A DNA stretch of 64,000 nt from Daucus carota subsp. sativus (Eukaryota; Streptophyta; Magnoliopsida; Apiales; Apiaceae). The stretch covers positions 43,177,598 through 43,241,597 of the forward strand of contig NC_030385.2 in the NCBI RefSeq assembly GCF_001625215.2, in the 5' to 3' direction. The translations under genes and the position numbers were made by a program. This document shows, in pieces, positions 1 through 64,000 of the stretch. Within the stretch, counting starts at the first letter, position 1. Every line of letters begins with the position of its first letter. Under the pieces are notes generated by a model, which ran no database searches, was not told where the DNA came from, and saw only the letters and a list, made by a program, of their open reading frames with translations.

Positions 1-107
1 TTCCGACTTTTTTCAAAATAACACAAGCATTGGGATTGCGAGAACACTTTGAGTCATTAAACATCGTACATTGTGGGATTACCATAAATCAAATTCGAAT
101 AAATTAA

Positions 108-561
108 GAGATCATTTGGCTGGGAGTTATGAGGAATCAGCTATATGGGTATGAAATCAGTCAAACCCATACTTAGTGTGTTGGTTGGATTTATTTTTAT
201 CTTCATACCCATACCTAATCCCCATATTATGAGTTTTTGAAAGTAGTGGGGAGACAGGTATGAGATGATGGTATGAGTATCATTATTAATGTTCTTTTTT
301 TAATTTTCGAAAAAACATTAATAATATCAATAAAATATTTACATGTACAAATAAATGTCATTAATAATAATAAAAATATTATAATTTTTTATTTAATAAA
401 ATAAAATAATTTAATCAATAACATGATAATATCTTAAATTAACTAGATTCATTCTAATACCCAACCAAACACATGATATCATATATGACACCTTAACCTC
501 ACACCACACCGACCCGATTCTTAATTCCAACCAAATACCTCTACACCAACCAAACGACCTC
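108..561. mobile_element. MITE with imperfect terminal inverted repeats
   Basis: The left end reads GAGATCATTTGGCTGGG. The reverse complement of the right end reads GAGGTCGTTTGGTTGGT, giving about 17 bp of imperfect terminal inverted repeat around an AT-rich, non-coding body. The GAGGTCGTTTGGTTGG terminus is a recurring type among plant MITEs (recalled, not searched). No clean target duplication is visible, so the copy looks old and the superfamily (hAT or PIF/Harbinger) is open. Confidence 0.5.
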
Positions 562-895
562 TAGAAGGTTTTTTATGGTGTGCCCATGCACATATGCTAC
601 GCACTAAAATTCATGTATTTAATTCATTTTGATTGGTTATTATTAATGGTGGACAAAAATTTTACCAATCAAAACAAGTTAAATATAACAAATTTAGAGT
701 TTAAAATGTGCCATGGTGCACACTAACCAAACCCTAAATTAAAATTATAATTATGTATTTGTGATTGATTCAGACGAAAACAGAATCCTGACATATAAAT
801 AATCAAAATTGTGTACAATATACGGTGGTCCAAATTAATATCAAATCTTTCCTATCTAATAATTGTGATGCTACCAATTTCATAGGTGATGTATG
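562..895. other. AT-rich spacer, nothing recognised
   Basis: No open frame, RNA gene or repeat end could be supported here. It is AT-rich filler between two MITEs. Confidence 0.5.
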
Positions 896-1505
896 CAGTG
901 TTGTAAAAAGCGGGAATCGGACTTAGTCGGTGAAGGCACCGTCCAGCGATTAATCGGATAATCGGAGATTAATCGGAGTGATTAATCGGATCATTAATCG
1001 TAATCAATTTAATATTATTTTTAAAATTATATATATATTTATATAATTATATATAATATAAATTTATAGTCTTATAAAATCAAATAAATTGATGATTTTT
1101 TATAACACAAAACATGATACAAGTCGAGTCATCTCATATATAAACTTGAATTTGATTGAATTTGCGAAAGAAGATATTGCAAATTTATGTAATTAGAGTT
1201 TGGGAGCTAATGAAAGAATGAAAGGTAATAAAAACAACTTTAATTTATGTGTCATTTCCGTGCCTTTTGTTTTATTTAAAATTAAATTTAAAATTTTAAA
1301 AAAAAATTACTTTTTATTTAATTTTTTTTAAAATTCACCGATTTTTGACCGACTTTTTCCGATTAATCCCGACTTTTAACCGATTAATCCCGATTTTTAG
1401 AAAAAACGATTTTTTCACCGATTAACGCTTAATCGAGACGGTAGCCGACCGAACAGCGATTAATCGGCGATTAATCCCGATTAATCGCCGACTTTTAGAA
1501 CACTG
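896..1505. mobile_element. hAT-type MITE with perfect 8-bp target duplication
   Basis: The element starts CAGTGTTGTAAAAAGCGG. Its right end, reverse-complemented, starts CAGTGTTCTAAAAGTCGG. It is flanked on both sides by the identical octamer GATGTATG (888-895 and 1506-1513), the hallmark target-site duplication of hAT insertion. Just inside both ends are clusters of the motif GATTAATCGG/CCGATTAATC, as expected for subterminal transposase-binding repeats. The interior is AT-rich with no transposase frame, so it is non-autonomous. A shorter relative lies at 31459-31642. Confidence 0.9.
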
Positions 1506-1559
1506 GATGTATGTTGGATTGCTCGATATTTTATTGTATTACTTTTTAGATCAAAGAAT

Positions 1560-1727
1560 TTTAATATTCTATGTGTTAAGCGATCTGAAAACAAAACGGC
1601 TATTTGTGTAGCTCGTTCCTTGTTTCACAATCAGATTGTAGTTGACAGTTCGGGGGTTTGTCCCGGCTGGATGAGTTCCGATGAGTGATTTCTGTTAATA
1701 AAATCATTTGTTTGTCAAAAAAATAAT
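1560..1727 (+). mobile_element. Truncated LINE 3' end (probable)
   Basis: A short frame reads VARSLFHNQIVVDSSGVCP and ends GWMSSDE-stop. It is followed by an AATAAAA motif and a run of A. This looks like the C-terminal tail of the RNase H-like region of a plant L1-type LINE plus its 3' UTR and poly(A) tail, severely 5'-truncated. The identification rests on the pattern of C-terminus, short UTR and A-tail, not on a search. No target duplication was found. Confidence 0.45.
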
Positions 1728-1792
1728 TAAATAATTATATATATTATGATAGGGCATAAATTATAATAAATTATCCTCTAATAATCAATATA

Positions 1793-2720
1793 CTTATATA
1801 AAGGAGAAGCGAGGGGCGTGTAGGTGGCGCCTCTCACATCGCTCTGTTCTATTTTTCTAATTTTCTGAAATTTTTGGATAAAAATATCAAAAATTATAAC
1901 TACTTTTTTTAGTTTCGAATATATTAGAAGCAAGTTTCAGAATCTGATTTTATTTCAGATTATTTATGGAATATAGTAGCGTGAAAGTTTTAATCTGATT
2001 TTGTTTCTATATAAAGGAGAAGCGATAGAATTACCTTTTTTGTTTCAGATATATTAGAAGCAAGTTTCAGAATCTGATTTTGTTTCAGATTATTTATTGA
2101 ACATAGTAGTTTGAAAGTTTTAATCTGATTTCGTTTCTATATAAAGGAGAAGCGAGGGGCGTGTAGCGGTGTATGTGGCGCCTCTCACATCGCTTTGTTC
2201 TATTTTTCTAATTTTCTGAAATTTTCGGATGAAAAATATCAAAAATTATAACTACCTTTTTTAGTTTCGGATATATTAGAAGCAAGTTTCAGAATCTAAT
2301 TTTATTTCAGATTATTTATGGAATATAGCAGCGTGAAAATTTTAATCTGATTTTGTTTCCATATAAAGGAGAAGCGATAGAATACCTTTTTTGTTTCAGA
2401 TATATTAGAAAGCAAGTTTCAGAATCTGATTTTGTTTCAAATTATTTATTGAATATAGTAATTTGAAAGTTTTAATCTGATTTCGTTTCTATATAAAGGA
2501 GAAGCGAGGGGCATGTAGCGGTGTAGGTGGCGCCTCTTACATCGCTCCGTTCTATTTTTCTAATTTTATGGAATTTTCGGATGAAAAATATCAAAAATTA
2601 GAACTATCTTTTTTAGTTTCAGATATGTTAGAAGCAAGTTTCAGAATCTGATTTTGTTTCAGATTATTTATGGAATATAGCAGTTTGAAAGTTTTAATCT
2701 GATTTTGTTTCACATTATTT
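1793..2720 (+). repeat. Tandem array of Helitron 5'-end units, A-B-A-B-A
   Basis: Long unit A starts at 1793, 2136 and 2488; short unit B starts at 2006 and 2358. Each unit begins with the AAAGGAGAAGCG motif and ends with a shared segment that includes GTTTTAATCTGATTT. The A units carry a GC-rich block, GGTGGCGCCTCTCACATCGC or close variants, absent from B. The alternation implies duplication of an A+B pair by unequal exchange or rolling-circle slippage. Confidence 0.8.
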
Positions 2721-2898
2721 AATTATGGGAAAGAGTAGCACACAAGTCTCTCGACACCTATAAATACTCCTATACGTTGTAGGGTTTTGGATCATCTAAA
2801 CACAACCTACTCTCTCTATATACCACAACCCTACCTCTCTCCGGTGAGAGTTCTCTTGCTCGATTTCTAACTCGGTGGTGCCGTTCTTCTGCAACGAT

Positions 2899-3335
2899 AA
2901 GTGAATGCTGTTTATACGATGTTAAAAAATTAAAGATTGTTGCAAACAAGGTAGTTATAGACCGCTATGTGGGAGTCTACAAATCCAAACACGGGAGAAA
3001 AATATAGCCTTGACATGATATTGATGGATGATATCAAAAAATTAACTATTAGTGATGTATGTTTGTTGGTTATTCTTTTATAATATTTGTTTTGTTCATC
3101 GAACATGTTTGTTGTTGTTAATTTTTATATGATTTACTTTGTATACATGAAAATATTATTCAGACATTATCTGTTTGCTCCGTTCAAACAACTTTTAAGT
3201 GAAGGCTGTTTATACAGTATTAAAAAAAGGTTGTTACACGCAAGGGTAGTTATAGACCGCTATTTCACGAATTTAAGTCAGATGTTTTTGTGCACAATCA
3301 ATCCAAAAAAATTGGAGGAAGATGACAATGTAAGA
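2899..3335 (+). pseudogene. Replication-protein-A-like (OB-fold) fragments inside the Helitron
   Basis: Two diverged copies of the same coding piece occur. The first (about 2899-3050) reads SECCLYDVKKLKIVANKVV, then IDRYVG, with SLDMILMDDIK in a shifted frame. The second (about 3191-3335) reads LSEGCLYSIKKRLLHARVV, then IDRYF and PKKLEEDD. Sequences of this style occur in plant RPA1-like proteins and in the RPA-type genes of plant Helitrons. Stops and frame changes make both non-functional. The duplication within the element is itself notable. The assignment comes from remembered family patterns. Confidence 0.55.
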
Positions 3336-3549
3336 ACATGATTACTTTAAAAAAAAAACTCAAATAAAAATAAGATTCGTGCTTTAAGATTTTTATAATA
3401 TAAAATTTATTTTATTATACAAATATTAATTTTTAATCATTAATATACTTTTTATAGACATCCACAAAAATATTGTACTCTACAAATATTAATATTGAAT
3501 CATTAATATAATTTTTATAGACCGCCGCAACGCGCGGCTTCTCAACTAG

Positions 3550-4247
3550 TTATATTAACTAGCTATTCCCGAAATTGGTAAGATTTTTACTGACCCCAGT
3601 AGGTTTTCACCAAAACCATTTTCAGAGAATAAAACTCAAAAAGCCCAAATTGAGTAAAATAATCGAAGCTCAAAGGGAAAAAAAGTTTAGAAAATACCAT
3701 AGCAATTAGCAAGGACAAAATGAAAAGACGAATGCCTTTAACCGAAATAATAGAAAGGAAAAAGCGTGGGCAGAGGGTATGTCAGGGCCGGCAATATCAG
3801 ACAGGGTCGGCAATATCAGACACGACCCGAACCCGACTCGAACTCGTAACCCGATTTATTGAGACAAAATTCTAAAATGATCCAAAATTTACCCGTTTGA
3901 CATGAAATGGATCTGAAATGATCCGAAATTAGAATTTCATTTCTAATAATTTCAATTTTCAGTTTTATTTAATTTCAAATAATTTTATCGGCGGACACGA
4001 ACACGACCGTATGTATGGGTGATAATCCCAATGAACACTACTAGACTGTACTACACATCCCTCGACATATAAAAACAACATCGATAGCGATTGTTCTAGA
4101 CTTCTATAGTACTACTGTTCAGACACCAACTCTCAACTCACTCCATCTCAGTTCACCCCGATTCCTTAAACACAACACCCGTCTCTCTCTCCATCTCCCC
4201 TCTCCTGTCCTAATCCAGACAACCAAATTCAAACATCAGACACAAAG
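3550..4247 (+). promoter_or_regulatory. Promoter and 5' leader of the AFB gene
   Basis: There is a TATA-like CATATAAAAA at 4066-4075, about 180 bp before the start codon. After it the sequence becomes CT-rich (CTCTCTCTCCATCTCCCCTC), typical of a plant 5' leader. A 20-bp phrase around CGGCAATATCAGACA is repeated near 3790-3825. No upstream ORF of note was seen. The region between the Helitron end and about 3780 is AT-rich with nothing recognised. Confidence 0.5.
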
Positions 4248-6886
4248 ATGTCAGATCTCACGCCCACCACTCTCCGCAACAACGTTCCTCTAAGCCCAGA
4301 CGAAGTCCTCGAGATCGCGCTCGAGAGCGTGCTCGAGTTCCTCCCCTGCCAGCGCGACCGCAACGCCTTCTCTCTGGTCAACAAATCGTGGAACCGCATC
4401 GAAGCCGAGACGCGATTCGAGGTCGTCATCGGGAACTGTTATTCCATCTCGCCGCAGCGAGTGGTGAACCGGTTCAAAGCAATTAAATCGGTGGTTCTCA
4501 AGGGGAAGCCTCGGTTCGCTGATTTCAGCCTCTTGCCGCCGGACTGGGGGGCGCGTTTTAGCCCCTGGGTTGTGGTGTTGAGCGGCGCTTATCGAGGGCT
4601 GGAGAAGCTGTGTTTGAAGAGGATGTATGTGAGTAATGATGATCTGGTGGTTGTGGCGAATACGTTCGTGGGGTTTAAGGAGATTAGGCTTGTTTGCTGC
4701 GAGGGGTTCGGGACTAGTGGCCTTGCTGTTCTTGCTGGCAAGTGTAGGTGAGTGTGTCAAATTCTCTCGAGTTTTGTGATTATCGCGTAATTGAGATGGT
4801 TGAATGCTGATTGGATGTTTAATTGTGATTGCTGAGTATAATGTTGATGTTTAATTCTTTGGATGTTGAATGCTGATTGGATGTTTTAATTGTGATTCTC
4901 GGTATAATGTGTTTGATTTTGTTTATGTATGCTTGATTTGTGTATGTTTGTTAGTTTGCTTGGTTCTTGATTGTTTATTTGTTTGTGATGTGGGATGATT
5001 GTTTTGTTAGCGACGGTGGGTTGATATAGGATGTTTTGTGCTTTTCGCTTATAAAAATGTGTGTATTTCGTATCTTGAAATATTGTTATGTTGTATATAT
5101 TGTGATTGCTAAGTGTTTGTTTTATTTATTTATTATTGGGCTTGGACTGTGTGCATAACAGTGTTTTGTAATCTATGTATATTTTCGGGGACTCTTGATA
5201 GTAAGGTAATATTATTGAATGTCTTAAGTTGGTTGATGATATTTGAGTTATTGTTTCTGGGTAAGTGAAATGATTTATATGAGGGTGTGATGTGCAAAAT
5301 GATTGATATGGGCTAAGTGGAATCTTGTTTGTTGCTTTGAGCTTAAGTTTTTATTATGTTATGATTGATGGACTCCTTTTTTAAATTTTAGGCAACTTTG
5401 AGTTCTGATGATGTTAGAAATATTTATTAACAAGGCTGCTCTAATTTAGGCAAGTATGAGTTCTTCATATTGTTACATACATGTTTTTCTTTGTTTTAGG
5501 CAACTTCGAGTTCTTGAATTGATCGAGGATGAAGTAGCAGATGATGAGGAGGATTGGATTTCTTTCTTTCCAGGAGGTGCTACTTGTCTTGAATCTTTGA
5601 TGTTTGATTGTGTTGAGTGCCCATTAAATTTTAATGCATTGGAGAAACTAGTGGCTAGGTCACCATCTTTGAAGAAGCTGAGAGTGAACAGATACGTTTC
5701 ACTTGGGCAGCTTCGCCATTTAATGATTATTGCCCCGCAGTTGACTCATTTGGGGACGGGATCATATGGTCCTTTGGAGGATTTGGAGGATCCTCTTCCT
5801 GCCAACGAACTACGAGATCATGTCTCTTCTGCATTCGCGGCTTCAAAATCATTAGTTTGTCTTTCTGGGTTTAGAGAAATTGTACCATATTTTCTGCCTG
5901 CTGTATATCCAGTCTGTGCAAACCTAACTTCTCTCAACTTAAGCTATGCAAACATACTTGTTGAGGAATTCAAACAAGTTATAAGTCATTGCCATAAACT
6001 CCAGATTTTATGGGTAAGTTTACCCAAACATTCACGCTCAGTACTTCAATCTTTATTTTTGCTTGGATTTGCTCATTTAATTTTAAAACTGAAGCAAACT
6101 TCTTTCTTGCCTTTGCAGGTACTGGATTTAATAAGTGATGGAGGATTAGTGGCAGTGGCTGCCACTTGTAAGGATCTTCAGGAGCTGAGGGTTTTCCCTA
6201 TGGATACTATAGAAGATAATGCTGGCCCGGTTTCTGATGTGGGTCTTCATGCAATTGCCGAGGGATGCAAGAAATTGCAATCAATTTTGTTTTTCTGTCA
6301 GCAGATGACAAATGCTGCTGTGATATCGATGTCAATTAACTGTCCAGATCTCATCGTTTTTCGACTTTGTATTATAGGGCGATACCGACCGGACCATAGT
6401 ACTGGAGAACCAATGGATGAGGGTTTTGGAGCAATCGTGAAGAATTGCAAGAAGCTAACAAGATTAGCTGTTTCTGGTTTACTTACTGATAGGGCTTTTA
6501 GCTACATTGGACAGTATGGGAAGTTGTTGCGGACCTTGTCGGTTGCTTTTGCTGGTGATAGTGACATGGGACTGACATATGTCCTTGAGGGTTGCCCTAA
6601 ACTGGAGAAGCTTGAGATCAGGGATTCCCCTTTTGGAGATATAGCTTTGCGCTCTGGTATGCATCAGTATCATAATATGAGATTCCTTTGGATGTCGACT
6701 TGTAAGGTAACTCGCCAAGGTTGTAGGGAAATTGCCCGTCAAATCCCGGGTGTTATTGTGGAAATATTTAATTGGAATCAGGTTGGGGAAGAGGGTGAGA
6801 ATTCTGATCTCGTCGACACATTGTACATGTACCGATCTCTTGAAGGTCCGAGGGCTGATGCACCAAGATTTGTGAATATCCTCTGA
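4248..6886 (+). CDS. AFB5: AFB4/AFB5-type auxin-receptor F-box protein
   Basis: Nuclear SCF substrate receptor that binds auxin (the AFB4/5 clade also binds picloram) together with Aux/IAA proteins. Three exons: 4248-4747, 5500-6013, 6119-6886, giving 593 aa. An F-box region lies at about residues 15-57 ([20 protein letters not shown]), followed by leucine-rich repeats to the end. The InsP6/pocket landmarks [10 protein letters not shown] and [13 protein letters not shown] are present. The AFB4/5 clade rather than TIR1/AFB2 is indicated by [23 protein letters not shown] and the C-terminus [21 protein letters not shown]-like. The N-terminal extension is shorter than in Arabidopsis AFB5. Intron 1 (4748-5499) starts GTGAGT and contains two extra acceptor-like copies. 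Intron 2 (105 bp) is open in frame. It looks intact. The symbol is assigned by clade, so AFB4 and AFB5 cannot be separated. Confidence 0.93.
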
Positions 6887-9386
6887 TCTTGTAGGATTTG
6901 AAATGTTCCAGCGTTACTGAGTTCTGATAGTGGCTTCTAGCAGTGAGTGGCTTTTCTCTGCAAGGAAATGTAATTGCTGGATATTTGTACTTTTTTGCAT
7001 ATCGATCATTAATCTTTTCTTAATCAGTGCACTACATGGGCCATTAAATGGGGGAAGCCCAAAAGACTGATGGGATGACATGGATATTGGTGTATTGGTA
7101 AGGTTAGTTATTTCAGCTAGGTTTTTTTAATTATTAACTTATTGGCTTTGGAAATTACTGAGGGGAAGTCTTTTTCTGTTATTCAACTGCTTGACTGCTC
7201 TAGGCCGAGTGTGGTACACATGTGTTGTTTTACATGTATGCCATTCACCGATAGAATGTTGGTGGTGGAGATGATGAAACCATGTGTTTTGGTCTATATA
7301 CTCTATTTTCTGAATGCTTTGAAATGTTGAAAGACTGATGAAGTCTGCTTTTGTTCAGATTTAGTTTTCATGTTCTACATCGTAGCTGGAAAAGTAATGT
7401 GATGCCCTATTGCCCTGCTTGTTGATTATAAAATATTAGTTACAGATTTTAGTGGAAGCAAGTGATAACATTAATAATGCATTTTTTCTGTCTATATAGA
7501 CCTTCCTTCTTTAGTTTTCTTTTTTCAAGTAAATCTTTTCTAGCTGTAGCAAGCACTTTCCCTAATTTCTGATTTCTAAAAATGCATGTAGACCATATAA
7601 GCTAATGCGTATGCGCCTCCCTTGCCTTTTACATGTTGAAATAATTAGCTTGATACCGAGGGCCATTAATAATGTATGCAAAGCATTACCCCAACAGACA
7701 TTGTAAGATCCTCTCCATCCACACTCTGTGGGTTCCATGTGTTAGGTATTTCATGAGAATTTTCAGCACTTAACAGGCAGTGCATGATACCCTATGGATC
7801 TGAGATGGAGGGAGGGAGGAGCCTGCATGAAAAGAATGGTGCATATTGTTTTGATAATTTGAATGGATTTCTCTTCTAAGCCAGCATGATGTGTATGTAT
7901 GTAATGCTTGATATATTATATATATGCATGTGTGTTGCATCAGGTAGTATCCATATTTATGGACTATATCGATCAAGAGGTCCATTGATGTCATACTTCG
8001 TTTTTTGCCTCTGAAAGAGGGCAGCAGGAACTTTGTCAGTCATTTCTGGTATAGAAAGAGTGCGGGGGAGGGGGTAATAAATGTCACTTATATTTCTCTT
8101 TTCTGAAAGGGTGGTTGTTATGCTAAGCAAACTTGTTAGTCCTGTATCATCTATCCAGTTATTATGATTGGCCGAAACCCTAACCATTTCTTCATTTCGC
8201 CCACGAAATATTTGGCTTTGATGACCTTTTGAAGGCTATTATTTATCTTCTTAACAGTACTAATCGTAGCACTTGAATATGCATTTCGTTATTTTAGACG
8301 TAGTTGAATGAATATATGAACTAGGTGTTTTTGTTCCTCCTCAATCAGTAGCAGCCATTCTACAGTCTCATCACTTCCAAGTTGGGCTCATCCTCAAGCT
8401 TCAGCACTCATTGTACCCTATCATCAACCTGGCAAACCCGCTCTTTCAGCATCGCCTTTGATCCTGATCCTCGGTAAGTAAAAACCATTCTACCATCTCA
8501 TCATATATCAGAATACTGTCTTTTGTCTTCAATTAGTAGCAGCCATTCTGAAAGTCAATGCTGCACTTCATCCTCAATTTTTAGAAGCCATTCTCAAACT
8601 TATCATAGCATCATATTGTAGCCATTACCGGCATCTCATTACTGCGGCCACCCTTAAACTCTTTCACCACCATGTTTCAGCCGAGTCACTCAGGAGTTGT
8701 GTACTCGACATGAGAAAATGTTCAAAATTGTATGTTTACTTTTAGGGTGTTTTAGCTTATCTATACCGCTTACAAAATCACACTGTTCTTAGTATAGGAG
8801 AATCTGATATACGTAAAAATTGGTAATATAGAGGGGTGGAATAAATGGACCAGCATTGGCTGATTGGGATGGAATGAATGGATCAGTCTAGGTTAAATCT
8901 TCGGCTTATCTTCAAAAGTGTGATTTTTGGGCTGATTAGGATGGAATGAATGGACCAGTCTAGGTTAGATTTTCCGCTATCTTCAAAAACGTGTAGTCAA
9001 TAACATGTTAAAAATAATCGCGGTATTTTTGGAATTCTGATCTTCAAAAACGTGATAAAAGTCAAAAAAAATGTTATACTAGTCGCTAAACGATAATATT
9101 ATAAAATTAATCAAATTTCAAGTCATGATACTGGGAAATAATCCTGGTATATATGTGGGTTACAAATGAACGGAACCTTATCTCCCACAAGCTTTTACGA
9201 CGGTGATCCTTTCCTCCTTCAGTAGTACAAGTGTTCTATGCATCTCTAGGGACATTGTTTTCTTTTAACGGGGTAAAGGACTTTTTGGAGCTCCTACGAT
9301 TACGTTTGCCTCTATTCCGAATCGTGTTTTATCTGACTGAAACTTGAACTCTTGATCTCTCTGACTCCCAAGAAAACTACAGTTTC
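6887..9386. other. Spacer between AFB and the FSH array
   Basis: The first few hundred bases are the AFB 3' UTR and downstream region. The rest has no convincing gene. It contains a tandem pair of about 65-70 bp units at 8863-8997 and short phrases such as GCAGCCATTCT repeated near 8350 and 8535. Short open frames here have no recognisable family and no codon bias that stands out. Confidence 0.5.
8863..8997. repeat. Tandem duplication, about 68 bp x 2
   Basis: Two adjacent units share GCTGATT(G/A)GGATGGAATGAATGGA followed by CAGTCTAGGTTA and CTTCAAAA. They differ at several positions, so the duplication is not recent. No function is evident. Confidence 0.7.
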
Positions 9387-10891
9387 CTAAAGTGCACTAC
9401 GTAAATACTTTCCTTGATCTTCTTGGTTGGAAAGTTCCTTTTGTATTTTTTTAAGGAAGCCCAGCATCAACTCCAGACCCTTTCCATCTGAAACAAAATC
9501 AAACAATTTAGTTGCAGATAATAATACTCGCCGTGCCAAATAAACACTACAGTTTTACATACAGCAACTATCTGGAAAATTACCAAGTCTTGGTATTGTA
9601 TGCCCCTGGGGATGACGGATCACTACAGGATCTACAAATGATTCTAGGAGCACTTTACCCTGTGGTTTCACGACGTCCATCTCGCCTATTAAAACAAATA
9701 AAAAATAAAAAAAAATTGTCAAAGCGTATGATCTTACAAAATTTCAGTTTCCTAACTGTTTTCTTATCATTAAACCGAGAAAAATAAATTATTCTGTATT
9801 ATGTCTCACGCGGAAGTAGGGTTTGAGGAGGGTAAGGTGCACCGCTCCACATTCATTGCTAAATATAGGATTTTCTCTTCCTAAAGGTAAATGTTACATG
9901 ATAGATGATACTACTACTGAAACTACCTAATAGAGAACCAAAGATAAGACTTATAAATTTGTATGTGTGTTTTTGCATCATGTAGCAGCTAGCATAGAAT
10001 ATACAAACAACCATGTAATCCAACACGGGTCCGGTCCCTGACAAGCGATCGATCTAACCATCTTATCCCATATACCAAAACCGGATATTTACCTAAAAAG
10101 TGCAGAGAAGGGCAACTAATTGCATCTGAGAATGCCTTCACAGACAAAGCTTTATTCTCTAACTTGCCGCCACTAATTATTATCAGAAATTTGATTTTTG
10201 GTACTTTCTTGAGAGCCAAACCCTACACAAAATTTTAAACAGCACAACAGATTTCCATCGTAAAATGTCTGATAATACTGCAAATAACGAAAAGACAGAA
10301 AGGAGTATAAGAGAATCTATTGCAGACCTTAGGTTGTAACCCAGGCAGTGCAGCTGATAAAAAGGATCCCTAAATTAATCAAGAATCGAAAATAAAGTTT
10401 GCAATCATCAACAAATCTCTAAATGAACTAGAATTCTGAAACAGAGAACGTACCTGTGAAAAACCTAGCAGACCGTCGATAGGTCCATGCTTAATCATGC
10501 ATTCTTGTATATACTCAAGACACTCATCAAAATTAGTAAATTCCTGTAAATTTAAACATAGATGAATGCAATGAACTCGTATTAAAATAAAAACAGTCTT
10601 TTATATACACATTTTAAACTTGTAACCCTAAAGCTTGCAGAAGTAGTAGATGATTAGTTTGACCTTGTCAGGTTGGTACCACTCATAATAAGGAGGATCA
10701 AAGATTCCTTTAACGCCAGATTTTCCTGTACAAGGAAAAGGCGCGTCTGGGAATACTAACTCAAGTTTATCAAGAACAGATGCAGGCCATTTATGGAGCT
10801 GAGTTTTGAGTATATGACCACTGGTTCTGAAGCCATGAAGGCACAAGAATCTTGGTTTTCTTTGCTTTATAATCTCAACCTCACCACCCAT
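9387..10891 (-). CDS. FSH1-family serine hydrolase, copy A
   Basis: Small alpha/beta hydrolase of the FSH1/OVCA2-like family; the natural substrate in plants is not established. Exons on the minus strand: 10664-10891, 10454-10543, 10328-10369, 10093-10222, 9584-9685, 9387-9487; 230 aa. The N-terminus has the FLCLHGFRTSGHILKTQL oxyanion/N-terminal motif. The nucleophile is in GFSQG (Ser105), with the Asp in GEMD (168) and the His in GHTIPRL (193), so the triad is complete. Exon 2 is 90 bp instead of 99, a clean loss of three codons before TNFDE. Exon 5 is the most diverged of the array (GEMDVVKPQGKV). Exon 1 ends at an AAG|GTCAAA donor. No break was found, but this terminal copy may be under weaker constraint. 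Confidence 0.83.
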
Positions 10892-12421
10892 TTACTCTTG
10901 ATGCTTTGAATTGTTCGTTGTCACTAGAAAGATTGCTATAGAAAGAAATGTGAAGCGGTGATTAATTATGATATGATAGTAATGTATGAAAATAGTATGG
11001 TCTATTTGTACATATATCATTCATTTGTAGGAACTTCTGGAAGATGCTAAGCAGTACTGTCTGATGATGTAGTTGAGTCATTAATGTGGAAGGACATTGT
11101 AGTTAAGACTCCAGTGTATTATGCATATTCGAGACATGTTTGGTAGCTGAGAACTTGGATGTTGAAGCAACTAATATCGGAGCCTGTGCTACCCTCTGTA
11201 TCACACATTCTCACGATTACAAGCTTAAGCAATGGTTCGCAACTAAAAGATCAAAAAATGAGAATGTTAACTATATAGCAGAACATGGAACTGTTCAAGT
11301 GCACATAATTGCAGGTATGTGTTCTTTAAATGTACAATTTCATACTAATCTATCCGTTTCTAGAGTACTAACAAACTGTAACACTTTAGACTGCGTTCAC
11401 TTGGATGGAATGGAATGGGGGAGAAATGGAAAGAAATTTGTACTCTGAATTGGGGGTGATCGGACAAAATGTTTATCCTTCAATCATTCCATTCCAAGCT
11501 ATTTGCACTAGAATTCTAAGCCGCATGTTTTGGAAGGAATGCTCATTCCACATTTTTATCATGTTTCTGTACAAGCTTCAATCATAGAAAATTCAGACTC
11601 ACTCATATTTAGTCACTTTTTTCTCATATCTTCTTCTTTCTCCATAAACCTTTTTATAATTTTTCATTACATTCACTCTTCATTCTATTCCATCCAAGTG
11701 AACGCAATCTTAGTCTATGCTGAAACAGACACCAGTAACGCAGTAAGTATCAAATTTTATCCATTTCTGTCTAGCGGATTCTAACTAACTTCCAGTTGCC
11801 TCGTGTTTTCTCCAGTCACAAACAGAGCTCATCGCCGTACATAACAGGAAAAGCTACCAAGCAACATAGGAAAAGATGGAAAAGGTGAACTAAATCATAT
11901 CAGGGAACTGAAGGGCATGTCAGTCCCAACTTCAGCTTTTTATACTTCAACAGTCTGCCAAAAACCTTTTTTTTTTTTTATCTCAAATGGCCTTCAATTG
12001 TTTGATAAACTACATCGCTCCTATGTGGAAACATAACCATTTAGCGAAGACCTTGATACAACAACAGACAAGAGTACAAACACATTTAGCGATTTCTCTT
12101 TAACCACAATCAAGACTTAATAACCAACGTCTCCACGACACTGGCACAGGAACAGAGGGTGACATCAGGATATGTATATGTACAAGCTCAAAATAAACAA
12201 TAAATCAAGACAGATTGCTCCCATTAATTTAACTAATAAATTTATTCTGGAAACAGTTCCAACAATGCAGCTAAAAATTAAATACATTCACTTATCATAG
12301 GCTGCTGCTTATTCATAGCACAGATTAACCCATTATTGTTGACATCAGCTGAGAAACATATATAAATATATAAGTTCCGGACTCATACAGACAAGCTTTC
12401 AGATTAAGCTCAATGTTATCT
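10892..12421. other. Spacer between FSH copies A and B
   Basis: It holds the promoter side of copy A, a PIF/Harbinger-type MITE (11389-11709), and from about 11800 the conserved 3' flank of copy B. The open frames between 11140 and 11784 come from the MITE and its borders and are not supported as genes. Confidence 0.6.
11389..11709. mobile_element. PIF/Harbinger-type MITE
   Basis: Terminal inverted repeats of about 23 bp: the left end reads GACTGCGTTCACTTGGATGG; the right end, reverse-complemented, reads GATTGCGTTCACTTGGATGG. The trinucleotide TTA flanks both ends (11386-11388 and 11710-11712), matching the 3-bp duplication of PIF/Harbinger elements. The interior is AT-rich with no transposase. 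Confidence 0.75.
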
Positions 12422-14003
12422 TTAATTATTTTCAAGAGCATTCTCTGAACACTTTTCTTCTTGAGCTTCCTGGTCGGTAAGTTCCTTTTGTATCTTCTCA
12501 AGGAAACCAAGCATCAACTCCAAATTCTTTTCATCTGTCAAAAAAATTTATCAGTTCAGTTATCAATAATGGTACGTCGTACCATATAAACAAAAAGAAA
12601 TTTTAGAGACGCTATTTGGAAAATTACCAAGTCTTGGTATTGTATGCCCCTTCGGATGATTAATTACTACAGGATCGACAAACGAGTCCAGGAGTGTAAT
12701 CCCGTGTGGTTTCAGAAAGTCTGTATCGCCTGTTAAAATAAAAACGAATGACATTTTTTTCTCATTTCCTCAACTGTCTGATGATCGAACTGTTAGCATA
12801 TAATATACAATTTTATAATATTGCCTAAACATAAATTGTTAATAATGTGAGAGGTCTAAAGTTCGGAACTCATCCTCCCTTCCGCTATAAATAATTAAAA
12901 ATCACCTCCCAAAAAGACAAAAGTAACAAAATACTGTGAACAACTTCAGGTGGAACAGTAGAGGTCCTTGTATAACAGTGTAGTTACAACTTACAATATC
13001 TATCACATTAAGATTCAGTTTTTCATGTTGATCCGCAGATCCCATATTAATAGATCAGCTTAGGTTCCTTTTAACAGTTTTTGAATCAAGAAAAAGAGAT
13101 ACCTGTCAGTTTTTCTCTTGCATCAAATTCATGGACTTGTATATAAGCTAAATTCTGTAGTAAAACCAATGATTTACCTAAAATATGCAGAGACGGGAGA
13201 GCAATTGTATCCGCGAATGCCTTCTTAGAAAAAGTTTCATTCTTCAACTTAGCACCACTGATTATAATTAGAAACTTTATTTTTGGTACTTTTGTGAGAG
13301 CCAAACCCTGCACAAAATTTCAAACACCTCAACAAATTACCATTATAAAATTTCTAATAATACTACAAACTATAACAAACTAAAGAGAGTATCAACCAGA
13401 ACTCTGGTGCATACCTTGGCTTGCAAACCAGGCAGTGCAGCTGATAAAATGGCTCCCTAAATAAATCAAGATTCAAACTTCTAGTAGTCAATAACAAACA
13501 GATATTCTTGTGCGTAAATTCGAAGGAAAAAAAATAAATTATTCGTCTGAAACAAAAAAAAAAGAGTGTACCTGGGAAAAACCAAGTAGGCCATCAAAAG
13601 GTCCATGCTTGATCATAAATTCTTGTATATACTCAAGACACTCATTAAAATTGGTGTACTCTGTGAATTCCTGTAAATATAAACATATAAGATATATAAA
13701 TAAATAAATAAAGATTTCATTCATTTTTCAAATTTAATGGACTCATATTAAAATAAACAGATGCTTAGTTTTGACCTTGCTAGCTTGGTACCACTCATAG
13801 TAAGGAGGGTCAAAGATCCCTTCAACACCAGATTTGCCAGCACCGGGATAAGGGGCATCTGGGAATACCAAATCAAGTTTTTCGAGAACAAATTCAGGCC
13901 ATTTATGAAGCTGAGTTTTGAGTATATGACCACTGGTTCTGAAGCCATGAAGGCACAAGAACTTGGGTTTTTTTTGCTCTCTGATCTCAACTTCACCACC
14001 CAT
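12422..14003 (-). CDS. FSH1-family serine hydrolase, copy B
   Basis: Exons on the minus strand: 13776-14003, 13572-13670, 13415-13456, 13178-13307, 12628-12729, 12422-12534; 237 aa, the longest of the array because of the tail NALENN. The triad is Ser108 (GFSQ|GAILS, across the exon 2/3 junction), Asp171 (GDTDFLKPHG) and His196 (HPKGHTIPRL). The N-terminal half carries FLCLHGFRTSGHILKTQL and GIFDPPYYEWYQ. A TATA-like CTATATAAC sits about 35-45 bp upstream of the start codon (near 14040). Cytosolic location is likely because there is no signal peptide or membrane segment. Exon 1 uses the weak donor AAG|GTCAAA. The biological substrate is unknown. Confidence 0.87.
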
Positions 14004-15490
14004 TGCAGTCTTGATTGTTGTGAATTCTTTTTTGTGTTATATAGTGATGTTTGGCAATACCAGGCAGGGGCAGTTGGATATTTAATAACTATAGTTGAGA
14101 CATCAATGTCTGTTTCTTTTGTTTGGTCATATACAAATGTTGATTGGTAGCTGGGACATTGGATGTAGCAGGTTAATTTATTCAAATAGATCACTCAGAT
14201 TGCCGGCAAGAGTATAATATTATTGTTGTAAATATTGTTATGCGCAACATCAATAAATTTGCAATATGTAATATATTTTTGTAAGAATATAATATAAGAA
14301 CACGTAAAGTCAATTCCTTAACTTCTGGGAGAACTCATACTTAAACAGAGTATTAGAGCTCAGGTTAGCAGTTAGCACATGAATCGAATTCGACCCTGTG
14401 ACACCAGGTGATAGGATAGAATATAATATGATCCTTGTAAGCCCTCTTCCCAACACCTCGAGGGGGAGAATTGGTCACTTAAAATGGTATGAGAGCTCAA
14501 ACTCACAGGATACTCGGTTTCGACTGTACATGAATGCAGGTATGTGCTTTTTACTTTTTTACCACTTACTCTATCTGAACTGGAACAGGCAGTAACTGCC
14601 ATTTTCTGCCCAATTCTCTGAAGGTGATTCTAACTAACTTTCAGTTGCTTCATTTCCCCTCAAGTTAGAAAGAGAGCTCATCACAGAACATAACAGGAAA
14701 AGCTAGCAAGTAAAATAAGGAAAGATGGAGAAGACGAACTAATTTATAACAGACAAAAGAATAGCATGTCATTCCAACTTCAGCAAATAAAACTTTAACC
14801 GTCTTCAAATAACTTTTCCACACGAATCTACTTTAATCGTTCAATTAACTTAATCGCCCACACCACATAGGACTAATTTGTGTTTCAACATAGTTTCATC
14901 CATATAACAAAACATCAATGCAGGTGAAAACATGGATACGACGACAGACAAGAGTACAAACACATTTAACAATTTATCTTATAATCACAGTCGATTGTTA
15001 CACTCACTGTTGAAATATAAGTATAAGATCCATAAAAGGGCCTCCTCTAACATCTTAAGGTTTTAGAGGGAATGGTTCTCTACATGGTATCAGAGCGAGG
15101 CCTTAAGGTGTTAGAGGAGGCCCTTTTATGGATCTTATACTTATATTTCAACACTCACACACAGTTGACAATTATCGATCTAAGATAATATCCAGGAAAT
15201 GTACTTTTATTCCATTTAAGTATTAGTTCAAGTCAAAACAATAGCACAGAACATAAGACAAAAAACGGCAGCATAACAAATCGAGAAGGATTGTTCTCTT
15301 TAATTGTAATGATAAATTTAGTTTGGAAACAATTCATCTAATGCAGCTAAATCAGATACATTCACTTCAGTATCATCAATTGCTGTTTATTCTTAACGCA
15401 GTATCAGATCGTTGATATTAATTGAGAATCATATAAAAAGAAAATCAGAAAATAGTTACACAAGCTTTCAGATTAAGCTCAGTTGCATAA
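14004..15490. other. Spacer between FSH copies B and C
   Basis: It holds the copy B promoter (TATA near 14040), the conserved 3' flank of copy C (about 14640-15490) and an LTR-derived hairpin insertion at 15008-15153. Short open frames near 14372-14602 overlap on both strands and match no family I know. Confidence 0.6.
15008..15153 (+). mobile_element. Fossil: tiny LTR-retroelement (TRIM-like) insertion, LTR + PBS + inverted LTR piece
   Basis: A 146-bp insertion is flanked by the 5-bp duplication CTCAC (15003-15007 and 15154-15158). The left part (15008-15084) starts TGTTGAAATATAAG and ends CTACA, so it has TG...CA ends like a very short LTR. It is followed directly by TGGTATCAGAGC (15085-15096), the classic primer-binding site matching initiator tRNA-Met. 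The remainder (15101-15153) is the first 53 bp of the LTR in inverted orientation with one difference. The structure can fold into a long hairpin. It has no coding capacity. The near-identical arms suggest a young insertion. Confidence 0.85.
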
Positions 15491-17479
15491 CTATAGAGTA
15501 TTATCTGAACACTTTTCTTCTTGAGCTTCCTGGTTGGTAAGTTCCTTTTGTATCTTTTCAAGGAAACCCAGCATCAACTCCAAACTCTTTTCATCTGTGA
15601 AAAATATTTATCAGTTCAGTTATCAATAATGATGCGTCGTACCATATAAACAGAAAGATATTTTAGAGACTACAATTCTACAGATAGCGACTATTCGGAA
15701 AATTACCAAGTCTTGGTATTGTATGCCCCTTCGGATGATGAATTACTACAGGATCGACAAATGAGTCCAGGAGTGTAATACTGTCTGGTTTCAGAGCGTC
15801 CGCATCGCCTGTTAAAATGAAAACGAAAGACATTTTTTCTCATTTCAACTGTCTCATGATAGAACGGTTAGCATATAATATACAATTTTATTATATTGCC
15901 TAAACATAAATTGTTAACAATGTGAGAGGTCTAAAGTTCGATACTCAAAATAAATAACCAAAAAGACAAGAAACAAATACTGTGAACAACTTCAGGTGGA
16001 ACAGTCGAGGTCCTTGTAGAACTTTATAAAAAAAGCCCGTCAAGGTTTACTAGAACACGAACTACTACTAATTAAGGCTAAAGTCTGATATACAATTTGC
16101 GAAAAATAACTAACTATCATGTCCAATTTGAAAAATTAAGCTCTGGAAGGTCAGTCGGCAACTTAGCTTTGCTTGATGCTTTTCACAACATAGATAATCA
16201 AACCAAACAGCCATTCACGCCCTTCTTGTGAGTTTAATTGCTATTAAGAGACTGTTTATAGTTAGGCTAATCTATCTTCCATTCTACGTTCTTGTCTCCC
16301 GGATAATCTACATTTTCAGACTTGTCTAGTTGTTTTACATGTTTAAATCTGAACTTGTTTGTGCATGTTTCAAAACAGTGTTGTTACAACTTACAATATC
16401 TATCAGATTCAGATTCAGTTTTTCATGTTGATCCACAGATCCCATATTAATAGATCAGCTTAGGTTCCTTTTAACAGTTTCCGAATCAAGAAAAAGAGAT
16501 GCCTGTTGTTTTTCTTTTGCATTAAATACATGGACTTATCTATAAGCTGAATTTTGTAGTAAAACCAATGATTTACCTAACATATGCAGAGACGGGCAAG
16601 TAATTGTGTCCGAGTATGCCTTCTCAGAAATATCTTCATTCTTTAACTTAGCACCACCGATTATAATCAGAAACTTTATTTTTGGTACTTCTGTGAGAGC
16701 CAAACCCTGCACAAAAGTTCAAACACCTCAACTTACCATTATAAAATTTCTAATAATACTACAAACTATAACAAACTAAAAAGAGTATCAACAGAAATCT
16801 GTTGCATACCTTGGCTTGCAACCCAGGCAGTGCAGCTGATAAAAAGGCTCCCTAAATAAATCAAGATTCAAACTTGTGGAAGTCAATTACAAAAAGATAT
16901 TCTTGTGCGTAAATTCGGAAGGGGGGGAAAACCATATGTCTGAAACAAAAAAGAAAAAGAAAAGAGTATACTTGGGAAAAACCAAGTAGGCCATCAAAAG
17001 GTCCATGCTTGATCATACATTCTTCTATATACTCGAGACACCCACCAAAATTAGTATACTCTGAACAATCCTGTAATTTCAGACATATATTTCAAATGTA
17101 ATGAACTCATATTAGAATAATACATATAAAATTAGTGTACTATGAATAATCCTGTAAATTTAGACATATAAAACAAACAAATAAATAAAGATTTCATCCA
17201 TTTTCGAATTTAATGGACACATATCAATAAAAACAGATGCTTAGTTTTTACCTCGTTAGGTTGGTACCACTCATAATAAGGAGGGTCAAAGATTCCTTCA
17301 ACACCATTTCCGCCAGAAGCAGGAAGAGGGCCATCGGCGAATACCAAATCGAGTTTATCGAGAACGAATTCAGGCCATCTATTAAGCTGAGTTTTGAGTA
17401 TATGACCACTGGTTCTGAATCCATGAAGGCACAAGAACTTGGGTTTTTTTTGCTCTCTGATCTCAACTTCACCACCCAT
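15491..17479 (-). CDS. FSH1-family serine hydrolase, copy C
   Basis: Exons on the minus strand: 17252-17479, 16972-17070, 16810-16851, 16577-16706, 15707-15808, 15491-15594; 234 aa. The triad residues are kept (GFSQ, GDADALKP with Asp171, HPKGHTIPRL). It differs from its sisters in several ways. Exon 1 has LVFADGPLPASGGNG instead of LVFPDAP, and ends at a strong GTAAAA donor. Exon 2 starts DCSEYTNFGG and ends CAA|GTATAC instead of CAG|GTAC. A second truncated exon-2 start lies in intron 1 (about 17130-17160). A TATA-like CTATATATACAC lies near 17511-17521. The exon 2 region resembles copy E, suggesting gene conversion or unequal exchange. Intact in frame. Confidence 0.83.
17130..17163 (-). 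pseudogene. Extra truncated exon-2 start in intron 1 of FSH copy C
   Basis: The minus strand reads TTTACAG|GATTATTCATAGTAC then ACTAATTTT, a degraded second copy of the acceptor and first codons of exon 2. It lies about 65 bp upstream of the exon actually used (17070). An in-frame TAG near its start would end translation if it were spliced in. It probably marks an unequal-exchange breakpoint between paralogues. Confidence 0.7.
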
Positions 17480-18627
17480 TGCAATCTTGAATGTTGTAGA
17501 TTCTTTGTTGTGTATATATAGTGATGTTTGGTTTCAGGCAGTGGCCAGTTGGATATTGAATAACACTAGTTGAGACATCAATGTATGTTTCTTTTGTTTG
17601 GTCAATGCATATGTTGATTGGTACGTAGCTGGAACATTGGATCTAGTAGGTCAAGTTGCCAGCAAGAGTATATTTTATTGTTGCATTTATTGTTATAACT
17701 AACATCAGTAACATGTAATACATTTTTGTAAGAATATGATGTAAGATCACGTATTCACATGAAGTCATTTCCTTAACTTCTAGGAGACCTCGTAGTTAAA
17801 CACAGACAATCAAACATGACTTGAGTTCGACCCTCTGACACCTACGTGATCCACTGCTGATTTAGAAGAACGGGTCACATAACAATTTCTGCGATTTCTC
17901 TGGAGGTGATTCTAACTAACTTTCAGTTGCTTCATCTTTTACCTCAAGTCAGTAAGAGAGCTCATCACAAATCATAACAGGAAAAGCTAACAAGCAAAAT
18001 AAGGATAGATGGAGAAGACGAACTGGTTTATAACAGACAAAAGAATAGCATGTCATTCCAACTTCAGCTAATAAAACTCAAACAGTCTGCAAATAACTTT
18101 TACTTACGAATCGCCCACACCACGCGGGACTAATTTGTGTTAAAACATAGTTTCATCCATATAACAAAACAACAATGCAAATGAAAACATGGATATGACA
18201 AAAGACAAGAGTACAAACACATTTAACAATTTATCTAATAATCACAAATCACAATCGACTGTCACACTCACACACAGTTGACCAATTATCTATCTATGGT
18301 TGAGGAACAGGAGCGGTGGCTAATTTCCAGGAAATGTACTTTTATTCCATTTAACTATTCATTCAAGCCATACCAATAGCATGGAAAATATGTAAAAAAA
18401 CAGCAGCATAACAAACTGAGAAGGATTGTTCTCTTTAATTGTAATAATAAATTTAATTTGGAAACAATTCATCTAATGCAACTAAAATCAAATACATTCA
18501 CTTCAGTACCATAGGTTGCTGCTTATTCTTAATGCTATCAGATTGTTAATATTAATTGAGAATCATATAAAAAGAAGATCAGAACGTAATTACACAAGCT
18601 TTCAAATTAAGCTCAAGTACTGCATAA
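17480..18627. other. Spacer between FSH copies C and D
   Basis: It holds the copy C promoter and, from about 17920, the conserved 3' flank of copy D. Both are clearly related to the B/C spacer, but the LTR-derived hairpin is absent here. The site is recognisable as the continuous phrase around TCACACTCACACACAGTTGAC near 18265. Confidence 0.6.
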
Positions 18628-20089
18628 CTATAGAGTATTATCTGAGCACTTCTCTTCTTGAGCTTCCTGGTTGGTAAGTTCCTTTTGTATCTTTTCAAGG
18701 AAACCCAACATCAACTCCAAACTCTTTTCATCTGTAATAAAATTAAATAATTTAGTTATAGATGATATTACAAGCCATACTATGTAAATAAAATGAAATT
18801 TTGGATACTGCAATTTTACAGATAGCAACTATCTGGATAATTACCAAGTCTTGGTATTGTATGCCCCTTGGGATGATGAATCACTACAGGATCTGCGAAT
18901 GATTCTAGGAGCGCTGTTCCTTGTGGTTTCAGGAAGTCCATCTCGCCTAACAAAATGGAAAAGAATGACATTTACTCATGTGTTTTTCTAGAATATTTTC
19001 AAACTTAGGTTCTTATAAATATTCAAATGTCTCGCAATTGAAGTGTTTTCTTATCATGAAACCAAAAGAAACATTACTTGGTATTTCTCACTTTTTGTAA
19101 TTAATGTTATATGATAGAAGATACAGAATTAGTACCTATCAGCTATCAAGCAAAAAGTATTTACCATGGTTTTTGTTGCATCAATTCATAGAGTTATCTA
19201 TCAGCTATACTATATACCACAATCAATGATTTACCTAAAATGTGCAAAGATGGGAAGTGATAAACGTCTGAGAACGCCTTCTGCAATAAAGCTTCATTCT
19301 TCAACTTACCACCGCTAATTATAATTACAAATTTTATTTTTGGTACTTTTGTGAGAGCCAAACCCTACAGGAAAAAAATTAAATACCACAGCAATCTTCC
19401 AATGTAAAATGCCTAATAATATGACAAAATATAAAACACAAAATAGAGTATGAATCAGAAATGTATAAAATACCTTGGCTTGCATCCCAGGCAGTGCAGC
19501 TGATAAAAAGGCTCCCTATAAATTAAGTATCATACTTGCAGTTGTCAGTCACAAACAGATATTAATGCAAATAAATTTGGAAGAGAAAAAGAATCAAACA
19601 AAGTGAAACAATAAAAGATAGTACTACCCCATGAAAGAGTGTACCTGTGAAAAACCTAGCAGCCCATCAAAAGGTCCATGCTTAATCATACATTCTTGTA
19701 TATACTCAAGACACTCGTCAAAATTAGTAAACACGGTAAAATCCTGTAAATATTAAGACAATAAACAAAGATTTTTCATTTTTCGAATTCAATGAACATA
19801 TACACATGTTAAACATATAATCCTATACAACATCACAGAATTGCTAGATAATCAGTTTGACCTTGTTAGGTTGAAACCATTCATAATAAGGAGGGTCAAA
19901 GATTCCTTCGACGCTTGATTTTCCAGTACAGGGGAAAGGGGCATCTGGTATAACCAAATCAAGTTTATCAAGAACAAATTGAGGCCATTTATGAAGCTGG
20001 GTTTTGAGTATATGACCACTGGTTCTGAACCCATGAAGGCACAAGAATTTGGGTTTTCTTTGCTCTACGATCTCAGCTTCATCAGCCAT
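18628..20089 (-). CDS. FSH1-family serine hydrolase, copy D
   Basis: Exons on the minus strand: 19862-20089, 19645-19743, 19474-19515, 19235-19364, 18845-18946, 18628-18731; 234 aa. It starts MADEAEIVEQRKPKF, unlike the MGGEVEI start of most copies. The triad is complete: GFSQ|GAFLS, GEMDFLKPQG, HPKGHTIPRL. Exon 2 reads DFTVFTNFDE where others have EFTEYTNFDE. This is the shortest unit of the array (no large intron insertions). The C-terminus EEKCSDNTL is the same as copy C. Donor AAG|GTCAAA after exon 1. Looks functional. Confidence 0.86.
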
Positions 20090-21375
20090 TTCACTCTTGA
20101 ATGTTGTAAATCCTTTGTAGTCAAGTGAGAAGACTGTTTCACAGAGAATATTTTTAAATCAGTAATATATAGTTCTTTTTGGCAAAAAACAAAGCAGCGC
20201 TGTTGGATATTTAATGCTAATGTTGACGCGTAGCTGAGACATTAACATGGACTGACATTGTTGTTGAGACATCAGCGTATCATATTCATATCGGAGACAT
20301 TTTGTGGTGGCTGAGCATTAGTTGTAGTAGCAAGTAATATCTGTCTATCTGATAGTGTGTTGCCTCTGTATCACATAATCACAAATTAAGCTATGGTTCA
20401 GCTACCACCACTAAAAGCTAAAGTCATATAACATGACATGGAAATGTTGAAGTTGAAGTAGGCACTATTGAACGTATGCGTTCTTTAAATCAGGAAATTT
20501 TATCCTTATCGGATTTTAGAGTTTTAACAAACTGTACCACTTACACATCTAAACTGGAACAGACCCTAGTAAGGCAGTAACTGTCAGTTTCTCTATCTAG
20601 GCTATTCTAATTAACATCCAGTTGCTTCATATTCCTCCAGTCACGGGTAGAGCTCATCACCAAACATAACAGGGAAACTATCAAATAAAATAAGGTGGAA
20701 AAGACGAACTAATTCATAACAGGAAAATGAAGAGTGTGGCAGTCCCCACTACAGCCTATACTTCAACTCTCCACCAAAAACTTTTTCCATCTCAAATTGA
20801 TTTCAGTCGTTCAATTAACTGCATCGCCACAACATATGCCTGATTAATTCGTGTTATATCATATTTTCATTCATATAACAACACAACAATGCAAGTACCA
20901 ACATAAATAAGATAACAGACAAGGGTAGCAATTTCATTCTGATATTCACGATCAACGCCTTATTAACCAATTATCTATCTGAGACAGGAAGGCTGATATC
21001 CGGGAAATGTACATGCATCTCCTTTTAAATATTAGTTATAAGTCGAAAGTATAGCAGAGAACAATAAGATAAAAAGGAAAGAACAGCATAAGTAGCTTAT
21101 GCATTACCTTAATATAGAAGTATCTTTAACTTGTATGCTACAAAACTCAAAGAAAATAACGAATCCAGAAGGATTGTTCACGTTAATTGCAATAATAAAT
21201 TTATTTGGAAACGATTTGAATAATGCAACTAAAACCAGATACATGCACTTCCATAACACAGGTTGCTGCTTATTCTTAGTGCAGTAACAAATTGTTGATT
21301 ATAATAGAGAATCATATAGAAATAAGATTCGAACTCAACTACACAAGTTTTCGAATCAATCTCAACAGCATAATT
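20090..21375. other. Spacer between FSH copies D and E
   Basis: It holds the copy D promoter region and, from about 20620, the conserved 3' flank of copy E. The short open frames near 21099-21287 are in this flank and have no recognisable family. Confidence 0.55.
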
Positions 21376-23170
21376 TTAATCATCCAAGGCATTATCTATA
21401 TACTTTTCTTGACCTTCCTGGTTGGTAAGTTCCTTTTGTATCTTTTCAAGGAAACCCAGCATCAACTCCAAACCTTTTTCATCTGTAATAAAATTAAATA
21501 ATTTAGTTATAAATATTATCATGCCATAGCATGTAAACAAAATGAAAGCTTAGGGACTGCTGCTTCACAGATAGCAACTATCTAAAGAATTACCAAGTCT
21601 TGGTATTGTATGCCCCTTGGGATGATGAATCACTACAGGATCTACAAATGATTCCAGAAGCGCAGTTCCATGTGGTTTCAGGAAGTCCGTCTCGCCTGAT
21701 AATATGCAAAATAATGACATATTTCTGTCAAGGTGTACTAGATTGCGAACTGCTAGTAGTTAAGGCTAAAGTAGAACATATATCACTTGCACAAAACAAT
21801 TAGCCATTTTAGAGACTATGCTCACAAATTGTATCTCAAATTCGGAGGGAAGCTAGACTCTGATGTGAATCGTAAGAAGGTAATTCTGAATTAGAAGTGA
21901 ATACCAATCAAGTTATCCTGCTGTTTCACTTTTTAAAATTGTTTCTCTTACTTAATAATACCTTTTACTATTACATATAAAAATATACTATATGAATATT
22001 CATGTTTTTCAAAGACTTTTCTTGAATTCCAGTGTTGGACTAATCAATCATCTGCTAGAGCACTACAAGGTCCTCTATTGATTAAATTTTTTAACAATTA
22101 CGCCACTTAATATTTATGGTGTTCACCTACACGTCCAATTGAAACATTAAGTGCTAGAAGGTCATTCGGCAACTTGGCTTTGTTTGATGCTTTTCACAGC
22201 ACTGAGGAAAAATAAATCAAACAGCTATTTAGGCCTTTATTGTGACCCTAATTTGTTATTTAGAGAATGTTTATTAGTTAAGTATTTGTCCCTGCTTTTG
22301 TTGCAGCAAGTTCATAGAGCTATCAGACCAGCTAAACTATAAATAAAAACTAAAGAATTACCTAGAAAGTGCAGAGACGGGCAAGTAATTGCCTCTGAGA
22401 ATGCCTTCTCTGAGAAAGCTTCATTATGTAACTTACCACCGCTAATTATAATCACAAATTTTATTTTTGGTACTTCTGTGAGAGCCAAACCCTACACATT
22501 TTCAACACCGTAACAAATTTGCATTATAAGATGTCTAATAATACTACAAATTATTAAGTGTATCTATAAAAACTCTATTGCATACCTTGGCTTGCAACCC
22601 AGGCAGTGCAGCTGATATAAAGGCTCCCTGAAAAATTTAAAGAATCTAACAATTGACAATCACAAACTAATATCATTGTACATTAATTTGGAAAGAAATT
22701 AGTGTATTTGTACCTGTGAAAAACCAAGTAGGCCATCAAAAGGTCCATGCTTAATCATACATTCTTGTATATACTCGAGACACCCATCAAAGTTAGTATA
22801 CTCTGTGCAATCCTGTAATTTCAGACATATTTTTCGAATGTCATGAACTCATATTAGAATAAAAATACTGTCTTATGCATGCACATGTTAAACATATACT
22901 CCTATAAGATATAATGCAGAAGTACTAGATGATTAGTTCGACCTTGCTAGGGCGATACCACTCATAATAAGGAGGATCAAAGATTCCTTCTACTCCAGAT
23001 TTTCCGGTGCAAGGCAAAGGGGCATCTGGGAAAACTAAGTCAAGTTTTTCGAGAACAAATTCAGGCCATTTATGAAGCTGAGTTTTGAGTATATGGCCAC
23101 TGGTTCTGAACCCATGAAGGCACAAGAACTTGGGCTTTCTTTGCTCTATGATCTCTACTTGACCGCCCAT
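21376..23170 (-). CDS. FSH1-family serine hydrolase, copy E
   Basis: Exons on the minus strand: 22943-23170, 22714-22812, 22586-22627, 22362-22491, 21594-21695, 21376-21482; 235 aa. The triad is complete: GFSQ|GAFIS, GETDFLKPHG, HPKGHTIPRL. Exon 2 starts DCTEYTNFDG, the same type as copy C. Intron 4 is enlarged to about 670 bp. Exon 1 ends AAG|GTCGAA, the weakest donor in the array. The GETDFLKPHG motif is closest to what I recall of single-copy homologues in other plants, so E and F may keep the ancestral activity. Confidence 0.86.
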
Positions 23171-23275
23171 TTCATCAACTGAAAAGATTGCTGTGAAGAA
23201 GAAGGTGAAGGGGTGATTGTTAATGATCTGATGTTAAAATTTCCGCGACTATATGTAAATGTTTGGTAATTTATG

Positions 23276-23435
23276 GGACCCAAGCGCTGATCTCTACACA
23301 CAAAAAAACAACTACTTATTGGAGATGACGCAACTATAACCTGTGTAACATTTTTCAGGACCCAGACGTTAATCACTACATCAAAAACAGTTACTTGTTG
23401 GAGACGACGTAACTATAACTTATATAGCCATGTTT
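23276..23435. repeat. Tandem duplication upstream of FSH copy E
   Basis: Two units share GGACCCA...., AACTACTTATTGGAGATGAC / AGTTACTTGTTGGAGACGAC, GCAACTATAAC / GTAACTATAAC and a following T-rich end. They are about 75-80 bp each and diverged by roughly a fifth. They lie 100-260 bp upstream of the start codon, in promoter position. Confidence 0.65.
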
Positions 23436-24028
23436 CAAGGAGATGCTAGACACCCCAACAGTAATACTTATCGATTCTCCCAAAACCTCAATCTCTTGTA
23501 TCATATGGTCCGCGCGTGTTCTCCTAAAACTTCGAGCTGTCGTATATTGGTTGGTAGTTGGGACGTCTGTGTATATACATCTTCTTGGATCATATGCGTA
23601 CCTTGATGGGTAGCTGGGTCATTGGACGTGGTAGGTCAAATATTTTTGAGATATTATCACTCAAATTTTCAGGATGAGTGTATATTATTGTAAAATCTTT
23701 GACGTCACATCAATAAATTTGGGATAGGTGATCGGTTTTAATTCGAAAATGACTTGAAAAGTTGAATTGCCTTCGTTTCGCACACCGTGAACAAATTAAC
23801 ATGACATGTGAAGACATAAATGCGACGCTGAGAGGGCAAGAGTACAGGCACAGTTTGCGATTTTCTTGTTTATACGTTGAACACACAAAAATCATGTCTA
23901 ACAGAGGCCGGGTAGATGGAAGTAACAGAGTGAACAAAAACATTGAGTGAGATCACTGAGATGCCCAATACATAGAGGCTCCGATAAACTGGTTTTTGAC
24001 TAGAATTTAGTACTTTGAGCCCGGCGAC

Positions 24029-24070
24029 CTTGGTAATCTGGAACCACTGATAGTAAGGAGGGTCAATGAT
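24029..24070 (-). pseudogene. Relic of a seventh FSH copy (end of exon 1)
   Basis: The minus strand encodes IDPPYYQWFQITK followed by a GT, which aligns to the end of exon 1 in the intact copies (FDPPYYEWFQPNK). Nothing upstream or downstream of this 42-bp piece is recognisable as FSH sequence. It is a remnant of a deleted gene between copies E and F. Confidence 0.75.
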
Positions 24071-24412
24071 TTTGATTTTATATGGATTTTAGATAAATTA
24101 TTGCAGAGTTGATAGAATTGAAGCACAATATTTCAAAATCTAGATGAGATCTCAAAAAGTGTAAAATAGACCGAACAATCTGACAAAATCTATCATTTTA
24201 TGAAATATAAAAAAATTCAGAAGCATTTAATGTTAATATATTTTAATAAATTTTAAATATTTTCAATTGAGTATTATCGAATTTGTAATCATTATTTAAA
24301 ATTCTGTCATAACTTAAAATTTCAATTAAATATCTCAAATTTTAATATACTTTTTAAAATTTCAATTGAATATCCTCAAATTTTTAAAAAAAAAGAAACT
24401 AAAATGTCTGTC

Positions 24413-24535
24413 GCTTAAGTGCGGTTTACGTGGTTTGCAGGCCATTAGGTGAGCTCGCTCGTGGGTTTACCCGGTGCGCACCCAAAAGGTAGCGGCTGCG
24501 GGTTCCTACGTTAAAAAAAAAAAACAAAAAAAAAA
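24413..24535 (+). mobile_element. SINE-like retroposon with A-rich tail
   Basis: A GC-rich island in AT-rich DNA contains GTGGGTTTACCCGGTGCGCA, then AGGTAGCGGCTGCGGGTTCC, followed by an A-rich tail with one C. This phrase occurs in many angiosperm SINE copies as I recall them, possibly the Au family. GGTTC resembles a pol III box B. Target duplications were not identified. The family name needs a repeat-library search. Confidence 0.6.
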
Positions 24536-25542
24536 CCAGATTTACCAATATTTTTGTGTTGATTTATGAGGTTGTTCGGCAAAATGTTCCTCGAAATTTG
24601 GAAGGTAATATCGTTTGAGACGTCTTTCAATCGTCAAGTTCGTTTCGCATATGATCAGACGTTCCTGTTTCATCATGCTTGTTGCCTGTTGGTAGCTAGG
24701 ATTATTATTTCTAAAATTTTTATTTAAAAATTAAATTATATAAATTTAATATATTTTGAAGTAAATAAATTTAATATTTTTATTATTTATTCCATATATG
24801 CAATTAATCCTTATAAAATTATATATTAAGGATTCAAGGGTCATCTATTTGAAAAGGAGGGAGTACTTTGTAAATAATTTGTTTTCAAATATATGCATGT
24901 GTTTCAAAAAAAATGTAAGTTACTTTTTAAAATTTCTATTCCTATTAAATTCACGGAAAATTGAAAATAATTAATTAAATGTACTCCAAAAAAAATTATA
25001 TAGAAAGTTAAAATTGACAAGTATTATGAATTAGAAAAAAAAAATATTTTTTTCTTTACCCAAACAACCCATTAAAAGCTCAAGTCCATGTATTTTATGG
25101 TAAATAAAAAAAAAAAAACTTTAAGTTCCCTTATTCTATGGCAAAAAGACTCAACGCAAACGAGGGTGTCCTGGGACAAGACTATCCGATCGCTTAACCT
25201 TATAAATAAGGATTAGAACAATAAACATCTGCTTGCCAATCCCTATTGAGATTAAGACCAACACAAAGTATAATTTTTTTGCATTCTATTTGTAAATCAA
25301 AAAATCAACGGATCCAGGATTTGACTTTAATATCTATAGAAAGATGAAAAGTTTGATTGGGAGTACATCGTTTATAGTAGTAATCTGTGCCCCCAAAGTA
25401 TACCTTACATCACATCTCTGACCACGTCAACTGATACTTGATTTCTTCATGTTTCTACGTTCTGACCGTCGCCAAATAATATTGATACAAACTGAACTAC
25501 GCAAGCTTTGAAATTAAGCTCAACTGTATATATTTCTGCAAG

Positions 25543-28500
25543 TTAAGGAGCTTCCTCTAAGCACTTCTCTTCACCTTCCTGGTTCGCAACTTCCTTTTGT
25601 ATCTTTTCAAGGAAACTCAGCATCGTCTCCAAGCCCTTATCATCTGTAAAGAAAAAAAAAACATTGTTATGAATATCTACTCTCTGCTATACAAACAAAA
25701 AAGAATTGTTGAAGACTAGATTCTCTTCGGACAGAAACTACTTGAAAACTACCTAGTCTTGGTATTGTATGCCCTCTAGGGTGATGAATCACAACAGGAT
25801 CTACGAATGATTCTAGAAGATCAGTCCCATGTGGTTTTAGGAAGTCCGTCTCACCTGTATAAGAAAAGAAAAAAAAATTCAAAGATTGTTCAATTTCGAT
25901 GATTTCTTACAGAATTGACTAAACTAGGGATCCAGTATATTATCATATGTCGTGTGATTGTTGAACTTGGGATTCTTCCTTGCCATGAATTAATCTTTAT
26001 ACTTATCCAAGTTAACAGACACTGGAGCTGGACTTGAAAATTCTGTATTCTGTGTGTGTGTGTTTTTCCGCATTGTATAACAGCTAGCATATAAAAGGTA
26101 AACTACCATAATTTTTGAAAATGTCATATCCATTCTGTATATCATGCTTGATCATTCTTAATGTTGAATATAGTGAGAAAATCAAGCACTTTTTTCTCGC
26201 ATCGTTTTACATGTCTTAACCTGCCATTTTTTGTCTTTATAAGGTGGTACCCTGTGACTGTGTCTTGGTTTTGCTGTTCACCCCCCAAACTATAGATTTC
26301 CGATATTCAATCGAGTGCAAGTCAAAAGTTCAAAGTGTATCAATTATGTAAAATTTACCGTCTACAGGATAAAATGTGGACCTCTTCAGATTTTCTTTTT
26401 CTTTTGCTAATTCTCTTACCATTTTTCATGTGTGTGCGACTGTTTACATTATCATAACCATTGCACCTGATTTCTGTTGAGCCATTAAAATGGAGGCTCT
26501 TTTCTCTCAATTTCCAACCCCAAGGCTTCATCTGCCTAAACACATCATCTCCAATATAAGCCCGCTTCGCGGGCAAACTGGTATGTGAATCAAGGTAATC
26601 TCCACAAGATGACCCCCTATTTATGTTGAAATCGATCATCAAACCTAAAAGCCAGAAGTGACAACATCGATATCACCATCGAAGACGGTTCTCCAAGCTC
26701 ACAGCCCACAGCCCCTCTGCTTCACTGAAAAGATGGTTCTCCGAGTTAAGCTCACAGCCCCTCTACTTCACTCGGCAGTTTATTCTTTTAGCCATTATGT
26801 TCTTTCAGTAATTATCACCATTAGACTGGCTTCGATTGTTTGGTAGAAAACAACTAGAGAGGAAAGAGACTCTTTGTCCGCAGGAATCTCATCAACATGC
26901 ACTGCAGGTTCCGGCTCCTCAACTTCTCTGCACCTCTTTACAAAAAATGGCTCACCGCCTCCACGCCATAATAAACTTGTCAAGCAACAAAAGTCACATG
27001 CGGTAAAAACGCTTCCCAAAATAATCTAATCCACATCTAAAGATCTGGAACTACTTTGGAGGGGGACTAATGTTGGGTCTCAAGCCCCGGATCACCTTTG
27101 GACCTCCAGCCCAAAACTACAAAAGCCCAAGGAAAGTCCAAAACAAGTATATGCAGAAGAGATCACGCGCAAGACACGCACGGGAGGGCTATATATACAA
27201 AGCTCAGATCTGAAAATAAGAGGTTGGAAATTGAGAGAAAAGAGCCTCCATTTTAATGGCTCAAAATTTGGCGCTAGAAGGAGGGGCTCTCGCTTTTCCA
27301 ACCACAAAACTCATATCTCCGATCTGCAAAGCTACTATCGAAAACGAGGATGAGCTCTACAAATCGCCGCCAGATCCGGCGACGAGAGAGGTGCTCCCTG
27401 TTCCCGAGAAGCCATGTCCTGCATTCGAGATCTATACAACCATAAAAAATATATATACATCCATCTATACACACACTTCTGTTGGAATAATGAATCTCGA
27501 TCTACCTACATTCGAGATCTCCAATGAAGAAGCTATGTTCCTGTATGCTCTACGTTACTTGGCGATTTGTTGTGTATGCTCTACGTTGCTTGGCGATTTG
27601 TTTTCGGATATTTTTGTCATTGTTGTTGAGCTAGGCGCCACTACGGTTGCTGATCTATGCGCCACCACGGTGGGTGATATACGAGCTGCCAAGCTAAGAG
27701 ATCCGACGCCACCAAGTTTGATAGAGACTACATGAGGAAAATTAGATCTGAAAGAGGAACTGATATGGAGTGAAGGCTGCTTGGAGTGAATATTCTCAGA
27801 TCTGATCGAAAAAGGAGGCGTGGAGCCATTGAACCGAGATAGTATTGAAATTTTCAGAAAAGTATCTAACACAGCCCTCAAGTGGTTCAACGATTGGCCT
27901 CCATGCTCTATCGCCTCCCGTAGTTCATCGGCTCATCAGCTCATCGCCTCTTCGCTTCATCAGCTCTTGGAGCATACAAAAATTTGAATCCCAGCGAAAT
28001 TCAGGGGAAACAAACATATATCCCTATGAGATTCCAAAAAAATTTGAATCTAGAATTCGCCCCTTCACTCCATCAGCTCTTGGAGCATACAAAAATTTGA
28101 ATCCCAACGGCATCCAAAGAAACAAACATACATCCATATGGGAATCCAAAAAACTTGAATCTAGAATTCGCCCCTTCACTCTATCAGCTCTTGGAGCATA
28201 CAAAAATTTGAATCCCAACGGGAACGGGATCAAAAGAAACAAACATACATCCCTATGGGAATCCAAAAAACATGAATCTATAATTCGCCTCTTTGCTCCA
28301 TCAGCTCTTGGAGCATCCGTAAAAGTAAAAGGCATAGTCTCAAAATGACTCCATATTTTGCCTCTTCGCTCCATCAGCTCTCAGAGCATGCTTGAAAATA
28401 AAAGGCATAGCCTCAAAATAACTCCATATTTCACCTCTTCGCTCCATCAGCTCTCGGAGCATCCTTGAAAGTAAAAGACATATCCTCAAAATGGCTTCAT

Positions 28501-31191
28501 AATTCGGCTCTTTGCTCCAACAGCTCTTGCAGCGTCCAATTTTTGAAGCGTTCTCAATTACTCATTGAGCGTCCGAGCATTCTCAATTGCTCTTTGAGCT
28601 ACCAAGTTTTGAAGCGTCCCTTTGTGAAGCGCCCCGATTGTGAGGCGCTTTTAAATCTCTCTTAGATGATGATATTACAGTGGATAAACAACTCACCAAG
28701 TCACACTTTGGAGGCCTCAAGGTCCCTACCGATATTCCTTTATGAGAAGATGTTGGAAGCCCAAAAAATAACTAAAACTTGAAGATTTTTATACATTTGT
28801 CTCGAGAAGAGGACGCTAAAGTGCTTCAACGACATGCATCTTCACTTCGGCGGCTTTGCTTCATTATTTCTCCGGCCTCTAAAGTATTTTAAGCTCTAGT
28901 TGTCATTGACCTTCAAGGTCAAATCGCCTCTTCGCTTCAGCGGCTCTGCCTCCTTACTTCATCGGCTCCTCCGACGTTCGAAGCTCTAGTAATCCATGAC
29001 TTCCAAAGCTAGCAAGCTCCTTGCCTCATAGTAGGATGCCTATTAGTTGCTTTTTGAGAGTTCGAGTAGAGAGATGATATTTTCAAATCTGATCAGAAAG
29101 GGAGGCACTGAAATATTGAACCGATGAACAAAGTGGCTCTGTTGTCTGCCTCCTCACTACACCGCTTCACTAGCTCAGTGAGCGTCCTTTAAATGGAAGG
29201 CAAAACCCTACAACGGATCCCAAGTATCACGCCCCCTCACTACATCGCTCCACTAGCTCAGTGAGCGTCCCTTAAATGGCAGGCAAAGCCCTACAACGGA
29301 TCTCAGGCATCATGTCTTCTCACTACATCGCTTCACTAGCTCGACGAGCGTCCTTTAAATGACAGGCAAAGCCTTACAACGGGTCTCAGGTATCACGCCC
29401 CAAGGCTTCATCTGCCTAAACACATCATCTCCAATATAAGCCCGCTTCGCGGGCAAACTGGTATGTGAATCAAGGTAATCTCCACAAGATGACCCCCTAT
29501 TTATGTTGAAATCGATCATCAAACCTAAAAGCCAGAAGTGACAACATCGATATCACCATCGAAGACGGTTCTCCAAGCTCACAGCCCACAGCCCCTCTGC
29601 TTCACTGAAAAGATGGTTCTCCGAGTTAAGCTCACAGCCCCTCTACTTCACTCGGCAGTTTATTCTTTTAGCCATTATGTTCTTTCAGTAATTATCACCA
29701 TTAGACTGGCTTCGATTGTTTGGTAGAAAACAACTAGAGAGAAAAGAGACTCTTTGTCCGCAGGAATCTCATCAACATGCACTGCAGGTTCCAGCTCCTC
29801 AACTTCTCTGCACCTCTTTACAAAAAATGGCTCACCGCCTCCACGCCATAATAAACTTGTCAAGCAACAAAAGTCACATGCGGTAAAAACGCTTCCCAAA
29901 ATAATCTAATCCACATCTAAAGATCTGGAACTACTTTGGAGGGGGACTAATGTTGGGTCTCAAGCCCCGGATCACCTTTGGACCTCCAGCCCAAAACTGA
30001 AAGAGTAAAAGGTGTGGGCTTCTTAACAATGTTAGTTACAATATCTAGCACATTCACTTTTTGTTTTTTAATGGATCATGCGAAATCCTATTTGAAAGCC
30101 TTCTCATCAAGAAAAAAATATGTGTCCCTGTTTCTGTTGCATGAAAGTAGTGTGGTTGTCTGTTAGCTAAGCTAAGCTATAACATTGGTCTACGGAGTAG
30201 GGACGCTAAATCCAACTGAAGCCAAAGATTTACCTAAAAAGTGCAGCGATGGGCAACTAACCGCCTCTGAGAATGCCTTCTCAGCCAAAGCTTCATTCTT
30301 GAACTTAGCACCGCTAATTATAATAAGAAATTTTATCTTTGGCACTTTTGTAAGAGCCAAACCCTACACACAATTTCAAACCCACAACAAATCTCCATCA
30401 TAAATTATGTTAAAAAACTTATAAATCATGAAAAACCCCAGTATCAACAAAATATCTACTGCATACCTTGGCTTGTAACCCGGGCATTGCAGCTGACAAT
30501 ATGGATCCCTATATAAATCAAAAATCGAACACGTAGTTGTCAATCACAGACATTTCATAAGAAAGAGACCATCTTTAATAAACAAAAATAGAGCCCATTC
30601 ATAATCATATTTTAATCCACATAGAAATTGTACCTGTGAAAAACCAAGCAGCCCATCAATAGGTCCATGCTTGATCATACATTCTTGAATATACTCAAGA
30701 CACTCATCAAAATTAGTATACTCCGTAAACTCCTGTAATTTCAACAACAACAATTAGGCTCCCTTCAATTCTCAAATCGAATGATCTCAAATCAACATAA
30801 AAGTACTACAATAACCATTAATATACCCCTAAAATTATATATGTCAGATATGCAACATATATAAACACGAACTGACCCGAAAACTGATTTTGACTAGAAC
30901 TCCGCAGACACGAGACATGCCACAGACACATGTAATAAAAAAGTACAGGATAATGAGTTTGACCTTGTTGAACTGGAACCACTCATAATAAGGAGGGTCA
31001 AAAATCCCTTCAACCTCAGATTTGCCAGCACAGGGAAAAGGGGCATCTGGGAAGACTAAATCAAGCTTATCAAGAACAAATTCAGGCCATTTTTTGAGCT
31101 GAGTTTTGAGTATGTGCCCACTTGTTCTGAACCCATGAAGGCACAAGAATCTTGGCTTTCTTGGCTCTATGATCTCAGCTTCGCTGCCCAT
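25543..31191 (-). CDS. FSH1-family serine hydrolase, copy F, with a 4.4-kb intron 4
   Basis: Exons on the minus strand: 30964-31191, 30634-30732, 30467-30508, 30234-30363, 25753-25854, 25543-25643; 233 aa. It starts MGSEAEIIEPRKPRF. The triad is complete: GFSQ|GSILS, GETDFLKPHG (Asp171), HPRGHTIPRL (His196). The C-terminus is short (EEKCLEEAP). Intron 4 (25855-30233) is 4379 bp against 240-870 bp in the sisters because an LTR-retroelement fossil sits in it (26478-29998). Splice sites on both sides of the intron are intact and phase 1 is kept, so the gene may still be expressed if the long intron is removed. A TATA-like element lies near 31260-31272. Confidence 0.82.
27945..28530 (+). repeat. 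Tandem repeats inside the LTR-element fossil, block 1
   Basis: The phrase CATCAGCTCTTGGAGCAT recurs about seven times, first at spacings of 105-122 bp with AAAAATTTGAATCC in each unit, then at about 72 bp in a shortened form. Non-coding satellite-like repeats of this kind are known in the 3' regions of large Ty3-type plant elements. Confidence 0.8.
29146..29397 (+). repeat. Tandem repeats inside the LTR-element fossil, block 2
   Basis: Three units of about 83 bp contain CACTAGCTC, GAGCGTCC(T/C)TTAAATG and CAACGG(A/G)TC. They lie directly before the second copy of the 601-bp repeat. No coding role is apparent. Confidence 0.8.
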
Positions 31192-31458
31192 TTTGTTCTT
31201 GATTCTTGTGGTGTCAACTGAATGGAGATATCTTGAGATTGTTGTGTGGAGTGGATGTATTATGTATATATCGTAGATTATGTGTCGTGAAATGCTTCCA
31301 GTTGGAAGTGATTTGTTTAAGCACGGCGTCTTTGACTTGGCGGTTTCGCATATAAAACGTGTAAAAAGCGTTGATAGTATCGAATATGTATATTTAATTC
31401 ATAGATGTTGCTTTTATTCAGTATCTTTGACAATTTATTGTATTGATTCCTACTTCTA

Positions 31459-31642
31459 AATCTGTTCTAAAAGTCGGTGATTAATCATCGATTAATTCTT
31501 GTTCCGTACTCGTCGAACTGATTAAATTTCCGATTAATCACTGATCAATCCGACTAATCCCCGATCAATTCAATTAATCTCCGATTAATCTTTGTTCCGT
31601 GACTTCACCGATTAAGTCTGATTCTCACTTTTTACAACACTG
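31459..31642. mobile_element. Short diverged hAT-type MITE, relative of the one at 896-1505
   Basis: The left end reads TCTGTTCTAAAAGTCGG; the right end, reverse-complemented, reads CAGTGTTGTAAAAAGTGAG. Between them are multiple GATTAATC/CCGATTAATC motifs exactly as in the larger MITE, but the body is only about 180 bp. The left terminus has decayed and the 8-bp duplication is no longer clear. Confidence 0.7.
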
Positions 31643-32281
31643 CTTCTTTTTAAATACCAGTGTGAACGGAATTAATCGAAGCTGAAAAAATTAAATAGAA
31701 TGTGTAAATTCGGTTTGACTCTACTTCTTTTTTTGAAATTATATTTCGGTTTGATTCTTAATTGAAATTTTGAATTGTTTAGAATTTCAGTTTATTGGGA
31801 AAAGGAATTTTAGTTTAAAGTTCTAATTTTGAATTAAGATTTTAGTTCAAATCAAATAAACCGAATCATATATAATATTTGTTCTTATTATATGTAGGGT
31901 TCTATGAAATCTGTATTTAAACAAGAGTATTGGAGTATCAAGTATAACTTTTTTTTTTTTTTTGAAAATGAGGATAAATCTCAACGAGAATCGGCAATTC
32001 ACCGTGATAATTCTTTCATTCAAGAAAGCTTATTATCTAACCGACGGACATGCAAGATGACCGGGGAAATTTAGACAATAAAACTTTAATGTCCGAAAAG
32101 AAAACCGGCCTTCTTCCAAGAATCCTGAAAATAAAACAAGAGAAACAAAAAGAATATAAGTCGATATATTTAACAGATTATATCAAAATATTCCCACAAT
32201 CATCATAACTCATGATTGAGACAATTAAGCTCTTAATTAAGGCATAATAATAAAATATTAATATCCTTAATTAAGACACAA

Positions 32282-32430
32282 CTAACGCCCTCAAATAAGG
32301 CTCAATTAACGCCCTCAATAAATAGGCACAATTTACGCCCTCAATAATCGAGGCACAATTTACGCCCTCAATAAAGAGGCATAATTAACTAGGCACAATT
32401 ACCGCCCTCAATTAAGGCACAATTAGCGCA
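32282..32430. repeat. Short tandem repeats with GGCACAATTTACGCCCTCAA
   Basis: About six imperfect units of 22-30 bp share the core GCACAATT(T)ACGCCCTCAAT. Spacers between cores are not unique sequence but parts of the unit. They lie inside the retroposon, on the tail side of the HSP70 fragment. Confidence 0.8.
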
Positions 32431-32823
32431 CTTTCCTTTCTGAAACCGGATCCCGTCCTGAAACCGCCGTCACCGCCACCATCGGCCACCACCGCTATGC
32501 TATCGATCAAGTTACCTCGTCGTATGCGAAGCGAACAACGAAGCGTATCACATGTAACACGAAAAATCGCCAAAAACCAAACAAAACACATGGATTAAAC
32601 AAACAAACAAATACACACAAACAAACAAGATTAAAATCAACACCTTTCGCAATTCTGCTCAAAATCATGAGAAAAAGAAAGAATATGGCATTATAAACAC
32701 GTTTAATCAATAATCACTATACATAATCGTTATAGAGTTATTCAATACAGGATACACATACAAGCAATCAACTAAAGTGAATTAAAATTCAAAAATCGAG
32801 AAACATCGAAAGCGCTAACATAC

Positions 32824-32986
32824 CGAAAACAGTGTTAATCGGATTCATGGCAACTTGATTCTTGGCAGCATCACCGATGAGCCTCTCAGTATCAGTAAAA
32901 GCCACATACGACGGCGTCGTTCTGTTCCCCTGATCATTCGCTATGATCTCCACTCTATCATGCTGCCACACGCCCACGCATGAGTA
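32824..32986 (-). pseudogene. HSP70 exon 1 fragment
   Basis: The minus strand encodes [20 protein letters not shown] followed by [18 protein letters not shown] and ends [12 protein letters not shown] at a GT in phase 1. That is the position of the conserved first intron of plant cytosolic HSP70 genes (before the Asp codon of DAKRLIGR). The ATP-binding start (GIDLGTTYS) is missing, so it cannot make a chaperone. The reading frame of the retained piece is undamaged, so it was copied recently. Confidence 0.88.
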
Positions 32987-33122
32987 TCTAACGCTCTTGT
33001 TTTGATTTCATTTTATATATTTGTAAGAGTTGATTCTTAATGCTTTTGTCTTTGAAATGATCGAAACTTGTAGTGGGAGTTGTACTTGTACAACAATGTT
33101 TCGTTGATAAGTATAACTTTTT

Positions 33123-34329
33123 GGATTAATCACAAATGATACATTTCATTATCCAAATTTACTAAGCTGCCCACCATTTCCTGGTGAGAGTTTTATTTTG
33201 CTTCTTATTTGTAAGCAGAATCTTAATTTGATGATGAAATTTTGTATAAAATCGCGGTTTTGATCAGTAGCTCAAATGATAATTTTATAGGATGATGAAA
33301 AGGGTATTAGTAATTCATTCAAGCAGATACTTGTATTTGTACATGCGTCATCTTCAAAAAATCGTTTACATGTCTCTTGATAAAAACAGACGATTGCAAT
33401 ATAGTGTTTGTTGGACCCAGTCACTCGATGCCGTATGATTCTATTATTAGATTACTATTAGATTAGTACCATTGTTTAAAAAAAAAAAACTTTAACCATC
33501 GTAAGATCATTGTTCTGCTGATGAATTATATTATAAAATATAATATCCCGTGATTTATAAAAAAAAAATTAACTTTTGATTTTTGGAACCGTCCCAAGGT
33601 TTTGCCTATTTCATCATTATCAAGCAAATTTACTAAATTGAGGGGATATCCTTTGAGATTTAATAAATTTTATTAGTTTACGAATTTTAATGAATTGTTT
33701 ATGGTTTTAATTCTATACGGATTCCAGATAAAATGTCGTAGAATTGGCATATAATCTTTAGGAATTAAAGATAATGCTTCAGAATTTTATAGTTCAAATT
33801 CTTATAATACACTACTCAATTCCACAAAATTCATTATTTACGAAATCCAAATATATCAACCAAAATTTGAATATCATCAGATTTTAATGAATATAAATAA
33901 TCTCAATTAAATACTATTTATTTTTAAGTATACTTTAAAATCCTGATCAAATACCACAAAATTTATAATATAATTCAAAATTTTGATTGAATATCCCATG
34001 ATTCTGATACATTTTCTAAAATAAGGTGAATACCCTCAAATTTCAGAATATTTTTTTAAAAATTTCAATCAACACACACTTTTAAATTTATGATATTATT
34101 TAAAAAGTGAAATATAAAAGTTTTTTTTCCCAAAGAGAAGATTACATAAAGACACTATTAAGGTAACCAAACAAAAGAAAGCGTGGGCAAAAAGAAACTT
34201 CAGATACCAAACGACGCCGTTAGAGCACACACCTCCGGGTCTCCGTGGCCAGTAAACATTCCCAATGTTTAATCTCTAAAACCCTAAACCCCAAATTCTC
34301 AAAACTAACAATCACAGCATCATTTTCAA
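33123..34329. other. Spacer and promoter upstream of the DnaJ gene
   Basis: Mostly AT-rich sequence with nothing recognisable. From about 34190 it becomes less AT-rich and contains AAACCCTAAACCCC (near 34280), a telobox-like motif often found in promoters or leaders of plant housekeeping and organelle-protein genes. Confidence 0.5.
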
Positions 34330-37300
34330 ATGAGAAGATTTAAAACCCTAGAATCATCCGCTAAATTTATAGCTCATAACAGAACGGTAATTTGCACACA
34401 TACAATCACTAATTTCTGTTTCTATCTACTGTTTTTTCAACCAATTTAATTGTTTTTTAATTTATTTTTGCTGGTTTTGTTTTGCAGTTTCATCGACATT
34501 CACTCGCTGATGAAATCCTTCAACAACGAGGTAATAATTCTCTTGTTTAGCATCGATTTTGCTGTTGTTAGTAGGTGTATGTGATGTATGCATTTTCGTT
34601 GTTTGTCGAAATGTAGCCTGTCTAATTTTGCGTATAATAGTGACGAAATTCAAATTAATGATATGAAATGAAGTATAATTAGATATGTACAATGTGAAAG
34701 TAGACGAGGTTTGTTGCATTTTTTTATGTATCCCAATCGGGCCAATCGGGAATTTAAGACATGGGGATTTAAAACATTACTGTAAAATGTAAATAATGTG
34801 CTTTTGCTCTGAAGTTTGTGACTCTGTAGCTTATTTGTGTATCTGGAAGCACGGGATTCACTATGTGCTTATATTGGGGTTTCAGCATGATTCGCCATAG
34901 TTTAGGTGTTATATTATGACAGGGGCGGGCTTAAACTCCTATGCCCACCATCTTCATCCGCCCCTGTTTATGCTAATGGTTAAAAAATTAAATAATGCTG
35001 CGCTTGATCCTTGCTGATCTGCCATACTGGCTTTTAAAGTGAACTTAATTTAAATTCAAACTCAATATATTGATGTGATTTTATGGATCCATAAAAAACT
35101 GAAGATTATAGTAATTTTAAAAATTTGAAATTCATTATTATTTTAACCAAGTTTAAATAAATATATAAATTATTGTTGGTTTCCAAATGAAGTGGATTGA
35201 CAATAAAAGTCCTTATGCCCAGAGTATTAAGGTTTGTTATATTATTTTAATGTGTATATCTACAATCATGTTTTTCTTTTTTAATAGCTTGCTTGCACTT
35301 TTTTTTTTGTTACAGTTCCTTTTTCCTTAGCTTCCGGGTTCCTGAGCTGATTTTTAGTTAGTAAGCTTCAACTCATAGATGTCTAGTATATCTTATAAAG
35401 TGTGTTGTTTGCATTGAGTTTGTATCTCCTCTTTGTTTTATATATGATTGTAGGTGTCTGAATATTGTTCCAACATGACAAGTTTATATGCAATAAAAGC
35501 AGAATTAATATGTGATTATAGTTTAAGACATAGAGTATCTTCACAATCTAAATTGTTATTATCACAGGCTAGTTTGAAATTAAATACATTCTTTTCTCTG
35601 TTACTATAAGCAGTAAATTATTATTTCTCGTGGTCTCTGATTTTCTTAATGTAATTTCTGGTCAGTTTTATATGGTTGTGGGTTTGCAAGAACACCCTTG
35701 GAGTTCGCATCTACAAGGCAGTTATTATCAAAGAGATTCATTCATGGCACAGGTTTTTGTTGTTTAAGAAAGATACAATCTAATGTTCCTCGTCATATTG
35801 GTTACTCAATGTTTAGATGAGCTCCACTTATTTTCTTTTTAGTGTCTGCTAGTTTTATTGCTTACTTATATTTCCAGGATCTTGCTACTCAAGTCGACGA
35901 GATTACTATGAAGTCCTAGGTGTGCCAAAAGATGCTAGCCGGGATGAGATCAAGAAGGCATTTCATGTGGTGCGTACATCTTTCTTTTGAGGGGACTGGC
36001 CATATCTTCTGTCTTCATCCAAGTTTTTGAATTTAGCTGTAATTAAAAAAGGAAAATGCAGCGAGGGTAGAAAATAATATATGCCCTCCGTCCCCCTGAG
36101 TTGTATACGCAGGGGGAGCGGCACACACTTTACTGCTTCTCTAAAGTATAGTTCTATAACTTATTTTTTTAATTTTTTTTAAATAGAAATTTAACTATTA
36201 AATTTTTATTCAGAAAAAGAAAATCTTAAAAATAAGTTATAACACCACATTTTATAGGAGCATTAAAGGGCGTGCCAAATAGTGAACGTATATAATTAAA
36301 TGGGACGGAGGGAGTAACAAAAAACTCGCAAAATAAATAGAATATCAGAAACTCCAAGTTTTACATGTTGTACGTGTATTTATTTATTGGGCTTGTAATT
36401 TTCTATGCTGTATTCTAGAGTTGCAGAAGACTAGTGGTTTATATTCGTCATTGATAGGACTGAGAACTTTAGTAAAGCAACCTTTCGCCTGAACAAGCTT
36501 ACTTACTAATTAACAAAGCAGCAACAAGCACCCTCCCTTCTTGTTTTAGTTTGATTGCAGGCTTACAGCTGTTGTGATTGACTAATAGAATAGAAAGTCA
36601 AGGCTCTTCTCCTGTTTCTTTGTAATGCATATGTATTGAGAGTCTGACTAATTTATATAATTCAACATTGTGCAGCTTGCTAAGAAATATCACCCAGACT
36701 TTAACAAGGACAATCCTTCAGCTAAGAGAAAATTTCAAGAGCTAAGAGAGGCTTACGAGGTTTGTGGTTTGGTTGATGATGTTCTTATTTGACTGTCTCC
36801 CAACTTTAGTTTAAATTAGAAGTCTCTCACTTCCTTCCTCTCTCTGATGACCCCATTTTGATTATTAAGGAATTGAATACTTTTAGTTGTCAAAGTTTAT
36901 CCCATCTGACTTACTGTTTCGAGCTGTTTTGGGTGTTCAATTCCAGATTTTACAAGATTCTGGAAAACGAGCAGAATATGACATGGTAAACAACTTCTGT
37001 TCGAACTTTTTCAAGCCGAGTCTTAATCTGATACTCACTTCTTGATTGCTACAACTAATGCATCTGATCAATAGTTTTAATTAGTGTCTGGGTGTTTAAT
37101 GAAGTACAGAACAAGGCTGGTTCTGCAAGGTCAGATGATGCTGAATATGGTTCATGGGGTAGACAATATTCTAGGCGTGCTTCTGGAAGTGATTTCTCTA
37201 GTTCATTCCAAAATATATTCTCAGAGGTATTATTATTTTAAAACCCTAATTCATATATAAATATTCATGGCCATAATGATGTGGTGGCTTTTAATTCATC

Positions 37301-40300
37301 TTCTTATTTTCGGTATATATTTACAGATATTTGAAGAGAAGGAAAATATTGCAACTGATATTCAGGTTGACTTGTTATGCTACTAGTAATTGTCCTGCCA
37401 GATGTTTTCAGATATTGTGAGCTAAGATGCTTAGAGTTTGTTTCTATTGGTGTAGGTTGAGCTTGCCATCTCTTTTTCCGAGGCTGCTACCGGTTGCACA
37501 AAAAAATTGTCTTTTGATGCGGATGTACCTTGTGATTCTTGTGGTGAGTTTTCTGTAACAGTCAGTTCTCATTCATATTGAATTACTTATACTTTCGATC
37601 TGGTGTGTGCAATTCTTGTAATTGCAAGTTGCTAAAGATTTGATTTGAACGATCGATGTAAGTTTCTTGAAGTTCAAGGCAGTAACAGAGTTCTATGATA
37701 GCATTTTTGTCAAAGTTCATGACTAATCCCTGTTCTGATATGAACTACATATACTTTCTGGTGATACTCATAGAAAATGAATCAAAAGTGTACACTTTAT
37801 ATGTTCCATATAGCAGTAGTATCCCCATGCTTGTTTCACCAGCTTATAATCCAGAACTTGCATGTGCTGGAACTTAGGCTATAATGTTGCCATAAATGTT
37901 TGATTATCTAACATGATATGTGCCAAAAAGTTTTGCTTACTAATTGGAACTTAATTGTGCCGGAAATTACTGGGAGCATCATATATACAAGTTCATGTCC
38001 TTTTATTTATTCAATAGAAATAGCTAAAAGTGCATGGTTATTATTTCATTAGTTAGTTGATAGAATGAACAAATAGATTTTTGGTTTTACCTAAAACATG
38101 AGGTTGAGCCCTTTACATTAACATATAGAGTGTTGAATTGTTGTCTGATTGTGAACTATTGTTGCGACCTTCTTAGTATATAGCCCATTTCAGATCTTGT
38201 TTATAAACGCTACATATACCATCACAGTCCACACCAATAACTGTGGTTCATGAAGCGATAGACTTAAGTGATTTTGAAAATAAAAATAAATTTAAAACTG
38301 GCCAGAGAGTTAAATTACCAAAAATTGCTAGCTCCTGTTTCAAATTTCCAAATAGCAATGTTAATGCAATAAACAGATATAATCATCTAAAATTGAGTGA
38401 GAATTGCAAACTTGTTTAAAATATAATAACTATTCCAGGTTATGTAATTACATATAATCATGAGGAGCAAGCCTGGCATTGTCAAGTTGCCATAATGTTT
38501 TTCCCTTGTTTCTATAAAGACTAGGCCTCAAGGAGAGTCGTCGTTTTGCTGCTTTGAGAGGATGTCTAGACAGTTTGCTTTAGTATATAATTATAATTAC
38601 ATATCTCCATAAAAGTTACCCAAATGTGTGCTTATTTCATTTTTGTCAACATGTGTGGTAAGTAATTAGAAATCCTCATCTTTCCATTTTATATCCAATT
38701 ATGTAAAATAGGATGGCACTATTTACATGTGGCTAATATGGTGATCTTTTTTAGAGATATGAGTATATGACATATGATTCCTCATTATTTTAATTTATTT
38801 TTTTACTAGAAAACTAAAATTTTTTACTCGCCTATGGTCTGATGTAGATGGGCGTGGTCATTCAGTAAATGCTAAGACAGGAATCTGTCCAACGTGTGAA
38901 GGCCTTGGGAGTGTATGTCTTTACATTTTCTACTCCTGATGATTAGTTTCATAAATATATGTATGGCGTCCTCTTAACAAATTTCATGCATAACATGTCG
39001 AATTATCTATTAGGTGTCAATTCCTCCGTTCACATCAACATGCATGACATGTAGAGGAAGTGGTCGAATAATAAAGGTATGACTTCCCGATTTTAACGTG
39101 TTTGTGCATTTGATACTCTGATGCCGACAGCATCACTAATTTTTGGCTATTGCAGAATTACTGTAGGACATGTCAGGGATCAGGGGTGGTTGAAGGGATC
39201 AAGGAGGTTGAAGTTGCCATACCAGCAGGTTTGCTTAGAATTCTGATCATCTATACTTACAAGAATTAAAGTATTTGTATAACTTCTGTTGAACTTTTTT
39301 CTCTTTTCTGAAATCTGAAAGTTCCTTGTTTGTAACTTTTTATTATATAATTATATAATTTGGCGAGAGCTCGTCTATTATTGGATCCATCTTCATGGTT
39401 TACTTTCAATTTTTCAATTACTGTATCAATACCCATTGTCTCGTGGTTTATAGGTGTAGATTCTGGGGACACTATTCGTGTTCCTGGAGCGGGCAATGGT
39501 GGAGGGAAGATCCAACCTGGAAGCCTGTTTATAAAATTGAAGGTACAATTTTTTGGCTATTTGTTTATTAGAAGTCAAGGGGTGACAAATTCTTGCCTTA
39601 AGCTATATGATTAATTGGCTTTGGCACGGGATTAATTGATGTTATGTCACTGAGACACCCTAAACGAGCAACAACTTACCTTCATATCTGAATATACACT
39701 CAGAATGCAACTGAATGTGACATTACAAAGTAACTCATGTGAATTATGGTGGCAGAAAACTCCTTTTAAATTTAAATAATGATTCAGTGCATCTTATAGT
39801 CAGCTTGTTTATTCGTAAATACCTTAGAATGACACTTTTATGTTCTGTAGGTAATTTTGTTCCACGTGGTATTAATATTTTATTGGGCGAGTTACATATC
39901 TATAGTGTAGCTTTACTTTGCTATATGTTTAATGGTCTTAATGCACCACAAAGCCATTCTCCTGAGAAGGGGCTCCAAGTCTATGTTTGATATAGGCATC
40001 TCTGCATAATACAGTGGATGAATTGAAAGTACCTTGCGTTGTTAGTGGTTTAATTAAATCCATTGTTCATTTTTGACATATTTTATTTAAGCTAAGTTAT
40101 TTTTTTCTTTTAAGTGCTAGTCTTTTGTGTTCTGAGATTACTTTGTCTGGTGTGCAGGTTGCAAAAGACCCAACATTTGATAGGGATGGAGCAGATATAT
40201 ACGTGGATTCCAATATTAGCTTCACACAAGTGAGAAAAAATTATTAAGTTTTATCTTCTTTGTTTGTATTTAACAGATTGTAATAATCTGTTTTGAATGA

Positions 40301-40961
40301 CACCAATCATTCGATCTATCATGTATCTAATGCCTCCTGAAAATTTAAGGAATATGTTTCCTTTTTTATCTTCTTTTCTCTTATGTTTCTCTTTGTTGAC
40401 AGGCCATTCTCGGGGGTAAGGTTGAGGTACCAACTTTGTCAGGGAAGACGCAAGTGAAAGTAAGATGTCATGTTATGCCTCCTATTTCTGATGGATGATT
40501 TGCCTATGCTTCTCATTGAATTCATTGTACTTCGATGTAGTTAAATATTAATTTATGTGCAAAAGATTGTCTTATCACTACTTTATTTGGGTATCTTTAT
40601 CTTAATATGTATATATTCTATCAAAGGATTAATTGTACATTGTGATTCTCTTAGATACCAAAAGGGGTTCAGCATGGATATCTTACTGTGTTGAGGGGCA
40701 GAGGTATGAGAGAGCTGCACCAATTAAATATTTCTCATTTCTGTCCCTTGCCTTTTATCCTCTTTTGCTCCCTCTTGGCAACATCATGATCCTGGACACG
40801 CTTTTGCAGGCTTGCCGAGGAAAGGTCTGTTTGTTGACCACGGGGACCAATATGTTCGCTTTCGTATCAACTTCCCCACGTAAGAATTTAATATTGCATT
40901 ATCTTCTTCCTAAGATTTGCATCTCTGATATGTTCTGGGTACAGTTCTAAACAAACTCCCC

Positions 40962-40992
<31 letters not shown>

Positions 40993-42454
40993 AAAAAACA
41001 GAGAGAGAGAGAGAGAGAGAGAAACAAAAAGCCAAAACCTTACCTTCTACTTGTCCCCTTCCCTTTGTTCACGGAAATTCCCAAAGTCAAGTGATGTTAG
41101 ACACCTCTGTGCGCTGTGCCACATATGGAGGTTAGAACGTAACATCCCACATCAGTTAGATAAAAAGGTATTTGGGAATTAAACAACTAATGTGTACCAA
41201 AGTTGCTAGTGTGTACCAAAGTTGCTAGCTCTTTTGGACTGACCAGTGGTGGGTTGTTGAATCTGGTATGCATCTAGTTCTGGTCTGGGTCGTTGCACAG
41301 AAGCTGAGCTAAATGTTCTGTGAGCTATTTATAATTTTAAATTTATAATATTTTCTAGTAATTCACTTTTCTAAGATTGTCACCAGCACATAAATTGAAG
41401 AGAGCGAGTGCATGGTTTATTATATCATGTTTGAGTCTTGTTCATTTGTTAAACTTCTTAATTTTTATGTTTTATTTACATCTCTTGCCCTTTTTTGGAC
41501 TGTGCAATAGATTTTTCTTTAATTCTGCTAAACATCCTATTCTTCTGCTTGTTTTCCAAGTTTAAGTATATGTATCAAGTCATTTGCATCTACTGTATAT
41601 GCTAATCAGTATCTATTATCTAATTATGGGAAGTTAATATGGAACTTTATATTTTTATAGAACTAATCAGTCGTGAGAAGCCAAAGTTTTAATGTCTTAT
41701 TCTTCTTATATTAACTGCAGTGAGCTAAATGAACGCCAACGTGCTATACTAGAGGAATTCGTGAAAGAGGAGATTGAGCATGGCAACATGTCTACTGAAG
41801 CAAATTGGTGAGCTTGAGAATGTTTTCATAGTTTCAGTCTATGACGTATACTCTTATTCTTTAGAAGCGTTAGATTTTTTTAACTAGAATATTGAAGTTC
41901 TAGAATATTCCTACTCCCTCTCAAAATAATAATATTGTTTTGACTTGTGTTAGTCAAATTGACCAAACTTTTGACCAAAAACTACACACATTGTATAACC
42001 ATTTTAAAAAAATATATATTATATTACTAAAAAGCATATCTCGAATCCACATAAAAATGTATTTTTCAGTTTACATATTTTAGATATTATAGATACTACA
42101 GATATAATAACAAACCACTGTCTATGTTCCCTACCAATTTCCAGTATACCATATATATACCAATGTGAACATTAAGTTCTCTTTTTTATTTTTATAATCC
42201 ATTGTCTAAACTAATTTACTGGCTAAAAAGGGTCAGGTCTCATCTCATTTTAAAACAGTCATTTTACCTTTAACCATACGTTTGGTCATAGCTGGCCAAA
42301 AAATTGTCTTCCCAGAATCCCAGCTCTTGCCACATGAATAATGTATTGATTCATTTCTTAGCTGGAAGTGGATAAACCTTTAGTTGTCATTCTGAATGTG
42401 GTAAACATTCTCAATATGGTTAACAGGCTTGATCAGCAGCTATCTACTGGTTGA
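34330..42454 (+). CDS. ATJ1: Mitochondrial DnaJ chaperone, ATJ1 type
   Basis: Type I J-protein that delivers clients to mitochondrial Hsp70. Nineteen exons sum to 1299 bp, 432 aa: 34330-34386, 34488-34530, 35666-35752, 35878-35969, 36676-36759, 36947-36985, 37110-37226, 37327-37365, 37456-37543, 38848-38912, 39014-39076, 39156-39228, 39454-39542, 40158-40229, 40403-40459, 40655-40703, 40810-40879, 41721-41807, 42427-42454. The Arg-rich N-terminus ([10 protein letters not shown]) fits a mitochondrial presequence. J domain at about 71-134 with HPD at 99-101. Zinc finger at 212-268 has four CxxCxGxG motifs ([32 protein letters not shown]). The C-terminal substrate domain has [19 protein letters not shown]. 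No Gly/Phe-rich linker is seen, as in Arabidopsis ATJ1. A Stowaway MITE lies in intron 4. Confidence 0.9.
36082..36314. mobile_element. Stowaway (Tc1/mariner) MITE in intron 4 of the DnaJ gene
   Basis: The right end reads GGGACGGAGGGAG, followed by TA; the left end reads TGCCCTCCGTCCCC, preceded by TA. CTCCCTCCGTCCC with a TA duplication is the Stowaway signature. The 233-bp interior is AT-rich and non-coding. Confidence 0.88.
40958..41023. repeat. Compound microsatellite C(25)-A(16)-CA-GA(n)
   Basis: In the DnaJ intron 17, 25 C are followed by 16 A and about eleven GA units. Runs this long are prone to sequencing and assembly error, so the exact lengths should not be trusted. Confidence 0.95.
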
Positions 42455-44528
42455 ACTTACAGGTGGAGGCATATTCTCGATCATATTGCAGATCCCAAAT
42501 TCCTGTTCGAGCTGTCAATGTTCATGGGGATCATAATACTGTTCAGCAAAGTTCTTGGATGATAGCTCTCTTTGGTGGTTAGATTGATTTTGATCATCTT
42601 TGATAGCGGATAGCGATGGTTGCTTTGTCCCTAACATGAGGTATGCTGACATGGTCGTACAATTTTTTTCCTGAGAGGCCAGGGTTCGCCGCAAAGAAAG
42701 CCATGGCCATTCTTGCGTCTCCTTAGCTCCAGAACTTCTACATGGGAATTGATTTTACTTGTGGATAAAATATAGAATTTCGGCATTAAATATAGTATCT
42801 TATGTTGTAAAACAGAAATGAGTAATAAAGATGCAAGCTTTTAATCTCATCATTGTGCAAGCCTCCCTTTCCAAATACAATGGAGTATTCTTTAATTGTT
42901 CCGGTAGATGTTTTACGGTTATCGGGTTATGTAATCCTTCAGATCTAGTATCTCTGTCCTCTAATTTTTTTACTGCTTTGTACATATATTAAGACTTCTT
43001 TTTTTGGTCATAACGTATATTATTGAGACTTTTATAAGATATAATTCTGTAAATTATTTTTAAAATTTATTTTTCATTTTCATATATATATATAAATATT
43101 AAATTTTTATTCATAATATTTTTTTTATAAAACTACCCTATCCCACTTATTTCTAAACAATTTTTTTGCATTGATTATCATGCATTTTATAAATAAATAT
43201 TTCTTCTATCCCACTTATTTGTATACAGTTTTTTTGCATCGATTATCATGCATTTTATAAAATATGCTAATATAGTTTAATATTTTTAAAACTTTTATAA
43301 AATGACGGGACTCGTCGACTATTTTTGATGACATCCTAAAAAAAGTGTAAAAAAATGGTTGGAACAGGAAATTATGGGACCGTTTGGGTGAGTTTAAAAT
43401 AAGTGTTTATTGCTTAAAGTAAAAAAGTGAAGTAGAAGTTAGAAGCAAGTTAAAACTTATAAGTGATAAAAGTGTTTGGGAAATAAGTAGAAGCCGTGAG
43501 AAAAAAGCTAGTATTCGTAGCTTTTTTTGATACTTCTTGACTTCTTACACAAACGGTACAAATAAGTGCTTCTAACTTTTAATTGAGAAGCCTATGAGCC
43601 CGCGCCAAACACCCACAATGATTCAAAATGTGTGCAAAACCTAGGACCTCCTGCCTCGTACGTTCCAGACAACATATTAGGCGTATCAAGTTTTGAATTG
43701 AATCACGTTTTCAAGGTCCCAGCAGCTTGTCATATTATCTACATTAGACGGCCTATCGAATTGACGCAACATGACGATGTACCACAGCACCGTACTATTT
43801 TTTTTATGCATAGATACAAAAATACAAAAATTAATCTAATTTAAACGACACTCTCATCTTCTCATCGATCTAACTACCCTTTTCCTGATAAGTGATAATC
43901 GTAGCCCTCCGTCAACATCACCATTTCATTATACATGCAAAGTCAAAAAACAAGTGCGTAATATTGTTATTATATATCTTGCTGACAATATTGCCAAATC
44001 TCAGAGTCTCTGAAATTAAATAACTGCAAAATTACAAAGATCGATAATAGAATAATACTGATATTGTTATAGTCGAATGAGGTTCTTTTCTTCAAGTTGA
44101 CAATCTTTAATGTTATTCCGACAAACACTTTTAAATTATAACTATTGAATTTAAAAATTCTTTAATAAAGTATGTTTTATGATAGAAGTAGGGGAATATT
44201 TGCCTTTTTTTAAGAATAATGCTACAAGTATCGGTGCAAAATTTGTAATAATTTGATGTGATATCGATCGTATATCAGTTTGTACTGATTAATGGAGATG
44301 TCGGGTCCATCATTATTAATTAAATTATATATACGAGTCTCTTGTCATTATTCAAAGTTACGATCAATAAAAGTGTCATTTTGTATACTCAATCATTTTC
44401 CTTAGATCCCACCTTATTCCAAAAAATTTATGTGGCCTCTGTTCATATTACACTTATATTAACACAAACAAATTTACATCTGCACCTCTCATTCTTGCTT
44501 GTACCAGAAAAGAGGAGTGAAAATAAAC
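42455..44528. other. Spacer between DnaJ and MATE genes
   Basis: It holds the DnaJ 3' UTR (AATAAAG near 42823), a duplicated AT-rich phrase (ATCCCACTTATTT...GATTATCATGCATTTTATAA at about 43138-43200 and 43207-43263), a probable MITE at 43375-43616, and AT-rich promoter sequence of the MATE gene. No further gene is supported. Confidence 0.55.
43375..43616. mobile_element. Probable MITE
   Basis: The left end has GGGACCGTTTGGGTGAG. The right end, reverse-complemented, has GGGTGTTTGGCGCGGGC. Internal sequence carries several AAGTG/CACTT-like and AGAAG phrases in both orientations, so most of it can fold back. CGTTTGG-type ends are common in plant MITEs. No target duplication is clear. Confidence 0.45.
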
Positions 44529-47500
44529 ATGGAGGAAGGGAAAGCTGAAAATCTGACAGAGAGCTTGCTAGGAGAAGAAGCAAGAAGTGTAGGGGAAGTT
44601 GGCATAAAATGGACAAGTGTTGAGCTGTGGAAAGAAGAGTCCAAGAAGCTATGGCACATAGCTGGTCCTTCTATTTTTACCAGGGTCACATCCTACAGCA
44701 TGAATATTGTTACTCAAGCTTTTGCTGGTCACCTTGGTGACCTTGAGCTTGCTTCCATTTCCATTGGCAACACTGTTGTTCTTGGTTTCAATTTTGGACT
44801 CATTGTAAGTTGTCTTATTTGCTTTTGCTGCTATAACATATCTGTTTTGTCGGGAAATGATATATGGAGACTACTATTTTATTGAAGACTCGGAGACCAT
44901 ACATGTTGTGCAAGCAAAATATGTTTTGAATAACCATAATATTTAGTTGTTGTGCAAAAAGCTTGAATGCTATGATTTTCTAATCTCAGACTCTGAAAAT
45001 TATAAGCATATATAATTGTGTGTGCCAATATAGAAAAGGCATAAGCTTCTGAATAGTATACTTCATATATCATCTGCACATTACCATATCAGGGAAGTAG
45101 GTTGTGCTTTATAGAAATTCATGATCAATGAATCGCATAGTATAAACGTTGTTTTCTGACAATATTTGAAGGTGTATTAATAAGAAATTGTTGGTTTTGT
45201 GCAATTCAAGTTAGGAATGGCAAGTGCATTAGAGACTCTCTGTGGTCAAGCTTTTGGAGCAAAAAAGCACCACATGTTGGGAATATACCTACAAAGATCA
45301 TGGATTGTTCTCTTCTTCTGTTGTGTCTTGTTGTTGCCGATATATATATTTACTACCCCGCTGCTTAAGCTCCTAGGCCAACCAGATGATATCGCGGAGC
45401 AAACTGGAATAGTGGCTTTGTGGTTTATTCCCATGCATTTTAGCTTTGGATTTCTCTTGCCTATGCAGAGGTTCTTGCAGAGCCAGATTAAGGTCGGGGT
45501 GATGGCATGGGTTTCACTTGCTGTTTTCCTGATCCACGCTGTCATGAGTTGGATTTTTGTGTACCAATTTAAGTTAGGGGTGATTGGAATAGCTCTTGCA
45601 TTGGGTATAGCAAATTGGCTTATTTTTTTCGGGTTACTCTGGTATGTTATTCGAGGTGGCTGTCCTCAGACATGGACTGGTTTGTCACTGGAAGCTTTTT
45701 CTGGTATCTGGGACTTCTTTAAACTTTCTGCGGCTTCTGGTGTCATGCTCTGGTAGGTCTATCATATAATTGGTGATAAGTGCAATTATCAGGGTACTAA
45801 ACAATTTCTAATCTGGATCAAAATTTAAAGATCAGATATAACTCGCATTTAGTGACATTAATGCAGCTTGGAGAACTGGTACTTCAGAATACTGATATTG
45901 ATGACTGGTTATCTTAAGGATGCCACTGTGGCTGTGGATGCATTGTCTATCTGGTACGTAACTTTCCATCAAACTACGACACAATTGACAAAATTAAAAC
46001 ACAGATTGTTACATTTCATATAAACTGTTGTAAATGATTTTTTGTTTGGCTCGACTTTTACAGCATGAATGTCAATGGCTGGGAAATGATGATTCCGTTT
46101 GCTTTTTTTGCTGCAACAGGGTAAAACATTTTGAATATCTTAGCACGTTATTGCAATCTTCAGCATGTTTTATAGTTGAGTTTAATTTTCTAGAGGACAA
46201 GAATCCACATGAGTACAACTTTGTAGAGGCAGCTAATATGTCAATACAGAACTTTCCTCCAAATAGTTATATATATTCTGCCCAATTCTTCATTTGATTA
46301 ATTGTAATCTCACAAATTTTAACTATTTTCAATATTAAAATTAAGAATCACCTGGCATATATTGATTAGAGTAGTTAAGCGGTAAACCATGAATATTCAG
46401 ATTCTGTCGAATAAGAAACTTGTGTTGAAAAAAAATCTTATTTGGATTGCAGAGTAAGGGTTGCAAATGAGTTGGGTGCAGGAAATGGAAAAGCAGCCAA
46501 ATTTGCCACAGTTGTTTCCGTCTGCCAATCAAGCATGATCGGCAGCCTATTTTCCATAATTTTGCTGGTATTACATGACAAATTCGCATTGATATTCACC
46601 ACTAGCTCTCAAGTCCTAGAAGCAGTTGATAAGTTGTCATACCTTCTTGCTATTACCATTCTTCTGAACAGTATTCAACCTGTATTATCTGGTACATATA
46701 CAGGATACCCTTTATTTATAAGCACATTATGTCATTTTCCTTTTTCTGAAACTAAATTAAAAGTTAAGTCATGATTTCCATCTAATTTTGATAGGGGTGG
46801 CAGTAGGAGCAGGGTGACAATCAAAGGTTGCATATGTTAATTTGGGTTGCTACTACCTTGTTGGCATTCCTCTTGGAATTGTTTTCGGCTGGACTTTTAA
46901 TTATGGCGTTGAGGTATGCTGTATATTCCTATGCTCATTTGTCATATAATTTACGTAGCCGACCTTGCCCCATTACCAGACATCATCAGTTACAGTACCT
47001 AAAATCTGTGGACTTGGCTTCCTGAAGAGAATTGCAGTAACATACTACTAATCAACAGATGAACTCTTGTAGATTCCCCTCAAAAGACTATAAATAGGAA
47101 AATATTTAAAGATCATCGGCACTGTTTTATATTTTCAACCCCTTCATTACTAGAGTCGCGCCTTAAAATAAATGCATTGACTGGGTTATTTTACACATAT
47201 CTAGTTTAATCTACAATAGCTGAGACTGTACGATGAAAATGGTGTTCATCTCAGCAATGAAATATTTAGTAAACTGTTATCTTTTCTTGCAACTAGACAA
47301 TTACAGATGTAGGCAGTGTGAATATTAACAGCATCTATATAAGTAAAGCTAATTCCTTAAAAATTCGGCAAAACATGACTGACTATAGTCAGTTAACTTG
47401 CCAGGCAGTTTTGCCTTTCCCTGGAAAGATGTGAACCAATTGCTTGTAATGCAGTCACATCTGTGCTTGTTTTTTTGTTTTTGGTAATTTGTTAATTACT

Positions 47501-47861
47501 TCTGATCGAGAACGATATCTAGTTGCCTGCAATGAGCTTATCTGCAAATTTGCAATACAGGGAATGTGGGGAGGGATGATAATTGGTGGAACAGCCATGC
47601 AGACTGTTGTATTAGTTATAATGACACTGCAATGCAACTGGGAAAAGGAGGTAAACATTTGAACAACATCAGTTTTTTTTTTTTTTTTTTTTGAGAATTT
47701 GAACAACATCAGTTAATCGCGGTATTTATAGTTAATCGGACCCTGATTATTTCAGGCTATGTTCTTAACATATGTCGAATCACTTGCAGGCTGAAAAAGC
47801 TGTAATGCATGTCCAGAAGTGGTCATCAGCTCATACTAATCCAACTGATGAGCAGTCCTAG
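44529..47861 (+). CDS. MATE/DETOXIFICATION transporter with in-frame TGA in exon 6
   Basis: Proton-coupled MATE exporter of the plant DTX group, closest in my recollection to Arabidopsis DTX21-27. Eight exons: 44529-44804, 45211-45752, 45867-45953, 46064-46120, 46453-46691, 46795-46913, 47561-47650, 47790-47861; 493 family codons. Family landmarks are LGMASALETLCGQAFGA, LLGQPDD, CLENWYFR and VRVANELGAGN. At 46815-46817 the codon is TGA where the family has TGG (Trp of GVAVGAG-W-QSKVAYVN). All downstream exons keep frame, splice sites and homology. As read, the product would stop at 407 aa and lose the last transmembrane helices. It is either a very recent pseudogene, a truncated allele, or a base error. 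Confidence 0.85.
47657..47712 (-). mobile_element. Minimal retroposon: poly(A) with 16-bp target duplication
   Basis: ATTTGAACAACATCAG occurs at 47657-47672 and again at 47697-47712. Between them are only a run of about 20 T plus GAGA, i.e. TCTC then poly(A) on the minus strand. Duplicated target plus A-tail with almost no body is what an extremely 5'-truncated LINE or SINE insertion leaves. It sits six bases after the 5' splice junction of MATE intron 7. Confidence 0.85.
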
Positions 47862-48735
47862 ATTGAATTTTTTTTAATTTTTTTACAAATAATGTTGATT
47901 TCAATCAAGTGGCTTGTTAATGCATAGCATCCCAATGAGGACACTTCCTCCTCTTCTCTGCGAAGTGGACTTGGTTAAGGGATTTTGCATTTGGAACATT
48001 ATGAATTGAGTAGTCAAGGTGGCACAGGGACACCACCTTGTACGTACTCTTGATTTCAATCATGCCATTAAATGAAAGTTGTCCAGAAAATTCAACCTGA
48101 CTCTTTATATCTCTCTTCTTTTGTTATGGAAGATGGAGAGAGTTTGAATATTGTCAAAACGCCTTTACGAAATATCAAGAGTTCATTTGGTATAAAAAAC
48201 AAGATGAGTGTGGGTGTATGCTTGATTATAAAAATAAATATAAAAATCGTCAAAGAAACAAAAAACAAGAAGTAATCTAATTAGAAAAAGGGTGGTCTAA
48301 TAAAAAAAATTGTTAGATCATTATATTTGTTATTTTTATTGAAATGAAAATATTAATTCTAATAGGGTATAAATTAAAATATAAAATATTAGTAAGCTAA
48401 TTTATAAAATAAATCATATAATCAAAAATAAAAATACCGTTGGGTCTAAGAGTCTAAGAATAATAATTTAGAATATTCTTGCAAATGACGAAGCTGACCG
48501 GGTAACAAAATAATTAATTCAAACATACAACACATATATAATGTGACAAAAAAATAATATATAATGTGACAAAAAACTTAAAATAGATAAATAAATAATT
48601 TCGAGTCCAATACCACGAAACAAAACCCTGGCGCCGTTTCTTACAGAACTCTACATATATAGCCAACGCCCAATTCAATTGTGAATTAGGGTTTATCAAC
48701 TTCTTTTCCTCTTTTTTAGGGTTTAAGAATTATCA
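47862..48735. other. Spacer between MATE and WDR55 genes
   Basis: It holds the MATE 3' UTR, then AT-rich sequence with no recognisable gene, then the WDR55 promoter and leader (TACATATATAGCC near 48652, and TTAGGGTTT phrases at 48686 and 48717, teloboxes typical of plant ribosome-biogenesis genes). Confidence 0.55.
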
Positions 48736-51700
48736 ATGGAGATTGATTTGAAGAAGCTCCCTTTTGACCTTGACTTTCATCCCTCTAATCAGTTGGTTTC
48801 TGTTGGCTTAATCACTGGTGATCTTCAGTTGTAAGCTCATTCTTCACTTTCTCACCTATACTTACATCTTTGTATCTATATGTTTAATTTGGTTGATCAA
48901 ACCGTAGATTTTCGTCTACTTATTAATTAAAGATTCAATCTTTTTGCTTGTAGATATCGTTATGCTGCTGATTCAACCCCACAAAGGTATAATCGTGTGT
49001 GTGTGTTTTGATTTAATCTTCTTGTTTAGGTGAATTTTAGGTTGTAATGAGTGTATGGCTTATAGGGTTTTTGAAGTTTCGGCGCATAAAGAATCATGTA
49101 GAGCTGTTCGGTTTATTAATGGAGGAGGCGGTATTTGGCATTGAAGTTTTTGTAGTTAATTTGATTAATTGTTATTTATTTGATGAGTTGAACTTAGGTG
49201 TGGTTGGTTTTTGATTTTTTGTTTTTCTAGCTATTCTTACTGGTTCTCCGGATTTCTCACTTTTGGCAACGGATGTTGAGACTGGAACTCAGGTTGCCCG
49301 TGTTGATGATGCACATGGGTGAGTTCCTTTTGGTCTTAAGTTGGTGATTGTTTGGATTATAATGTTTTGATGGATGGTAATTGAAATAATGTTATGCTTC
49401 AGGGCTGCTGTAAACCGGTTAGTTAATTTAACAGAGACTACTATTGCGTCCGGTGATGATGATGGTTGTGTGAAGGTGCATTTTTCATTTCATCTTCTTT
49501 GTAAGAAATTTTTGTCTGGTTCCACGCGAGGGGCCTATTATATTTTTTATTTTATTATATTTCAAAGTGAGGTCCACCTGCATATGCATCATGCACTTGT
49601 CATTTTGGTCGACATGAAGGAGAGAGGGAGTAATATAAAATGATTGTAGCCATTATGTATGAAAAGCACTATGAAATATCATTAGAAATAGAATTCAAAT
49701 ATTTCTGCGAGTATCGTCTTGAATTCTGGTTTGTTAATTAAGTAGTAATTCTCCATTCAGGGTCCCTTTTCTGGTAGTCTATAACTATACTTTATACAAT
49801 TCCATGCTAAGTTATGTCAGAGTTTAGTGATTACTGAAATTTGGTGACTCGGTAAATGTTTATTAATACGTCTATGGTTTATGTTTTTGTGATGCAACTG
49901 AATTACACTATGGATGATATATAAGTTGTGATTAGCAAAAGTATATTATTTTTCAGTTTGTCTAGCACCAATGTACAACCTTTTTGTAGGTAATCTTGTT
50001 TGTGTTCAGTTATGTTCAGTTTTAATATGATATCTGAAGCTGATATGAGTGATGTCTGTGTGCAACTTCATCTATGCAGAGATATTTATTTATATTGATT
50101 CTAGGAAAAATATTCTGTGAAGATGCATCTTGTTGTTGATTCGATCTCATATTTATTTACAGTGACCTGCCATGTTAGCAGCTTATTTGCTTATTTTAAT
50201 TTTTATGCCATTATTTCCTTGACGTGAACAAATTTCTCCTGTATTTGTTCTTTAGTGGTTCATCATGTTGTGCGGTAGACAGAATCTCTGTCTAATTTGG
50301 TGAGAGTTGAATTGCATGTTTACATCAGTTTTTACCATTCGTAGGTGTGGGATACGAGACAACGTTCATGCTGCAATACCTTTAGTGTTCACGAAGAATA
50401 CATATCAGACATGACTTTTGCGGCTGATTCTCATAAATTGGTGGCTGCAAGGTATTTGGAAGAGTTTTATTAACTATGGCTGACTTCCTATTTTAAAAAT
50501 ATTTAGTAAAATTAATAGCATTCTAATTTCTAGTAGTGTTAGAGTCTATATACAAATGGCCTCTGGTTTGGTCTGCATAGTAGCTGTATGTATATTGAGT
50601 TCGTTTATTTGATGCTTTTAAAGTGTGCTAGGGACATTTTGAGCATATACATATATTACCATATAAACCCTAAAATAGAAAAACTACAAAATGTAGTAAT
50701 ACATTACAGATGTTACATGATTGTGGTAAAGGCTTATTATTCATTTACTCTGTTGTGAACCCGTTTTTCTTACCTCAAATGAAATTAATTGATCCCTAAA
50801 GGTATCTAAAATGTTGCTGTACAGTTTTTTATTTTACTTTAAAATTATCTATTTTCACCTTTTATGATTCAATATAAATTTATAGCTCATAAGTCATAAG
50901 TTAAAATTGACAAAATATTACTAGTAGTTACATATGCTGATGATTATATTATTATTTTGGTCTTCATATCAAAAATTTATAAAAAGTCACTGAAATGTCC
51001 TCTTCCAAATTTGGCTGTTCGGTTAATTTTTAAGAGGAAGTTGTTATAGACCAAATTAAAATTTATTCTCTGGTCTAAGTGGTAGTTATAAAGCGAAACA
51101 CACAAACATGCCTTTTCTAACTTATATAAAAACATGTTCATAGAAACTGTCTATATTAACTGACACTGTTATCTATATTTTCCTTTGTGAAGTGGGGATG
51201 GAACTCTTTCTGTTTGCAATCTGCGAAGTAACAAGGCAAGTTTCGAACTACCCTTCGTAGCGTATTATTAGAGTGTTTGTTTTGTTATAGGTAATATAAA
51301 AAATTTGTTACTTATCAACACAATTGAGATCTGTACCCTCTTTCATCTTTCCAAACTTGAAGAGTTTAGATCTGTACCCTCCCATTTTTTTTGACCACAT
51401 TTCTTGTTTTTCTTGTCCCAAGAGTCTTGTCCACATTCTAATATCAAGGTAAAGTACACGTTAATATGAGCAATTTTGTTTATTGTAATCGAAAAGCAAC
51501 ATATGTATTTAGTATATGTAGGTTTATTTGGTATTATTGATAAAACATGCTTCCTTGCTCGGTGGACCGAGTAATTACCAACTAAGCTGCAAGCCCGCTC
51601 ACTATCAACATTATACCTGGTTCATGCTTGTACTATTATACATGGTATGAACACCCCAACACCTATGTTTTGGGCCAATAACCTGCACCATCTAGAAAAA

Positions 51701-54700
51701 ATTGCTGAACGTGGAACTTGAACAATTAGTCCAAGTAATATAGGCTGTGAGATCTGGAAAAAAGAGAGGAAAGTAAATTACTTTATAGTGGCTGGTGGTG
51801 GGCTCCTTAGCCATATGTTCTATGTAAATAAAAAATTGTGTTGTATTTATATTTAGCCTTACATGCAATTGGTATTATTTTTTCCCCCCATTTATCCCCT
51901 TTTCTCAAGTATTTTATTCCACACATGATCAATAAGTGAACATTGTTTCCTTTTTCTTTGTGATTTTTATTGTAGCCATATAATACCAAGCAAAAGTCAA
52001 CAGTGGTTAAAACTATTTACCCTCTCTCAGGGTTATAAACCTAAAATTGGGTAATTAGTAACATCAAAATGTAGCCTATATAACATGTACTATATCTATA
52101 TCCTGACAAAGGTTCCACTTGTATGTTGATATCAGGTACAAACACGGTCCGAGTTTTCAGAAGATGAGCTGCTGTCAGTTGTTATTATGAAGGTTCGAAA
52201 AATATAGTACTTATGCTTAGAATTTAATCTCTTAATTTAGTAGTAGTGATGTGGCTAACATTAATAGAAAAGGTTACATACTAGCACTACATTTGTATAA
52301 GTTCATTTCCTATTAGCGGACACATATAGACAAATTTTTTTTGCTGTGATTGGTTAGTCATCTATTAAACAAGCTTTTATATTCTGTAAAGTTTATTTGG
52401 ACTCCACCCCTTTTGTCAGATTCAATGAAAAGATAGTTTTATAATGAAACAAAAGTTTTAGAGATGCACCTCATTTAATAAACCACCTTCTTTAGGGAAA
52501 TGCCTTCCTGTGGATTCACTGTAAAGAAGTGTATTCACCTTTACAGGTAGCTGTATAATGCTATATCTTGATTTGGTAATAAACCTTAGGGAAAGTAATA
52601 TTGTCCTTAGCCAGCCTGTTTCTTCATATGCCAAATGAGTACCTCATGTGGTACTTATTCGGGTATAAGTAGCTTCTTATGCTAATAGAAAGAGTCCCTA
52701 TGCCACCTTCATATTCATTTATTTTAGATCACATTAAATGCAAACTGTATCTCTCATGATAGTAATACTTTTGTACTTCAGAATGGTCGAAAAGTTATAT
52801 GTGGAACGCAGACTGGTGCTCTACTATTGTATTCCTGGGGTTTTTTCAAGGATTGCAGGTACCTTTTATTCTTTAGTAAAATGCTTGAAGTAGTAGAAAT
52901 CGGCAGTCCTTAATTATCGCTTTGTGGGAGAGATAACTATTGCACCCAATAATATTGACCTTTATCCCATTTTGTCAAGTATTAATATTCCTTATTTGGT
53001 GTGGGTTGTTTTGTGAAATTCAGTGACCGCTTTATTGATCTCTGTCCAAACTCTGTGGATGCGTTGTTAAAGGTATGTATCTGCTCAGTTAATGCCTAAG
53101 ACTGTTTCCACTGATTATTTTTATCAGATCTATAATTTATATTTTACTTTAGCTTGACGAAGAGAGGGTCATAACTGCCTCAGAAAATGGTGTTATCAGG
53201 TGAGTTGCCATTATTCTCAAATATGATTGGTACTCTAATTTCATTTGTGCGATAATATTATTGGTTTAACCCATTATCATACGTAGCCTTGTAGGAATAT
53301 TACCCAACAAAATAATCCAGCCAATTGCAGAACACTCGGAGTATCCTGTTGAAAGACTTGGTAAGCTTTTCTTTTCTTTTGGAGGCTACTGTGCTTCTTA
53401 GATTTGGATGTTCTTTCGATATTTTCTATGCAAAAATGTTGGAATACTAACTCATGATTTCTTGTTTTTAGCCTTTTCTCATGAAAAGAAATTTCTTGGC
53501 AGTATCTCACATGATAATATTTTGAAGGTATCTATCTTTCCGTTTCTAGATAGGAGATAGAAAATATTGAATGAAACAATGTGGAGTGTGTAATCGCCCT
53601 CAAATTTTGAAGCTTTTCTTTTTTGTAGCTATGGGATTTGGATGAGATACTACAAGGATCTAAAAGTACAGCTAAAAATTCTTCAGCTGCAGATGACAGT
53701 GACAGTGATGAGATGGATATGGATGTGGATACTCTTGCTCCAAAGCCTAGAAGAGGTATTCCTGCAGACTTATGTACCAATTTTGTAGTTTGTTGACATG
53801 CTCCTAGTGTTTAACCTTGAACATGTACTCGTTGGTGTCATGCTAAATGGTAGAACGGTGTCTGTATCTTTTATTAATTATAGATTCATGAAGTTGTTTG
53901 GATATATCTTATTCTTAAAATTTGGCATTAGTGTAACATTAGCATGATAATCTTTTGAGGGTATGCAAAGTTAGTCTCTAGCAATTATGTTCTTCAGTTG
54001 GGCATATACCTCTAATATGCTCAGGAGAAAAGATACTATTGGTTATATTGTTTTCTTAGATTACTAATTTACTAGTAAAATGACTTAGCTTTAACTCTCA
54101 ATTCGTAAATCTTTCTCTTTTATTTGTGAACTCCCAAGCGAAAGACCTGGATAGCTCGTAGGGGTGAGCAGAAAAAACCGAAACCGCAAAAAAACCCTGA
54201 AAAAACCGAAAAACCACACCGAGAAAAACCAAACCGAAAATAAAACCGAAAATAAACGAAATAAAAAAAACCGAAATTAATGGTGCGGTTTTATTTTCGG
54301 TTTTAAAACTAAAACCGCACCAAAATTAACCGAACCGAAGCTATAGGGGGTAAACCATATTGTTCACAGAAAGTTCCTAACTCATACTTAGCTTTGTTTT
54401 TATCTTTATCAACTTGCTTAGTGATCTTGTGATCAATACACATTTTCATTCCTGTCTTTTGTATTTGACTTATTATTTCTCCGTACGTTAAATCATCATA
54501 ATTTATGAATTCTGAATTTTTACTTAATTCTTCTTGTATTTTATGTGCAAATAAATTTGGAAGACCATTAACAAATTTTTCTTTATAGTATGGTTTATTA
54601 CTATCTTCTCTCATCATAACTCTGGACATAAAAACGTCTTTGTACCATTTAAAATCACTTAGTGTTGGACAGGTTAAATTACTCAGTTGATCATGTATTC

Positions 54701-56224
54701 TTTCAGTAATATTACTAGGTGTTCCAATGAAGTGTTTTATTATTGTATAAATTAGTGTATTGACTCCATCTTCTAGGTAACCAGTTGTTTCTTCAAATAT
54801 GGGTTGCCCATCATTGTCTAATTGATAAGCATTAGTAATATTAATCCTAGTTTCTTCGGTGAGATGTTTTTCCCACCAGGACCTAAGGGTTCCTGTGAAA
54901 CCATTAGTTAATATTTCAACAATATCACTTTGGTTTAAATGATTAAATTTTGTTGTATAACTACTAGCTACCATAGACATATGATTTAGTTTATTTAATA
55001 TCTCTTGTTCACTAAGACCATCTATATTCCATTCATACATTTTATTAGCTGAAACTGAAAATTGATTATCTAGATTTCTTTCTTCAAATAATAAGTCAGG
55101 AGGGGTTGGCTTGGTATACCAATCTTTTGATTTATTAAAGCTTAATTTATTAAATTGATTTTCTATTTCATGATTTGTGGAATCTTCACTATCATCAGAA
55201 CTTTCATAATACCCAAATGCTTTTATTGTTTTACTGGATTTAGGGATGTCTAGCTTTTTAAATAATTTATCTAATATTTTAATTAGTTCTTTGTCTTTAC
55301 TAGGTAAACTTAAATTGTTTCTTTTGCTAGGTAAATTTATTAAAGGTTTTTCTTCATAATCTTCTTTAATAGTTCTTATATCTAGATATTGTTTAATATT
55401 TGGCTCTTTAATCTTATCTTCAATTTTATCTAATTGTTTACCTATTGACGCTAGATATTGATTTGTGAAATTATTTTGTTCTATAACTTTCTTTTCATCA
55501 TTAATATTATCGGATATCTTGAAAGGTGATCCTTTTATCTCAATATTCATGACTGGAATTATTATTGTTTCCATTGGGGGATGACTAGATGAGACTTTTG
55601 ATTTATCTTCTTTAATCCACTGATTTTTAGTAATTACGTTACATTTACCATAATATCTTTTATACCAAGGATAAAAGGTAATATTTAATTTTTCTTTTGT
55701 TAAGAAAGATTTCCATTTATTAACTATTTTTTCTCTTTAATCATGACTATGATTTTCTCTAAATTGGTGTCTTTTTAATTTATTTTCTTTTGAATTAAAA
55801 TCTTCGTTAAATATTCCCAATTGATTTTATTTTCTTTATTAATAACACGTAGTTGGTGATTAATAGGTTCAAAATCTGTTGGTGTGGGAGATAATTGACC
55901 ATCTTCTACAGAGTGATTATAGTAGGATTTATTAGGTTGTCTTTCTTTTAGTTTTATGTTACTAATACTAATATTCGTTTTACTAAGAATATCTTCTTCA
56001 GAGTTATTATAATAGGCTTGACTAGTTTGTCCTTCATTTATAATACCCTTTAGTTTTATGTTACTAAGAAGTTCAGAATCTTTCTTAGAAGCTACTTCAG
56101 ATCTAGAACAAATTTCTTCTAATAAAAATGATTTTCTATTATGACTATCGTCAAAACTTATTCTAACTGTTCCATCTAAGTATTGTTTAATATTATCTAG
56201 ATTCATCATACTGTTCGATACTGG

Positions 56225-56267
<43 letters not shown>

Positions 56268-57463
56268 TAATAGTAATAAAACACCTCAATCATTTTTACA
56301 CTTCACATCTTATTTTATATCGAGGCTTCCTGTCCAAAGACACTCACTTATTGAGTCACTTAAATAACTAAAAGGGCACCCAAATATTTGGAGGGGCGTT
56401 TACTCAAAGATTAGGACTACTGTAGTTTGCCACAGAGCAGAAATATTTATTTTGTTAATCTGCTAATCAAATTTTATTATGAAACATATTCTATTCTTTT
56501 TATTTATGTACTTTTTGAAGACTTTTTATTTGAATTTTATGATTAGTTAATTTTGGATAATTATATTGATTTGGCATCATCTAATTTCTTGTTGAAATAT
56601 GTATGTTTAAGTTTTAATTGTGTATTAAGTTTTTTTAGATGAAAGTATGCAATGTTTCCTATATGCTCATATATGGAAACATGAGTAACCGAACATACTG
56701 TACATGTTTATGAAAAATTTATATTTTCTTAAAAAAAAATTATTATGGACAACAATAGAAAAACTGAAAAAAAACCGCAACCGGCTAATGTTTAACCGCA
56801 ACCGAAAAACCGTTTTAATTGGTGTGGTTACGGTTAATGATAATTAACCGAACCGAACCGCATTTAACAGTTTGGTTACGGTTAATGTCCGGAACCGCAC
56901 CAAACCGCACCATGCACACCCCTAATAGCTCGAACTTAGGTTCTCAATATGCAGAGTATTCAGCTTAAATTTCAAAGCTAGCAAAGGAACATAATTCAGT
57001 GCAAGTTTCAAGACATTTTACCCTCCTGTGAAATGTCTGGGATTAGAGAGGAGTGATAGTGCATGAATGTCTAGGCTCAGCTAGGTTTTTTTTTTTTTTT
57101 TTTGGTGAAGACTCAGCAAGCTCTATTAAATGAATGTAGAAACATGCCTATGGGAATCGGTGAGCTTTCATGAGATCAGAGTCTATAATTGTTATTAAGA
57201 GCAAGTGTGGTTACATTTTGTTGCATGTCACAAGTTCCATAGTGGCAGGATGAGTTCTTAGGCTTCTTTTCTGCTTTTTTGTTTGGTTGGTGTATTGTTG
57301 ATTGTCACCTTATGTCTCAGGAAACACCATAGGCATATTAGATTGCGATTGTGGTCAGTAGATAGCTTATTACATCACTTTACTAAATAACATATCTTAT
57401 GCAGGGACGAAAAGAACTGCAAATCCTGGGCAGATACAGGAGAACTTCTTTGCAGACTTGTAG
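48736..57463 (+). CDS. WDR55: WD40-repeat protein WDR55
   Basis: Nuclear WD40 protein; in Arabidopsis WDR55 interacts with DDB1 and is needed for gametophyte and embryo development, and its animal relatives act in rRNA processing. Fifteen exons, 349 aa: 48736-48830, 48954-48986, 49066-49130, 49231-49318, 49403-49475, 50345-50451, 51193-51235, 52136-52192, 52782-52858, 53024-53072, 53153-53199, 53287-53360, 53472-53527, 53629-53755, 57405-57463. Landmarks: MEIDLKKLPFDLDFHPSNQ, ASGDDDGCVKVWDTRQRSCC, SEFSEDELLSVV, GTQTGALLLYSWGFFKDC, GILPNKIIQPI, LKLWDLDEIL, then an acidic tail (DDSDSDEMDMDVD). Intron 7 starts GCAAGT, a GC-AG intron. The last intron (3649 bp) contains a hAT element with viral cargo. 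The coding sequence is intact. Confidence 0.93.
54309..56209 (-). mobile_element. Fossil: endogenous caulimovirid (pararetrovirus) capsid-region fragment
   Basis: The larger open stretch (54309-55574, minus) has the character of the capsid/gag-like region of plant endogenous pararetroviruses: GFTGTLRSWWEKHL, LSDFKWYKDVFMSRV, KEKFVNGLPNLFAHKIQEEL, LTYGEIISQIQKTGMK, ELGTFCEQYGLPP. The segment upstream on the minus strand (55775-56209) looks like the preceding part of the same polyprotein. Reverse transcriptase, RNase H and the zinc knuckle are not visible. It is partial and broken, with at least a few breaks, and has no ability to replicate. The long surviving open stretch suggests moderate age. 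The genus within Caulimoviridae cannot be fixed by eye. Confidence 0.7.
56224..56264. repeat. (TA)n microsatellite
   Basis: About twenty TA units lie at the edge of the viral fossil inside the hAT element. (TA)n tracts are frequent integration sites for endogenous caulimovirid sequences in plants, so this may mark the original junction. Confidence 0.9.
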
Positions 57464-58878
57464 CTGGTCTGCTTAATCTCCCAACAACCTTAAAAGTTGA
57501 CTCCTCTTCGGGTTAAGGAGCTTGTAGAGAAGCGGCTCGTGTCACTTGTATCAAAACTTCTGTGTTAAAAGTTGAGCATTATGGTCCTACTTCTCGTATA
57601 ATTTATAATACTTATTTTGTGAGATAGGATTTTATTATGAGTTTTAAAGTTAGATTGATCATTTAAAATATAATCACACAAGCTCTCAGTAGAACCTCAA
57701 ATTTGACATCAATTGCATCATTTTGCCATCAATTCAGATTAAAAATTATTTATTTTGAAGGATAAATCTGGCATGTATGCATGCATCAGTGAATTCTGAT
57801 TTACAAGTTCTAGACACAACATGAGATATGAAGGCTACCAACTTGATATACAATTAGATGTTCGATAACCTTCAGCTACAGCATGTTTGATAAGTTGGGC
57901 TATAAACTAGACGAGTTGAATATTGTCAGGTTCAAGTAAATAGTTCGGACTTGATTTAGATTGAGTCATAATTTTCAAGTTCAAAACTCTCTTAGGCAAA
58001 GTTTAATAAATTCGAACAAGATGCTGTATAAATCGAGGGGGGGAGTAAGATGATTAATTCAAGTCAACGGTGTGTCTGAATATCTAATTTGGAAATATTT
58101 GTGTTTGTTATAGTATTCTCCGAGCTAGAAAACCGGCCATTATATCATCCACATCAAAAAAATCGTATTTATTACTATTGTGCTACAGCTTGTCTGGATC
58201 ATTTTTTTCCCCTTAATTAAAAAATGTTCTTAATAGACTTTGGTTATACGAACAGTGCTTCGTTGCATTTAAGAAAATTTTTATACACGGCTTTAATATA
58301 TCAATTTGGATGTCAAAACAAAACAACGAGAGATACGAAGAAACACGTATTTAACACAAGGTCGTAGTTGACATTTCTTATTTCTAACATGCCGTCTACC
58401 TTTTTGTTTGCTGAACCAAAACAACATCTAAGACCGTTTCCTCCTATTTACTTAATTAATTACTGTACAAAAAGAACTCCGCGTAAACACATTTTATTAT
58501 TCCTAAACCACACGAACATGTACACATCCCCACGTCTAGAATCTTGTTACCTTGATAAATATACTCCCTTTTTTCTTCTCGTTTCTCTTATTTCTTTACG
58601 AGTTTTTCGTTATTCATCATAAATTTTAATGTGTATATATAAAATATAATTTTATAATTTATTCTTAAAAATATTCTGTTTATATAAATATTTTGATATT
58701 AATTTCAAAAAATAATTTTTTAAAACTAATTTATTATTTTTTTAAATATATGTCATTGTCCAACATAAACCACGCGGGGGAGACGGAGACAAAGTATATA
58801 ACAACAAGCTCCGATGCATAAGCAATTCACTTCACCAGTTTCTAAATCAACTTAGTCTTCGAATCACAAAACCTCGCA
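57464..58878. other. Spacer between WDR55 and the ANTH gene
   Basis: The WDR55 3' UTR is followed by AT-rich sequence. A TATA-like GTATATAA at 58794-58801 lies about 80 bp before the ANTH start codon. One open frame (58368-58622) has no recognisable family. Confidence 0.55.
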
Positions 58879-59946
58879 ATGGTTCGAAAATTTCACCTCA
58901 GATTGCTCCTCGGCAGTTTCAAAGACAAAGCTTCGATAATCAAAGCAAGCTTATCATCTAAACGTCGGACAGCTTCCATCCGTCTCTCCGTCATCCGCGC
59001 CACCAAGAGAACCTCCACGTCTCCGCCGCAGCATCGGATAGACGCCGTCCTCGCCTTCGGCCACATTAGTCGTCCCACGGCGTCTGCATGCATCCATGCA
59101 ATCATGGACCGGGCCCACAAATCTCGGAACGCTTACGTGGTCTTCAAGTCTCTCATTATTATTCATAATATTATTACCCGAGGTTCCTTCATCCTCAAGG
59201 ACCAGCTTTCGATTTATCCGTCTACGGGGGGCCGAAATTATCTCAATCTTTCGATGTTTTCGGATAAAAGTAACGTTAAGACATGGGAGTTTTCGACATG
59301 GATACGTTGGTACGCGCGTTTCTTGGAACTCAACCTAATGACCTCTAGGGTCCTCGGTTCTTACCTGTCGAGTTCGAGTTCAAGTTTTACTAATTCATCG
59401 AATAATAATGTCAAAGATTTCGAAAATTTGACGGGATTATTGAGTTCGGATTTAATTAAAGAGATTAAGGCTTTGGTTGATATAATTGAGGAGATTTGTA
59501 GAGCACCGAATGATTCGAGTACTCAACAAAATAATTTAGTTTACGAGGCGATGAAATTAGTCAGCGAGGACTACCGATCGACTCAGCAAAAAATTTATTC
59601 GCGGCTCACTGAGTTGGAAGACCGAGTTAAGGGACTAAACTCGGGCGAGTTGGATGAGTTGATAAATTGTTTGAAAAAGGTGGAGGAGAGTAAAGAAAGA
59701 TTGGTGGATTTGTTTGTGAATAGAAAAAGAAACGATGCGTTTTGGGAGTTGATTAGTCAAACAAGGATCAATTTTTTGCGTGTTAAGAAAGAGCGTGAAA
59801 GTGTTTTGGCGATTAGTGAGTCGACTCGGTTGGATGAACGGGTTGTGGCACCGAGTCGGATGGTGATGAGATTGTTGCCATATGGAGGAGGATGGATGAG
59901 AGGTGAGTCGACTCGTGTTTTGGCTCTGACAACGTCAACAATGTGA
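58879..59946 (+). CDS. ANTH-domain putative clathrin assembly protein
   Basis: Endocytic adaptor that binds phosphoinositides and clathrin at the plasma membrane or TGN. Single exon, 355 aa, starting MVRKFHLRLLLGSFKDKASI. The ANTH domain covers about residues 25-290: DAVLAFGHISRPTASACIHA, then VVFKSLIIIHNIITRGSFI and WIRWYARFLE. The length and intron-less structure match the short plant subgroup (At4g40080-like), which lacks the long C-terminal tail. No NPF or DPF clathrin/AP2 motifs are seen in the tail, so clathrin recruitment may depend on partners. A Ser-rich loop (SSSSSSFTNSSNNN) lies near residue 165. Intact. Downstream, 59947-60912 has no gene. Confidence 0.9.
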   Translation: MVRKFHLRLLLGSFKDKASIIKASLSSKRRTASIRLSVIRATKRTSTSPPQHRIDAVLAFGHISRPTASACIHAIMDRAHKSRNAYVVFKSLIIIHNIITRGSFILKDQLSIYPSTGGRNYLNLSMFSDKSNVKTWEFSTWIRWYARFLELNLMTSRVLGSYLSSSSSSFTNSSNNNVKDFENLTGLLSSDLIKEIKALVDIIEEICRAPNDSSTQQNNLVYEAMKLVSEDYRSTQQKIYSRLTELEDRVKGLNSGELDELINCLKKVEESKERLVDLFVNRKRNDAFWELISQTRINFLRVKKERESVLAISESTRLDERVVAPSRMVMRLLPYGGGWMRGESTRVLALTTSTM

Positions 59947-60912
59947 TTAGGGGGCATGTTTGGCATTGCAATCTTGCACTTCACGGATTTTAGGTTGTGG
60001 TATTGGTTTGCTAGGTCAAATGTCGGATTATTTAATTTGTTAGTTTTTGTGCATCATTTAATTAATATTTTCTCCATCTATTTTATGTCTCTTTCAAAAA
60101 GAAAAATACTTCAAATATTTTCTCTTTCCAATTTTTCTTTCAGATATCTTTTCCTAAAAATATTATTGAAATATTCAATATTTCACTAATATAAACGTAT
60201 ACACACAACTCAATTTCATTGCGAGGACTACGTATACAACATTGGATACAAAATTTGCTGAAAATATTCCAATCAAACTTAACACATTGTACCCACAATT
60301 TTGCGCCGGAAGCATTTTCCTTAAGTTACTGCAAGATTGACAAAAAAATCAAACTTTAATAAATTTCTTATTTCTAACTATTTAAGGTAGAAAATATAAC
60401 AAAGGGCAACTGTAACTTGCCAGCTAGAAGAAAGATACTCATATTCATGGTATTAAACACTTACAAAGCAAACAATATGGAGATATATCCAACATGGACG
60501 AAAATACATTGGAAAGAAAAATACCAAATGGTTCACACATGGACTTCACCTCGCAACTATAGTACAAACTCGAATGCTGTGGGCAAACCATTTGCCAGGA
60601 TGAAGAGCTTTTGAATCAGAGAAGTGGAAATTACAAGAAACTGAGAGTTAGGATCCCAACTCACCCCACTGGCCTCCTCCTTATGAGCCCCTTTTCGAGT
60701 CTACAAAGCCGACTCCCATGCCGAGGTGTGAATTTAACTCGTAATCTTCGAGATATGTATTCATAATTTGCCAACGGAAATATTATATACAACTTCTATA
60801 GCTAACCTTGTGCCAACCAACTTCACGAGAACACGGAAGAGAGACAAGCTTGAAACACGTGCCAAATAAAAGGATACAACTGGTGGTGCAGGTGACAATT
60901 TGCAAGTGTGTT

Positions 60913-61977
60913 TTACTGACCATTAAGGCCTAAAGCTTTAGCATTGTCCTTTAAAGATCGCAAGTACTGAATAGCATCATCAAGGACCGCAATAGAATTT
61001 TTACCCTTTCCATCAGGAATTATGCTCTCCAGAATGCTTATGGTATTGCGTATGTTTTCCATTTTATACCGTTGGTCTGCAGATGCCGGGTTTAATTCCC
61101 CAATCACATTGTTGACGTTACCACAGCTAGATTCTGCAGTGTCTTCATGCTCGATGCATCTATGACTTTTCAGGGAACTTGCTGTGTCGATGAGTGATGG
61201 AACATCATGATCCCCACCTGAAACTCTCTGTTTTTTTGCTGGCCTGCTTGAACTAGAAACTTGTTCTGCACTTTCGTCAAACCATACTCGTTTGTTATCA
61301 GGAGTACTAGGTGAATGTCCCGTGCTTGCTTCTTCCTCATCCTCGGAATATTCACCTTCATCATCAGAGTAAAGTAGTGCATCTAGTTCTTCAGTGTTTT
61401 CGTGCATCTCACTTTGTCCATCAATCTCATAGTCTTGTTCATCATTAGCGTTGTACGAAAACGTCCTAGATGGATTGCCTGCTTTGTGTTTACTTTTCAG
61501 CTCTTCGTAGAGAGTAAATGTATTAGAAGCTTTTGGGCGCCAAGAAGGCATGTTGTTAACAGGACTGCTGATCCCAGAACTGAACATCAATGTGGTCTGA
61601 TCTCCTGACTGATCGAAAACAAGAAACCTTTTAGGGGTACTCTGAGCATTTGAAGCCACAGGGTCCCCGCAATTTTTATAAGGAGAAGCAGTATTTAACA
61701 CAGGGGTGAAGGCCTGACGAAATCGGGGCAAGCAGTATGACCAATTACGAGGTTCAAATTGTTGACTGATCTCAGCCTGAGGCAACCCAAAAGACCCATG
61801 AATGGGCATACTACCATTCGTAGAAACAAGATTATATACAAGATTATAGCATGAGTTCATATGAGAAGGGGATGTACTCTGCTGGCCCAAACAGTATGGA
61901 GCATTCAAAATATTGAAATTGGATGATTGCCCATTGTTTTGCTGGTGGACGTACCAGCTTCCGATGCCCTCTTCCAT
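60913..61977 (-). CDS. SAC51-like atypical bHLH transcription factor
   Basis: Regulator of xylem differentiation in the thermospermine pathway; family members (SAC51, SACL1-3) interact with LHW-type bHLH proteins. The protein is 354 aa, MEEGIGSWYVHQQ... to ...KALGLNGQ. The ATG at 61975-61977 is the first in the last exon. The frame is open 24 bp further upstream but without an ATG. A middle acidic stretch (YSDDEGEYSEDEEEASTG) precedes the C-terminal atypical bHLH (about 304-354: KMENIRNTISILESIIP, then AVLDDAIQYLRSLK), which lacks a canonical DNA-binding basic region. The mRNA leader contains the family's conserved uORF. Exon 62021 begins after a CACAG acceptor; all of the CDS is in this final exon. 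Confidence 0.92.
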   Translation of the reverse strand: MEEGIGSWYVHQQNNGQSSNFNILNAPYCLGQQSTSPSHMNSCYNLVYNLVSTNGSMPIHGSFGLPQAEISQQFEPRNWSYCLPRFRQAFTPVLNTASPYKNCGDPVASNAQSTPKRFLVFDQSGDQTTLMFSSGISSPVNNMPSWRPKASNTFTLYEELKSKHKAGNPSRTFSYNANDEQDYEIDGQSEMHENTEELDALLYSDDEGEYSEDEEEASTGHSPSTPDNKRVWFDESAEQVSSSSRPAKKQRVSGGDHDVPSLIDTASSLKSHRCIEHEDTAESSCGNVNNVIGELNPASADQRYKMENIRNTISILESIIPDGKGKNSIAVLDDAIQYLRSLKDNAKALGLNGQ

Positions 61978-62234
61978 CCAACCAAAACAACCACCAGACA
62001 ACGAAAATTGGAAAAGAAGCTCTGTGAAAGAAATACATTAGAAACAAATTCCAAATAAGTGAAACTCAAATAAAATTTGGATCCACATATTAGACAGCAT
62101 TGAACATCAAAACGTACCAGATTAACAATGCTCGGAATATTGACGACTATTGGATGTTCTTTGATAACAATGTAAAAAATTCAACTAAAAACTCCAGCTT
62201 AATAAGATTGAACACAAGCTTGAGAAAAATCCAA

Positions 62235-62501
62235 CTACGTTACAGGTTTGAGCAACTGACGGAAGTATTCAGCCTGAAAGAACAGTGCCGAGAGTTATAT
62301 CACTCACCAATTGCTGGACAAATAAGAATTATTCACTATGATTGCAAGAAAAAGGAGATAGTACAGATTACTACTGACCTGGCAATCCTGTAGAGGTTGA
62401 AAGCAAGCAATAACTCTAACAATTATGGTGGCACCCCCAGCAATTCCATTTTCATGCTTCAAAGCTCGAAATTTTGTTTGGCCGGCTGCTTGGCACACCA
62501 T
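62235..62501 (-). CDS. Conserved peptide uORF of the SAC51 family (CPuORF)
   Basis: The upstream ORF represses translation of the bHLH main ORF; in Arabidopsis thermospermine relieves this. The ATG is at 62499-62501. The peptide is 53 aa in two exons. 62379-62501 encodes MVCQAAGQTKFRALKHENG to FQPLQDCQ; 62235-62273 encodes AEYFRQLLKPVT-stop. The intron (62274-62378) starts GTCAGT and ends CAG, in phase 0. The sequence and length agree with the conserved uORF of Arabidopsis SAC51 as I remember it, differing mainly by conservative changes. After the uORF stop the leader continues to about 62118 (GTACGT donor) and joins the last exon at 62021. Confidence 0.95.
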
Positions 62502-63270
62502 AACTACTTTTTCCCAACCCTTATAATTCCCCCTTTTCTCGAAACCAACTAAATTCTCAAACAAGAACTATCCCCAAAAAAAATAACCCTCAACAGAACC
62601 AGAGCTAATTGAAGCCCAAGAAAGCAGATTGATATCAAATCCGGAAAAACACCTAAATTTTTAAAAGACAATTTGTTTGAAGTAAACCTATGATCCAACA
62701 AGATTTTCAACTGATCCAACGGCAATAACAAGGGATGACAACGAAGAGATTAGACCCCATTGGAGGAATATCGATTAGGTTATAGTATAAAATATAAAAT
62801 GCAGATTTATTTATATAAATCAATCACAAGAACTGGGCACAAATTGAAAAGGGTGATCTCAAAATTATATAAAGAATAGATTTCAGAAACAAATTACAGA
62901 ATCACACGGCAGAACAAACTGATAATGAATCTTCGGACAGCATAAACAGAGAGGCTAAACCACCGCATACTAATCTTTAATCCTTAATCTGATCTATATA
63001 ATCAAGATTAAATTCCCTGTAAATCAATATTTCACAATTAATAAAAAAATATAAACAAACCCATAACTTAAATTGATTAAAAATCAACTTAACATAATAA
63101 CATCACAAAAATTCAGAAATTGAAGATTACTTATGAAACAAAAATAAAGACTTACAGAGAGAATGAGTGTATTTTCAGACAAGAAGTTGCTGAAATCTTG
63201 AGAGAATGCAAAGAAAGCAGATAAGATGAGTGAGCAGAGAGAGAGATGGGAAATAGATATAGGGGGATGT
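62502..63270 (-). promoter_or_regulatory. 5' leader and promoter region of the SAC51-like gene
   Basis: The uORF exon continues upstream of 62501. A donor-like CTCTCT|GTAAGTC on the minus strand near 63157 suggests a further leader intron ending somewhere before 62700, and a first leader exon at about 63157-63260 rich in CTCTCT. A multi-exon leader is normal for this family. The exact acceptor and transcription start could not be fixed. Confidence 0.5.
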
Positions 63271-64000
63271 AGAGTAGAATCACGCGTGTGTTAGTGCACG
63301 CTTGCGTTGGACTTGGGGCTTGCTTGATGTTATTACAAGAAGTGGGGCCAGTTTGGTGGACCCACTACACTTGTTCGAACCATCATCATCTTCACTTTGA
63401 ATCCGCTTCTGGTTTTGTTGACCAACCCTTTTTTCACCCTCTTTCTTTGCCTAATTTTACATATTTTTTTACCACATGTGGCACAATTTATATGCCGACA
63501 AAATATGGTAGGTCGTATACTAGAAGTCGGATTTTAAAAATAAATAATAATCGATCAAATACTAATTACTAAATTTACTTATTCAAATACTTGTTAATGA
63601 ATTTGAGATTCAGATTTTCATAACGAACCCAAACAATTTGTTTATGTCACCTTTACTTTCTTCCTTTGTTGCACTCCATATTCTTCTTTGACCGTTCTTT
63701 TGCATCTCTATGAAGTATAAATAAGAGTAGGATTATAAAGAAGCATGAGATAATAGTATCCTATGCTTAACACTTATTAACACCAAGTGTTTGAATATTC
63801 TGTCTTGACCATTCAACCCAAAATCAATCATACAAACCCACACCAAAGATACAATACCAAACCAAGAGCCATTGAACACCTGAATGTATGAAATGTGATA
63901 CATGCATATAATTCGGTGTCAAAATTTGATCCGCTCATTCGAGACTCCGAATATTGTCAAATACGATATTCGGATTTAAAGAAAAGAACTAATGCAGTAC
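63271..64000. other. Spacer at the right edge
   Basis: It contains the distal promoter of the SAC51-like gene and AT-rich sequence. No gene, RNA or repeat end could be supported. The open frame at 63288-63572 has no recognisable family. Confidence 0.5.

What the first reader, a model, noticed from the sequence alone, without database searches (positions are those of the whole stretch)
54159..56924. A hAT DNA transposon with a caulimovirid capsid-like fossil inside a WDR55 intron
The outer element has clean hAT ends and a perfect 8-bp target duplication, yet its body is a minus-strand pararetrovirus capsid-region fragment instead of a transposase gene. Either a DNA transposon picked up viral sequence and carried it to a new locus, or the virus piece landed in a MITE. 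If other copies with the same ends and the same cargo exist, this is transposon-mediated spread of viral sequence, which I have rarely seen described.
Basis: partly seen in the sequence, partly recalled or inferred. Interest (0 to 1): 0.75.

Follow-up and report, generated by a model that had tools for sequence, protein, structure and literature searches.

The report
Jumping gene carrying a fossil virus piece
In carrot, a small DNA transposon took a slice of an ancient plant virus's coat-protein gene into its built-in TA repeat, and the loaded transposon now sits at two unrelated places in the genome, so a cut-and-paste transposon can apparently duplicate fossil virus DNA.

Summary
Window 54159-56924 is a non-autonomous hAT element: 12-bp end repeats TAGGGGTG(A/T)GCA and a perfect 8-bp duplication ATAGCTCG, in an intron of carrot WDR55. 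Inside lies a minus-strand slice of a caulimovirid movement-coat polyprotein (PF24925, PF22909).

The carrot genome settles the order of events. Of 40 scored left-arm copies (40 of 279 candidates), 36 continue into a TA-rich tract and the MITE interior without virus; 2 (L008, L013) carry other sequence there; 2, this one and one on C7, carry the same viral slice joined at the same two places. Three endogenous copies of the same virus, 96-97% identical to the slice, run on as virus through both breakpoints. The loaded pair are sisters on interior (100/99), left arm (83/82) and cargo (94/94); the flanks compared share no similarity.

So viral DNA most likely integrated once into the MITE's own (TA)n, a known preferred target of such viruses, and the loaded MITE then moved. 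Caveats: only two copies; C7 duplication imperfect (5 of 8); no empty site seen.

The parts
54151..54158 (.). target site duplication ATAGCTCG, 5' copy
   Evidence: in the family, of 35 other elements with both ends (C7 copy included) 27 have 8/8 and 31 have 7/8 or better
54159..54339 (+). hAT left terminal repeat and CCGAA-rich subterminal arm (181 bp)
   Evidence: at least 40 copies in the genome at 92-100%
54340..56225 (-). caulimovirid slice: end of the movement-protein part through the coat-protein core, cut before the zinc knuckle; the right edge is ambiguous by one T
   Evidence: breakpoints by comparison with endogenous copies on C1, C3 and C4
54309..55736 (-). 475-codon open frame, DUF7746 + Caulimovir_coat_dom; its last codons run into the hAT arm
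55775..56224 (-). 149-codon frame, linker after the movement protein (NLDNIKQYLDGTVRIS); not in frame with the next one, so the gene is broken
56226..56264 (.). (TA)n of the MITE, the site into which the virus inserted
   Evidence: TA-rich tract at the same place in cargo-free copies
56265..56756 (+). MITE interior
   Evidence: with the right arm, shared with cargo-free copies at 81-94%
56757..56924 (+). hAT right subterminal arm and terminal repeat
56925..56932 (.). target site duplication ATAGCTCG, 3' copy
53756..57404 (+). WDR55 intron that holds the element (GT...AG)

Best explanation
A non-autonomous hAT family of about 880 bp in carrot carries a variable TA-rich tract, mostly (TA)n, between its left arm and its interior. 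In one copy an about 1.9-kb slice of caulimovirid DNA was joined into that tract, most likely as filler DNA when a break in the (TA)n was repaired (shown: site and breakpoints, with no shared base at the left join and one ambiguous T at the right; inferred: the repair route). The loaded element kept its hAT ends and was later moved by a transposase supplied in trans, giving copies in the WDR55 intron on C5 and at a site on C7 (shown: same joins, sister relationship, no similarity between the flanks compared; inferred: the transposition itself, the transposase and the direction). The cargo looks like a passive passenger: its reading frame is broken in both copies and the differences between them do not favour third codon positions.
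For: Perfect 8-bp duplication and hAT ends at the window copy. 36 of 40 scored left-arm copies have arm, TA-rich tract and interior without cargo. The C7 copy has the same cargo, the same left join base for base, and the right join at the same viral position into (TA)n, where the two copies differ by two T. No similarity at E<=1e-3 between 2.5 kb of window flank on each side and 1.5 and 1.2 kb of C7 flank. The loaded elements are sisters: arms plus interior 100/99 (25 rows), interior with right arm 100/99 (38 rows), left arm 83/82 (40 rows); cargo 94/94 (6 rows) with 98.46% identity against 96.2-97.3% to three endogenous viruses. At C1 and C3 the virus reads on into movement protein on one side and the zinc knuckle on the other; C4 has the same letters as C3 at both joins. 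Integration of caulimovirids into (TA)n present beforehand: PMC4241990 (section 9 read) and PMC10377300 (section 3.1 read). Differences by codon position 11/11/6.
Against: Only two loaded copies were found. The C7 duplication is ATGACCAG / ATGGCCGA, 5 of 8. MITE parts of the pair differ more than the cargo (22 of 828 against 29 of 1884; Fisher p 0.064), which gene conversion with other MITEs could explain. Left-arm and cargo trees give moderate support, and with only two rows a label falls together by chance fairly often: 15 of 500 shuffles, 4 and 32 of 500 (interior and left arm), 61 of 500. No transposase source and no empty site was looked at.
Confidence: 0.86

Rival explanations
1. The cargo moved between two pre-existing MITE copies by ectopic gene conversion or recombination, without transposition of the loaded element.
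For: Imperfect duplication at C7; the MITE parts of the pair are somewhat more diverged than the cargo.
Against: Left arm and interior of the pair are each sisters among the copies compared, so conversion would have to reach nearly to both ends while the flanks stay unlike. The window copy has a perfect duplication.
Confidence: 0.1
2. Chance nested insertion: the virus landed in this copy alone and never moved.
For: 36 of 40 scored copies lack the cargo.
Against: The C7 copy has the same cargo with the same joins.
Confidence: 0.01
3. Pack-TYPE capture: two neighbouring hAT ends mobilised an endogenous virus lying between them.
For: [quoted passage not shown]
Against: The MITE is complete: arm, (TA)n and interior are present and the viral slice is simply added at the (TA)n. 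No second pair of internal ends is seen in the window copy.
Confidence: 0.02
4. Two independent viral insertions into two MITE copies.
For: These tracts seem to be recurrent targets: the C7 copy holds a further insert and L013 an LTR-like insert there.
Against: The same left breakpoint to the base and the same right breakpoint to within a few T, and the two host MITEs are sisters.
Confidence: 0.01

Closest known systems
Endogenous florendoviruses and other caulimovirids in (TA)n repeats (PMC4241990, PMC10377300)
   Same: Caulimovirid DNA joined into a (TA)n present beforehand, with small gains or losses of sequence.
   Different: Here the (TA)n belongs to a mobile MITE, and the viral piece is found with that MITE at a second locus.
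Pack-TYPE transposons, including those of the hAT superfamily (PMC8903248)
   Same: A non-autonomous TIR element carries foreign coding sequence between its ends.
   Different: The cargo is viral and was added at the element's microsatellite, not by fusion of neighbouring elements. The whole words virus and viral do not occur in that paper's main text.
hAT-like MITEs of carrot (PMC8227079)
   Same: Same species, same superfamily; 918 of 3637 hAT-like copies were placed in introns (table passage).
   Different: Mean length there is 454 bp. I did not match this family to any named family of that survey.
Teratorn (PMC10175614, start of abstract in search listings only)
   Same: A DNA transposon joined to other mobile or viral sequence.
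   Different: Teratorn is a 180-kb composite with a piggyBac-like transposon in medaka; here a broken 1.9-kb slice is a passenger of a MITE.

Membership tests
hAT superfamily, non-autonomous | short terminal inverted repeats | tested here: met
   12 bp with one mismatch, TAGGGGTG(A/T)GCA
hAT superfamily, non-autonomous | 8-bp target site duplication | tested here: met
   window 8/8; of 35 others with both ends, 27 have 8/8 and 31 have 7/8 or better; the C7 copy has 5/8
hAT superfamily, non-autonomous | moved by a hAT transposase that recognises these ends | not tested
   no autonomous partner was searched for
MITE | short and repeated | tested here: met
   32 of 34 cargo-free members with both ends measure 795-949 bp (others 679 and 1604), at least 40 copies of the left arm; the loaded copies, 2766 and 3323 bp, are not miniature
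MITE | no coding capacity of its own | tested here: inconclusive
   window interior has no frame over 58 codons; other copies were not scanned for frames
Caulimoviridae, endogenous | coat-protein domain | tested here: met
   PF22909, 45.7 bits against a cut-off of 27
Caulimoviridae, endogenous | 30K movement protein linked to the coat protein in the source virus | tested here: met
   C1 and C3 copies read on into sequence 52% identical to the movement-protein part of P0046, which carries PF01107
Florendovirus or any named genus | reverse transcriptase phylogeny | not tested
   the cargo has no reverse transcriptase and none was fetched; genus left open
Pack-TYPE transposon | foreign coding DNA between the ends of a non-autonomous TIR element | tested here: met
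   two loci
Pack-TYPE transposon | DNA gained by mobilisation of neighbouring insertions, as proposed in PMC8903248 | tested here: not met
   cargo lies in the (TA)n of an otherwise complete MITE

The most novel reading that the evidence does not exclude
MITEs with built-in (TA)n tracts act as general docking shuttles: viral and other filler DNA integrates preferentially into the tract, and the intact hAT ends then redistribute it, so part of the repetitive endogenous caulimovirid load of plants was copied by DNA transposons and not by new integrations.
Probability: 0.2. Interest if true: 0.7.

Novelty: new variant of a known kind. Interest (0 to 1): 0.52.

Why it matters
Endogenous caulimovirids are in principle read as one integration per copy, apart from segmental or genome duplication and hybridization, with endogenous proliferation as an alternative (PMC10377300 section 3.2, read). 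Here one integration seems to have become two loci through a cut-and-paste transposon, joining two known facts: these viruses prefer (TA)n, and a MITE can carry (TA)n. If general, it is a testable route by which viral fossils spread, also into gene introns, and a caution for counting and dating endogenous viruses by copy number.

Tried and rejected
Considered and dropped: (1) a movement-protein deletion in the cargo, suggested by a first alignment; P0046 showed that the NLD..QYLDGTVKI stretch normally follows the movement protein, so the slice is contiguous. (2) The 484 bp after the (TA)n as viral leader; it is MITE interior. (3) All near-identical virus copies being hAT-borne: of six loci with a match of 95% or more, two are in hAT ends, three (C1, C3, C4) continue as virus on both sides, and one (C9) is a fragment; no hAT arm on the same strand was found in 230-900 bp of flank at those four (plus strand only).

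Led nowhere: two scans of viral contigs found no relative; the 143-residue linker found no homologue; the PDB search gave no E-value under 0.09; a paper search for the end sequence listed nothing on transposons by title.

Print check: searches. I saw titles and starts of abstracts of the papers listed, which for (20 of 67; 20 of 25; 10 of 16; 20 of 559; 15 of 51) is a part only. Opened: sections of PMC10377300 and PMC4241990, passages of these two and of PMC8903248, PMC13308828, PMC8227079 and PMC8449440. I saw no report of a DNA transposon that carries a caulimovirid piece to a second locus; the library holds open-licence papers only.

Limits: one search scored 40 of 279 candidates, so MITE counts are lower bounds and a loaded copy with a decayed left arm could be missed there; one search scored 40 of 41 cargo candidates, which covers that gap better. 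Rows left out of trees: copies without a long enough match (25 rows used; 38 and 40); the C9 fragment, the second C1 piece and the first C4 piece, and all but one of the about 74% copies.
Full report
What is there. The element spans 54159-56924 with terminal repeats TAGGGGTGAGCA and TAGGGGTGTGCA and the duplication ATAGCTCG on both sides. The arms hold repeated CCGAA-type motifs. Between them lies a minus-strand coding region: a 475-codon frame with DUF7746 and the caulimovirid coat-protein domain, preceded by a 149-codon frame that is not in frame with it. Of 201 homologues the best 120 were listed, mostly unnamed or hypothetical proteins of plants and metagenome contigs; the best is 68% identical, and P0038 of Daucus carota is 75% identical over 45% of the query.

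Host. Contig lengths and the neighbouring gene identify carrot: C5 has 47,556,597 bases and C7 41,844,801, the contig lengths given for the Daucus carota WDR55 protein (98% over 90% of the query) and for P0038. The element lies antisense in the WDR55 intron 53756-57404, the last intron of the frame read.

The empty element. A genome search with the left arm scored 40 of 279 candidates, all 92% or more identical. Besides the window copy (L001) and the C7 copy (L002), 36 of the remaining 38 continue from the end of the arm (mostly CCGAACCGAA) into a TA-rich tract, usually (TA)n, and then the interior that the window has at 56265-56924. Two of these 36 have no right end in the match, and one (L004) has two interiors. 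Of 35 elements with both ends, C7 copy included, 27 have perfect 8-bp duplications and 31 have 7/8 or better; 32 of the 34 cargo-free ones measure 795-949 bp, the others 679 and 1604. The remaining two, L008 and L013, carry different sequence at the tract. For L013 the right arm and the matching duplication GCTCTTAA lie beyond a long insert that looks like an LTR retrotransposon (label recalled from its TGGTATCAGAGCC motif). For L008 no right arm was found in the stretch fetched.

The second loaded copy. The C7 element (L031:1518-4840) has the same ends, the same left join base for base, and virus joined to (TA)n at the right, where the copies differ by two T; it also has about 490 bp more inserted in the tract. 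The flanks compared (2.5 kb on each side of the window element against 1.5 and 1.2 kb at C7) share no similarity at E<=1e-3. Its duplication reads ATGACCAG / ATGGCCGA, 5 of 8, or one substitution and one insertion if a gap is allowed.

The source virus. A search with the cargo gave 61 matches, with 40 of 41 candidates scored. Six loci have a match of 95% or more. Two are the hAT-borne ones. At C1, C3 and C4 the sequence goes on past both breakpoints. At C1 and C3 it reads as the zinc-knuckle region of the coat protein on one side and as movement protein on the other; C4 has the same letters as C3 at both joins. C9 is a fragment. A second family of endogenous copies is only about 74% identical. 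The cargo is therefore an internal slice of a carrot caulimovirid, cut at both ends, with no shared base at the left join and one ambiguous T at the right.

Order and age. On MITE sequence alone the two loaded elements are sisters inside the cargo-free copies (100/99, 25 rows; interior with right arm 100/99, 38 rows; left arm 83/82, 40 rows). On the cargo they are sisters with 94/94 (6 rows), and the branch that they share is short (0.0029), as expected if the slice entered the MITE near the time when the virus was endogenised (inference). Because the group has only two rows, shuffled labels fall together in 15 of 500, 4 and 32 of 500 and 61 of 500 trials. Cargo divergence is 29 of 1883 sites, K2P 0.0156, about 0.6 to 1.9 million years at assumed rates of 1.3e-8 to 4e-9 (rates recalled, not from a call). 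Differences fall 11/11/6 on codon positions 1/2/3, with one outside the frames, and no frame is whole in either copy, so nothing suggests selection on the cargo as a protein since the copies parted.

Mechanism. Florendovirus DNA is often flanked by (TA)n, shown to be present beforehand at several Oryza loci, with short stretches gained or lost, and is thought to be filler in break repair (PMC4241990, section 9 and passages; PMC10377300, section 3.1). A MITE that carries such a tract offers that target inside a mobile unit. Loading is shown by the empty and the loaded forms; the move is inferred from two loci with shared joins, sister MITEs and unlike flanks. The repair route, the transposase and the direction are inferred too.

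Against this reading: two copies only, an imperfect duplication at C7, a slight excess of divergence in the MITE parts (22 of 828 against 29 of 1884, p 0.064), moderate support in two of the trees, and no accession with an empty site. Gene conversion between MITEs is the main rival.

Verdict. An unusual and well-resolved case made of known parts: hAT MITE, (TA)n integration of caulimovirids, transposon-borne cargo. I rate it a new variant of a known kind, interest 0.52.

Noticed in passing
L031:3652-4144 (C7 copy): About 490 bp more inserted in the same (TA)n, with inverted-looking ends (GTTACAAACTTACAAACTT ... AAGTTTGTAAGTTTGTAAC), perhaps a second MITE: the tract seems to have taken two inserts in this copy.
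   Followed up: partly
L044 and L048 (C5:19521943-19534851): Another MITE copy (L013) holds an LTR-retrotransposon-like insert at the same tract, with the MITE's right arm and matching duplication GCTCTTAA about 12.9 kb away.
   Followed up: partly
L042 (C5:14026284 onward): MITE left arm (L008) followed by a TA-rich tract and unrelated sequence that ends in another (TA)n; no right arm found in the stretch fetched.
   Followed up: partly
L004/L047 (C1:24743622 onward): A 1604-bp member with one left arm, two copies of the interior and a perfect outer duplication CGAGATCC.
   Followed up: no
C4, C5, C9 and others (table): A second endogenous caulimovirid family, about 74% identical to the cargo, with over a dozen copies, several close together (C5:3928960, 3936694, 3941747).
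   Followed up: partly
window 55901-55965 and 55991-56067: Imperfect internal duplication (73%) in the coat-protein linker; the C7 copy has 15 more bases near here.
   Followed up: no
P0001: A relative whose start resembles the movement-protein start seen at C1 but runs straight into coat protein, as if the movement protein were spliced out or deleted.
   Followed up: no
MITE trees: The hAT MITE copies split into two well-separated subfamilies (100/100); both loaded copies lie in the same one, the smaller in these samples.
   Followed up: partly
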